From contig NC_060118.1 of assembly GCF_021155765.1 (NCBI RefSeq), positions 11,975,146 to 12,039,145 on the forward strand: a stretch of 64,000 nt of DNA, written 5' to 3'. The stretch is from Diprion similis. Taxonomy: Eukaryota; Arthropoda; Insecta; Hymenoptera; Diprionidae. Position numbers and translations under genes: made by a program. This document shows positions 1 through 64,000 of the stretch, piece after piece. Below the pieces are notes generated by a model. That model was given only the letters and a program-made list of their open reading frames with translations. It was not told the origin of the DNA and ran no database searches. The stretch's first letter is position 1. The number at the start of each line of letters is the position of its first letter.

Positions 1-1095
1 CGAGTGGTCAATTTTTGTTAAATAAATACTCACTTGAGCGCAATCTATTTAGCTCGGTGGCCACTGTGCTATTAAGATATTATAAAACAAGATAACTGGA
101 CCACGTATTTTCGAGTAATATGATAAGATACGCAGTGCATACGAAAGTGTTATCCATTCTTCGCCTTAAGCCGCAGATATAAAAATTCACATGGAATTGG
201 GTTTTTTTTGTGTCGTTTTATGATCCATCGAACGCTACTTATCAGTGATTTCGAAAACCACTAATACGGACTTTATCGCGTTCTTTCGAGATCAGAGAGG
301 TAATATATAAATCTTGGATTCGTCCATTGTGTCCAGAAGTCCTATTTTTCTTTCAAAATTCGAAAGATGAGTAACTGGCAGAAGATTCGACACAAGTCTT
401 CTATAATTCTAGAACAATTGTTTTGGGTTAGCCAAAAACCAGAGATCTCGAATGCTGTCAAAATGGTTCACTAGGGAGCAGAAGTGTGATCCGGTTGAAC
501 CAGAATCTTCCATAAATGCTTATGAATCCTTATCGAAATCTGTGCCATGTGTGATGTGACAAAACGTCACGCAGATCAAGTATGAAGCCAATAGTAAGGT
601 TGGAGATAAAAATCGTTATACACAGTGAACATAACCTTTGGTACGTTATCGCCTTCCGCTCTTGTTATCGTTTCAATTATCACACACCTTCGATAAAATC
701 ATTTGCAAATATTACAGGTACAATTGGGACTTGAGGTGATTAACCTGAGTAATTAATCTCGAAACTTCTATTTTATAAGCATCCAATACCATCACTGGAT
801 AGCGTAAAACTTTTGCGTCAGAATTATCATGAATTATTTTTATTCGTTCATTTATTTATCAGCCGAACCAAAATACAGTAAATATATAAAATCTGGTTTT
901 TTGTTGATCTGGCATTTCAGTATAGCTCTAAAGGTCGAGATTCTCTTCACTGTCTTATCTAGGCTTCAACAGCCTAAAAACAGAATCAGCACAGATTCAA
1001 ACCTAGAATCGTTTCGAACAAAACGTTTATCAATCATGCGAAACACTTTTACCGACAGTCTCGGGTCTCGACACGTTGTGGAATCCACTGTCCCC
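1..1095. other. 3' flank of the first SDR gene, no gene recognised
   Basis: This AT-rich stretch lies downstream of the first dehydrogenase gene. The open frames here are short, lack family resemblance and are not supported by splice signals. The part just below 1096 is presumably 3' UTR of the minus-strand gene. I see no RNA gene or clear repeat in it. Confidence 0.5.
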
Positions 1096-2414
1096 TCAGC
1101 CCTTGACTTTCTCCACTGCCTGATCAAGCATCTGAGCTTCATAGGGTGGTTTTCCTGCCTGAACCACCCAGACACTGCCGTTATCCCCGTCTCTGATCAT
1201 CTGCATCATCCCATCGGCTACCGCTTCCGGTCTAAGATATAAAAACGTCACGTGACAATGATCGTTGTGATTTATGTGGAGTAAAAGCCGAAGATGATAG
1301 GAACTTTATACGAACTTTTGGATTGGGAAATCGGCCAGAGCTTCCCTAACGTTATCCGGAGTCAGACAGTCCAGCGTACTTTCTGGGTTGTTGGTCATCA
1401 GTTGGGTAGCCGTGGCGCTTGGACACATCACCATTATTCGGACGGCTGTTTTACCGAAGTGATGCGGGTGCTGAGTGAACAAAAAACGTAACCATCAATC
1501 GAACAACCTTCTTTACAAAAAAAAAAAAAACTTGCCCAACTTACTCCGAACGAACGACTTAGACCAATGACCGCGTGTTTGGTACTCGAGTAAACTGGGA
1601 AAGTCCAAATTGGGACGATGCCCAATATCGAAGAGACGTTCACTATGGTTCCACCCTTACCACCTTTGTCTTTTCCCATGTACTCGAAGCCCAGTAGCGT
1701 TCCGCGCACTACGGCAGTCTGAAATTGCGTATCTTACAATTGGGACTAAAAAGTCTTGGAGACGTGCAATCGTCGGCGCTTTTTACACACTTACGATGTT
1801 TAAATTTATCTCCATTTCCCACCGCGAGTCGTCCATTATTCCAGCGTTGTTGATCACGATGTCAAGTCCGCCGAATTCTTTCACTGTCTTAGCGAATCCA
1901 CCTTCAAGTGTTGAATTAGCGTCAGTATCTTACTTTCTTACTAGTGAATAATTCTTTCCCGGTTTCGCTTTATGTCTTTTCATGCAAATCACCCTCAAAA
2001 TCCTCGGCCTTCGTCACGTCGCATACGATGAATATCGCCGTTCCCTTTCCGAATTCCTTCTCCAATTTTTTCACCGCTTCGTCACCGTTGGAATTGGCCA
2101 AATCGAGAATAGCCACGTGCTGTATATTCGTAATATCACGTTAATATAGTGTATTGAATTTTTTACCGATTATTATTGCAAGTGAAAACCATTTGAGCTA
2201 TTGACGAAATTCGAAATTTGTATTTATTGCCACAAACGACCATTACGAACCCCTTTCAAGTTTTCAATCATCAAAAAAATCAACAATGAGACATTAATAT
2301 TTAATTTAACTAACTCACCGCAGCTCCGTTTTGTAAAAATCTTCTGGCGTAGGCAAAGCCGATTCCATCGGCTCCGCCTGTGACCAGTACAATTTTATTT
2401 GCTATATGATCCAT
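1096..2414 (-). CDS. 15-hydroxyprostaglandin dehydrogenase-like short-chain dehydrogenase, copy A (264 aa)
   Basis: Six minus-strand exons: 2319-2414, 1993-2119, 1795-1901, 1545-1718, 1316-1470 and 1096-1231; phases close and give 264 residues, close to the 266 of human 15-PGDH. The N-terminus has the classical SDR nucleotide-binding motif TGGADGIG (about residues 12-19), followed by NNAG at 92-95 and the catalytic Ser139/140, Tyr153 and Lys157 (YSSTK). From the family, it should be a cytosolic NAD(H)-dependent oxidoreductase acting on hydroxyls of lipids or alcohols; the real substrate cannot be read from sequence. The start is the first Met before the Rossmann strand. The donor after residue 219 (gttcgt) is weak but is matched at the same place in copy B. 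It is a tandem duplicate of the gene at 4189-5505, with equal sizes for internal exons 2 to 5. Confidence 0.9.
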
Positions 2415-2584
2415 TCCTAAAACATTGAAGTCGATAAATTTGATCAGTTCTTATTTCAACCATCTGACTGCAATTATTTTCTAAGTACGCGAGTGACTCA
2501 AAACTTGTGTCATTTATAAAATCAGTTGAACCGTTATTTTTTGATGTATTTTATCGTTTATTAACAACAATAATTTGGTGTCAA

Positions 2585-2880
2585 CGTTTCGACTCCAGTT
2601 TGGGGTCATCCTCAGGACATTTAATTTCCAATTACCATCTAAAATAAACACAGGCTTACAGATATTGCTCGTACCAGCAGCTCGACCTTAATAAAAAAAT
2701 TGTGAAATGTAATGTGTAGCCACTGCAGTTAGAATATATGTCTACGTATCTATAATAGAAAGGAAGAGAAAAAGGCATTTTTTTTTTTTTCTTACTTTCT
2801 GGTACGAGCATTATCTGTAAATTTCTGTTTCCTCTAAATGTAATTGGAAATTAAATGTCCCGAGGACGACTCCATGCTTG
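2585..2880. repeat. Inverted repeat with hammerhead-like motif, possible Penelope-related remnant
   Basis: The left arm (about 2590-2675) and the reverse complement of the right arm (about 2800-2880) share long blocks, including a segment reading GGAAATTAAATGTC and a segment reading GCTCGTACCAG, at roughly 80% identity by eye. On the minus strand the left arm reads CTGAGGA (2615-2609) and then GAAA (2590-2587), separated by a stretch that can pair as an imperfect stem. That order matches the hammerhead ribozyme core CUGANGA / stem II / GAAA, which is known from Penelope-like elements. No reverse transcriptase is present. Confidence 0.5.
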
Positions 2881-3426
2881 AGATTTTCAGGTATCACGAG
2901 TACCGCAATATATATTATCCAGCGAAATCCTTGACGTCATTGTCAAAAACATAGCTTCCGATTACTTCTTTGTAATAAGATTAAATTCTTTTTAACTCAC
3001 TTCAACCGCACAAGACCGGTCCTGGAGAATTTCTTGGAAGTAATGATCGACGTTCGCCAATATCGACTCTTGATATTGCATAACCTCAATAATATCTGCT
3101 GATAAGATTGGACACATTGACCAGTCATTAAATTTTTCGAACTAATCAGAAGTATTTTTTATTGATTAGTCAGTTATTATTGAAACATAATTAATTCTTC
3201 TGAGGTATTATCAGTTATCAGCTTTAGAGTGATTATTTTATTTTACACATTGCATTATATGATGCGGTATGCAATAGGTATATTGCAGCAAGCACAAAGT
3301 CGTTGAAACAATATTATTATACAATCAGCTTAAGATAAGCTCGAACGATTTTGTTATTCAATTAACTTAGTCTTGGCGACATGAAGTTATTATTCTACCA
3401 TCCAAGATTGAGGATGCAATAGCTAT

Positions 3427-3566
3427 TTATGTGGCATGCCTGTAAACCGCCTGTTTTTTTGGCAAGGATAAAGATTTCAGGACGAGTTGAAGGCGAGCCG
3501 GAAGCGAGCCGGAAGCGAGTACTGAAATTATCCGAGCCAAAAAACGGTTTACGGGCATGCCACATA
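3427..3566. repeat. Short foldback element with GC-richer centre
   Basis: The two ends are inverted copies. The left arm starts TATGTGGCATGCCTGTAAAC and the right arm, read on the other strand, starts TATGTGGCATGCCCGTAAAC, both followed by a T-run and GGC. The core (about 3494-3518) has a tandem 11-bp unit GAGCCGGAAGC. It looks like a MITE-type foldback of about 140 bp. Target-site duplications are not clear. Confidence 0.55.
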
Positions 3567-4188
3567 CAATATTTTTCACCGTATGGGTATTGAAAAGCAA
3601 AACGAAGAGTGAGGTTATGTCGCGATCTGTTCGACGAAGCTACTTTATTCGGCAGTTTGGGATGCGCACTTCGAACTGCGCATCAAAACTGCGGGATAAA
3701 GACTTTATTCCGCAACTTTGTTCGCTGCCGTATATGCGTCACTTCTTTTCAATGTCCATTCCGTAAAAAGATATTTATTGACAGGGGACAGGACTCGCAG
3801 CTGTCACTCTAAGTAGAGCAAAGTAATAAATTCGAAATTTACCTCATCATCCTCCACTACTGCGTCTTTGCTGAAGTAAATTATAGTAGACTAAAAACTT
3901 GGAAGGGTGAATACTTCGAAAACAAAATAACGAAAAATTTCGAACGAATCATTTATTTTCGCCTGTTCAAAATTATTACGATAAATCGCAAATCGTTCGT
4001 CAGATCTTGGGATTATTTCTTCTCTCTTTTCTCCTCAGTTGAACAATTTCTTTGTTCCCTGAATGAGCAGAGAAGTTGTGCTTTGAACCACACAAGAGTT
4101 ACGTGACAAAAGTAACGCAAGAATTGCAATTTATTTCGAGGAAACATTTGAACAGAAAGTAAGAAGCAATTAACTTGATACAGTGAAC

Positions 4189-5505
4189 CTACTTCCGCAT
4201 CTTGGAAGATGCCATCAGGCTGAAGCGATTGGGGATGAAAACTTCGCAGACCGGTTCACTATTCTCCGATATCCAGACGCTGCCACTTTCACCTCTTTGA
4301 ACGATTTCCACCAAAGCCTTACCAACGACCTCCGGCCTGGGGGATAAAAGATGCTCGAATCCAGAGGTAATTAATATACTTTGACTCCCAGACTCCGACT
4401 AGTCATATGGACATACAAATTTTATGGTTTATACTACAGCAAAAAAAAAAAAAAAAAAACCGAATTGTACTAACTTTTGCAGTGGTTGTTGCATGAGTTT
4501 GTTTATAACCAATCCTCGGTCCACGAATGGACCAAAATCGTTACCACCATCAGCTGAAAATCTCGTCTCTGTGAATGAAGGGCAAATTGCTATCACTCGA
4601 ACACCAGTTTTTTCATAATGGTAAGTTGCCTGGAACAATTTTTCGGAAATCATTCCTCTGGTCAGTGAACAGAAAACATTACGAACCAGTCAGAATCTGT
4701 AAATGTTCTCACCCCAAACGATCGACTTAAGCCAACTACGCCATGTTTGGCTGCGGCGTAGACTGGAAACCAGTCAAAAGGATCCAAGCCAGCGACAGAT
4801 GCAATATTGACGATGACGCCACCTTTACCACCTCTGTCCTTTCCTAGGTGCTGAAGACCCAGAATCGTTCCCCTCACAACGGCCTTCTGAGAAGATAAAA
4901 TACTTCGAATTCTACAGAACAGAATGGTCAGCTTTGCTGGTGCAGAAGAAATATCACTGATGATGGTTAATCTCAGAACCGTAACGATCATTGATACTCA
5001 CTAGATTAACGTCGATCATCAATTCCCACATCGATTCGTTGACAATTCCAGCGTTGTTGATCACGATATCAAGTCCACCGAATTCATCGGTAGTTTTGGC
5101 GAACGCAGCTTGAGTTAAATTTCGATCATTGTACAGCCAGTATGGTAACTCAATCTTTTTGTCACCCATATCTCACCTTCGAACTCCCTGGCTTTTGTCA
5201 CATCACAAACAATGAAGATCCCGCGTCCTTCGCCAAATTCGGCGTTTAATTTAAGAGCCGATTCTACGCCTGGGGATGTCGCCAAGTCAAGAATCGCTAC
5301 ATGCTGTAAAACGTGATATAGATTGATAATTGGCGTGAGATTCTGCCGATTTCCATTATTATTGAATGACTTGTATGAAATGATTTCACCTAATTCTTTT
5401 CTGAAAACTTACCGCAGCTCCATTTCGTAGAAGTTCCGTAGCACAGGCGAAGCCTATCCCGTTTGCTCCTCCGGTAATCAATGCAGTTTTGTTTTCTACT
5501 TGCAT
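4189..5505 (-). CDS. 15-hydroxyprostaglandin dehydrogenase-like short-chain dehydrogenase, copy B (267 aa)
   Basis: Six minus-strand exons: 5413-5505, 5177-5303, 5002-5108, 4713-4886, 4475-4629 and 4189-4336. Exons 2 to 5 have exactly the lengths of those in copy A (127, 107, 174 and 155 nt) with the same phases, so the two arose by tandem duplication. Motifs: TGGANGIG near the N-terminus, NNAG in exon 3, and Ser139, Tyr152 and Lys156 (YAAAK) in exon 4. The family role is NAD-dependent oxidation of a hydroxyl on a lipid-like substrate; the substrate here is unknown. The C-terminal tail after the conserved GSVW differs from copy A and is three residues longer overall, so substrate binding may have diverged. 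The start is the Met five residues before the first beta strand. Confidence 0.9.
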
Positions 5506-6478
5506 ACTTGAAGAAGAAGAATTCACAAACGAAGTATTACAATTCCCGTGAATCACGTACGTTTTTTAGTTTTTATAGATATGTCAAAAGATCCTTTACG
5601 AACTTTTGAAAATTAATCAAACTACAGTGAAGTACTACACAAAGGATTTCTACTTGCCTGATCAATGTTGCGATTGAATTACTTGGTGCTTTTCTGCTAG
5701 TGTTCGGTTCGTCTGCTGGTAGCTAAATGAGGCATGGATACCTAGTATAGAAACGTATAATCTACGAAGTTATTATCCCATTAAGGTGCGATAAGAACAT
5801 GTTTCTACACAAGTTGCGGTTATTTACGTTGAGTATATCGTCAAGCCAACTTCGTCCGCTCTTGATCTAAATAAGTTACTACAAATAGATAGACATTCAG
5901 TCCAGTAACGAAGCAGTCTTGTTTTCCAAGCGATATTTCGTTAGCTTCCGAAGTTATTGACTTGATATCATGGATTTCTTTATAAAGCTTGAAGGATTTT
6001 TCACAAAGACATAGAAAATTAGCTGCTTGAACAACTTCGTATTTATTGTAGAATCTTTAAATTTATTTAAAACACTTTGTTACGCTTGCAGCTTGTCAGG
6101 AACGTTAGTTACTCAAAAATGCACTTTGGATCTGGGTATGTGGGGACCAGACATGATATGTGTAAACACGTTCTGCCCTAGAAAGTCAGACAAATCTAGT
6201 TGTAATGGATGATCTGCAGCGTGACATTTAAAATACACAGACTTAACAACATTTGATAATCTCATACACTCTTTACAGATAAACTGGAACCAGAAACTAA
6301 TGCACCACGTGGGTTTCGAATGGTGACTGGTACTCACACTTGGGGATACTTGAAACTTGTGAGTCGTGTTACTGAGTTTATCAAATAAATCCACAGAATC
6401 TGTGCTATTCTAAATATGATGTATACATTTTGGTTCACTTCTAGTACTTTAACACTTTCGACGATCACTGATTAAAGC
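5506..6478. other. Spacer between SDR copy B and the receptor cluster
   Basis: No gene is supported here. The left end should contain the promoter and 5' UTR of SDR copy B; the right end is the 3' flank of the first methuselah-like gene. The open frames (for example 6113-6394 minus) show no recognisable family and no matching splice context. Confidence 0.5.
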
Positions 6479-7858
6479 TCACATCACGGCGGTCGAAACG
6501 CAGTTTAAATTCTGTGGTACTTCGTCTGGCTTAGAATCCGAAGCGGGTGAATGACTTGGAGTACCTTTTCGTGTGAAAGATATTGCACTGCGAAATCGTT
6601 CTCGTAATGCATGTTTAACGCTGTCTTTCCATACGAAACATCCGAATATAGAAATACTGTGTATCAACTCTGTGAGTGAAATTATCCAGGTCATAATTAA
6701 CAATAGTTCGTGGAATGTCACGAAAGCCCACGGGACCATGTGAACACCCATAATAAAGGATAGTTTCACGTACAAGTTGACCCTGTGAGAAAGGAGAAAC
6801 ACTAAAAGTCAGCAAACTTCGCATTTTCTTTGTAAAATGATCCATGTATCCATACTCACCCTTGTTTCTGAACCCGGTGTCGTTGATTGAAGTCTTCGTT
6901 TAGGACTGCCGTTTCTTTTTTCTGTCGTTTTAGTGTACGAATCATCGAGACGTAAAAGAGAATATTGCTGAGAGAAACCGTGGCAAATATTGCAAAGTAG
7001 AGCCAGTTGGCAATGTAGTAAACTGTAAAATAATCGAAGATTCGGTACATGCGTGATGTTCTCAATCGAAATAGCGTGGAATTTCATGAAAATTGTTAAT
7101 AGACATTGGGTAACTAATCTCATTATCGAGTATCGACTCTGTTGCCCGTGGAGGGTATGGAAAATCGGAAACAATACATTTACTTACGAGCATTTCGTAT
7201 AATATAATCAATATTCAATGGCACGATTAGAAGGACGGGAACAACCCAAGCATACAACGCGTACCAAATGAATCTATTATTTCCATCATTCCTGGAGTGA
7301 TAATTGTCGCATCTTAGGTTTCTGAAACGCAGGAATTAAATTTTCAAAACGCAGAAAAATGAGTGCTTAAAAAAAAAAAAAGAAAAATGTATGAAACCGT
7401 CTAACTTACCGAAAGTTCCACCAAATATCAAAGCTCATAACTTGTATCCAAAGAGCACAGGAAGTGTCACCATAAATGAGAACACTCGGAGCTGTGGAGA
7501 ATAAAAAATATATACGTTATATAATATATACAGAAATATTTTCGAAGGGTCAATGGTTTTTCATTTTCAGACACATTGAACCACGAATTCAGGATCCGAA
7601 CGAATTCCTTTTTTATTTTATTCACTTGTGACACATACACAACCTCATGTTGATGTCATCAGCCAGGAGATATATAAACCCAACGGTTGCAACGAAACTT
7701 ATTACGTATGTGAAGATGTAGCAGCGGATTAGCCGTCCATGATTGTTTCTCAGTTCTGGCACCACGGAGTAACAAATAAAATTGATGATCATGACGATCA
7801 TTGTAACAATGTACAAGAAAGTACGTATCCAGTGATCCAAAGACTGATAAACTATCAT
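6479..7858 (-). CDS. Methuselah-like seven-helix receptor without ectodomain, copy 1 (300 aa)
   Basis: Five minus-strand exons: 7639-7858, 7410-7491, 7188-7321, 6860-7022 and 6479-6782. Splice phases 1, 2, 1, 2 are the same as in the other three receptors of the cluster. The protein starts almost directly at helix 1. Family blocks are VVPELRNNHGRLIRCYIFTY (helix 1 to 2), LWIQVMSFDIWWNFR (helix 3 region), RFIWYALYAW (helix 4), and VKLSFIMGVHMVPW with FGCFVWKDSVK in the last exon. Secretin-like methuselah family members are G-protein-coupled plasma-membrane receptors, normally with a Cys-rich ectodomain that is absent here. The start chosen lies in the context TTAAAATG, which is conserved in copy 2; an in-frame TGA lies 21 nt upstream. 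A donor GTATGT ends exon 1. Function without the ectodomain is unknown; a decaying duplicate is also possible. Confidence 0.78.
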
Positions 7859-8736
7859 TTTAATCGTGTGCCTGAGTCAATTTCTAATTTACACTCGTCA
7901 CTTTTTCAAAAAATTCCAAAAAGCGGCGCGTTCCGTCAGAATTCTGAGGCACAGTCCGATTCTCCGTTGTGTACTGACCCATCGCTTTCAACTGGCGCTC
8001 CTACTTGTTGCACGAACAATCGTAATTAATTAACAATTCGAAAATCGTGCTGATTAGTGTAAAACGTTTTAAGCTGATTACTCTTATCAGTGGTTTCAAA
8101 ATCGTGTGAAAAGCGCGTCGTAGCTTTTCAGGAGAGATGCTTTTATCAGGTTCAACATGATTCCGTTAAAAAAAGAAATGGCGGGGATTAAGAGGTATTG
8201 TTTAAAATTTCTCGAGGATAAAACTAGATCAAATTTCATTAGTCCACGCCTTTTGACGTCACGATCTATCAGGGAGTGGTTGATAAGTGATCGCAAACTG
8301 AAACCTTGTTATGCTAATAAAGCCTCTTGAAGCAGGAACTCCCGGTTTCGTGACAGTAGCTTCTGGGCTTTGGTTTCTGGTACCAACACTGCTCTTTTTT
8401 CGTTACTTTCGTTGTTTACGCATAACATGAAGTAGAATGAAGAAATGAAAAGAGTTTGGTCAAACGGTCTTTGGAAACCATTCTTGTTGCCAATGTTGGG
8501 TTCGAAAATCCTACTTTGAATCCTATCTAAGGTGAGTGAAAACAATAATAGAAACATTGTAATTTATTTCTGATACAATGCGGTACAAAAATGATAATCG
8601 GTACTTGTGTATAACGTAATTTCATTTGCTTTGGAAATTTCAGGACACTCGAGACTCCAGGGATGTTGCTCAATATGTAAAATAGTTCGTCGTAATATAA
8701 CTGACTGAATATCACAATCGATCATCAAAACGTGGT
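7859..8736 (-). promoter_or_regulatory. 5' leader and upstream region of receptor copy 1
   Basis: The block at 7950-7968 (minus strand AACGGAGAATCGGACTGTG) is identical in copy 2 at 10443-10461 and partly conserved upstream of copy 3. Further upstream, GATA-type motifs at 8074-8090 (minus strand CTGATAAGAGTAATCAG) and about 8139-8150 match motifs at similar spacing upstream of copy 2. This suggests a duplicated promoter with possible GATA-factor input. From 8170 to 8736 I see no supported gene; the short minus-strand frame 8309-8557 starts with a hydrophobic run but has no family match. Confidence 0.45.
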
Positions 8737-10445
8737 TTAGAATCGCGGTAATGCTTCTTCAGGCTCAGAATCTGGAAGAGGTGAACTGATCGGATTATCT
8801 ACACCAGAACTAATTTTCCGTGAACAACAAGATACCGCGCTGCAAATTCGCTTCCGGAATGTCTGCTTGACGCCGTCCTTCCAGAGGAAAAATCGAAACA
8901 TCAGAATACTGTGCAACAGTTCTGACACTTGATATATCCAGGCGAGCCTTGGTATCAGATCCGTGAATAAGAGGAATATCCACGCGATTATGTGAATACC
9001 CATTATCAGGGATAATTTCACGTACACGTTCAACCTGTGGAAAAAACTCTGTGCTTAATTTTGAATCCCAGGAAGTGAATTAATTTCAGCCATGGACACG
9101 GATACGTCTGTATTTGATAATCGCATACGTACCACTGCTTTTGTGCGCCGTGACGTTGATTCGACCCTTCGGCGAGAGCAGCTGTCTCTTTTTTTTTACT
9201 CCTCATCGTGCAAAACATCGAGACGCAAAAGAAAATGTTGCAAAGACAGACTGCAGCGTATATCGCAGTTTCGATGTACAGTGGCAAATTGTCGACTGCA
9301 ATTTTTCAGAAGCTTCGTATGAACAACTAGGGTATCAATCACCTTGTACAGTGAAAACGGAGGAATATTAAGGAGATTTTATGGCTAACAAACTTTCGTT
9401 AAGGGCCAGATAATCGTACGAAGCGTATCGCTTACGAACAATCACATGCGGCACATTGAGTTTATTGAAAAAACTTTCTGCGTTTCATTGGAAATTCTTA
9501 TGGATTAACAAATTTTAATGATTGGAACGTACGGAGAATCAGGGTGTTTGATTCTAAGTCTCCGACCTCGCCCATCTGATACCATGTAGAAGAGATGAAT
9601 CCAGGTATTCCTAATATGATGGGTAAAACCCCAGCATACAACGCGTACCAAATAAACTTTCCATTTCTTCGTTCCCTGACTCGGCAATCAACGTATCGTA
9701 AGTTTCTGAAACAGAGAAATTATATTTTCTGCATTGTTATCCTTTCTTGTTTTTTTCCTCACCAAATTTTGTACTAACATGGCATATTTCACGTCATATG
9801 AATTGAAAATTCCACTCGAACAAATGCAAGTGAATGAAGAAATAGAAAACGTTGAATCTTGGAAAATCTAATTTTTCGACTTACCGAAACGTCCACCAAA
9901 TATCAAAGCTTATGACTTGCAGCCAGAGAGCGCTGGATATGTTGGAATAGTGGGCAATAATGGCGATAATCAAACCTGTTGGTAATAAATAAATATATAT
10001 GCGTTATACGACATATTGTCAATGAATTTAATAATTTTCATCCTCCAACGGAATAGATAGGGAACAAAGAACTGTCTTGATTACTATCTGTCTTTGCGTT
10101 ACCTATAAAATATTCTGGCTGGAAATTTGCAAGAATAATTATAATCGTCAAACTGTACATAATGGGAGAAATAATGTAAGTGATGATGTAGCAGCGAATT
10201 GCTAGTCCATGGTTGTTTTTCAGCTCCGGAACCACCGTGTAACCGATGAAGTTGATGGTCATGACGACCATTTTAACGATGAATAAGAACAGTATTATCA
10301 AAGCCTCTAATACTGTAATTTCGTTCATTTTAATATAGTGTAAATGTGCTCTGCATTTGCAAACTGAGACAAAGTAATTCCCGGTACACGTCAGTAACTT
10401 TTGAGATTCAAGAAGGCAGCACGTTTCGTTATATTTCTGAAGCAC
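8737..10445 (-). CDS. Methuselah-like seven-helix receptor without full ectodomain, copy 2 (316 or 355 aa)
   Basis: Five minus-strand exons: 10103-10445, 9885-9975, 9533-9705, 9133-9295 and 8737-9034, with phases 1, 2, 1, 2. The open frame begins at 10445 (355 aa), but the Met at 10328 sits in the TTAAAATG context shared with copy 1 and gives 316 aa, the same length as copy 3 from its equivalent Met. The segment before it contains CCLL and CKC, which resembles the tail of the ectodomain of the complete receptor (YCLL...ACRTW), so it may be an ectodomain remnant now in the leader. Seven helices follow: VVPELKNNHGLAIRC, LWLQVISFDIWWTFR, FIWYALYAG, YAAVCLCNIFF, YVKLSLIMGIHIIAW and FRFFLWKDGVK are recognisable. 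Expected role: plasma-membrane GPCR of the Mth family; ligand unknown. Confidence 0.8.
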
Positions 10446-11088
10446 AGTCCGATTCTCCGTTATGTACTAACCGATTGGCTTCAGTTCGCATTCTCAAATT
10501 CCACACGAAGGGTCTTGTTTAATTAACGAATGGAAATTTGTACTGATTATAATGGCGTTTGCAGTCGATTACTTTTATCGGTGGTTGGGATATCGTGCGC
10601 TAATTACGTGGCGGCTTTTCCGGCAAATCAATCTTATCAGCATTACGTTTCTCTTAAAAAAAAAAAAAGAACATGGTTCAGAAAATACCGTTTATTAACG
10701 TAAATTAACAAATATACTGGAACGCACCTAGATGAATCATATAATCATTTGTCATGGTCGAGGTCATGGTTAATTCATAACAAAAAGAAACATATGAAAC
10801 AATTCTTTTTTCTCGCATGAAATCCAGCAGTGTAAACAATTTTAATTGATTTTTTTTTAAATCTTTTTATTTAGCCTTTGACAAGTTACAAACAAAAATT
10901 GCCGTACAAAATTATCATTCAGACATTTTGTTATCCACAACTCTGATTTATTCGTTGCTTTCAAATGTCCAATTTTCAAATTCTGAAGTATAAATTATCT
11001 TTCCTATAGTTTATCTATTTGTTTATATTAGAAATAAACATCGTCTCTATGTATTTCATTCATTGACTAAAGTTCCTTGGGTTTCGAA
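10446..11088. other. Upstream region of receptor copy 2 and spacer
   Basis: The first 200 bases are homologous to the upstream region of copy 1: the leader block 10443-10461, a GATA-like motif at 10566-10580 and another at 10631-10640, read on the minus strand. From about 10650 onward the DNA is AT-rich, with an A-run at 10657 and a T-run near 10850, and shows no gene. Confidence 0.5.
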
Positions 11089-11089
11089 G

Positions 11090-11300
11090 ATCAGTCGATC
11101 GATTTTCGCCGCACTTGGATCATCTTGGTTTACTCTGCTTATCCACTGACAGAATCTTCGTCCATATCGATGTTTCTTAAGTTGTATTAGCAATATAACT
11201 AACAAATATTAAAGCGTATTACTTGAAGCCAAGGAACACTTATTGCACCTCGTACGAGTAAAATACACGGAAGTCTGTCACCAATGACGCAATACTCTTG
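11090..11300 (-). pseudogene. Decayed methuselah-like fragment
   Basis: The plus-strand text at about 11205-11260 (starting AAATATTAAAGCGTATTACT) aligns with the exon that encodes the helix-3 block in copies 2 and 3 (AAATATCAAAGCTTATGACT in copy 2). Just left of it, about 11130-11185 weakly resembles the preceding part of the next exon. No open frame or proper donor remains. It is best read as the remnant of a fifth tandem copy between copies 2 and 3. Confidence 0.45.
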
Positions 11301-11344
11301 TCATCCGGTGGCAAAACGTTACAGCACTTCCGTCAAAACGCAGT

Positions 11345-12980
11345 TTAAAATCTAGTTAGCACCTCCGGCGTCTGCGGATTCAAACGGTGTGAATCAATCG
11401 CAATACGTGGACTAGGATCATTTCCTCGTGAACGCGATACTATTCGGCGAAATCGATCCCACAATGCCCGTTTCATGCTGTCTTTCCATATGAAGCATCG
11501 AAATATAGAAATACTGTGTATCAGATCTGCTACTTGATATATCGAGTGAAACCACGAGGGTAGTTCCCCAATTAGCTGAAAGGGTACGAATGCCCACGTG
11601 ACCATGTGGATACCCATGATAAAGGATAGTTTCACGTACAAGTTGATCCTGTGGGAAAAGAAAAAAGAAAAAAGTCATCGCCTAATTTTAGAGTCAAGGA
11701 AGTGTATACTGGTTTCGGGTGAAGCCACGACGACGTTGATTGTTATTCATCATTTATCCAATTGAAGATGACTTCCGTCCACATCACGATCGTATACGTA
11801 CCACTGTTTTTGAGCCCCGTGACGTTGATTCGAACCTTCGGTCAAAGCATTCGTTTCTTTTTTCTGCCGCTTCATTGTGCATAGCATCGAGATGTAGAAG
11901 AAAATGTTGCAAAGAAAAACTGTGGCGTATACCCCAGTGGCGATGTAGGTTCTCAACTGCTTTTCTGTAATTCAACGGAAGCCATGCCTTAAACAAAATG
12001 GCCGATGGATTTTGGAGAACAAATAATTTGAGCGTGTGAGAATCGTTACTTTGACTATGGAAATTTGTGATGGTTGATAAGTTTCAATGATTCAAACTTA
12101 CTAAACATTTTGTAAACTTCCTGTTCACCCTTGTTCAACGATTTGTATGAAACAATAATCTCAGGCACAATTAGAAATCCGGGTACAATCCAAGCATACA
12201 TCGCACACCTTATGAACTTCTTATTTCCGCCTCTCCTGAGGCCACGATCAACGTTTCGTAAGTTACTGCAAGAAAAGAATAGTTTTCTCGAAATTCTCAC
12301 CCTCCAGAATTAACTTTATCTATGCTGCATCTCGTACCGTCATATACCAACAGCATTTCTACTCGAATAAATGAGTGATCCAACAATTGGTCAGAACAAG
12401 CAGGGGAAAAATTTCTATCTCACCGAAACGTCCACCAAACGTCGAAGCTTATAACTTGCAGCCAGAGTGCGCTCGAGATGTTAAAATAGTCAATTCCAAT
12501 TACACCTATGAGGACTAAATCAAATACATAATAAATATCGCAGAGAAATATTGTTCGTGGGTTGGATCGTTTTGGTACTCTCAGGCACAGAATGACAATC
12601 GAAGAATCGCATTAATTACTATTTATGTTTTCGTTACCTATGTATTTTGCCACTTCGGTAATGGAAATATACTTCAGAAATTCAATCCCAAAGTACAAAA
12701 CGAAAGGAATGATGTAGGTAAAAATGTAGCAGCGGATTGCTAGGCCATGACTGTTTTTCAGCTCTCGTACTACCGTGTAGCCAATGAAGTTCACGATCAT
12801 GACGGCTGTTGTAAGAACCCATGAGGATAATGACATCACACCCAGCAAATTCAGATTCATTGTCATCTTCGACCGGTACGAACGAGTTTTGGTTAAAAAT
12901 CTGGACAAAGTCGATTCACGTGCTTCACCAGTAACTTTCAAAAACCGCGACGGCACCGAATTGAGCCAAGCATCTGACAA
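11345..12980 (-). CDS. Methuselah-like seven-helix receptor without ectodomain, copy 3 (316 or 354 aa)
   Basis: Five minus-strand exons: 12638-12980, 12424-12514, 12102-12265, 11802-11964 and 11345-11648, with phases 1, 2, 1, 2. The frame opens at 12980 (354 aa); the Met at 12866 aligns with the likely starts of copies 1 and 2 and gives 316 aa. The N-terminal 38 residues of the longer form have no cysteines and do not look like an ectodomain or signal peptide. The helix blocks are well conserved: VVRELKNSHGLAIRCYIFTY, LWLQVISFDVWWTFR, FIRCAMYAWIVPG, VFLCNIFFYISMLCTMKRQK, VKLSFIMGIHMVTW and FRCFIWKDSMK. Expected topology is seven membrane segments with a short Ser/Arg-rich cytoplasmic tail. 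It is most similar to copies 1 and 2 by eye. The ligand and G-protein coupling cannot be inferred. Confidence 0.8.
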
Positions 12981-13618
12981 TGAAGCACAGTCCAGTCCAA
13001 CGTGATGTACTCACTCATGGACTCCGGAAGCCACTCCCAAATTTTGCATGAACGACTCGATAGTCTAAATAACGATTCGAAATACATTTTGATAAGAATG
13101 GCACTTGGAACCAATTACTCTGAAAAATGGATACGTTATCTTGGGCGAAGCACTTTGGTAGCTTCCCATAGGAACACGTCTCTGTCGATTTTACGTTTCA
13201 CAGATTTGGCTTCTAACTTTACGAATAAATCAACCCATCGGAATGGGTTCCACGTCGAAGTCGTGACGCGTTTACACCTTCATCAATAATAATTATAATA
13301 GTAGTTGACGAGAATGAAAACTTCTTTTTATATACAATTTGTGTTTTATTTTGACGGCACTAGCCTTACAGGTATATTGCATATTAGAAGTGACGTCAAT
13401 TGAACAATAAAAGTATTTACAGTCTCAGCAAGAAGAACAATAATTTATTCAGATAACAAATGTATACGATGTTACACTTGGAAAATTCACCAACTATTGC
13501 ATTGGAAAGGGTGACAATAACTTATAGGTGGTATGGAATTTTGGGACGATTATTGGCACAAAGAAGTAGCGATGTGGAAACATGGTTTTTTATTTGGAAC
13601 AAGTACGAGAAACAAAAA
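12981..13618. other. Spacer between receptor copies 3 and 4
   Basis: No gene is recognised. The left end (12986-13010) is the leader of copy 3, with a partial match to the leader block of copies 1 and 2. The right end is the 3' UTR of copy 4: a minus-strand AATAAA at 13449-13444 lies about 170 nt past its stop codon and is a plausible poly(A) signal. Confidence 0.55.
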
Positions 13619-15568
13619 TTAGGCGTTTAGAGGATTGCTTTCTTTTTCTGATCCACTGCAAATATTACCCATCCTACAAAATCCTACGTGAAATTGTTTT
13701 CTCGCCGATCGTTTGATGTCGTCCTTCCACAGGAAAATATAAAATATGAGAAAACTCTGCAGAACTTCTTGCAAGAAGTAGAGGCGGGTCATCCAAATGG
13801 TCGGCCAGGTGTACCACGTGAGCCATATTATGGAGTGGATACCCGTCAGTAAAAGCAGTTTCATGTGTAGCTTAGCCCTGGAAAAAAGCAATTGAGACCA
13901 TCAGTGATTACAGTGAAGTAAAAATTTGAAATGGATCTATAAATCTCGACGACTCAGCGAAGTTCAACGGTAATCAATAGCTTACCACTGTCTTCCAACG
14001 GCGTCGTCTTTATTCGAGGAGTTGGCCAGACGCTTCGTGTCCTTTTTGAATTTCTTGAGTATTCGGGCCGTTGCAAAGTACAGAAGAATGTTGCAGGAAA
14101 AACTAAGAGCAAGTATTCCCGAAGTTATCCAATGTTTGAAAGCAACCACTGTAAATTGGTATATATAATGATCATTTAAAATTACTCTTTAGGGAGGATT
14201 TATGACAAAGTAACGATAATTCGAACTCACCGCCTGGGTCATCGTAGGTGAATGGTATCAACGTCGAGGCCTGATTGACAATCAAAACCATCGAAATCGG
14301 TAGAAGCCAAGCATAGATCGCGTATCGAATGAACTTTTTTCTCGTTCTGTCCCTGATTCGTTGGGTATCTACATTTCTGTAACGGAAAAACGCTCGTATG
14401 AACTCTTTGAAAAAGCCAATGTATCCAATAAGATGTTTGGATAGTGATCAGATATTTCAGACAGGTTCGTAGATATCAATATCTGAACACTGACGTTACG
14501 AAAATAGTTTTTCAACTTACTGAAACGATCTCCACATGTCAAAGTTCATCACGTTGAGCCAGAAGACGACGGAAAACGAACAAAAGCGTACAAGCTCGAC
14601 TGAAAAAGGAAATTTACTGTAAAATTAGTAGAATTTGGGGATGATTAATCACGAGAATGAACAATTAGCTATAAGCGTCCTTCTAAGTTATGCCTTTTTT
14701 CAACATTACCGGAAAGAGTGAAGTAAAGAGGGTGATCTGACAATTCAAGCGTACAAATTGCCCCCCACAGTCCAACGAATCCAAAGGTGTAAGTAGCCAC
14801 GAAGCATCGGAAAATCAATCCATGGGAAGTTTTCAGTTCCGGAATGACAGAGTAAGCTATGACAATAACCACCATGGTAGAAGCAGAAACGACTGCGCAA
14901 AATATTTCCCAGTTTCCTACTGTTATCCACGTGCGACACGCCTTGGCGACAAAATTTGTCCGTTCCGGATCCCAGAGCAGACAATACTGGTCATGACTCG
15001 ATTTTGTGTCGAATTTTGGTGCGTAGATCGTTCCGTTTGAAAACACTGCTGCAATATCTACAATGGATGGTCTCGTCCAATCAGCGATGCAAGGATCATC
15101 GACGAACAGGTGATAATCCCATTGAAGGCCATTTCCTTTGTCTCTGACAACGTTGATCAATTCCTTAATTTTCGACAGAGATGCAGGACTGCTGTCATCC
15201 GGCTCGCATCGACTAGGCAACCGGACCATTCCTGGAGGACAGCAGAGTGGAAGGCACGTCTTGAGTCGACAGGCACATCCGAAAGTCTCATCACCCACGG
15301 TCCACGTTACATTGGGTACCAAAGTTCCACCATATTTCATCACCAACCCCGAATCGTCGAGTTTCACTCCGGTCAAATTGACTATGGCGTCGTCTGGACA
15401 GGACACTCTGGATCCATCGACGTTGACGATGATCGACAGCACAATCGGAACCAGAATTACGGAAAGAAGGTCCCGCGAGTTACGGACAACCATATTCCAG
15501 TCGAGATTGCCAAGAGTTCTGAGGGCAAACTGACTGCAAACTACCAATGTTCGTTTGTATAACAACAT
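13619..15568 (-). CDS. Complete methuselah-like GPCR with Cys-rich ectodomain, copy 4 (501 or 476 aa)
   Basis: Five minus-strand exons: 14710-15568, 14521-14599, 14231-14376, 13986-14148 and 13619-13877, with phases 1, 2, 1, 2. The first Met gives 501 aa. The Met at 15493 (residue 26) gives 476 aa and directly precedes a signal-peptide-like segment (LLSVILVPIVLSIIVNVDGS), so it may be the real start. The ectodomain spans about residues 54-218, with a Mth-like cysteine pattern (CACRLKTCLPLCCPPG, then CEP, DDPC, YCLLW, ACRTW) and N-glycosylation sequons at 64, 86 and 178. Helix 1 starts near 220 (VVIVIAYSVIPEL), and the remaining helices lie in the small exons. The family works as G-protein-coupled receptors at the plasma membrane, linked in Drosophila to stress resistance and lifespan. 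It is the probable parent of the truncated copies downstream. Confidence 0.9.
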
Positions 15569-17177
15569 TAAGGTAGGGAATAGCGATCATGTGAAATGGA
15601 GGCTTGTGGTTAATGCTATAAATATGATGAGATAGTCTCAGCTGATCTTGCTAGTGTACGGGAAATTCCAATTGCAATCGAGCGAAAGTGACTCAAGAAA
15701 AGAACCGAGGCTTCCTATGAACGCAAGATAGAAAACATGGGATTTCCGTCTCAGAACTAGACGGTATTCCGTAAATTGATTAATTTGTACAGAATCGCAA
15801 TTGAAGTTAACCAACACCGAAGGCTTCCCATGAAAAGTTCGCCACTCATTGTCCGTTACAGGCTTAATTCGAAGTTACTCTACACTCGGCGAGCCTGTTC
15901 GTTTCGTCTCTTGCAATAAATAGATTATAATAGTTGTGTTGTTTCTATCTCGTACTTCAGGTGAGATTCGGAGTACAACTACTTTCAAATGCACATGAAA
16001 TGTGAATTGATCTGCTTCAAGGCACAAGGAAAACCTTTTAACATCCGTCGTAGCATTGCGGCTTATATGTGGGCGCCGGGGTGGCTTTCTATGCTTATCT
16101 GTTGCCACTCTTATTCTCGTGACAGTATGTTTGTAATCAACAAATCACGTGCAAGGCGTGTCAAGTGTCTATTTTATGTATAAATAGAGTTATCGTTCAC
16201 TTAAGAATCATGAAAGTCGTAACATTACTCGGAAACTAAAAAAAGGGTTGTATTGTGCACATGAAACGGTGAAAATGTAGAACCACATTATAAGTATAAT
16301 AGCAGAATCGTCATATTTGATCATTTCTGGACATTTACGCAAGGTATATGTCAATGTGAGTAATCTTTTCTAGTTTCACCTAATCACAGAACGTTGTGAT
16401 TTCAGTCTGTTCGTTATTAAAAATACTAATGCTTAAACATTTTTCTTTTTCGAAGTGGATAATTTCGGAGTGGCTGTTTCATGTACATTGCGGTGTGGGT
16501 CATTGGACTAGTGAAATTCTGTTCAAAATCTAATCGGCGCGTTGAAGGAAGCCAACCACAGCCTGTAAGCATGCAATTTCGTGCCAAACTGACATTTAAG
16601 TTGCATATCCGCAGGTGCGGTAAATAAGTTATCGTAAATTACGCGGATATAAACGCCAAAATGCGCGTTCTGCATTACCAGAACTGCTGTCGTTGACTGC
16701 AGTGAACTGACATACCGATATGAATTTGAATATTTGAACTTGGTTTGTTATTATCACCCCGTACAAAAGAGTTGACATTTTCAAAATATCACCACGAGTA
16801 ATAAATTTATACCTATTTATAAAGAAGTACAAACAGATGGGTATATTCTCAGAGGGTAATAGAAGGACGCTCTAAAAATAGAAGTTGCGGTTTGAATTTC
16901 TCTCGATAACGGTCATTTATTAGAAGACTACCAGTCTAACGTAAGCAGCAGATTTCTAAGCATCTTTAAAATTATGAGAAAATATCTGCTAGGCGATAAA
17001 TTCTTTAAAATAATTTCGTCAAGTGCAATTGGTCCGAGATTCTGGATCAAAGCCAGCATTCTAGTTGAACTTTTCGCCGTCAGATAGAGCTTCAGGCTCT
17101 GTTATGCAAACACCGAAACTTCTGACTGAGGATTCTATAGTTGATAAGTTATTTCATTCGTGCGGTATCCATCCGTA
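15569..17177. other. Spacer with divergent promoters of receptor copy 4 and mRpS9
   Basis: The 1.6-kb spacer separates a minus-strand receptor from plus-strand mRpS9, so both promoters should lie here. A TATA-like sequence read on the minus strand (about 15626-15615, ATATTTATAG) lies about 50 nt above the first Met of the receptor gene. I see no supported gene. The short open frames around 15875-16183 overlap each other on both strands and have no family resemblance. Confidence 0.5.
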
Positions 17178-20100
17178 ATGGCTGTCGCCGGTTCGTCAGC
17201 GTTGTTTTCGCGCCTGAGTTACACGCGAAATGTGTTAAAGAATGGAAACAAAGGGTTGGAAGTGTTATCAGGGAGTTTCAACCGTTCAGTAAGTATGACA
17301 TAATCGTAAATGCAATATGCCGATGCTGCTGTTGACCTCAACCTAACCTAACATAACCCTAAAATCTGCAACTATAGTTCTTGACTTTGTGTTTTCATCT
17401 ATCTAGGGTGTAACTCCGCGCTTTTACACAACCGGCAATGCCAGAGAGAATGTGAATGAACCAGGTCGAGATGTCGCCGAGCCGGAAAAAACGAGCAAAG
17501 CGATGAGGGCGTACTTGGAACGCGCTAAGAAACACGGTAAGCTCGTTGTTCGTCGTACCAAAGTGATTTTCCACCGTCTCCACTCCGTTCAAAAACATAA
17601 ACCGCAAGTCGCTTGTTTTTGCAGATGAATTCATTCAGAAAGAGACGTTAGAGTTCAATATTGGCAAACGTCATCTGGCGAACATGATGGGATTGAATCC
17701 TGAAACTATAACCCAAGAGGACATCGATGTAATTTCAAATTTCCGTTGAACCTACGTCATTTTGCAAAGAGATGAATTTTTTCTCATTACTTTTTCTTTT
17801 TTTTTCTATGTAGGAATCCATAGAGTACTTGTTACCGTCGGGGCTATTCGACAAAAGAGCGAGACCCATGATGCGACCTCCGGATCAAGTCTTTCCTAAG
17901 TACAAAGCTGCAGAGTTTGATGCTAGTGGCAGACCTTTACATTCTATGTTTTACACCACCAAACCAAACTTTTTTCAAGTACTCTACGTAAGTTGATGAT
18001 GTTTTTGGTTTGTTTTTTTTCGTCAGTTATAAAGTCTAGCATAAAACTTACCGAATCTTTTTAAAAACATCCATCGCTTCCAGCATCAATTTGAGCTGTT
18101 ATTTTGCAGGATATCGTAGAGGCGACAAACCTTTTGAAGAAAAAGAAATTAGAGATGGATCCTCGCGCAGAACTGCCACCCGAAGAATTGTAAGTTTCTC
18201 AATCAATCGTTTTACTGCTTTTTACTATATATCGATTCATCTTTTAGTTCTGCCCAATTTTCTCTATCATACTTTGATTTATGATTATTTAAACACCAGT
18301 GTTAAGGTAAAGTCTAGATGATACCTCGGTTAAAGTGTCTTTTCTGGTACATAGTTTACTGAATCTTTTCCCTCTCTGCCTTGTTTTAGTAATCTATCTT
18401 CGACAGTGTGGATCTCGAAAGCTGAACTTGAACAAATGTTGATGGAAGAGCTGATTGACAGAGAAGTGAGTAGCCACACTGACCTTTGTCAAAATCATTG
18501 CCTCTCTGCCAGAGTCTAGTCAAATAATTATGGTTTTCCCTTTTCAACAGTACAAAGAATTTGTCACAGTCTTGCAGAGATTAGTCCAATATCCCGGCTT
18601 GAACCAGGTACAAGACTTGCTAACCAAGTACAGTAAACGCCGCTTGACTCTAAAATCGAAACTAGCTATTCCGCCGGTGAGTCTATAATATCACATTCTA
18701 GACAATTATTTGCTAAAATAACAATTCAAAGACCGACCAATCTGTGTGCATCGTTCCTTTTTCAGCTTGACTACAACTCCGATAAAAGGCCGTTCATCAC
18801 TGTCCCCAGTACGTAAAAACTGCTGAAAATTTTTTTTGTTGCTGACGGAAATTAAGCATTGATGAATATGTTTTTTTTTTTCCCCATTACAGACTGCATG
18901 AGAAAATCGTCCAGAGCAGAAGTAACGGTTCTGGGACAAGGATCGGGAAAGATAACAATAAATGGTCAGAATATTCTCTACTTCAATGACGTTCAGGCGC
19001 GAGAACAGGTAAGAAACTTAACGACATTAGTCAAAGTTATTTTTACGCGTCACAAGGAATTTTCATTAGGACGAAGATCGATAAGCTAACGATTGATCGG
19101 TTAGCCGAAACGGAATGTCAAGATTTCGACGATTAGCGATATGTTATTTTCATGGAGATAAAAATCACTGCACTCGTTAATAGATGGTATTCGTTGAAGA
19201 GAATTCCACAAATTTTCCGTTAATTCCTCTTCGTTTCTTATCCAGAAATCCTTACGATATATTTAATAAAAAAGGAATTAGGATAAACAGGAAGTCATAC
19301 GTATGAAATCGACGTTTCAAGAGTCATTCGGAAGCAAAGAGTTTCTCTCTACACGACTCCCGGAATCAGTATTAATACGAAACATTGAAACCTTATCATT
19401 TGAAATTCGGCGAAGTAGCGATTACAGACTAGGCTGGTGTGTTTCTCCTACCGCAAGTCATCGTAATCGATCAAAACACGCACACTGTGCTCGTTGCCTC
19501 GTTTCGTAAATCTACGAATTGTAAAATCGTGTCGCCAGCAGTACTTTGCGAGGTGTCGTCGCAGCAACGTAGCGTGTCTCTGACCTTCGCTCTCATACGC
19601 AACGAGTCAAATAGTGAATATCAATTGCTGTTTATTTTCGTAAGTGGCTCGACAACCGTCTCGGGTGTATTTCTCTCACGTATTTCACAGTCGATGTCGT
19701 CACACGTTTGCTTCCTGATACGTAGGAAGTATCGGCTAATGGTTGCCAGAATTGACGCTCCAAAACCATTGAGACTCAACGATCAGTCAGTCTCACGGTA
19801 ACTTGGGTGCGGACCGAACAGTTGCCGCCCTGGAATTCCGTCGATCAGGCATGCCGAGGAAGTGGAACCTGAAGTGGAAGAGGGCTTCGTTCCTGTAGGA
19901 ATACGATACCTGGATAAACCCGAAGAGAGAAAACTTATCCGCGATGAAGGGTCCACGCGAGGTCAGGCTCAGCCTGGAGGAGTTTATTCTGCCCATGAAT
20001 AAACGGCTGCAAACAACGCGGTGCCGCAGCTATTCTCTGGCCGATCCTTGCCAGAGCTGCCTGAGTCAACGGGACTTGACCTTGGTTCGAACCGCCCCCG

Positions 20101-23100
20101 CGTATCACTCGACGAGTGGTTCGATCCTCCGGGAGTTAGGTCGGCGGGCCGTGGAAACGGTCCGAGAAGAAGAGGTGCAGATAGACGCGGGTGAATCGCC
20201 GCCGGCGGACCACTCCCTCTTCTTCGACAACTTCGAGCGTCTGAGGGACGTCGGTTACGACATCGAGCGTGTGAGGATAGCGATGGAGGCGGCGGTGGAG
20301 GCGGGCGAAATGGACGCGTTGATCGACCTGCAGCGTGGCATCATCGTCGAGGGTCCGGACGGTACGCTCTTCCCCGACGCCGACGCCAAGTTCCGGAACA
20401 TCGCGTACCTCTGGGCCTGCTTCGGGGGCCGCGTCGATCTGCTTCCGCGGCTCGAGGCCTCGGGTGCGGACATGAATTTCACCGGTGAGTTAACCGGGCT
20501 CAATGCGATGCTTATTAGTTGCATGTCGAACAGCGCGACCTGCGTCGAGTACCTGATAAAGAGAGGAATGGACTGCAACGCTGTCGACGCACGCACCGGG
20601 TACACGCCCCTGCACTTTGCCGCCTTCGGGAACGCTGCCCAGGTCGCAACAATTCTCCTCGACAACGGCGCGAAGATCCGCTCCGACGGATCGACGACCG
20701 AGTCCGTTCTCCACTGCGCGGTCCGGGCTCGCGCCGTCGAGACCGTCGCTCTTCTTCTGGAACGCGGTGCCAGCGTCGGGGTGCGGAACCAGGCCGGCGA
20801 GACGCCCCTCCACGTCGCCTGTTTCGTCCAGTCGATACAGTGCGTTGAGCTGATCCTTCGACGACCCGGCGTCGAGGTAAACGCCACTTCCAACGACCTC
20901 CGAATCCCGCTTCACTTCGCAGTTATGAGCACGACCGCGGCTCCGGAGCTCATCGCGCTGCTACTGACACGGGGCGCCCTGGTCAACGCCGTCGACGAGG
21001 AGGGCTACACCCCAGCCCATATCGCCGCCCTGAACGAGCTCGCGGAGCCCGTCAACGTCCTGCTCAAGGCCGGCGCTGACCTCAGCGCAAAGACCCGCTC
21101 CGGCGTCACGGTCCTTGGCGTCATTCTCAGGAAGATACCCGACGCCCTCGAGACCTTCCGCCAGATCCTCGACGCCTCCGTCGAGCTCCGACGACCCGCC
21201 GCCTACCGCAGGGAGTTTGAACTCAGGCTCGACTTCGAGCCGCTGTACCCGAGCCGTGACGACGGCGAGATCGGGCTCGTCGATACCATCCTCGAGGAAC
21301 ACCGGAAGGACCTGCTTCAACACCCGCTCGTCACCGCGTTCCTCCACCTCAAGTGGGAGAAGATGCGCAAGTTTTATCTCCTCCGGATCATCCTGTATCT
21401 CATCACCGTTGTATCCCTCACCGCGTACGTTCTGTCCGCCGTTACAGGAGTCCAGTGCTACCAACCAGAGACCCAAACCGCCGATTACTGCTCGGAAAAC
21501 TCCATCTGGGTTACCATATGGAGTAACGTCTTAACCACCGAGTATTACCTCCTGACATTCCTCGCCTGCTCGACCGCCGCGAGGAAGCTCTTCGAGTTCT
21601 TTGTGTACCACTCGGTTAAGCAGTACTTTTCATATACCGACAATATCCTTGATATTTTTGTTGTAATCGGCCTGTTTGTCGCTACCAGCACCTACGATCA
21701 AGCCGTCGCCGGTTCCTGGCAGAACTACGTCTGGGCCTTCGCCATCCTCTGCGCTTGGACAAACGTCATGCTCATGATCGGGCAACTCCCGGCCTTCGGG
21801 ACCTACGTCGGGATGTTCACCCAAGTGCAGTGGGAGTTCGGCAAACTGCTCATCGCCTACTCCGGGGTGCTCATCGGGTTCACCGTCAGCTTCTGCGTGA
21901 TATTCGTCGGCGATCCTTCGTTCTCCAATCCCTTTACCGGGTTCATAAAGATCATGGCTATGATGGCCGGCGAGGTCGATTTTCAGGGACTCATTCTGAC
22001 CAACAACAAACCAGCTGACGGCTTCTCCTACGTTTCGATAGCTTCTCAGCTGCTCTTTGTTCTATTTTTGTTTTTCATTACGGTCGTTATGATGAACCTT
22101 CTCGTCGGTATCGCCGTGGACGATATAACGGGCCTGAGAAAGAACGCGGGGATAACCAAGGTCATACGACAGACGAAGCTCATCGTATTCGTAGAGACTG
22201 CTCTGAGGAAGAACGTCGTACCGAAACGGTTCCGTGAATGGGTATTGAGCTCCGGGTCGTCGAGCGGCAAGGAACGGAAACACGTCCTCGTCGTCAATCC
22301 CTTCAATCCGCTCGAGAGGCGGCTACCCAAGGATATACTTTACGCCGTTTACGAACTGGCGCAGCGAAATGCGCCCCTTGAATCCGACGTCGTTCTCGAG
22401 GAACGCGTCAAAAAAAGCCGGAAAGAACCGACGACCGACGTTGCACGGCTTAATTCCGTCATCGCGAAACTCTCGAACAGGCTGCAAACTCACGAGGAAA
22501 ATATCAACGCTATAAAGGAACAACTCGAACGGACCAACAAGGCTTTGGAGGAGATTCTATCGCTCGTCAAGCGCTCGGATTCCTGAACTAGTTCTTCCAC
22601 TTTGCGCCTTAACCATCGGCAACCTGATAATCCAACCGAATATCAAACTCCAGAGTTAGTCGCGTTAAATTAATGGAGGGGGGGGAGGGAGGCATTTTTA
22701 AGATTTTTTTTCCAAGGAAATGAATACACTTAGAGCATATTGAGTTTGAGGGCTTTGTTATATGTAGATTCAAGAACATTTTGGAATTTTTTCATCAAAT
22801 TTAATGACAAAATGGCGGCATGACCTGAAAAATCTGGAAAACCTGAAATTGTCAAGCGATTTTCAATTTGGTCATGGAAAAAACTGAAAATGTCACTTTT
22901 CTATCATCGGAATTAGAGATGATTTTTTGAGGTAATAAGTTTACTTTTTTTTTACTGAGAAAACCAATTGGTTTAAACTGATTATTTTGTACGTTATATT
23001 TTTCTTCAATTCGAATAGAATTTCAACCGAATATAGAGTTACTAAGCTGAACAATTCAGGTTTTAGTAACTTACTAGAGGTGGAAAAGATCAGGGAAAAC

Positions 23101-24096
23101 TAAGTTTTAGGTTTTAGGTCCTGGAAAAATTGGAAATGTCGTGAAATTTTTTTTCCAAAAATTTGTGGCCATCCTGTAATAAGTAGCGAACGACTCCCAA
23201 CTCAAGGGATTTTGCGGTGGCGGATCTCTTGACATCCTTGTCCAAGTTGTAACAGATAGAAGAATTTTTTTGAAGAAAAAAAAAATTTGTTTTCAAACAT
23301 ATACGATTATGAACTAAAAATTGTTAAAAAAGTATGTGACAAAAAATTTTCGGATCGACATTCAAAAATCTAACCACGAGCTCTAATAGATAAACAAGTT
23401 TTAAAGACCGTGCCAAAGCTTCAAGTCAATCGGATTGAAAACGTGCTCGATCGCTACTTACCTACGCCATGCCGGCATTTTGTTATTAATTTAAATGAAA
23501 ATATTCTAAAATGTTCTTGAAACTATAAATAATAAAGCCCCCAATCTCAAATTGCTCAAAGTGTTTTCACTTTACTAAAAAAAAAAAAAAGGTATTCCTA
23601 TTATAACATTGTAAGTTGATTCTTTATTTCATTGCAGATCATTTTTCCTCTCATATTTACGGGACTCAGCGGCTCCGTTGACGTCGAGGCTAAGGTTTCG
23701 GGCGGCGGACCCTCCGGACAAGCCGGTGCGATACGGTGGGGAATATCCTGGGCTCTGAGAAGTTTCGTGGACCCGGAAACCACCGAGAAAATGCGAATAG
23801 GTGAGAACATTCGGCGCCTTTTTCTTGATTCTTGTCGCTCGCTGCACGGCTGAGGATGAGCAATTCGTTTTTATGGGCACTATGTTAAACATTCACGTCA
23901 CGGAACGGAGCGATGAAAAATTACAGCTTCTGACGTACGAACTTTGAGACCACCTCGGGTGTCCGTTATGACGATTATATTTATGCGCTGACTTGTGATT
24001 TCAGCTGGACTGCTCAAGAGAGATCATAGAATACGTGAGCGAAAGAAGCCCGGTCAGGCTGGCGCAAGGGAGAAGTTTACTTGGAAGAAACGTTGA
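17178..24096 (+). CDS. mRpS9: Mitochondrial small-subunit ribosomal protein uS9m (404 aa)
   Basis: Eleven exons: 17178-17288, 17407-17536, 17625-17728, 17814-17987, 18110-18189, 18390-18465, 18551-18676, 18766-18808, 18893-19008, 23638-23800 and 24005-24096; phases close and sum to 404 aa. The first exon is Ser/Arg-rich without acids at its start and suits a mitochondrial targeting peptide. The middle part is the metazoan mS9 extension ([14 protein letters not shown]..., [19 protein letters not shown]). The C-terminal uS9 domain has [12 protein letters not shown] and the S9 signature [19 protein letters not shown], and ends in the basic tail [17 protein letters not shown], which reaches toward the decoding site in the ribosome. 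It is a structural protein of the mitochondrial small subunit. Intron 9 (4.6 kb) houses a complete TRPA gene on the same strand. A poly(A) signal follows at 24149. Confidence 0.95.
17337..17360. repeat. Short telomere-like motif
   Basis: The plus strand reads CAACCTAACCTAACATAACC in mRpS9 intron 1, containing two CCTAA units of the insect TTAGG telomere repeat. A related GGTTATGTTAGGTTAG lies at about 26347-26362. Both are far too short for a telomere; they are dispersed motifs. Confidence 0.4.
19009..19943. other. mRpS9 intron 9, part upstream of the nested TRPA gene
   Basis: This 0.9-kb stretch must carry the promoter and 5' UTR of the nested channel gene unless that gene is transcribed from farther upstream. 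GC content rises from about 19750 toward the start codon. The short open frames at 19303-19801 have no family resemblance. No clear TATA box was found. Confidence 0.45.
19944..22586 (+). CDS. TRPA-subfamily cation channel, pyrexia-like, intronless (880 aa)
   Basis: A single uninterrupted frame. After a 95-residue leader come ankyrin-type repeats at about 150-395 (for example [42 protein letters not shown]). A linker with [21 protein letters not shown] precedes the channel, typical of the painless/pyrexia/waterwitch group. Six membrane segments follow at about 478-500, 527-547, 565-582, 592-612, 630-655 and 698-724, with a pore loop around 664-682 ([14 protein letters not shown]). The C-terminus (about 832-875) is a heptad-rich coiled coil. 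The protein should be a plasma-membrane, tetrameric, non-selective cation channel with a thermal or chemical sensory role. Pyrexia, TRPA5 and the hymenopteran hsTRPA cannot be separated by eye, so no symbol is given. The gene is markedly GC- and CpG-rich compared with its surroundings and sits wholly inside an mRpS9 intron. Confidence 0.93.
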   Translation: MKGPREVRLSLEEFILPMNKRLQTTRCRSYSLADPCQSCLSQRDLTLVRTAPAYHSTSGSILRELGRRAVETVREEEVQIDAGESPPADHSLFFDNFERLRDVGYDIERVRIAMEAAVEAGEMDALIDLQRGIIVEGPDGTLFPDADAKFRNIAYLWACFGGRVDLLPRLEASGADMNFTGELTGLNAMLISCMSNSATCVEYLIKRGMDCNAVDARTGYTPLHFAAFGNAAQVATILLDNGAKIRSDGSTTESVLHCAVRARAVETVALLLERGASVGVRNQAGETPLHVACFVQSIQCVELILRRPGVEVNATSNDLRIPLHFAVMSTTAAPELIALLLTRGALVNAVDEEGYTPAHIAALNELAEPVNVLLKAGADLSAKTRSGVTVLGVILRKIPDALETFRQILDASVELRRPAAYRREFELRLDFEPLYPSRDDGEIGLVDTILEEHRKDLLQHPLVTAFLHLKWEKMRKFYLLRIILYLITVVSLTAYVLSAVTGVQCYQPETQTADYCSENSIWVTIWSNVLTTEYYLLTFLACSTAARKLFEFFVYHSVKQYFSYTDNILDIFVVIGLFVATSTYDQAVAGSWQNYVWAFAILCAWTNVMLMIGQLPAFGTYVGMFTQVQWEFGKLLIAYSGVLIGFTVSFCVIFVGDPSFSNPFTGFIKIMAMMAGEVDFQGLILTNNKPADGFSYVSIASQLLFVLFLFFITVVMMNLLVGIAVDDITGLRKNAGITKVIRQTKLIVFVETALRKNVVPKRFREWVLSSGSSSGKERKHVLVVNPFNPLERRLPKDILYAVYELAQRNAPLESDVVLEERVKKSRKEPTTDVARLNSVIAKLSNRLQTHEENINAIKEQLERTNKALEEILSLVKRSDS
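22703..23592. mobile_element. Non-autonomous element with long terminal inverted repeats (~890 bp)
   Basis: The left end (22703-22822) and the reverse complement of the right end (23467-23592) match along about 115 bases, for example TTCAAGAACATTTTGGAATT against TTCAAGAACATTTTAGAATA, and both contain GAGGGCTTT/GGGGGCTTT and ACAAAATGCCGGCATG-like blocks. No transposase frame lies inside. It occupies the end of mRpS9 intron 9, directly behind the TRPA stop codon, and carries an AATAAA at 23531-23536. Confidence 0.65.
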
Positions 24097-24148
24097 GTTT
24101 TTGCCGAGACGCTGTTCCGTAGATCTTAGTGCTAACTTGTGTTTCTAT

Positions 24149-24154
24149 AATAAA
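24149..24154 (+). terminator. Poly(A) signal of mRpS9
   Basis: A canonical AATAAA lies 53 nt past the mRpS9 stop codon, in the 287-bp gap shared with the convergent RARS2 gene. Confidence 0.75.
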
Positions 24155-24252
24155 ATTATTAACTGAAACAACACGGATTCTGCAAACACTAAACAGGCCC
24201 AGTTAATCGTATCAGTAGAGGTAACTCGTCTCAGACACTTGCTTTCAACTAA

Positions 24253-24258
24253 TTTATT
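24253..24258 (-). terminator. Poly(A) signal of RARS2
   Basis: On the minus strand AATAAA (24258 to 24253) lies about 126 nt past the RARS2 stop. Cleavage would fall about 20 nt further, within about 100 bp of the mRpS9 3' end, so the two transcripts end nearly back to back. Confidence 0.65.
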
Positions 24259-24383
24259 AAAAATTATAACTAATTTACATCTGAAATTTGCCCAAAACAT
24301 TGGAGCAAGTTGTTGTAAATTTCTTTTACTTAATTATCTACTATCTACTTTGTACATTTGTCGAATTATCATAGTTATTCGTG

Positions 24384-26428
24384 TTACATTTTATCCAGCG
24401 GCTGTAGTCCCAGCAGCTTCATGCCCTGAGCGAGAACTCTTTTCGCTGCGTAAAAGACCAGCAGTCTTTGAGAGGCTACGTCGTCCGGTTCACCTTTGAC
24501 CCTGATCTCCTTGAGTCCCTTGTTTACGGCGTGGCTGTGAAATGATAAAGGTCAATTTGAATGACGTTCTAGTTAACAAAAATCCGGAGAGATCGTTTAT
24601 TTTATCACAACTATTACCTAAGTCCGAAAAGATAATTGACCAGAATGCAAGGCTCCAGTTCTCGGTGGGACTTAATAACTGCCTGATCAAATCTGCCAAT
24701 TTGAACAATGAGCTCTTCAACAATCTGCTCTCGCAAAAGCGACGGATCACATTCGGTCGGCAACTTCGCTCCGGAATTTTCCTCCAGGCTCTTCAGCCTG
24801 CAGTGAACGTACTGCATTTTTACCCCGGTATCTCCTTTAATCTGATTGAAAAAGTGAAACAATAAAAAAACATTCATTTCCGTTCTAAAAAAGTATCCTG
24901 CGGATATTATCCAAGGGAAAACGTACGTCCAATGCTGTGTTCCAGTCGAAATTATAATCCTTTGATCTTCTCTGTTTCAAATCGTTTATAATCACGGCAG
25001 ATATACCCAAAATGTCTGTAGACTTGTCGGAAGAATCGAGCGATACTTTGGTGGCTGTGAAAACAGAGATTCGTCTTTCAAATTATTTGTTGTATTGTCT
25101 TGTTAATTTAGGTTTTAGGAATAGTTAACGCGACGATCTTACTCGGTGACTGAATCTGATTTTCCCTCATCACTGCTTGAGTCTCGTCTAAAATATCTTT
25201 CAGAAACACAGCCGAACCCTTTCTGGTGCTCATGCCTTTGATCCTGCCAAACTTTAAGTGCGTGAGTCTGTCCGCCCAGGGAAATTTCATTTTTTCTAGT
25301 ATTTTAATCAAAGTGGCGAAGTGCTCGTTCTGGGCAGTATCAACGACGTAATACATGGCGTCAAATTTGTATCTGTCAAATCTGTCCACAGCTGCCGCTA
25401 TGTCTCTTGTTAAGTACAGCGTTGATCCATCACTTTTGATTATTGGTACTTGGCGCTTCTCGTGAAGAGAAACCACCTTTCTGCATTCGCTGTCAGTGAT
25501 GAGGAGACCTTGCGATTCCATGAGCGATATGATCTGTGATATATTTTTAGCATTATAAGTAGACTCCCAATTGTACTCGTCGAATTTGACGCCGAGTCTT
25601 TGGTAGGTCGCCGTTAGCTCGTCGACAGTGAATTGCCTGAACGTTTCCCACTTCCCTATATCCCTTGCATTCCCAGATTCTAAATCATTGAAGATTTCTC
25701 TTGCTCTCTCAGCTATCGACGGATCAGTTATGGCAAGTTTATTAGCATGAACATAAGCATCATAGAGCAGCTTGATCGGCTCCTGTTTCATCTTCTCATC
25801 GGCCACATTGAGCAAATTAATACCGAGCTGAACAAACCCAAACTGGGTTCCCCAATCCCCGAGGTAATTAATCCTCCTGACATCGTTGCGCATGAAATTA
25901 TTGATATTTGCGACGTAGTTTCCAATGATGGTAGAGCGCAAATGACCGACATGAAAGGGCTTTGCAATGTTAGGAGAACTGAACTCGACAATGATCTTTT
26001 TCCCTACGTCGTCGATCCCAGGTATCGTAACTGTCTTTGGATCATTCTCCAGAATCTCCCTGACGCAGCGATCCCTGTTCAAACGAAACAGTACATTGTC
26101 TAATCTATTTTCGTTCGGTCGGACCTCAGTAAACACACCGTCAGGCTTTAGCGAAACGATATTATCAGCCGAACTCCTCGCATCATATTCCCTAGTTCTC
26201 AACGGTAATGAGACGATAAAGTCGCCGCTTGAATTGTCCCGCCTCAAATCCAGGTAAGAAAGAACAGCGTTCACAGCCTCGGGTGGCTGAGTATTTCCCA
26301 AAGATCCTTTGATCTGAAAGAAAGTCCCAAAATCTGTGTCAAGTAAGGTTATGTTAGGTTAGAAATTTTGTATCGGGTCAATTTTTGATTACCCTTTTGC
26401 ACAGCTCGGTGCGTATCTTGACGCTCAT
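24384..26428 (-). CDS. RARS2: Mitochondrial arginine--tRNA ligase (569 aa)
   Basis: Five minus-strand exons: 26393-26428, 25143-26313, 24927-25054, 24618-24841 and 24384-24534; the phases close to 569 residues, close to the 578 of human RARS2. It charges mitochondrial tRNA-Arg with arginine using ATP. The class I HIGH-type motif is FHVGHLRSTIIGN; INYLGDWGTQFG follows; SDGSTLYLTRDIAAA is the nucleotide-binding region; the degenerate KMSKS loop is GMSTRKGSAVFL. The C-terminal anticodon-binding helices end in VLAQGMKLLGLQPLDKM, typical of the mitochondrial rather than the cytosolic enzyme. The start lies in a 36-nt first exon (MSVKIRTELCKR), basic and suitable as the beginning of a mitochondrial presequence. 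It is convergent with mRpS9, another mitochondrial translation gene, and divergent from lap. Confidence 0.95.
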
Positions 26429-27189
26429 TTTATCCTCAGCTTTGATCGACGTTCTTCGATCGAAAAAATCCTAATCCACGGTAAAAGAAGGCATAATTTT
26501 AAGGTTAGGATTGTCAGCCGGCTTCCACAGCTAAACAACCGATAAGTGGTGAGACTTTTTTAAGTCTCTGCTGGTGGCGCTGCAGTCAGTTGCTCGTTTG
26601 GATGTAAAATTTGAATTCCAGTGATTTTAAACAACGTTTTGAAATGGAATAAATGAAAATGTATGAAATTAGAAGAGTTCTACACATCGTCAGACCATTT
26701 TTTGCTGTTTCATGTTGCAAAAAAAAAAAAAAATAATAAACTAGATAAATGGTAAATATACTCATACTTGACGCTTAAGCTTAAATTGAATTTTGAGGTT
26801 ACGGTGTCAACGAACAGGGAGAACATACTTTTATCAATAGAAAAAACCGTACAATCCTCACACCACGATATTAAATGCGTGAATTAGTATTTTTCTTAAA
26901 AACGAACAGTACATACATACTGGCAAAAGATTTTTCTAATCAAAAGCACACCATACAATTAATTTTCAAAATTCGCGCCATTGCAGAACACAGCGTGAGC
27001 GCCATCTATCGGCGATAAAATTCCGGCGTTCCCACTGTTCCGACTGATCGATTAAGTCAAATCGTCGAAGCATCGGTACCGCTTGAATCGAGGTAACGAT
27101 TTAAACCGCGTAATAATTTTCTACAAATAATATTCCACCCCCGAACGAGTACAGACATAACCTCGGTCGGAAGTAACCGTCACTCAACG
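26429..27189. promoter_or_regulatory. Divergent spacer between RARS2 and lap with CTCF-like sites
   Basis: This spacer holds the RARS2 promoter on its left side. Two motifs resemble the insect CTCF core (GGTGGCGC / AGATGGCGC): CTGCTGGTGGCGCTGCAG at about 26568-26585 and, on the minus strand, CCGATAGATGGCGC at about 27014-27000. They are candidates only. An A-run lies at 26719. No coding region is seen. Confidence 0.4.
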
Positions 27190-27582
27190 ACCAGCGTTGT
27201 AGTGACGTCACGCGGCGCGATAGGTGTGCGGTTCGGCGCGGCGGCCATCTTTGATTTAATAGCCGTGATTGCCGTGAACCGGAGTCGATCAGGGAGCAGA
27301 GCAGAGCAGTGCCGTCGTCCAGCTGAGCTGTCAACCGCGCGCGACGAGACGAGTGTTCGCGTTCGTTGGGGAAGTGAGTTCGGGTGGTGGTGAGGTGGTG
27401 ACAGGGACAACGAGGAGAGAGAGAGAGAGGCTTAACACCGAGTGTCATCAGTCAGCCCCAGTGCTCGAGGTTGTTAACCAACAAGGGGACTGACAACAAT
27501 CATCCGAGCGGCGTTTAAGGGCCCAGAGAATCGCGGACGAGAGTGAGTCTCCGGGTGCGGTGTGCTGAAAACGAGGATTGGG
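27190..27582 (+). promoter_or_regulatory. GC-rich promoter and 5' UTR of lap
   Basis: Base composition changes sharply here to GC- and CpG-rich DNA, leading into the lap start codon. At about 27238-27252 the plus strand reads GCGGCCATCTTTGAT, a good YY1/Pho-type element (core GCCAT). No TATA box is seen, which fits a CpG-rich housekeeping promoter. A short GA run (about 27415-27429) lies in the probable 5' UTR. The transcription start is not determined. Confidence 0.5.
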
Positions 27583-27809
27583 ATGGCCGGCCAGACCATC
27601 AACGACAGGCTGCTCGCAGCGAGGCACAGCATCGCCGGTCAGGGACTCGCCAAGTCCGTCTGCAAGGCCACAACCGAGGAGCTGATCGGCCCGAAAAAGA
27701 AGCACCTTGACTGTGAGTAGCTCTTTTCTTCTTTTCTTTCAATCCTCTTATCACCTTCGCACATAATTCCTTCCAAATTTCATGTGTTTACCTTAATTCT
27801 ATATATATA

Positions 27810-27840
<31 letters not shown>

Positions 27841-28721
27841 CGCGTATATTATCCAGGAACCGTTTCGATGTCGGATTATTGTTGTACCTACAGGGATGGG
27901 TGGACAGGTGAATGTATGTACATAGCTTATGATCACTGACACGTAGGTAACCACATACCTATATTTTCGTTCCCTTTGACGTTGTGTCGTCGTCGTCGTC
28001 GGGATCGTTTCTTCGTCGTTCCGTCGCTTACAGGTGACTTTATTGTACTACATCATGAACATACGCACTCACCTAGACGCGTTATTATTAACCACAACGA
28101 GATCCATATCGGCGTGTAATATATATAGAGAGACTGTGAGTCTCTAATCGATGAGGTTCCTGCGTGTTTCCGTCGGCCTCTCGGCGCCGCCGGAATCTCA
28201 CTCTCTACTCGTCGATCAGCTCTCTTTCTCCTCCTCCTTATCTCGTCTTGGAGATAAAAAAAATTCGTACAATATGTATAATCGTAATTGTTTCTCGAAT
28301 GAGAAAGCTGCAAAAAAAGGGGGGAGGAAACAAAAGATAGACGAAGAAAAAAAAAAAAAAAAAAAATGTCACCGCGAGTATGGAAAAGTCACGTGTTAAT
28401 ATAAGTGTGATAACTAAACGTCGTTTGACAGATCGTCGACTTATTATGCTTTTTTTCATATAAGTTTTTATTTCACAAAATACTTTATATATTTTTTTAC
28501 TACAGTATTATACTTTGAACAAGCTTAAAATCTTGTGTCTCAGAAAAAGAAGAAACAAAAAACGATCGATCGATCATCTCTCAAGTTATGTAAAACGAAA
28601 CAAAGATGAGAGAAAGAGAGAGAGAGAAAAAAAAAAAGACGATAACAAGAAATTCGTTCGATTTGTGAACGGCGACGATCTATAGTAAAAATACTTACGG
28701 ATTGGGTGAAACGAACGACTT

Positions 28722-28790
<69 letters not shown>

Positions 28791-31177
28791 GTACCGGTGA
28801 CAATGACCTTGCCGAATTAACCGTTAATCGGACAAAAAGGAAATAAAAATAAGAGTTGAAAAAATCGATAAATATGTACATTTATAATCACCGTGGGCGA
28901 GGAGTAGATATTTATTGATTTTTATATCCAATTTTTGTATATTTAGACAAGTTTGAAAACATATTTCTTTGCGGTTTTTAGCTACTTCGGATAGTTGGTA
29001 TATATTACTAATCTAGGTCTTCAATACTAAAGTAAATTTTTATTTTTAAAAACAAATTGAAAAATGAATAAATCTTGAGAATTGACGGAAGAATTTATTT
29101 CTGAAAAAGTTACATGTTTTACATAAATTATTGGTTTTTGGGGTCGCTTGTTACGAATCTGAGATCGGATTTGAAACATTCAAGATGGCGGATCCAATAT
29201 GGCGGACAAAAATTTCAAACTCCATCGTATCCGGAGAAAAAAAACTGCTCAGGAGTTTTTGGGGTTGCTGATTACGAATCTGAAGTCAGATTTCGAAAAT
29301 TTAGTACAGCAAATCCAATCAGCGACCGCGAAAACGTCTGCATGAAATTTTTTAACCGGATTCGATGAAATTTTAAATTTTCATCGGCCATGTTGGATCT
29401 GCCATCTTGAATTTTTGAAATCCGGCTTCAGGTTTGGAATCAGCGATCCTAAAAACCGTAAAACACTTTCTTCTTGGTATAAAACTTGACTCACAATCAG
29501 CACAATAATGCGTGTGACTCAAAGGCCGGTTTAACGTAACGCACGTCGTAACGACGGATAGACTGACGAGGATTTGCCGGTATAAGCAGGAGTCATTAAC
29601 GGTACAAAATATGTACTCTTTTCGAAAGAATTTTAAATCCCCCGAAGAATGAACGAGAAAGCGAGAGATGATCCATTATGAGTTAAAGATCTTTATAAGA
29701 CGGGGTTGGTAAGTCGAAAATCAATACTTTCTTGTCACAAATTAAAGAAAAACAAAACCTTTCAAGATAGTTTCGATGCTACCGTTACAGCATTCCGTGA
29801 AAGTGAAGGTGGCGGTGCGTATATATATATATATATGTATAATATATATTGCAACGATAGTCTCTAGACGTTACGTAAAAATAATCGGATATGCATTCCA
29901 CGTTGCACGGGATTTCCGAGTGGGGCGAATTTTTTTGTTTTTATTATTTTTTTGTTTGTCAGATGGGGGCTGCTTAGACGGAATTTCAGAAATTTTCTAC
30001 CTATAGAAAATGAGAGAAGAGGGGTGCTAAGAACGGGGGAGGGGTGGGGAAGGGGGGGGGGGTAAAAAATGCTGGAAGTTAAGAAAATGGAAAGGTCGCA
30101 ATGTCGAATTTTCAAAGTCGCAATATCCAATTCATAGTGTTTTGAAATGATGGAAAAGTTGTGTATAAAAAATTCCAAATCCAAAAAAGTCCAAGTATAT
30201 TATATGTGTATTAGACTGTATCAAAAAAATTGACTATTTTTTTTTTTTTCAATGTTATACTGAAAATATTGTTCAAGATGACGAAAAAAAAATACCATCA
30301 AAATTTCAGATTTTTATATTGATATTTAGAGGTGCCTCATCGCGATTTTCTACTTTCCATAAGAATAATATAGAAAAAATGGTTCTTCTCCTTGCGATTT
30401 TTATAACTAGATAACGACGCGTCGTACAGAAAATTAAAAAACACATTTTGTAGGAAATTGAACGTTCTACAAAAAAGGTCTCTTGTCATTTTACGATAAA
30501 TCTACTCCTTCAAAAGTTATTTGAGGTCCTTTGTTGATGTTTGACCTCAAATAACTTTTGAAGGAGTAGATTTATCGTAAAATGACAAGAGACCTTTTTT
30601 GTAGAACGTTCAATTTCCTATAAAAACATGTTTATGAATTTTCTGTACGACGCGTCGTTATCCAGTTATAAAAATCGCAAGAAGCAAGAACCATTTTTGC
30701 CATGTTATTCTTATGGAAAGTAGAAAATCGCGATGAGGCACCTATAAATATCAATATTAAAATCTGAAATTTTTATGGTATTTTTTTTTCGTCATCTTAA
30801 ACAATAGTTTCAGTATAACATTTAGAAAAAAAAATAGTCCGTTTTTTTTTATACAGTCCAGTGTGTATATATACATAGTATATATTGAAAAGCGAAAATA
30901 TTGAATCGTCAGAATTCTGATGATTATAATGTAATTATGTAATTAATATATACATACATATATATATCTACATTCTTACTTAATCGGGCGATTCTATATT
31001 CTGGCTTTCTATAATTTGACTCTTTTACATTTCGGATTTTTTTATACTTTACCTTTCTTTACTTTAAAATTCTGTGTGCAGTATTAGGTTTACTCTTGTT
31101 TGAAAATTCTGCGTTGCGTGACCGTTTTATTTTCTGATAATTCTCCATTTTTGCCACACCCTGAAAAGAACTGCCTG

Positions 31178-31214
<37 letters not shown>

Positions 31215-32512
31215 ACACACACACACACATTCTTCTTCTCTTCTTTCTCTTTCCGGAAAATAAGAGGTAAGAAATCTATCGGTTCAAAAGTTGATTTAAA
31301 CAATATAAATTCTGTTACAACAGTTTACGTTAAAAAAAGTAATCGGAAAAATTTCGGAAAAATTTCGATGTTTCAGTAAAGAAGATAATACGAACTTTAA
31401 GAAATGTGATTTTTTTCTTTCTCTCAATTTTGTCTTCATTTTTCAACCGTTATTTCACAGTGGAAATGAAAAAAATCGTGAAACATGACGTAACTAATTT
31501 TTAGCCTCAAATAACTTTTTAACCGGTATAGATTAACGAAAAAATCGCGAGAGACCTTTTTATTTTTTTTTTTTTTAGATCGTTCAAATTTCCTGCAAAA
31601 ATTAATCCTCCTCCTAACGATACGCCAGTCCGTTGCTGAGCGATAAAATTCCGAGATAAGGGGGAAAAAAAAAAACCAACATGAAAACAAAAACAAATTT
31701 CCCGTGTTATTTATACGAAAAATAGAAAATGGCAAACCAGCACATCTTAATATTGATATAAAGAGCTCGAACTTTTGCAGAAATTTTTCTTTATCCTCCA
31801 CTTGACTGATATTTTCACGGTGACTAACGAAAACCAAAAAAACAAAAAAAAAAAAAAGAAGAAAGAAATAAGTCATTTCTTTTTTTTTTTTGAGCCCACC
31901 CTAATATACAATTTATATATACACACACACACACACATATGCATATATTTATATATATATATATGCGAATTGACGGAGATGAGGGAGTATTAGGAGGGGG
32001 AGGAGGAAAGGGAGGTTCATTGATCTTCAATTTCTTTTTACTCTCCATCTTCTTCCTCTTTGTTCCTTCTTTCTTTCGTTGCACATTCCTCGCGATTCTC
32101 CCTTCATGCCGCCGCGTCTGATTGTGAGGCGTCGCGACGAGACGACGTCTAGGCAGTCAATTCGATCGCGTGGCGCAGGAAGAGGAGGAAGAGGAGGAAG
32201 AGGAGGAAGAGGAGGAAGAGGCGGAAGAAGGAGGAGGAAGCATGCCGAGCCGGGGCGAGGAAACTCAACTCGGCTTTTACGCAATCTTCATACATATGCA
32301 TGTACATACTTATATCGCTCGACGAGAGAGGCTCGTTAAACTCTCGCGATTTGATGTATAAAAAAAAAAAAAATATATATATAAAGATATATATATATAT
32401 GTCAAATTCCATGTAAAATAAATCTGAGTCCATAAAACGCGATATTTTTTATATCCGAAAAACTCGTATCGCGTTAGAAATAGTTTTAAAATTATCGTTA
32501 TTGTAAATGTAG

Positions 32513-32568
<56 letters not shown>

Positions 32569-34173
32569 TATAATATGCACGTTGGGTGACAATAATAAAC
32601 GGTGTTATTTCGAAAATTAAATATTTTCACAAATTCGATACGTATAACAACCGTGTACAAATAACGAAATTTTTCTCAACTCCTTCTCATATTTCGAAAA
32701 TTTAACTCCTCCTGTCAAAGTGATTATAAAATTATAAAAAACTGTTATCTGTTGTTTTTGGTTTATTTTTTTATTTATTTTTTTTTTAATTGCATTGCAT
32801 TGCATTGCCGTTCAACGTTTCGTTGCGATTACGATAACGCTATCAACTTCCGCGAGCTTTGATGTGGAAACGATGATGTACGTAAAGAAAATTTTTTATT
32901 TATTTTTTTTTGCCGTCTTCTATCATTGCAAAATTCAACTGTCTTTCTTACACACTTACGCCGAAGTGTAAAATTTCATTTATCGTTTTATTTTTTTTTT
33001 TTTACATTTTATATGCACCGAAATTTTTCACGCCGTTCTCTCAATTATTCGGAATTTGGCGATTTTCAAATCCCCCCCCATAATAATGTAGCTATAATTG
33101 ACGTGCAACTGATTTTCTCACCACAACACTATATTTATATAAACTTAATCAAGTGTATAAAGTGAATTTTTATAAAAATTAATTTCTCCACATCTGCATG
33201 AGGTCTGAATTAAAATTGAAGAGAAAAAAAGAAGTTGGAGAAAAAAAATGAAATTTAAAGTAAAGAAGAAGAATTCTTGTATATATACTGTTTATAATTT
33301 TAACAAAAATACAAGAATACATATATATATGTATATATATATATCGGTGACACGTTTTTCGCGAGGTTATAGATATATATAAAAATTACATGCGTGTTAT
33401 AAATTTATATAGGTAACAACGTCGAACTTTCGCCGCTACTTTTACTTTTCATACTTTCGTAATAACAAAATCGCACAGCATCGTTCACCAGCCGCGATGA
33501 AGATTCTTTTCTTTCTTTCTGCAACGGACGTTTTATGTATACTAGACTGATCCTAATTGCTCAGGTTATATACCCGCTACTCATTATTATACTGCCGTAG
33601 GCTAACAATAGGATACTTCCGGTATCCCGGAAGAGAAGGAAAAAAGAATGAAAGAAAGAAAAAAAAAAAAAAGCATGCTTAAATTGTATGTATAAGGTTA
33701 TCGTAACGATTATAATACGCTGATGAGAAAACCGTTGCTTTTTTGATTTCGATTTCGAATTCAGTTTTTTGTTGCGATGAATTTTGTTCTGAAATTCAGT
33801 AAACTCTGATTAAACGCACAAAACATACTACTTATATGATATTTTTTTAATTCCTCGTCACTTTCCAAAGTTATTGTAAAAATAAGAAAATCTAGTAGTT
33901 TTTCCTTTTTTTTTTTTTTTTGTGTATATATATCTCCGCCACCGCCACCCACCGACATCAATCTCGTGAAAAACAAAAGCAAAGTCTCAGGAAACAACAA
34001 TAATTAATTTACATCTTATCGCGGAATAATTACTCACGAGTAAATAAATAAATAAATAAATAAATAAACAATTGAGAATCAATGAACATAATTAATTCTT
34101 TCTTGCGATCGAGCGTGTTTTTTTTTTTTCTCGTAAATTCTAATTTTATTGTTTGCCCTGCGTTTCAAACCCT

Positions 34174-34204
<31 letters not shown>

Positions 34205-34811
34205 CTTGATGAACAAATGATCAACGTGTTTGTTGCGATATTTACGTATTTTTTTTCTCTCTCTCTCTCTTTTTTTTCAAACAATTTGCAAGGGGGGCGG
34301 GGAGATAGTATAGTTATAATCATATATGCTAAAGAATTGATCAGGGTGTACTTTTTATCATTACTATTATTGTTGTTGTTTTTCTTGTTATTGTTATTAT
34401 GAACGGCGTATATTAATTGTAATAATATATCAAACCACAATTGTACTACCCGAAGAGTGAAGAGTTATACGTACAATATTATTATTATTATTATTATTGT
34501 TGTTGTTATTATTATTATTATTATTAATAATAATAAAATAATAATAAAAGAAGCAAAAGAATCGGTTCAATGACAGCCAATTAAAGTTAAGAGATACTGT
34601 AAAATACGTGAAGTGACTCACTTAAGGCAGAAAAAGGGAGGCACAGTTGAGATTTATATATATCATACATTCGATCTTTAAACACCACCTACAATAATTA
34701 TCGATGATTTATATACATGTATGTATTTATTTATTTTTTTTTTGTTTTTCTTAGCGAGTTCAACGACTCTTAAATCAATTGCACTGTCTTTTTTTTACCC
34801 TTTACAGAGAA

Positions 34812-34847
<36 letters not shown>

Positions 34848-36140
34848 TTAATGAATAATTGCATCAAATGTTTTGATTCGTTCCACGGGGTTTACAGAAT
34901 TTCGGAATATATGTATATAGCGCAAAGTTTATATATATATATATATATATTTATACATGTGATCTATCTAAATTATTTGATGATTGGTAATTTTTTTTTC
35001 TTTATTCCATAATCAACAGTCATATATATTATATGCACGTGTATATATATGTATAAGTTATAACTGGGCGTAAATATATTTATCCTTGCTGATTTAATTA
35101 TAACCCAGAGAATTTTACTGTCTCGCCAAAACACACAGACATATGTGATATATATATATATATTATATGTATATATATCAGACACGCCCCTCGACATCCG
35201 AGAGTTTAGTTTCATTTCGTCTCGTCACTTTCTCTCTCTCTCTCTCTCTTTCTCGCCCGATGATAACTCCTCATGGCACCGGACCGATGTATATGTAGGC
35301 TATAAGTACGATAACAACGTGACCGCCTACATATCCGTTATCAACATATCGTCGTCACTCCTCTGACCGTCAGCCATGACCTCAAAATTATCCTCCGAAA
35401 AATTGAACCCATTTTAACCCAATACCCGTTTACCTACTACTCGTTGAAATGAAATTATTCGGACATTCGAAATTCCTTCCTATTTTATTAGTAAAAGGAA
35501 AAACACTTGTCGAACGATTTGCCCCCCCCCCCCCCCCCCCCCCCCCCCGATGTTCCCGTTGGGCGCGTTTCGGTGATTGATTTTATTTTCCTCTTGAGAA
35601 ATTAGGGGAAAAAAATAATAATAATAATAATAATAAAAAACGATATCCGGTATATTTTGAGAAAATGGTAAAAACAAGAAAAAATTATAACAAATTAAAA
35701 TCAAGATCTTACGCTGCAGCGTTGAACGAAATAGGGAATTGTTTAAATTAGTTCTGAAAAGAATCAGCTACAATAGGAAAAATTGAATATTGCTTCGTGC
35801 GTCGCATCATCATCGTCACAATAATAACAGCAAGAACAACAACAACAACAACAACAATTAATTGCAATTAATATCATTATTGTTATTATTATTATTTTTG
35901 TTCGCAATTTAATGTCACACAATATTATAATATTCTTTTCGTCTTTTGTATGAAAATCGACTCGGTAAAGACGAAGGAAAAAAAAAGAAGGAAAAAAAAA
36001 AACAAAACTCAAATACTCGAACTCTTATATATATATATATACATATAATATAACATTTGTATATGAAAAAAAAATTGTGTATATTGAAAAAATGTATTGA
36101 GTCTGAATGAAATTCGAATTTAATGTATGGTGAAAAGATT

Positions 36141-36171
<31 letters not shown>

Positions 36172-39107
36172 ACGATTACGCCGGGTAAATTATCGAATAA
36201 AAATTTTTCAGATCTTTTAAATTGTCGGTGATGGTTATTATTGTTATTTTATTATTGTAGTTGTTGTTATTGTTGTTATTACTTTTATACACGACGACTG
36301 TGCAACAGAAACAGAGAAGAACATTTGGCGCTATCGGTATTCTTCTTATCTCTTACTTGCACACACGATTATATACGTATGAGTTATTCGTATAAGACTA
36401 TACAGTGGGAATGGTTGTTTTTTTTTTTTTTTTTTTTTCTATTCTCTTTTGCTTTTTTTCCACCTTACATTTGTTCTTGTTTCATGTCTGTCACATTGTC
36501 TTTTTTACGGAAACAGATGATAAAATATTTTATACCCGTGAATATGATTTGTGTTTATTGCAATAATGTGAATAATGTATATATAAATATATATATATTT
36601 ATATATATATATATATGCATATTTAATGCAGATTCACATGTCCGTCGAGTATATTTTTTTTCTTCTAACATTCCGCTCGGTAAAAAAAAGTGTCCTGATT
36701 TTTTTTTTTTTTTTTTTTTTCTTCTTTTATGTACGTAAAAAAATTATTGACAAAATTTATAGAAACGAGATTAAAATTAAAATCGTTGCGGAAAAATTTT
36801 TCCCGTAGTTAGTTAGATCGTGTAAAATTTCTCTAGACTAAATTATTATTGTTATAACAATATTCTTCGTTAATTTGTCGCGTAATTGTTTTTATATATT
36901 CATTATTATATATATATATTATTACACGTGATTTTCAATGAAAATTTATCAACTCGAATTATGTATAATAAAATTGCAAATATCGGACGACGGATAATTT
37001 TTTTGCATGTTGTGACTGCAGATAATGAAATTTCTGCATTATCAGATTGTTCACGTTAACGTTTGTCAACAAACAAAACAAGAAAAAATCAAATAAAATG
37101 AAAAGAAAAACGAAATTTACTCTGTCACACGTCATAAAAATTTTATACGCACATGACGCGGACGACGTTTGCTGCTGCATTTTTTTTATTTTTATCTCTT
37201 TTTTCTTTCTTCTTTTTTTTTCCTCTTCCTTCCTCCACTCTTCTCGAATATTCGGCCGATGCGTCAAACGATGAATAATTCGTTATATTCTTTCGTAGGA
37301 AACAAAGAGTTCCACTGTCTCGTGAAGAATCAAGACACCTCTTATATGTAATATACTATTTAAATAAATAATATATTCACTTTTTTGGGTACCAAATAAA
37401 AAAATTCAAATTTGATCGTAATTTTTCCATTTTGAAACAAAAAAAAAAAAAGAAAGAAAGAAAGAAAGAAAGAAGAAAGACCAAGGAGAAAACAAAAATA
37501 CCGGCACTCACATTCTAGCTTTTTCAATTCTACTCTTCTTCATTCATCTTTAATATAAGAGCCGTCGCGGAACTTAAGGTCACGTGGAAGTTCTACCCTT
37601 ACCGACCGAGTAAGCTCACCTTTTTTTTTTTTTTTTTTCATTCCTATGTCAAGTAAAATATACCACGGGGTGAAGGACTCAAATTTCGAAATTCAGGAAA
37701 GCTACTCGCGGCCCAAAAATATCGAAAAAGTGGCGCGCCTGCTCGGTCGGTAACTGCAGAACCGCCGCGTAACCTTAAAGGCGTTTGTATCTCTATGACT
37801 GGGTTCAAACGGAACGGCAGGTGAATGACCACTACACTAAGGATCCTATAGTTACGCTCGCTCGCTCGCTTCGGGCTAGCAAAGCTAGCTTCTCTATCTA
37901 TCCTACCTGTACCGAGGATCGGAGGGGGAGGAAGCGGAAGAAGGGAGGGATTTCAACGAACGTACACAGTATTATGAATGTAAACACGAAGGTGTAATTT
38001 GTGGGCGGCAGGTGCGTCGACACCGTTTATCTTACTCACTCTTTTTCTCTTTTTACTTTTTCTCTTTCTCTTTCTCTCCTCTTAAAACGATTCGGCGTTA
38101 TCGTGAAACTCCTGTTCTTCTGTCTGTGGGATTTTTTACTTGTTTTATCTGTTTGATTTTTTTTTTTTTTTTTTTTTTTTTTTGCTATTCCTTTTCCACT
38201 TCGCCTATATTATCAAGTATCAACACACAAATAAAAATCTCCGAATAGATTCATTAATATTATATTATGTATATTCACACAAATTTAATCGATACATAGA
38301 TAGATAGATAGATAGATAGATAGACAAAAAAAAGTTGTAATGATCATTCGGCTACGCGTCTTGGTTCAGCTTGAGCTAGGTGTCATCATCATCATCATCA
38401 TTATCGTCATCATCGTCACGTTGTTATCTCGGCTAGTTTACCCTCCACGCGTCGTCTGCTGTTGCTGCTGCTGCAACCGGCGGTACCACTTATAATTAGA
38501 TGAACGGAAACTCAGGCAAGGTCGCGATGATAATGCACGATTTAGAGGAAGGAGTCTGACTGACAATGAGTAAAAACGGGCTTGAGATCGCATTAAGATT
38601 TTCTAATATCAGTTTTACATGTACATACGTATCGTGCTTTCTCGTATTATTTGGCAGAGAATTTTCTTCGTAACGCATCAATATATAATATAATATAATA
38701 TAATATAATATATCATAATAAGATATAATAAATTTATTTCAGGTAGAACGAAGAAGGCATAGAATGACTGAAATATATATCTGTATTTATCTATATAGGT
38801 ATATATATATATATATACACATGAGCATCCGAAAATAAACACTTGTTTACGAACGCGAAACTAGAATACACGTGTATATTATAACTACCTATGTTTTTAC
38901 AAAACGAATTTCGGATATATATATATATATATATGTATTATATATGTATACAGAATTATCAGCTTCTTAGAATTAGTTGCATTTTTTCAAATTATTACTA
39001 TTACTATTGCTATTATTACTATTATTACTATTATTTTATGAATAAATTAACGATAGTGTTGTTGTTATTTTTCTGAAAATTTCAATTTTCGGTTTATCGA
39101 GCTATAT

Positions 39108-39142
<35 letters not shown>

Positions 39143-41393
39143 TTTTCGTTGGGGTTTTTTTTTCTCATCTCAAAATGAAATCATTATTGGGTTTTCAGTT
39201 TTGAAACATGTCATAACGACCCTCGTTGGCAGGTTGTGAATTTTCTTCTCTTCCTTTTTTTAATCTTCTACTTTCGTTTCGTTTCATTCTTTTTTGTCGC
39301 TTCTCTCCCCCCCCTCCCCCCTCTCGCTTTTTTAACATTTCATCGACAATAGTTTGAATAAAACCTCTCGCAACAGCAATCTTAAGTCTCCTCTCGAGAT
39401 TCATTTCCATCCCTTTATTCGTCACCTCGAAACTTTCGTGTATACCGCATATATATATATATATATATATATATTGTATATATATATATAATATTATATA
39501 CAAGGGGTGACTGAAGATAAGATCTGAAAACTCAATGTCACACTCTACACCCACCTGCAGTAAAAGTACCAAATATATATATATATGTCTTTACATAGGT
39601 ATAGATATACATGTATATATATAATTTATAAATTATTATTTATTTATCTTATTTTTTTATTTTTTTTTTTGTAGATCGTTCAATTTCCCACAAAAATGTG
39701 TGTTTCGCGGTATTACGATTACGATGATACGTTTTTGAGAGTAGGCAGGGCAAAAAAAAAAAAAAAACAAAAAAACTTGTCCTCGTTGCGCATACAATTG
39801 TGTATTATACTGAAAATTTAATCGAAAACTGAAAAAGAGAGATAAGGAACGAAACAAAAAAAAAAAAAAAAAAAAAAATTAAGTTTCTATTATTATATCA
39901 AATACACTGTATTAAATACAATTGTATGTTACATGCGAGAGAATAATAATAACAATAATGACAATAATAATAATAAGAACAACAATAACCGTTAAGGAGG
40001 CGATAGTTTACGTTGTGCAACAATGAAATCAAACCAAAGGCCTATTTTTCTTATCTCTCGTACGTAGTGCATTATTACATGGGCGTATGTATGTACGTAC
40101 ATACATACATACATAGATATAATGTACACGTAATGGTGTCAGTTTGAAAATATATCAGAGTCATTCGCTATGTTATCCTATAATGTATGTATATATGTGT
40201 ATGTATAATGTATATATATGTATGTAATATATGCTTGTCGCGCGACCTGCTACCAAACGTTACAAGAATCGCGGCGAAGAGAAGGGTGAGAGAGCAGCTG
40301 GGCTTGGCTTCGCCCTAGCGATCAATACTTAAAGAAGATAGCCGCAGCTTCCCATTAATTATCCTTCCACCGAAGATTTCTCTATTCCCCATTTTTCGTT
40401 CTCTTTTTTGTTGTTGTTTTTTTTTTTGGGGTTTTTTTTTTTTTTTTTTCTTTCGTTTTCACGTTTTTCATCTGCAACTTCTCTTCTCTTACTCTATGAT
40501 GATGAAGATGAAAATACTTCCAATCATTATATTGTATGTATGCCTAGTCTTCTCAATTCTGCACGATGAATTGAAATGACCGATTTTTTTTTTTTTTTTC
40601 TTGTTACTAATAATAATATATTTATTGTTTATTACATAGTAATTTTTGTTATACAGTATTTTCGTGCATTAGGTAAGGTTACAACCTTAGAACTATTTGT
40701 TTGATGAACTGAATTTTTTTGTTTTTTTTTTTATCGAATTAAGCGTTGACGTCAATAATTTATTGTTGCGCAAGGGTTAAATTATTTTTGTATCGCAATG
40801 GCTACAGAAAAATGTTGTAAGATTTTTTATAATCGACAATAACAGTGTATTCATGAATTTATCAATCTTTCCAACGAGATGATAGTATTCTATGTGTTTT
40901 TGGGGTTACTGATTATAAATTCAAGACGGCCAATCCAATATGACGGACGAAAATTTTTAATTTGATCGAATCTAGTAAAAAAAAAAAAAAAAAAAAAAAA
41001 ATCTTTGCAAGGGTTTTTGGGGTCGTTGATTTTCGAAATCTGATTTCAGATTCGTTATCACCGATCCCAGAAATCCCTGGGCAGAGTTTTTTTTCTCCAG
41101 CGACTCGATAGAGTTCGAAATTTTCGTACGCCATATTAGTTACCCGCCATCTTGAATGTTTCAAATTCGATTTCAGATTCGTAATCACCGACCCCGAAAT
41201 TCCCTGGAACAGTTTTTTTTTCCTCCGGACTCGATCAAATTTTAAATTTTCGTCCACCATATTGGATCCGCCATATTGCATCCGCCATCTTGAATATCTT
41301 AATATCCGATTTCAGATTCGTAAACGATTTGAATGTTTGAAAACGATACTTGTTTTTTCCCCCCTCTCCAATCATCGAAAAAAAAGAAAGGGG

Positions 41394-41453
<60 letters not shown>

Positions 41454-43683
41454 AAAAATGTGTCACTAGTCCAGTGTCAGTCAAGAGGAGAACCTTATAC
41501 TCTGCGCCAGGTATTGATTCCCATTTGGCCACACATGTCGTATCCACTACTGCCATTTCATACCTTTCCTCCTCCTCCTCCTCCTCCTCTTTCACCTATT
41601 TCTATTCTAAGGTAAGGACCTAAATAAATAGTAAATAAATAGGATACGTAAAATTCCACGCAGTTTTCCTTTTTTTTTTTTTCCTTTTCTTTTCCTTTTC
41701 TTTTTTTTTTCTGCTTTCTATTATTGTTTCATTGCGATTATCAATTGGCGATGAATCTCATTCGAGGTATTCTTGGATTTAAGATTTTTTTCTAAATCAT
41801 TGCACATCTCATTTTTCCGTTTAATTAATAATTTCTATCATACAATTTTTTGTTTTTTTGTTTTTATTTTGATTCCCTGAGGATACATATACATATATGC
41901 GATATATATAATGTAAGAAATGTCGATGAGAAATATTTTTTCTCTCGTAATATACAATATAAAATTACATTACAATATATATATATATATATATATGTAA
42001 TAACAATACCCATTTTAGCACGGAGTTATAAATTATTTGTCGACACAAATGATTAACTTATCCGTCAAATTAATTTAATGAAATAATAAACCGAGTTCTG
42101 TTACATACGGTGTTTCTCCTTTTTGTTTTTGTTTTTCAACTAATCTAACTCACGCTGCTAACGATAAATAAATATTTATACCTACGTTAGTTTATAATGT
42201 AATTATATATACACATATATCAACGAATCTTGGATTACAGGTTAAAATTACTCACGTCTGGTTTTTGACGACGTCGACGTCGTCTGTAAAGTATTATAAT
42301 TATAATTTTAAGGGGCGAGGAGGAGGAGGAGGAGGAGGAGGAGGAGGAGGAGGAGGAGGAGGAGGAGGGAGAAAAAAGATACAAAACCAAAGACAAAAGT
42401 CCGCGTGCAATGATTTGGAGGGAAATGTTTCTCTCTTTGTGTACATACATTCTGTTTTATAATATCGATTACAATAATCGATTAAATTGTACGCCGATAA
42501 TCAGGTTACGGTTCTTGACGTTGCTGGAACGATGCGTCGCGACGCCGACGCCGACGCCGACGCCGACGGCTTCTAATTTAATTCTCGAACGTTGAAATAC
42601 GGGGCGTGATCTTCTTTTTTTTTTTTTCTAATATATATACATTGTTAATTTATTATTTTATATTGTTATTTGTAATTAAATTAATAATAACCTTTGATCT
42701 GAATTCTTGCTATATAATAAACTCGTCATTTCTGATATTGTTTGAACAAAAAACATTTCCTGGAATTTTCTAAACTTTGAGAAACAGTAGCGTGATTATT
42801 TTGACATTTTTTTTTTATTTAACTCGTCAATTATTCGTACATACAAGTGATTTTGAAATATGACCTTTTTTTTAAAATGGATACTAAAAAAAAATTTAAG
42901 AAAATTTAATTTTCTATTACAAACATTTGATGTTGGATGATTTTTTTCCATTTTCTTCTTTTCTTTTTTTTGTCCACCACTTTCAACTTTTTATGATCAC
43001 CCAAAATATTGCTCGAACCGTATGAAAATATCCGAAGAATTATCAAAATTTTGAACAGCTGCTTTCACTTGGTAGAACATTTTCAGACCGGTTTCATTGC
43101 GGAGCAGTTTTTGTCAATTTTTATTTATTTATTTGTTCATTTCTCTCTCTCTCTCACTCTCTCAAGCTCGTAACGAAACCGGTTTAGAAATTTTCTAAAT
43201 GATGAATAAAATTTTTTTTTGATACAGTTTTGAGGTATTTTCAGACCGTTTAAACTATACGTCCTAGATTATGAAAAGAAACATCATTGGCCCGATTTTG
43301 AAAGTAATGCGTCGAAAAGAGAATACAGTTTTTTAGAATTATTGTTAGAATTTGAAAAAAATATATTATACATACATATATATATATATATTATTACTCT
43401 GTGATAATTTTAATTTCAGTTCTTACTTATCTCTGTATTATATTTACAGACCATATATTATATATAAAACATCGTTATCGTGGATTTGGTATTGTTTTTA
43501 GTTTATTGTTAGAGAAAAATCGAAAACAGACATCGTGTCGATTAATTATATCCGCTTGTTATTTAAACGATGGCGATTTGAAGCAAACGAGAACAACCAG
43601 ATGTCCTCGACGCAGCGGCGTAATGTGATGACGATATTACACAACGGATATGTACCAACAAATTTTTTTTTTATTCATTCACT

Positions 43684-43717
<34 letters not shown>

Positions 43718-43823
43718 CAAATTATCGTAAATCGAAACGGTTTTCAATATCGTTTCAAAAAATAACACCCGAATGATGAAATAATTTTACTCCATAATCG
43801 GGTAAAACAAGCATAAAATTTAC

Positions 43824-43854
<31 letters not shown>

Positions 43855-44124
43855 TTAATTTATAAAATATACGATACGAGGAATTCTGTAGTTGAATTTT
43901 AGCATTTTTAGATTTAGCCGGTAAGAATGAAAAATTTCACTTAATTCGTCCTTTTATTCTTCGCTCGTCGTCGAACGAGTTTAAAAATATTTTTCACCCC
44001 CCCGCCCTTTTTTTGTAGGGGGTTCCCTACCGTTTTACGATTGATATCGCGACAAGTGCGAATAAATATTGCGAAAAAAATAGCAACTGACTTATTAATT
44101 TCTCACAAGTATGGATCACGTTAC

Positions 44125-44155
<31 letters not shown>

Positions 44156-45201
44156 GTTTATATATCGAATGACCGGGTCAGGCTAAATTATCGGGTGAAC
44201 GAATTCGTCCCAGTTATACAGTTCAGAGTTGAAGAGGTCAACGACGAAAATCTCGATCTTTTTATTCGTTCGTACTTACTGTGCTCTCTCTTAATGTATA
44301 CAATTTCTATGATCCATATATACAGCGTAGACTATATATTTATATACGTGTATATATGGGCTATTCAACGTCACCTCGACCAGTGTTAAACCCTGAACAT
44401 ATCAAAATCATTTCATAAAAAAAAAAAAAAATAATAAAAAAAAATAACACCCCCCTTGATAGATCGTTTGAATTAAATGTGAGATATTTTTACACGTGAT
44501 TAATGTGATCGATTAAAAATCGGATTCATTGAACGGCGGGCGTACATATTCTTTGGTGTAATTCAATTAAATGCGATATTACTTTTCTCGTTTACATTCT
44601 GTCGTCATACCGTTTACCGTTTACCGTTTACCGTTTTTTTTTCACACATCATGTGCGGATAACAGGAGGTGTAGAAATTAGCGTAAAGTACGTCATGTGT
44701 GTACCATTTAATCGTTGTATTAGGTTGACATAGCGAAACGAAACTCGAGAAAGAGAGAGAGAAACATAGGTAATACATATTGAGAAATTTTCATTTGATA
44801 ACTTAAAATTTTCGTCCGCTAATATTATTCTAAGTCTTAGAATTAGAATTGGGAAAAAGTTTTATTACGGTAGATAATTTTTTTTTTTTTTTTTTTTTTC
44901 CATACAGCGTAAAATTTCCTACAACTTATAAGGAATCTGTATTTAAATTATGGTATTTGTAAATCGAGTTACGTTTGGGAGGGGACAGAAAAAAAAAAAA
45001 AAAACAAATTCTTCCCACGTGTTACTCGAATGAAAAACGAAAAAAAAAAAAAAAAAAAATTCAACAAACACCTCTAAATATCAATATCAAGAAAGTTTGG
45101 TTTTAGTTAAAAGAAAGTTTCTGCATGGCTATAGAAATTGAGGTAATTAGTATAATTCTGTTTAATTAAAAAATGTTGCAAAATTTTCGCTAGTTTATTA
45201 T

Positions 45202-45251
<50 letters not shown>

Positions 45252-45588
45252 ATATACTCGCATAGTTGCAGGGAACGAACGAACGAACGGCGATCGCGTG
45301 CAATTTCTGTCCACAGTTTCAGGTTTACTTTTACTTTTACCATTACTAGGTCGTTCATCTATGAGTATACCTATATTGTACTGTACGTAGTGAATATTAC
45401 GTAGATATTTATTAACGCGTAACGTAATCTTTGAGTACCTAACGAGAAGATAAACCGCATGATATTAATATTGTTATTGTTGTTATTATTATTAATAATA
45501 CAGTTTCAAATAACTTGATGTATTCTCAATCCTTACCATCATATTTCTCACACAAAATTATGCTACACATTCATGTATAATTCGGCCG

Positions 45589-45635
<47 letters not shown>

Positions 45636-46930
45636 CTCTTCATCTCTCTTTCTCTTTTGTACTACGGTATCATCGTTCACACGTGGTCCTTGACCCCGGC
45701 TGCAAGGGAGAACCTTTCAGACTTGTATTCCACGATTAATTTGATTAATCAATAATGTAATGAAAATATATGAATTAAGGGATGGAGAAAAGAATTTTAA
45801 AAGAAGAATATTGCATGTACGTATAATGAAATAGTCGTGATAAAAAGGAAAACAAAAAACTCTATATTTTCCTTCGTCATAAGTATAATCGCGACCGAAC
45901 GATCGTCGAAATTCGTTATTAATTTTTTATTTCTTTTTTTTTTTATTCTCCTCTTTCCTCTTATCTTAACTCCTTTACCAACTGGTTCAATTTATCGTTG
46001 ATTTATTACACCTGCGGCAGTTTTAAATCGCCCGAAAGCTTGGAAAAATTCCGTATTGTGAAATCATACTTGAAGAACGAATAATATAATAGAATATTCA
46101 GATCGATCGAATTATACGCGTGTTCATGTTATACATATATATTTTATAATAAATATCATTTAAGTGTATAATTTTTGTTAGGATCGGTGATTACGTATCT
46201 GAAATCGAATTTGAAAAATTCAAGATGCTATAGATTTAATGTGGCGAATGAAAATGTCAAATTTGATCGAATCCGGAGAAAAAATTCTGCCCAGGGGTTT
46301 TTGGGGTCGCTGATTGCGAATCTGAAAACTCCCGCATAAAGTTTTTTGACCGTATTCAATCAGAATTGAAATTTCTGTCCGCCATGATGGATCAGCCATC
46401 TTGAATGTTCAAAATCTGATATCAGATTCCTAATCAACAACCCCGAAAACCCTCGTGTAGAGTTTTTTGACCGTATTCGATCAGAATTGAAATTTCTGTC
46501 CGCCATGATGGATCAGCCATCTTGAATGTTCAAAATCTGATATCAGATTCCTAATCAACAACCCCGAAAACCCTCGTGTAGAGTTTTTTGACCGTATTCG
46601 ATCAGAATTGAAATTTCTGTCCGCCATGATGGATCAGCCATCTTGAATGTTTAAAATCTGATTTCAGATTCCTAATCAGCGATCCCGAAAATCGTAGTAT
46701 ACCATGTTGTTATTAAGTTTGACTCAGCACAATATAACGTGTGACTCAAAAGGTTAAATAAAATTATATAAAATCCAGAGTCGAGAGTATTTTTGTTTGC
46801 ATCAGCGATATTATATCCATAACAATAGTAACTCGACGTTGCCGCGTTTGCCATTTTTGGAAATTCAATATCTCCTCGTAAGTACTCGCGAAGCGGAAAT
46901 CTCTTCTAAACTTGCTAATATATGTTATAT

Positions 46931-46985
<55 letters not shown>

Positions 46986-49900
46986 TGTATAATGCTGTGC
47001 GGTATATTCATTACAGATGAAATCAGACAAAAACGGAGAGCGTTTTGAAAAATTATATTATACATATTATTATAATCCCTGCCGAACAAAAAAAAAAAGA
47101 CATATTCAAATCTCATCGACGCGGTTCAAAAACTTGAATTGCAAGAGAAAAAAAAAAACAGAAAAAACAACAACAACGACGACAAGAAACTTGAAAAACT
47201 TGAAAAACAAGCGATATTTTTTGCCGATCGATTGTGCATCGCGGATCATATGATGTTTCAACACGCAACTGCAATTCCAACATTTAATTTAATCAATATA
47301 ATGCATTTAGTTGGCACCCCCTTCATGTTTATATGTATGTAGGTATATACATAAACGTTATACATGCACGTATTCATGCATGATGCAGCGACTTCTGACG
47401 CCCATACCACATATAGGTATATATACTCTTATTTCCGCGTCTCGTGTCAATCACGATTCTAATAATGGTCTAACGCGTAGATAATTACCTACATTTGAGG
47501 TTATGTATATGTATATACATATTTGTAAATCTTTTTTTTTCTACTCGAGAGTCATTATTGCGATATAATGTAAATTGTTAATTTTAGAAACAAATTTATT
47601 GGCAAAATAAGTCGAATCGCGATAATTGAAGGAATAATTAATTTCCGAGAAAGTTACCCCTTTACATGTATATATATATTACAAAATTATTATAAATATA
47701 ATTTTATAAATTCAAGATGGTGGATCCAATATGGCGGACGCAAATATCAAATTTGATCGCATCCGGAGAAAAAATTCTGTCCTGAGGTTTTTGGGGTCGT
47801 TGATTATGAATCTGAAATCAGATTTCAAAAATTTCGTACGGCGAAGCTAATCAGCAACCCGGAAAATCCCTGCATAAAATTTTATGACCGGATTCGATCA
47901 AATTTGAAATTTTCATCGGCCATATTAGATCCGCCATCTTGAATTTTTGAAATCAAATTTCAGATTCGTAATCAGCGATTCCAAAAACCATAAGATACTA
48001 TCTTGTTGTAAAAATTGACTCAGCATAATAACGGGTGACTTAAAGGATTAGAACAAGCCAAATTTGTTGAATATTAAAATCCTCTTGAATTTATTTGTAC
48101 CCGTTAAAAATAGACAGTTAACTAGACATGAACTTTTAAAATTAAGACAAGGAAATAATCCACGTTATATGTTATAGTATATACCAGAAGAAATCAAAAA
48201 TTCACCCAAAACAAAAGAAAAGAATGACCATTTTCAGATTGCATCAGATTGACAATGCAAATTTAGGAAAATTAAAATCAGCGTTGAGTTTGCAGAATCT
48301 TTGTGAGCATATTTTTCAATACCCATATATGACGATTAGTACTGAAAATTTCAAACAATTTTGGACGTTTTGTAATAACAATTTATCCTGAAAATTCGTA
48401 CATCGTCGTTGTTATCTACATACATAATGCATGTATCAACGTTAAGAACTTGAACCTGCATTTTATATCTTTATGTCTATTTGTCGATACCATGTAAAAT
48501 CGTTCCTTATACTGAATTGTTATTTCACCCATTCTTCTTTTACAGATTTGATACACTGTACAAACGAGCCAAATGTCTCGATACCACAACTGGCTAACCT
48601 GCTCATCGAGCGGTCGCAGAACACAAATTGGACTGTCGTATTCAAGGCCCTTATCACTGTACATCACATGATGTGCTATGGAAACGAGGTGTGTAATAAA
48701 TCATCTTCATTTTCATCGTCATGGTCATCCTCTTTTATTGATTTCTATTAGAAATTAGAACGGCTTTTCATGCTTCAACAGATTTTCACTGACCCACTCT
48801 TTTCCTTTACTTTTCAGAGGTTCACCCAGTACCTGGCGTCAAGTAACAGCACTTTTCAGCTCAGCAGTTTTCTGGACAAAAGTGGGGTGCAAGGTGAAAA
48901 TTAATGCTTGATGAATAATCGAATGTATTATAATATACGTGATTGAAAATCATCATCATGCAATCAGCATCAACATCGTTATCATCATTACAGTTACTGT
49001 CGCTACCTTAATTCAATTTTTACTATTTATGATGCATCTCTACAGACTCTGTTCAAATCGTGTCGCGTGATTTCTTTGCCATTTTTCTTCCTCACGGAAT
49101 TTTCTTCACACATCACAAATCGAAAATTGTTTCTCCTCTTTGTTCAGTATTCATTTCCCTCCATTTATACTGTCTGCATACATTGTTTTTACTGTAACTA
49201 ACTGCACATGTGGAACGGAGAAAAAAAAAAACCAAAAAGGAGGAAAGAAAACAAACGATACATTAACAATTCTCTTACTGTTAACATGGTGATTAATTTT
49301 CATCAATCAAGACGTGTCAATAACTGCAATGATGCATCTTACGTTGATAAAATATTATTATTTTTTTTTTCTTTTATATACAAGACCTTTCATTATTCCT
49401 CGTTAACTTGCAGTAAATCGGTTGTTATTCATGTTTACATTTTCCTTTTCTATCAACAGCTTTTCTGTTAAAATTGGACCTAAAATGAAGAATAATGAAA
49501 TGATTGGAGAAAAAATCTGTCTCCTCTGTTTAAATATCTGTTTTCCATGTATCTAAATTCTCTATCATGTGTATCTCTGATTTATTACTAACCGGACTAA
49601 TTTTCTGTTTTTGGGAACAGCTGGAGCACGTGTGGGTGAGTTGTGTTACGTAGAATTACCGAACTAACTTTAACTTTAAAAATGAACAGTTCTGAATAGT
49701 TGCTTGTCTTATACTCGAACGCAATATTCATGATGAGAAAAGAAATTTGTTCTCAGTATCGTATAATAATAACATTTATTCATCGATATTCACCTCATCT
49801 TATCGAGACAATTTTAACTGACTGTTATAATATTGCAATGTCACTTTATTCTCTTACGACTTCTCTAAACGTCCGTTCGTTGTCTCATCTCGTCGTTTCT

Positions 49901-52900
49901 CTTGAAGACATGGGTATAATTGTTGAAGAATTGAAACAAATTGACAGTAACTAGTCACAATTTTTATTAATCTGTTAATTCTGCAGTTGTTTTTTATATT
50001 CGTAAATTTTTTTCCGGCTTTTGAATAATCTTATTTTCTTACGCTCTAATCGAACAGTTTGCAAATGTCTCTTATCTTTGTTTGTAGGATACGATATGTC
50101 GCCGTTCATCAGGCGGTATGCTAAATACTTGAACGAGAAAGCACTTTCGTACAGAACCGTTGCGTTTGATTTTTGCAAAGTCAAACGAGGGTAAATAAAC
50201 CATAATTATAGTATTTTTATCGTATAACATGACTGCGTTAAGGAAACGCTTCTTACATCACAAATTCGAACGATATAGAAACTCACCGATTTTCTTCGTT
50301 TCACTTTTTTTATTCACAGCAAGGAGGATGGTACTCTTCGAACGATGAACCCGGAGAAATTGCTCAAAACTTTACCCGTTCTTCAGGCGCAACTAGACTC
50401 GTTACTGGAATTCGACTGCTCGGCCAATGATCTTACAAACGGTGTTATAAACATGGCCTTTATGCTTCTCTTCAGAGATCTCATCCGTTTATTCGCCTGT
50501 TATAACGACGGAATTATTAATCTATTAGGTAAATCGTAGTTTTCTCAGTATCGTAGAAAGAAAATTATCATTTGGACGGTTTTTGTTGTTTTTTCTGTTT
50601 CAATTATAATGTTTAAATTTTCTTTCTTTCTAGAAAAATACTTCGATATGAATAAGAAACAATGCCGGGATGCGTTAGACCTTTATAGAAAATTCTTAAC
50701 CAGAATGAACAGCGTTGGAGAATTCCTGAAAGTTGCAGAGGTAAAGATAATCCCTACGATTAATAATCCGTCGATAGAGTCGACGAATATTGTTTATGCA
50801 TTTCTCATTTAAATATTCTCCCTTTCAGAATGTTGGTATCGATAAGGGAGACATTCCAGATCTCACAAAGGTACGAAGAGTTAAAACTATTTGCAAATTT
50901 TCTACTCTACCCGATCCAAGTAAAACATACAAAACTAATAATAATTCAAAGTTTTTATACTCGGATACATGTCTGAAAGGTAAAACCTTGTCAGTTGTCA
51001 ATAGATTATTGGCGTAGAATAGTTTGGTAGTGAGTTGAAGGCTTTAAAAAAAAATATATCCAATTGCATATCGCTTCTCGGGTGTTTCTTATGCCACAAA
51101 GTTGTTATTCACAGCTTGAAATTTACAAAAGTAAATAAATTCCCTGCACTTCATCCGACGTTGTCGTCTCTTCGATATAAGTGTATCGTCAATGCAGCTG
51201 AAACAATCCCCAGCAGCGGTGATAACATACTTATAAGCATATTTTGACGAAGCGTCGCAGAGTGACTGGTAATTTGATAAAAATATTTTTCTAGGCTCCG
51301 AGCAGTCTGCTTGATGCGCTCGAACAGCATCTTGCCTCCTTAGAAGGAAAGAAAGGATCTGCGGCTAATACGCCAACGCAAACAGCTAGGTAAGATCACA
51401 GTACATTGTCTTCTTCTTATACTCTCTAACGTAGCGGGTATGACAAAGATTATTAACATACAATTGAGGTATGGATGATAAAAAAAAAAGAAACAAAAAA
51501 AAACCCTCAATTGATTGTAAATATATATATGTATAAAAATGCCTAGGGAAATTTATTTACAATCTTGACAATATGTTTGTTTTTTTCTTTTTCTCTCTCT
51601 CTCACTCTCTCTCTCTCTCTCTCACTCCAATCAAATATATTATACCTTGATTATTATCTGGTCGCAATGATCGGCATTCAATATTACTGTCAAAGTTTAC
51701 AATATCAATACGCACGTGGCTTTGCTGCATCGTTCATATTTACTAATGCTGATATCTTGTTATTATTTTCTCTTCTTCTTTTTCTTCTTCTCCTTCTTAT
51801 TGTTATCGTTAGAATTTTTACTCTTTATCTTTGCAATCGTTGGGAAAATATTTCTGAATAGCTGTACCATGATGACAATTAATCGTTTATAAATATGTAA
51901 TATTGGTAAATCGACAGATGTTAAAAATATTTTTCGCTATATTATATTACGTACCCAGAGGTTTTCAAACCACATCGCACCTCATGGTAATTGTTATTTA
52001 AATCTTTTCTACCGATGATCATACATCTCGTTTTAATGTATTTCACGGTACTTATAGTTTTTTTTGTTCTTACCGACAGCATTAGACATTATTTTCAATC
52101 CTTTCCATCATCTAGTCTGCGATTATTACACTAAAGCCTCTCTAGAAACAATCTAAATCATTTTCTTTTTTCCAACCGTTTAACCAAAACGAAGAAAAAC
52201 TCGATGTAGTTAAGAAATGTTGAAGAAGCTTTGATAAGATTCATCAATGTCTCTGGCTTTTGTCCAAAACACTAAGGAAAATATGCATATGAATCTTTAT
52301 ACCTCTAAATAAGGCATAATACTGGTATTATTGTATTATTTTAAAGCAATTGGTGATCAAAATACTACGTAATATTGAAGTTGAGAATCGTAATAAAAAA
52401 GATTCAGCGAAGCATCGAATTACACGTTAGTTGTAAATTAGTATGATTCCCAACGTCAATGTAATCGTGTGTTGCAATGAAACCAATATCGCTGTCATTT
52501 CTATCCATCCCCGCCCCTCCGCCCTGAATAATAGAGGTTTTTTTTTTCAATTCACACACACCAACATACTTTGTGTTTTCGAGTAGATTAATTTGTATGT
52601 TTATTGTAAAAATATTTCTCAGCGCACATATTTTATATCTTTGTCGTACTTCCCCCTGTTAATACAAGATCAAATCCGATGGATGAACCTTACAATACAA
52701 TACACATACTTTTTCAAAATATAATTTTAAATTTAGTATCCATACTTATACAAACTCAATCCAAGTATCCCAGAATTTTTATATCCAATTTGTGTGTACT
52801 GTATTCTGAGCTTCGATTGTATTTTAGAATTTTTCTTTTCCTTTTTTTTTCTCTCTATAAACTTGTATGTTCCTCGAATTATAATTGTGTTCTTTGATAA

Positions 52901-55900
52901 CGCACTCAGAGAAGTCGCACATAAATTGTTGCAACCACAATTGATGCACCAAATTATCTTCTAGTTGCACATGTATTTATTTGTCAAATTGATTTCAATC
53001 TCACTCCTTTGATATACAAGTAGTAGATTATTTTCGAATATGAAAACACCCGTCAATGGTTGAAGTATTAATACGATCATTGCTCAATTCCTGTACTTTT
53101 GGCACCTCACGCAGTTGAATTATTGCTAATTATTTGCAAAATTATATCTCTCTCTTTGCATGCGGCAAAAGAAAATAAGAATAAAAAGGGGCTGATTAAT
53201 TTAGAATAAATGCATGTGTGATATACTATACTTGTACATAAAAAGATTTACACAACTATACATTTGTATATACCCACATGTATATAGATATGTATATAAA
53301 TATTTATACACGTATAAATGAAACACAGTTTTGTGTCGTACCTTTAATTTTTGATGCATTGTAGCCTCTGTACGTACTACACTATTTATTTGTTTGTTCT
53401 TTTTGTTTTCTCTCCTTTATTTTTCAATTATCAACATTCCCGCTCACCACTTATCCCTCGTCACAACCAACACTTGATATCTTTCAACGTTGAAATCTAT
53501 CTTCCCTGTCGTATCCGTTGAAAAAAAAAACAAAAAAAAAAAAAACAACATTACCTCTGACGAACCGTCATCCCTTCACACACACCCAACAAACCCTATC
53601 ATTGCCCAAGCAGCCATAGAACGAATGTAAAGTCGGGAGTGTCCGCCCTGTCTTCCACCAGCATGGCGTTTGGAACAGCAGCCAGCAACGCAAGACTAGA
53701 TCAGACTGGAAATGGGCACATTGACGAGGCGTTGAGACAACAGGCTCTAGCCGAGGAAGAGGCAGCTATGAATCAGTACAAGGCAAGTAATCAAGAATCG
53801 AAGAACAGTTTTTACTGCGGTGTATATATATTTTAACTACTCGACCGAACTTCGATTCGTCTTATTGCCATATGATCCAACAAATTTTTATCCACTTAGG
53901 CCAAAGTACAGTCACCGTCGGGTGGCCCGAGCACTAATCCATTTCTCAGCTCTCCGACGAACAATGCTGGACAGCCAATCGTTGATTTATTCAGCTCGGC
54001 TCCGGTGACGGATAATCAGGTGCGTTTGAAGAAGAGTCCAAAACGTCGTTGATTGACATTTTTGTTTATTATAGAGAAGAAATACCGGTTTTTGATAAAA
54101 GTATTGAATATAAACTAACAAATTACAGTCACAAAAAGCATCGGATGACCTTCTGCAACTTGCGGGGAATCCGTTCGCGGATATGTTCGGTAATTCGCAA
54201 CCGCAGCCACAACCGGTCCAACCTGCGCCTGTTCAAAACAATATGTGGATGACAAACGGTAATGGTAAATGCAACATTATACTTTTTCAATTTTATTATT
54301 CAGCCGCACTTTTTGTATGCAATAATTATGTAGAGACAGTTTTTATTTTATGCACTTTATTTCTTTAGTGCTTTTCTGTTTTGATTTGTAGGTTTCGGAG
54401 CTGCTCCACCACCAGCAAATAATGCCTTTGTTACAGATAACAATTTCTCGTCTGTATTTGGAAATAATCAAGAACAGTCAAGTGAGTATTCTAATACGAA
54501 TCTTTTCATACGTCCTGTAAAAACTCCCACTAGCTCATTGTGTTTATATATTATTTCATTTCATTTCATTTCATTTCATCTTTTTATCATATTATACAAC
54601 ACCAAACTCATTTTTCATCTCGTCTCACTAGTTTCCAATGCTCCCTGTGCCATAAATGAAGTTTCAATGAGTCTTTCTATCATTGGTTCTTCCCGACTGA
54701 TTCTCCGAAAAAAAAATGACATAGACTTTAAGCTCACTGACAAATACTAGACGCATACAAGAAAACTAATCGAAAAATGACACTTCGAGACTTGATGAAT
54801 ACAAAAAAAATTTCGATTTGTACATTGGCCAGTGAGAAAAAGTGACAGAAACACATAAGGATTGGTTAGCGTTACATGTCTTTAAATGTTAACAATGTAA
54901 ATATGAACGTAACACGCAGCTAACAATGCACGTCGACTAATTTTTGCGCAAGCTGCTGCCACAGGACTAACCGGTTCCGTACCCAATCCATTCATGTCCG
55001 ATTTCCCAACGTCCGGTCCTCAGCCAACGAATGCAGCCAATATCGGCTTGTTCGATAGCAACACGGACCTGACATCCTCAGAAAGTCAACCATCCGCCGG
55101 TGGCGGGGACCTATTCAGTGCTGGCGGTCAGGCAGATTTCTTTGGGGGCGACGGTACAGTGGTCGGTACCACGGAGGCGGGTAACGGGGACGCAGTTCTT
55201 GGATCGTTACCAGGTGCGGCGTCCTCTGGAGCCCTTGGCTCTGGAAAGTCCACTGCAACGCCGCCACCCAGACCACCGCCTCCCGCAAGTGCTTCTAACG
55301 GTACGCCAAGAGCGATGTCTCCTGCCATTGGAGGCGCCTCGACTGGCCGAGCCGCAGGCTCGGCACCCAGCAAAAGCGCCTTCGACGATCTAAATGACAG
55401 TATTCGTATGGCCCTGGGTGGGTCGCCGTCACGCCCGCCACCTCTGGCCCAACAAGCCGTTCCTCCTGCTTCGCAACAATCCCAACAACAGCAACAACAA
55501 CAACAACCGGCTTTGGTTGGCTTCGATAAGTTTGACATGGGGGGAATGGGGGGTATTGGGGTCGTTGGACAACCTGTAATGAGTGGAGTTGTCGCTCCGG
55601 GTTACGGTATTCCTTCCCAAACCCAAATTCCTGTCGGGTACGGTTCGCCGGCAAAGCAGCCTATGTCAGGTGACGGGAGTCTCATCACTAGAATGCATGC
55701 AATGTGTCCTTGTTCAGTGCTCCGAGCCCAAAAAATAACAATTTATATCGTAGTTTAGGCTGAAGTCAACGCTTTAAGAGCCAACCATACCAGTTTCTTT
55801 TTGTAACATATATACACGCGTGCAAGCGATTTTCACGGGATAAATTTTCCGTCATTAGAACTTAGATCAAGGTCAAATTATACTTACCGAGCTCTTGCTA

Positions 55901-58900
55901 TCATTTACTTTGACGTGGAATAACATTTTATACCCAACTAGCTTTGATAATCGGTTTAGAAACGAATCAAAATTTCAGGTGTGTCTAATAGCGGCCATTT
56001 TGATTTTATGCATAATTGCTTTCATTGGAAAAAAAAGGGCGTATGGTTTTCTCTTAACGAATGTTTAACTATTATACGCATTATTTTATTTTTTCTTTCT
56101 TCTTATACGCATTCTTTATTCTATTTACTTTTGTACTAAGTACTGATTTAGTCGATTACGTTGTAGTTATAAATGTCAGCCAGTGAAACTGTTTTCATTT
56201 GGTGAACAATGCTGTACAAGATAATTTATTTTAACTTCAGCTTTTTATTTATTACTACCACTAACAAAACCTGGCTACACCAGTGTCTGCGATTAACTAC
56301 TGAAATTCCTCAGATATCTGAATCCATTTTGTTGATGTGTTGTTATTCGTAACTGTACCGTATTATCTTGATGTACTAATAGAGTGATTTAGTGTTTTCC
56401 TTTAAATTTGGTTTTATGCGTAGTTGTTCCAAGCACAAAAAGTGTATCTATGCACTCGTAATTCATCAATTCACATTGACTAATTGTGCAGAATGAGAAT
56501 AGAAACTCTAATACTTAGTTATTTATCACAAGCTATCACCAGTGAAAAGTATAATTAACGTTCACTTAGCGCTTGAATTCGACGAATTTCTCGCATCACT
56601 TTGTTCGTTTTATCGCACAATAATTTACAGTAAACAATACTTGAGCAACAGTGTAAACGGATTCCGACGGCTTAACCATAGATAAAAGAACTATTCAAAA
56701 ACGCTACTTTCTATCAAATTAATATCAGCGACTATCTGGTATTTGGGATCTGCTTTTCTGGGGCTTTGGCTGACGTAGGTGTTGCTTAGGTTTTGACGGT
56801 TTGGGCTCGGTGCTGAAGCCATCCACCACTGTGTCTGGAGCTAATAACGTTTCAGCAGCGGGTCAACCGGCGACAACTGGAAGCGGCGGAAAGGTCCTGA
56901 CTGGTGACTTGGACAGCAGTCTTGCCAGCCTCGCGCAGAATCTTTCTATCAATAAGAGTGCTCAGCAACAAGTCAAGTGCGTATCGTTGCTCTGAAACTT
57001 TTTATAAAACCCACCACTATGTATACGATACTCAAAAGTCTCAATCATTGTCTTTTTCGCTGTTGAAGATAATCAACGTACTTTTTTCATTATTCAAGGG
57101 GAATGCAATGGAATTCTCCAAAAAACGCTGCTAAGACTGGAGGACAAACGGGTTGGACGCCTCAGCCGATGGCAGCGACGACAGGTGCCGGTTATAGACC
57201 AATGGTGAGTTGAATTTTTCTCTTTATCTGTATTATCGTTGTTATTATCATCATTATTATTTTGTAAATAATAAATTATTACTAGCACGTTAATAGTTCT
57301 TTGTATAAACATACACACGCACACACACACAATTTAATATATCACATGTAGGTGTAATGAATAGCTTTCTTTGAGCGATTTCTTCTCTCCAAGCTTTTGA
57401 TCGCATTTTTATACAATATAGAGCACCGTATCCATGTAAGTTGCACATGATATTTCGTTATTCGTAATCCCCAACTTTGAGTGTGTAAGGATTTTTTTTG
57501 TCAAGTTCCTGTAAAACTGTGTGTACATATATAATAGATAGAGAAAACAGAGTTTTGATATTGTCTTGCATCGTGCTCAGGAAATACCTGCAAATATGCT
57601 GTTTGACAACATATTGCTGTAAGTAGAAAGTTTTTGATTAATCGTCGTAACTTTGACTATATTTCGTTTAATATTATATAATATCAATTATAGCTTTTAA
57701 TTTGGTTTGCTTCGCTTAAATAAAAATATGTTATATATATACAACATTGAAATAACTAATAACTGATTGTTTAACTCATCGCAGTAGATTTAATCATCAT
57801 TTGTGTATCGAATGTTGGAATAATATCAAGTAAATCGACTAGTGTAACACAGGAGGAATTATATCACACGTAACGTTAGTACAATGTTACAGAAGCCTTT
57901 TTGTATACCTTCCCAAAATCGTAAAGTATTGTTTCGATATTTAGGCCAGTATTGTTCTCCGGATGATCGTTGAGCAATATATTACGCGTAAGAATAATGT
58001 TTTCGTGTTTGCATTTTATCGCTACGAGTTATTTTCTTTACTTCGGATCCGATCGAAATTCGCCAAGATTCGCTTTTTTGTTTTCTTTTGTTTTTCTTAA
58101 GTTAGTGATGATTGGCATATTTAGTGCAGTGATGCATGCGTGGCATATGGCATGTTGCCGGCTGTTACAGGGCCAAGGAATGACACAACTTCCTCCAACA
58201 GCCAGTATGGGCTTCCCCACCCAGCCTGCTATGCCTCTGGTGAGTTATCCTCCCATTTCAATTCACGCATACTTCTTCCCTGTTCCGTAGTTTAAAACGT
58301 TTGTTATTTTTTTTTCTTCTCCCCTCTTCCGTCTGCTCCGTTCTATAAATAATTAATTAGTTTATCGCAGTAGTTCAGCATAACGAATAACGTTGCCGTT
58401 TCGTATGTGAAAAGATGATACGTTACCAATTTTGCAGGGTATATTCAGGAAAGTAAAAAAATATCAACACAAAAACAAACTTAGTAGGCATATTTTTGAC
58501 TGGAATAAATTGGTAAATCTCAATTGAATGAGTGTCGAGAAATCTGTAATTCATCGTTGTTGATTGGTACAACGGTGTTTTTAGTTCACTGCACGCTCTG
58601 CTTTTGCAACTATAACTATACAGAAACACCTATCGCGTCGAAGAATTGATGGTCTTAGGCCTTTGCTTCGATAACCAAACAGGCTTAATTATCAACTGGT
58701 AATCAAAGAGTAAAGATTAGTTCTAACGGTATATTATTGAATACACATAATAATTTCACATTCTCACCATCACCTTTATCGCAATCGCCTCTCCTAATAG
58801 GGTCTTTGGCCTATGATAACAAAGAGCTAACTTGTTTATTATTTCTGTATTCTTTTTGTTTTGCACATTGTAGTAGTAGTTCTACTTTATATTATTATAA

Positions 58901-59363
58901 ATAAAAAGCAACATCTGAATCGCACAGTTGCAGTGATCGCAGAGTCGTAGCAGGGATCGGATACAATTGTAATAAAAAAAAATATAGAACACAAGGATTT
59001 CAAGAACTTTTGTACATACATTGCGCATCGAACGTTTGAAAACAAAAATTTATCCTCTTTGTATTATATTCTTCCATTGAAACACTTACTTTATATATAT
59101 ACAATACATATACACTTTCCTCGTCTGGTGTCTAGGGTATGCAATCTATGCCGATGGGTATGCAGGGCATGCGGCCAATGATGGGTGCAATGCCTGGTGC
59201 TCCCGTTGCAACTGGTGGCATGATGGTTGCGGGGGGAACCGCACCCACAATAATGGGCGCCCCGAGTCCCATGATGAGTGCTCCCCTGCAGCAGCAACAC
59301 TCTCATAGCACTGCTCAGTCGCAAGCAAACGCTGTACAACTTGATCCTTTCGGTGCTCTGTGA
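27583..59363 (+). CDS. lap: LAP / PICALM-AP180 family clathrin assembly protein (905 aa with microexon)
   Basis: Eighteen coding exons: 27583-27712, 48546-48688, 48818-48893, 49621-49635 (microexon), 50088-50190, 50320-50528, 50634-50740, 50829-50870, 51295-51389, 53620-53782, 53900-54019, 54129-54258, 54392-54481, 54965-55669, 56790-56976, 57099-57204, 58171-58239 and 59136-59363. They sum to 905 aa, or 900 without the microexon. The first ~285 residues are the ANTH domain (PKKKHLDYLIHCTN, the phosphoinositide-binding Lys cluster, then [57 protein letters not shown]). The rest is disordered, with NPF motifs at 374, 415 and 482, a clathrin-box-like LLQL, a Q-run and a C-terminal DPF. It binds PI(4,5)P2, clathrin and AP-2 and controls coated-vesicle formation, notably synaptic vesicle recycling. 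Intron 10 is GC-AG. Confidence 0.95.
28727..28785. repeat. (CT)n microsatellite
   Basis: About 29 uninterrupted CT units in lap intron 1. Similar but shorter CT runs lie at 27811-27836, 31178-31214, 36143-36171 and 45591-45632, and a GA run at about 41397-41452. Long homopurine/homopyrimidine tracts can adopt triplex DNA. Confidence 0.95.
29040..29530. repeat. Composite repeat family R1, copy 1
   Basis: The element contains forward blocks (TTTGGGGTCGC, TACGAATCTGA, AAGATGGCGGATCCAATATG, ATCCGGAGAAAAAA) and then the same blocks inverted (GGATCTGCCATCTTGAA). It ends in a tail (TTGACTCA...GTGACTCAAAGG) shared with copies 3 and 4. Length is about 490 bp. No coding capacity is seen. Confidence 0.7.
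30213..30858. repeat. 646-bp near-perfect palindrome
   Basis: The left arm 30213-30528 and right arm 30543-30858 are each 316 bases and reverse-complementary, around a 14-base spacer (30529-30542). The innermost 76 bases per arm are identical by eye (from GGAAATTGAACG to TTTGAGGTC); outer parts differ at scattered positions. The ends read GACTGTAT inward on both sides. It is transcribed as part of the lap pre-mRNA and could fold into a long hairpin. It is probably a foldback-type transposable element. Confidence 0.9.
31495..31830. repeat. Diverged single-arm relative of the palindrome
   Basis: This stretch follows the order of the right arm of the palindrome: CCTCAAATAACTTTT, then GAGACCTTTTT, GATCGTTCAAATTTCC, ACGAAAAATAGAAAAT, ATATTGATAT and a final block before an A-run. 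Substitutions and indels are frequent. Smaller traces of the same family lie at about 39672-39705 and 45066-45090. Confidence 0.55.
32170..32234. repeat. Imperfect (GGAAGA)n purine tract
   Basis: A 60-base polypurine run built of GGAAGAGGA units. It reads as poly-Glu or Gly-Arg in shadow frames; these are not genes. Confidence 0.85.
32516..32577. repeat. (TA)n microsatellite
   Basis: A nearly pure TA run of about 55 bases, in lap intron 1. Another long TA run lies at 46938-46982. Confidence 0.9.
34177..34204. repeat. G homopolymer of 28
   Basis: Twenty-eight consecutive G on the plus strand, flanked by AT-rich DNA. It could form a G-quadruplex in DNA or in the lap pre-mRNA. Confidence 0.9.
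35522..35548. repeat. C homopolymer of 27
   Basis: Twenty-seven consecutive C on the plus strand, thus a G-run on the minus strand, 1.3 kb from the G-run. The exact length may be affected by sequencing. Confidence 0.9.
37621..37846 (-). mobile_element. tRNA-derived SINE-like element with A-tail
   Basis: Read on the minus strand, the element starts near 37846. It has a box-A-like TAGTGTAGTGGTCA (37839-37826), as in tRNA-Val and tRNA-Asp, and a box-B-like CGTTTGAACCC (37811-37801), then a GC-richer body, and ends in an 18-base A tail (37638-37621). These are the hallmarks of a Pol III SINE. The tRNA itself does not fold fully, so it is not a tRNA gene. No other full copy was seen in the window; clear target-site duplications were not found. 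Confidence 0.6.
40885..41330. repeat. Composite repeat family R1, copy 2
   Basis: It opens with TTTTTGGGGTTACTGATTA and a forward ATGACGGACGAAAAT block. Two inverted blocks follow, each ending in CCGCCATCTTGAAT (about 41145 and 41285), separated by ACCGACCCCGAAA. A 22-base A-run interrupts it at about 40978-41000. The 3' tail seen in copies 1, 3 and 4 is missing. Confidence 0.65.
42317..42370. repeat. (GGA)n microsatellite
   Basis: About 17 GGA units in lap intron 1, close to a (GACGCC)n run at 42541-42569. Both produce low-complexity shadow frames only. Confidence 0.9.
45203..45248. repeat. (CA)n microsatellite
   Basis: About 22 CA units in lap intron 1. Confidence 0.95.
46180..46760. repeat. 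Composite repeat family R1, copy 3, with 121-bp tandem triplication
   Basis: The forward part (46190-46330) is followed by about three head-to-tail inverted units of 121 bp, starting at 46341, 46462 and 46583 with GTTTTTTGACCGTATTC. Each holds GTCCGCCATGATGGATCAGC and CATCTTGAATGTT. Units two and three are almost identical, so the amplification is recent. The common tail TTTGACTCAGCAC...GTGACTCAAAAGG closes it at about 46760. Confidence 0.75.
47590..48055. repeat. Composite repeat family R1, copy 4
   Basis: Layout is as in copy 1: a start with GAGAAAGTTAC, forward AAGATGGTGGATCCAATATG, central TTTTTGGGGTCGTTGATTA, inverted ATTAGATCCGCCATCTTGAA, and the tail TTGACTCAGCATAATAACGG. It lies just 0.5 kb upstream of lap exon 2. 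Confidence 0.7.
49621..49635 (+). CDS. lap: 15-nt microexon of lap
   Basis: CTGGAGCACGTGTGG is flanked by a good acceptor (TTGGGAACAG) and donor (GTGAGT). It is in phase 1 on both sides, so it inserts AGARV between SGVQ and GYDMSPF without changing the frame. Drosophila LAP carries a longer insertion at the same point of the ANTH domain, while mammalian CALM and AP180 have none. It is therefore probably a real, alternatively used microexon. Confidence 0.7.
51390..53619 (+). other. lap intron 9 (2.2 kb)
   Basis: AT-rich, with a CT run near 51594-51626 and A-runs near 53521-53545. No supported exon or other gene is seen. It separates the ANTH-coding exons from those of the disordered clathrin/AP-2-binding tail. 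Confidence 0.7.
55670..56789 (+). other. lap intron 14 (1.1 kb)
   Basis: The donor is TCAG|GTGACG and the acceptor GCTTAG|GTTTTG. A nearer AG (at 56777-56778) would lead straight into a stop in frame and was not used. If the intron is retained, the frame runs 30 codons to a stop at 55758, giving an alternative C-terminus. I see nothing else in it. Confidence 0.6.
57205..58170 (+). other. lap intron 16 with candidate cryptic exon
   Basis: AT-rich, with a short CA run at about 57311-57330. A 38-nt stretch, 57581-57618, has a good acceptor and donor (see findings). Nothing else is recognised. Confidence 0.55.
58240..59135 (+). other. lap intron 17 (0.9 kb)
   Basis: AT-rich, with no supported exon. 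The acceptor GTGTCTAG precedes the Met/Gly/Pro-rich terminal exon. Confidence 0.7.
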
Positions 59364-59900
59364 GGGGATTAGGTACCCATCTTTTTTCCATCTCTACCCA
59401 AAGTGTTAGGTGACATTATTTAGTATTTTGTTGTGTTTTTTTTTTGTTTGTTTGTCTTTATTATTATTATTATTATTATTATTCTCACTTTACAATCCTT
59501 GGTAATCGAATTTTCTAGGTGATGATAATCATTTGATCTACGTATGCGTATAACAATGATAATGATAATAACAATAATAACAGCAATAACGACGTTGTAA
59601 ATAAATCGATCGTGTGTAAATAATATTTGAATTTCTCCGTGGTTGTTGTTGTTGTTTTTTTTTTTTTTTTTTTTCTTTTTTTTTCTTTTTCTGCTTGTTT
59701 CATACAGTAGATGCGAATTAATTAATATAATCTGTCGGTGGCTGGTTCCATGTATACTGTATCGCCTTACTATCATCGCTCGATCACGTCAGCATTCAAC
59801 AATACCGATAACGATACTTTTTTAGTTTCTGTCGATAGTAAACGTTTTACATTATTGATAATAAAGGTTGGATAAATTCTTTCGTTTCAGGAATTCAATT
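59364..59900 (+). promoter_or_regulatory. Proximal 3' UTR of lap with Pumilio-type motifs and poly(A) signal
   Basis: Two TGTAAATA motifs, 59596-59603 and 59615-59622, match the Pumilio recognition element and lie only 19 nt apart. An AATAAA at 59860-59865 is a candidate poly(A) signal about 500 nt past the stop. A (TTA)n run lies at about 59458-59484. Longer 3' UTR forms are possible, as the downstream DNA is similar in style. Confidence 0.5.
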
Positions 59901-60803
59901 GGAATTAAGAAGGAGATGAAGATTAAGATGATAATATAGATGAAGATGATTTACATGAAAATGATTTACGGAGCTCCAACTTTGTACATACTGTGTAATA
60001 TGCCTTCTAAATGTTCTGCTTCCATTCCTCCGAAACCCCCCGCCTTTATCACAAGTTGATTATGAATCCAACTATCGAAAGCCTCAATTCACCCGCACCC
60101 GCACCCATCCGCATCCCTCCTCTCTCGCCCCTTTGTTAATACAACAGGTATTTATATACATATTTTCTCCTTTCTTAGTCGCAATATAGCGATCGTATTT
60201 CCAGAGTGTTACATTCTTTATTTTGCAAACGGTAAAGCTGATTTTAAACGTTTGCCAAATTGTTGTGTATAAATTCGTATAAGTTGGCCTGCAGTGCTTA
60301 TACAGACATATATATATATATGAATTCATTTCACTTGTTAGAGATGTACAAATGATGAATCGCAACTGGTTTAAATTTCACGTTTGTAATTGTAAAATTA
60401 TTATCGATGTTAGGAGAAAAAAAATTGACTTTTTTTCTTTTCTTTTCAACGTTATTATGTCGTTTTTAAAAAATATTATCCAATGTGTAACAAGTATCGG
60501 ATGAAATTCTTTTCGCCGATCCGTCTAAGTAGAATTCTTTTTTTTTTTTTTCTTTTAACTACACCGAATGTGACAGTCGTCGTAGCAAATCAATTCGACT
60601 ACATCGCAATTCTTGATCCGTACTAAAATTTACACTTGTATTTATCGTGCCAGTTTCTTTGAAATGAACAATTATCATAGCGTATATAGATTGAGATAAA
60701 ATGTTGAGAATGAACTCTACTTTTTCAGATCCCCCCACTAAATATCTGGTGTGCAGAATATTGTTGTATATTATTTTTTCAATTTATTACGATAAGTTAG
60801 GTA

Positions 60804-60857
<54 letters not shown>

Positions 60858-61240
60858 TAATACTATTATTGAAATTATTATTTCGTTAGTTACATTTTTT
60901 GGCCAAGGACATTGAAGCAGTAACGAAATGATGTTCGTTTTGAAAGAAAAATAAAAAGTATTAATTAAATAAATATTATTAATTATCAAAATAAATCTAT
61001 ACATATATATGTATAATGTATATACATATACACACACTCATATATGTGTATAACAATAGCGGTAATTATGAATATGTAAGATTGTATTGTATGATTCTAC
61101 GATAGGAAGAAGAAAAAGAGAAAAGAGACGAAGAAAGATTGTAGACGGTTCCCCCAATTAAATGTTTTGCGTCACTGTAATGTTCCGATATGTCTTAACT
61201 AGTTAGTAAATTAATAATTATTGTGTAAAACAAAAGAATA

Positions 61241-61291
<51 letters not shown>

Positions 61292-62164
61292 TAGGTCTAT
61301 GATACTCACATAAATATTATAACGATACCGTATTGGCGAATCTATGGATTCGATTATAGATGAATATAATAACGATTTAAGAGGTCTACCCTACAGTTGT
61401 ACAGCTTGGAGTACGCATATATAAGCTAACCAATTTATTGTGGCTGTGGCTAAAAGGAAAATCATGTCGAATATCTAATTACAGAATGATCTTGCTTGAT
61501 GATCTGCGTGATGTGGAAACGAAAAATAATAAATAATAATGGTAATAATAATCGTTTTGGGTTTTCGCTTCCGATTGCATAAATAAATCGCGTGTGTTTA
61601 TGGTTAGTCGATAATTGCGTGCTATGAGTATTAAGTAAGTGAGTGGAAAAAAAATACGAAGAAACAAACAACAGTGTTGTAAAATCTATCGCGCGTATGT
61701 CGATTAAAGTATGTAATTAAATTATGCCTACATGCATTAAACATATTAGGTACATATAAGCATGATACAAATTTATGAAATTTTACCAAATGAAATATCA
61801 AACTACTTTTAATGTACCTAATAGAAATTTTCACTACGGCATAAATTTTCCAGTTCTCACGGTTGGCCACATTGTTGAAATGGTTCTTCTTTTTACTTAT
61901 ATTTATTCTTTTAGTTTTTTCTAATTCAAAATACACTCAATACCGACGTGTTTGAAGAAATAATTCTTCGTTGCTGTTGGGATATTTAATAGTACAGTAT
62001 TGCGAAAATAGTATAGTTGATAGAAAAACAGAACAAGTAAGATAAAGCATCTGTATAATTGTATTACTGAGACCGTATCGTGTCCAGTTTCACACGAGTT
62101 GATTGATGCGCCAAAATTCTGTCCAACGGTTAAATTCGGTGCTGAAATATTCTTCTCTAAGAAA

Positions 62165-62198
<34 letters not shown>

Positions 62199-63170
62199 AA
62201 AACTTGTACAATAAATCATATATACACTACATACAACGTATAGTTTGAATACAGGTTTTTTTTTGTTGCAATTATTGCGTACTATTTATTTACAAGATAT
62301 CAATTTATCGTCACGATCTATTTTTTCGCGATTTTTTATCAACATTTTACTCCTTTTACAATTGTCATTCTTCTTTCATACATTTGTTTTACGACTGAAA
62401 GGTTGTTGATGAATTGACGTTTAGTTTTGTTTCTTTTTTCTTTTCTCAACAGCAGGCTTTTACAATATCTGAATTACTAACATAGGCGGATTTAAATTTT
62501 AACACACACGGTATAATTTTATATCGGCGAAATCGTATTAGGTGAAATTGAAAAAAATTCTTGCTTTTCTTTTTTTTTTTTTTTGTATGGTTTTCAATGG
62601 AATTGTATTAGCTGTGTAAATATGTAAGTTGAATTTAAAAATGAAGTAGTTGATTATATTTAATTGATTACCTAGCACGTCAGTTCCACGATAAGTTGCA
62701 AAAATCAAAAATTTCCATTTGTTATCCATTGTTAGTTTGCTTGAACTTAGTTTTTGTCTAGCTTCAATCATCGAGGTAAAAGATAAAGAAAAAAAACATG
62801 ATGATTGTAAAAATCAATTCAATTCAGGACTGGAAATATGCGATTAACAGCGTATCGTAGCGTCGTTAGTCGATGGTGCATTTGAGCATAAATAATATAA
62901 TATACATTATACATAAATACATACACACAAACACGTTATAGTTATATTAAAACTAAACATGTATTATAAATCATAGATTAGAATATATAGATAGCAAAGA
63001 CCGACGTATATCTCCTTAATCATTCACATGTACACATAACTGATGATACGTACATATATAAACTATTGTTCGTCATACCTGTTAAAACAATGATGCTGCC
63101 TTTGCAGTTACGTGAAATAATGAAATTAGAAATTTTCATTAACAAAAATTTGTCGATAAATATATCGTGT
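59901..63170. other. AT-rich region downstream of lap
   Basis: No gene is recognised. It holds (TTA)n runs at about 60805-60856 and 61243-61291, a (GAAA)n run at about 62161-62197 and several further AATAAA hexamers, so it may be a distal 3' UTR of lap or intergenic DNA. Open frames are low-complexity. Confidence 0.5.
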
Positions 63171-63178
63171 GTCCATAA

Positions 63179-63384
63179 GGAAAGTGCGTACCTTATGCGC
63201 GTGCGTCAAGTCGCTCGAATCTTATTGGCCGTCAGAGAATGTCCCTAGAAGCCCACACCTAACGGTCCGCTCCTAGTGACATTTTCTGACAGTCGCGATT
63301 GGTGTTGCATCGACTGCTCACTCATAACTGTCGGCCAATAAGATTCGTACGATTTGACGCATGCGCACAAGCCGCGCACTTTCC
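63179..63384. mobile_element. MITE-like element with 52-bp terminal inverted repeats
   Basis: The left end 63179-63231 and the reverse complement of 63332-63384 align along the whole 52 bases: both start GGAAAGTGCG and end CGAATCTTATTGGCCG, with about eight differences between. A second inverted pair lies inside (GTCAGAGAATGTCCCTAG at about 63231-63248 against its complement near 63274-63291). Total length is about 206 bp, and it is GC-richer than its flanks. Confidence 0.7.
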
Positions 63385-64000
63385 TCGTGGTATAAAACTC
63401 GGTTTTTTCGAAACTACTACCACTTATATTTTTATTCTTATATTGCGCATTTGAATATTTATCATTATAGAATCTGAACGTTATTCATTCAGCGTAACGA
63501 GAATAATTTCCATCTTCTTTTCTGTATTACGTAACCGATTTCTCATGGGTGAATTTTCTCTACCAAAATTCTTTCCGATCAATCATCAATCGACAATTAT
63601 CCATTTTCGTATAGTTTTTTTTTATCCGGCGCCTTCGACTGACCATCCGAATATGTATAAAAGTACATGGATAATGGATATACTGATATAGAAATTAATT
63701 GTCATAATCTACAGGTTATTTAAGCATAAACAGGACAATATTACGTGTGTAGCCCGTACCCTACGAAAATTATATGAATACTTAAATAATCTTCATTTTC
63801 TTTAGACTAATGAAATGGTTAACGAAAAAAGAGAAACAAAAACAAAATAATAACGATAATGAATAAGAAAGAAGATAATACAAAACAGCAACTTCTGATA
63901 TAAGAAATTTAATTTGTATATTTATATACATAATATACCAAGTCGGCTAGTTGTGTTAGAACAAATTTACATTCTCTATTCTGGCCAATTTCGTCGATAA
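63385..64000. other. AT-rich right flank
   Basis: No gene or repeat is recognised. GTATAAAA at 63390-63397, directly after the MITE-like element, resembles a TATA box but no coding region follows in the window. Confidence 0.4.

Follow-up and report, generated by a model that had tools for sequence, protein, structure and literature searches.

The long palindrome in the first coding intron of lap (positions 30212-30860 of the window, i.e., the whole 64,000-nucleotide stretch of Diprion similis DNA analyzed here) belongs to a hAT-like family of foldback MITEs that is non-coding and dispersed through the genome in hundreds of copies, and the arms of this family evolve in concert. Sequence appears to have been copied between the two mirror halves of the element. 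The family is a new one, ordinary as a source of hairpins, and it documents the joint evolution of arms with unusual clarity.

The palindrome in the lap intron and its dispersed family

The element was originally predicted to lie in the first intron of lap, and it does lie in the first coding intron: the first coding exon of this host gene (lap/AP180) is at 27583-27712 (+ strand; donor site set by eye), and the next recognizable parts are ENTH/ANTH stretches from ~48.5 kb onward (whole span 48530-50533, + strand; Pfam). Its limits were set by comparing flanks among copies, and the predicted 646-bp palindrome with 316-bp arms (30213-30858) proved real but 3 nt longer (1 on the left and 2 on the right). 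The left arm (30212-30528, + strand, 317 nt) starts TAGACTGTATC, and the right arm (30543-30860, - strand, 318 nt) is its inverted copy; complementary pieces of 149, 76, and 83 nt (93%, 84%, and 99%, respectively) lie in register in 30239-30528 and 30543-30834, around the 14-nt spacer that had been predicted (the loop CTTTGTTGATGTTT, 30529-30542, + strand). The termini are TA on the left and CA, not TA, on the right, where most copies listed have TA. Flank comparison among copies also identified the 8-bp target-site duplication (TSD), with ATGTGTAT on the left (30204-30211) and GTGTGTAT, carrying one change, on the right (30861-30868), both unstranded. No ORF of at least 120 aa overlaps 30212-30860. 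The predicted RNA fold has a free energy of -418 kcal/mol, whereas 20 dinucleotide shuffles averaged -115 (z -40.6), which argues that the palindrome did not arise by chance and is consistent with the single very long hairpin suggested for the lap pre-mRNA.

A genome search for further copies with GACTGTAT ends, which had been proposed as a check, found them elsewhere. In the genome searched (269,008,206 bases in 60 contigs, with the 14 contigs met here making up ~264.5 Mb), similarity search yielded 990 candidates, and all 40 that were scored were nearly full-length. A 31-nt core of the arm, allowing up to 3 mismatches, matched 467 times genome-wide (reversed control, 0); at the 1.75 core matches observed per fetched locus, this corresponds to ~270 loci by this probe. 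We fetched 138 loci and kept 92 full copies and 36 partial rows, with 10 duplicates dropped. Exact 8-bp TSDs flanked 58 of the 92 full copies, and TSDs differing by at most one base flanked 80, both counts being biased upwards by an end-finding score that rewards a TSD match. The sequence ATATATAT accounted for 22 of the 58 exact TSDs; the other 36 had T at position 2 in every case and A at position 7 in 34. TSDs of the family are thus mostly AT-rich and of the form nTnnnnAn.

The elements are short, multi-copy, and without a transposase ORF, with long inverted repeats and TSDs, i.e., the features of a MITE or foldback element. Terminal inverted repeats (TIRs) of hAT elements start with YARNG, from which the TAGACTG ends of the family depart at base 5, and we therefore call the palindrome “hAT-like” only. 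The 8-bp nTnnnnAn duplication is nonetheless that of the hAT superfamily, and is shared, in the passages available from the respective papers, with Hermes reinsertions (PMC2803484) and with hobo (PMC3276498). The P superfamily differs here: passages from PMC4168063 and PMC3276498 give a TSD motif of GTATTAC, mostly 7 bp, for Galileo and of GTCCGGAC, 8 bp, for the P element, and the TSDs of the family conform to neither. As for an autonomous partner, 8 of the 31 places with hAT C-terminal sequence in the genome were read with ~4 kb around them (~2.7 kb ahead of the hAT stretch and 1.2 kb beyond it; more distant ends would be missed), and these contained no paired TAGACTG-type ends; 10-mers with 2 mismatches to TAGGGTGGGC ends occurred in some of the 8 loci at about the chance rate. 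Among the end matches listed (100 of the 404 TAGACTG ends, on C1-C9, and 100 of the 146 TAGGG ends), none lay closer than 4 kb to any of the 31 hAT places by eye. Viral contigs, a collection from which records near this genome may be excluded, had 0 exact matches to the 31-nt core, and a literature search of titles and abstract openings, with few subscription papers, found no description of the family among the matches listed.

A majority consensus built from 48 copies forms a perfect 648-bp palindrome, with 317-nt arms, the same loop, and 0 differences between the arms. Separate consensus sequences of two groups, which differ by a cassette described below, A (55 copies) and B (36 copies), had 0 and 2 arm differences in 317 positions, respectively, and the two asymmetric sites in group B indicate that the method can detect asymmetry. 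The perfect consensus implies that the diverged arms of the window copy reflect decay. The perfect core of this copy is real and 78 nt long, rather than 76 nt; its length would be improbable under uniform decay (p 0.002), although it was picked post hoc. This core had been read as a sign of recent insertion or of conversion at the core, a reading which does not agree with a consensus that is palindromic over the whole arm or with an arm mismatch of 6.9%, which ranks the window copy 45th of 48 among copies with the A cassette in both arms (AA), i.e., among the more decayed. Core conversion as a feature of the family was likewise rejected, given the full-arm palindromic consensus, the weak signal of paired changes near the loop (see below), and the small number of copies (8 of 92, with a family median of 20 nt) that have a perfect core of at least 76 nt. 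The combination of a perfect core with diverged outer arms is what a perfect palindrome leaves after decay. Across the 83 copies with the same cassette in both arms (AA and BB, hybrids excluded), there was no general outer-to-inner gradient of mismatch, which was 0.11-0.18 in the outermost 40 nt, beside a poly-T run, 0.08 at positions 280-299, and 0.02-0.06 elsewhere. The 48 full copies were 87-98% like the consensus. One BB copy (L077, C12:11072100-11073200) had the most alike arms seen, differing at 0.4% of counted sites, and yet is ~10% different from the 48-copy consensus.

Cassette subfamilies and paired changes in the arms

Between A and B, the left arms of the consensus sequences have 26 differing columns, all of them within positions 36-117, which delimit an 82-nt subterminal cassette; in the right arms, these 26 differences recur with identical letters, and sites 293 and 296 differ as well. 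In the window copy, the A-type cassettes are at 30250-30331 in the left arm (+ strand; hand-counted from the consensus positions, 0-based) and at 30742-30823 in the right arm (- strand; limits also hand-counted). Distances outside the cassette were those of one population (4.6% for AA-AA, 5.1% for BB-BB, and 4.9% for AA-BB), compared to 32.8% inside the cassette for A-B (A-A 6.0% and B-B 6.8%). Both loop alleles and 13 minority alleles outside the cassette are common to A and B. Genome-wide, cassette patterns with up to 3 mismatches had 268 matches for A and 149 for B (controls, 0).

Genotyping of the 92 full copies gave 48 AA, 35 BB, 8 AB, and 1 mosaic, i.e., the same cassette in both arms of 83. 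Because many of these copies came from similarity lists that disfavour hybrids, we also used a separate, less biased sample of full copies that match the 31-mer core exactly (55, of which 54 could be scored; mosaic L089 excluded). This sample still holds copies first met through similarity lists; in it, there were 29 AA, 19 BB, and 6 AB copies, with 26.1 AB expected by random pairing (P 5e-9). Four hybrids have A to the left and B to the right of the loop, and four have the reverse, with switch points in three of them (L073, L094, and L103) unlike those of the others. TSDs differing by at most one base flank 7 of the 8 hybrids, which therefore look like single insertions, and an origin of hybrids by crossover between loci is disfavoured on this ground.

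Changes from the consensus also recur in both arms of the same copy. In the first 48 copies, with subfamilies mixed, identical changes in both arms numbered 229 compared to 29 expected, and unlike double changes only 6. With site-specific rates, the Mantel-Haenszel odds ratios for the two groups were 6.5 and 13.6; excluding CpG sites left them at 6.0 and 13.7, so paired changes are not a CpG effect. Outside the cassette, there were 66 paired changes in AA copies (13.1 expected; odds ratio 9.9) and 43 in BB copies (6.8 expected; odds ratio 13.6), roughly a 10-15-fold excess in odds over site-specific independence; 54 of the 317 columns, in homopolymer runs, were excluded from the paired-change counts. 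Along the arm, the pooled odds ratio was 12-40 in the middle but only 5.1 over the 40 outermost nt and 2.5 over the 37 nt adjoining the loop (2.2 and 2.1 at the outer and inner ends, respectively, in AA copies alone). The signal is thus weakest at the outer end and by the loop, the opposite of core-centred conversion. Hence, of the gene conversion between arms that the original prediction invoked, exchange between arms is borne out family-wide, but its focus on the core is not. Paired changes adjoin each other more than in shuffles, an effect that fades once changes within 10-15 nt are merged, and conversion tracts inside single copies, for which there are suggestive lists, are consequently not proven.

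Much of the present variation has another source. An arm’s own partner was strictly its nearest relative for only 28 of 184 arms, and the median distance between the arms of a copy outside the cassette (4.1% in AA and 4.6% in BB) was little smaller than that between left arms of different copies (mean 4.6-5.1%), which together indicate that most present differences are private decay. At sites 293 and 296, the left arm has CC where the right arm has TT in 13 of 48 AA copies, 20 of 35 BB copies, and 4 of 8 hybrids (37 of 91). That this asymmetry persists in both subfamilies suggests that the loop lay beyond the reach of the copying by which the cassette spread, and copying that stops short of the loop argues against whole re-formation of the palindrome.

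Partial copies and an older relative next to the palindrome

The 36 partial rows represent 34 places (L019, L020, and L071 being one place), of which 27, broken either in the second arm or past the first, entered the breakpoint count, with 6 that have central deletions and L078 left out. At 19 of the 27, at most 33 nt of the second arm is kept (binomial 2e-13 compared to a uniform distribution); the first arm is also incomplete at three (L031, L037, and L083). The 6 further places have lost the centre and kept both ends. Breakage at the tip of a hairpin, followed by loss of one side, would fit this clustering near the loop. In partial rows, identity of the better-kept arm to the A consensus is mostly 88-99%, close to the range for the 48 full copies (87-98%), and partial copies are therefore not plainly older. 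In four of them (L114, L081, L072, and L030), an octamer equal to the TSD lies ~6 nt or less from the break, as if a half-element had been inserted; since targets are AT-rich, deletion into the flank explains these octamers equally well, and half-element insertion is not favoured over it. Near one half-copy, we also observed another palindrome of ~1.34 kb (L031:1-1339), with arms 94% alike.

Beside the palindrome, a decayed single-arm relative from an older family had been noticed at 31495-31830. It is real and belongs to an older family, here called family C, but is larger, spanning ~31272-31903 (unstranded, limits by eye): its remains include ~24 nt of the inner left arm, a spacer of ~200 nt, and a right arm ending GAGCCCACCCTA, with the rest of the left arm missing. 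Similarity search for family C gave 283 candidates, of which 40 were scored (the repeat at 31272-31903 itself included), mostly at 68-82% identity and with several inverted pairs. Two copies were read, one whole (L148) and one without its right end (L147); they have TAGGGTGGGCC-like ends, arms of ~310-320 nt, and spacers of ~190-225 nt. The TAGGGTGGGCC ends conform to the hAT rule YARNG, and TAGGG-type ends number 146 genome-wide (up to 3 mismatches). The inner arm ends of family C were unlike each other in all three examples examined (window remains included), compared to the same inner end on both sides in the A/B palindrome, a contrast suggestive of re-copying of one side from the other upon loss of the spacer. 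Pairs of TAGGGTGGGCC-like ends also occur ~475 bp apart (C2:2109599-2110073, C4:8399784-8400256, and C10:2016378-2016852) and ~1.5 kb apart (C4:6197869-6199376 and C8:746313-747819), and these are perhaps further MITE families with the older ends.

Origin of the two-armed state and comparison with known systems

We consider it likely that the palindrome is a somewhat decayed hAT-like foldback MITE of perfect-palindrome origin, transposed in trans, with concerted copying between its arms and a weak point at its loop. This explanation starts from the observed family, TSDs, perfect consensus, cassette, hybrids, excess of paired changes, and clustering of breakpoints; from these, we infer that a transposase acts in trans and that template switching or gene conversion copies one arm onto the other. 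The element would be non-autonomous, ~648 bp in length, and made only of two 317-nt inverted arms and a 14-nt loop, and the putative transposase would insert it into 8-bp targets of the form nTnnnnAn. Its ancestor would have been a perfect palindrome, from which copies decay after insertion. In transposing lineages, one arm may be copied to the other, or both arms may be replaced from another copy; arm copying could have put the divergent 82-nt cassette into both arms of about one third of the copies, with one-arm hybrids as putative intermediates of its spread. Candidate routes are template switching at the hairpin, gene conversion, and replacement from other copies, either in resident copies or during transposition or gap repair. 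The hairpin would also be a weak point in DNA, in keeping with breaks in partial copies that mostly fall no more than 33 nt from the loop. A bolder extension, which we put forward tentatively, is that the element is two-fold symmetric, with both ends in effect the same end, so that an ectopic swap of the cassette into one arm, followed by arm copying to the other, may renew the transposase-recognition module of both ends together and thereby start a new subfamily, with the one-arm hybrids as its intermediate stages.

Matching of ends by selection could also produce copies with like arms: cassettes would be exchanged freely through ectopic recombination, only elements with the same cassette at both ends would transpose well, and hybrids would be rare without any arm copying. 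The position of the cassette (36-117 in the arm) is suggestive here, as hAT ends carry subterminal repeats, some of them bound by transposase according to passages on Hermes (PMC10368747), and both the tolerated deep asymmetry at 293/296 and the 13 minority alleles common to A and B outside the cassette are what free exchange would give. We still regard this as rather unlikely, because the excess of identical paired changes is equally strong outside the cassette and in mid-arm, a perfect 317-nt consensus palindrome exceeds what end binding needs, and Hermes itself, in the same passages, has two unlike ends.

The difference between family C, with unlike inner ends around its ~200-nt spacer, and the A/B palindrome, with the same inner ends, probably implies at least one fold-back-like event, which would suit an independent birth of the AA and BB palindromes by fold-back of different half-elements. 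Such a double origin is improbable, however, as A and B share ends, inner arms, both loop alleles, and the 13 minority alleles, their consensus sequences outside the cassette have 0 differences in the left arm and two sites in the right, and whole fold-back would erase the asymmetry of the one-arm TT haplotype that both carry. More doubtful again is an RNA hairpin under selection in lap (a source of hpRNA/siRNA or an ADAR substrate), with compensatory changes keeping the stem paired. The intronic location and the very stable predicted fold would suit it, but there are hundreds of dispersed copies, the arms share the same letters and not merely pairing ones (229 identical compared to 6 unlike double changes), 26 changes were swapped as a block, and the window copy is decaying. 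Since assembly of long palindromes is difficult, arms collapsed or mirrored by assembly or polishing are a further candidate; this is the least probable of the readings, given TSDs differing by at most one base in 80 of 92 full copies and arms that do differ within AA and BB copies (median 4.2-4.6%).

Under the preferred reading of concerted arm copying in a foldback MITE, the closest system found in literature passages is Galileo, a member of the P superfamily in Drosophila, whose authors proposed exchange between TIRs, as inferred for long-TIR families (PMC3573991, PMC4168063). The passages available from these papers describe long TIRs resembling those of foldback elements, copies comprising two TIRs plus a spacer, 98-100% identity of the TIRs within a copy, solo TIRs, and chimeric copies, all of which resemble the present family. 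They also describe a TSD of 7 bp (8 bp in some cases) that has a different motif, TIRs with internal repeats, and nearly complete relatives with a known transposase; in the present family, by contrast, a single palindrome with a 14-nt loop makes up the entire element, TSDs are of the form nTnnnnAn, and arm genotypes can be counted. The Drosophila element mar is likewise a MITE assigned to the hAT superfamily (PMC3517528, by its listing). Perfect inverted repeats in nematomorph mitochondria, the largest a 284-bp palindrome, also keep identical arms while their sequence varies between species, for which the authors, in the passages available, propose repeat conversion or template switching (PMC6649704); unlike the present family, these are mitochondrial, within protein-coding genes, and not transposons. 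Hermes differs by its two unlike ends, with BED domains that bind the left end only in the passages available (PMC10368747), compared to the two identical ends in our consensus. If the family is hAT, an element whose two ends are identical would seem to be open to amplification by a hAT transposase, unlike the asymmetric Hermes. Within one genome, AA, AB, and BB arm states can be tallied as alleles of a locus are, so that arm copying becomes measurable, and each copy is its own clock through its arm-arm mismatch.

The same lap intron also carries a second, decayed inverted-repeat family (29133-29457, 41029-41323, 46160-46711, and 47694-48010), with a motif like CAAGATGGCGGATCCAATATGGCGGA and copies ~65-95% alike on both strands. 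Neighbouring genes in the window include a methuselah-like receptor (14669-15568, - strand), an ankyrin-repeat ion channel (TRP-like; 19944-22586, + strand), and an arginyl-tRNA synthetase (25108-26301, - strand).
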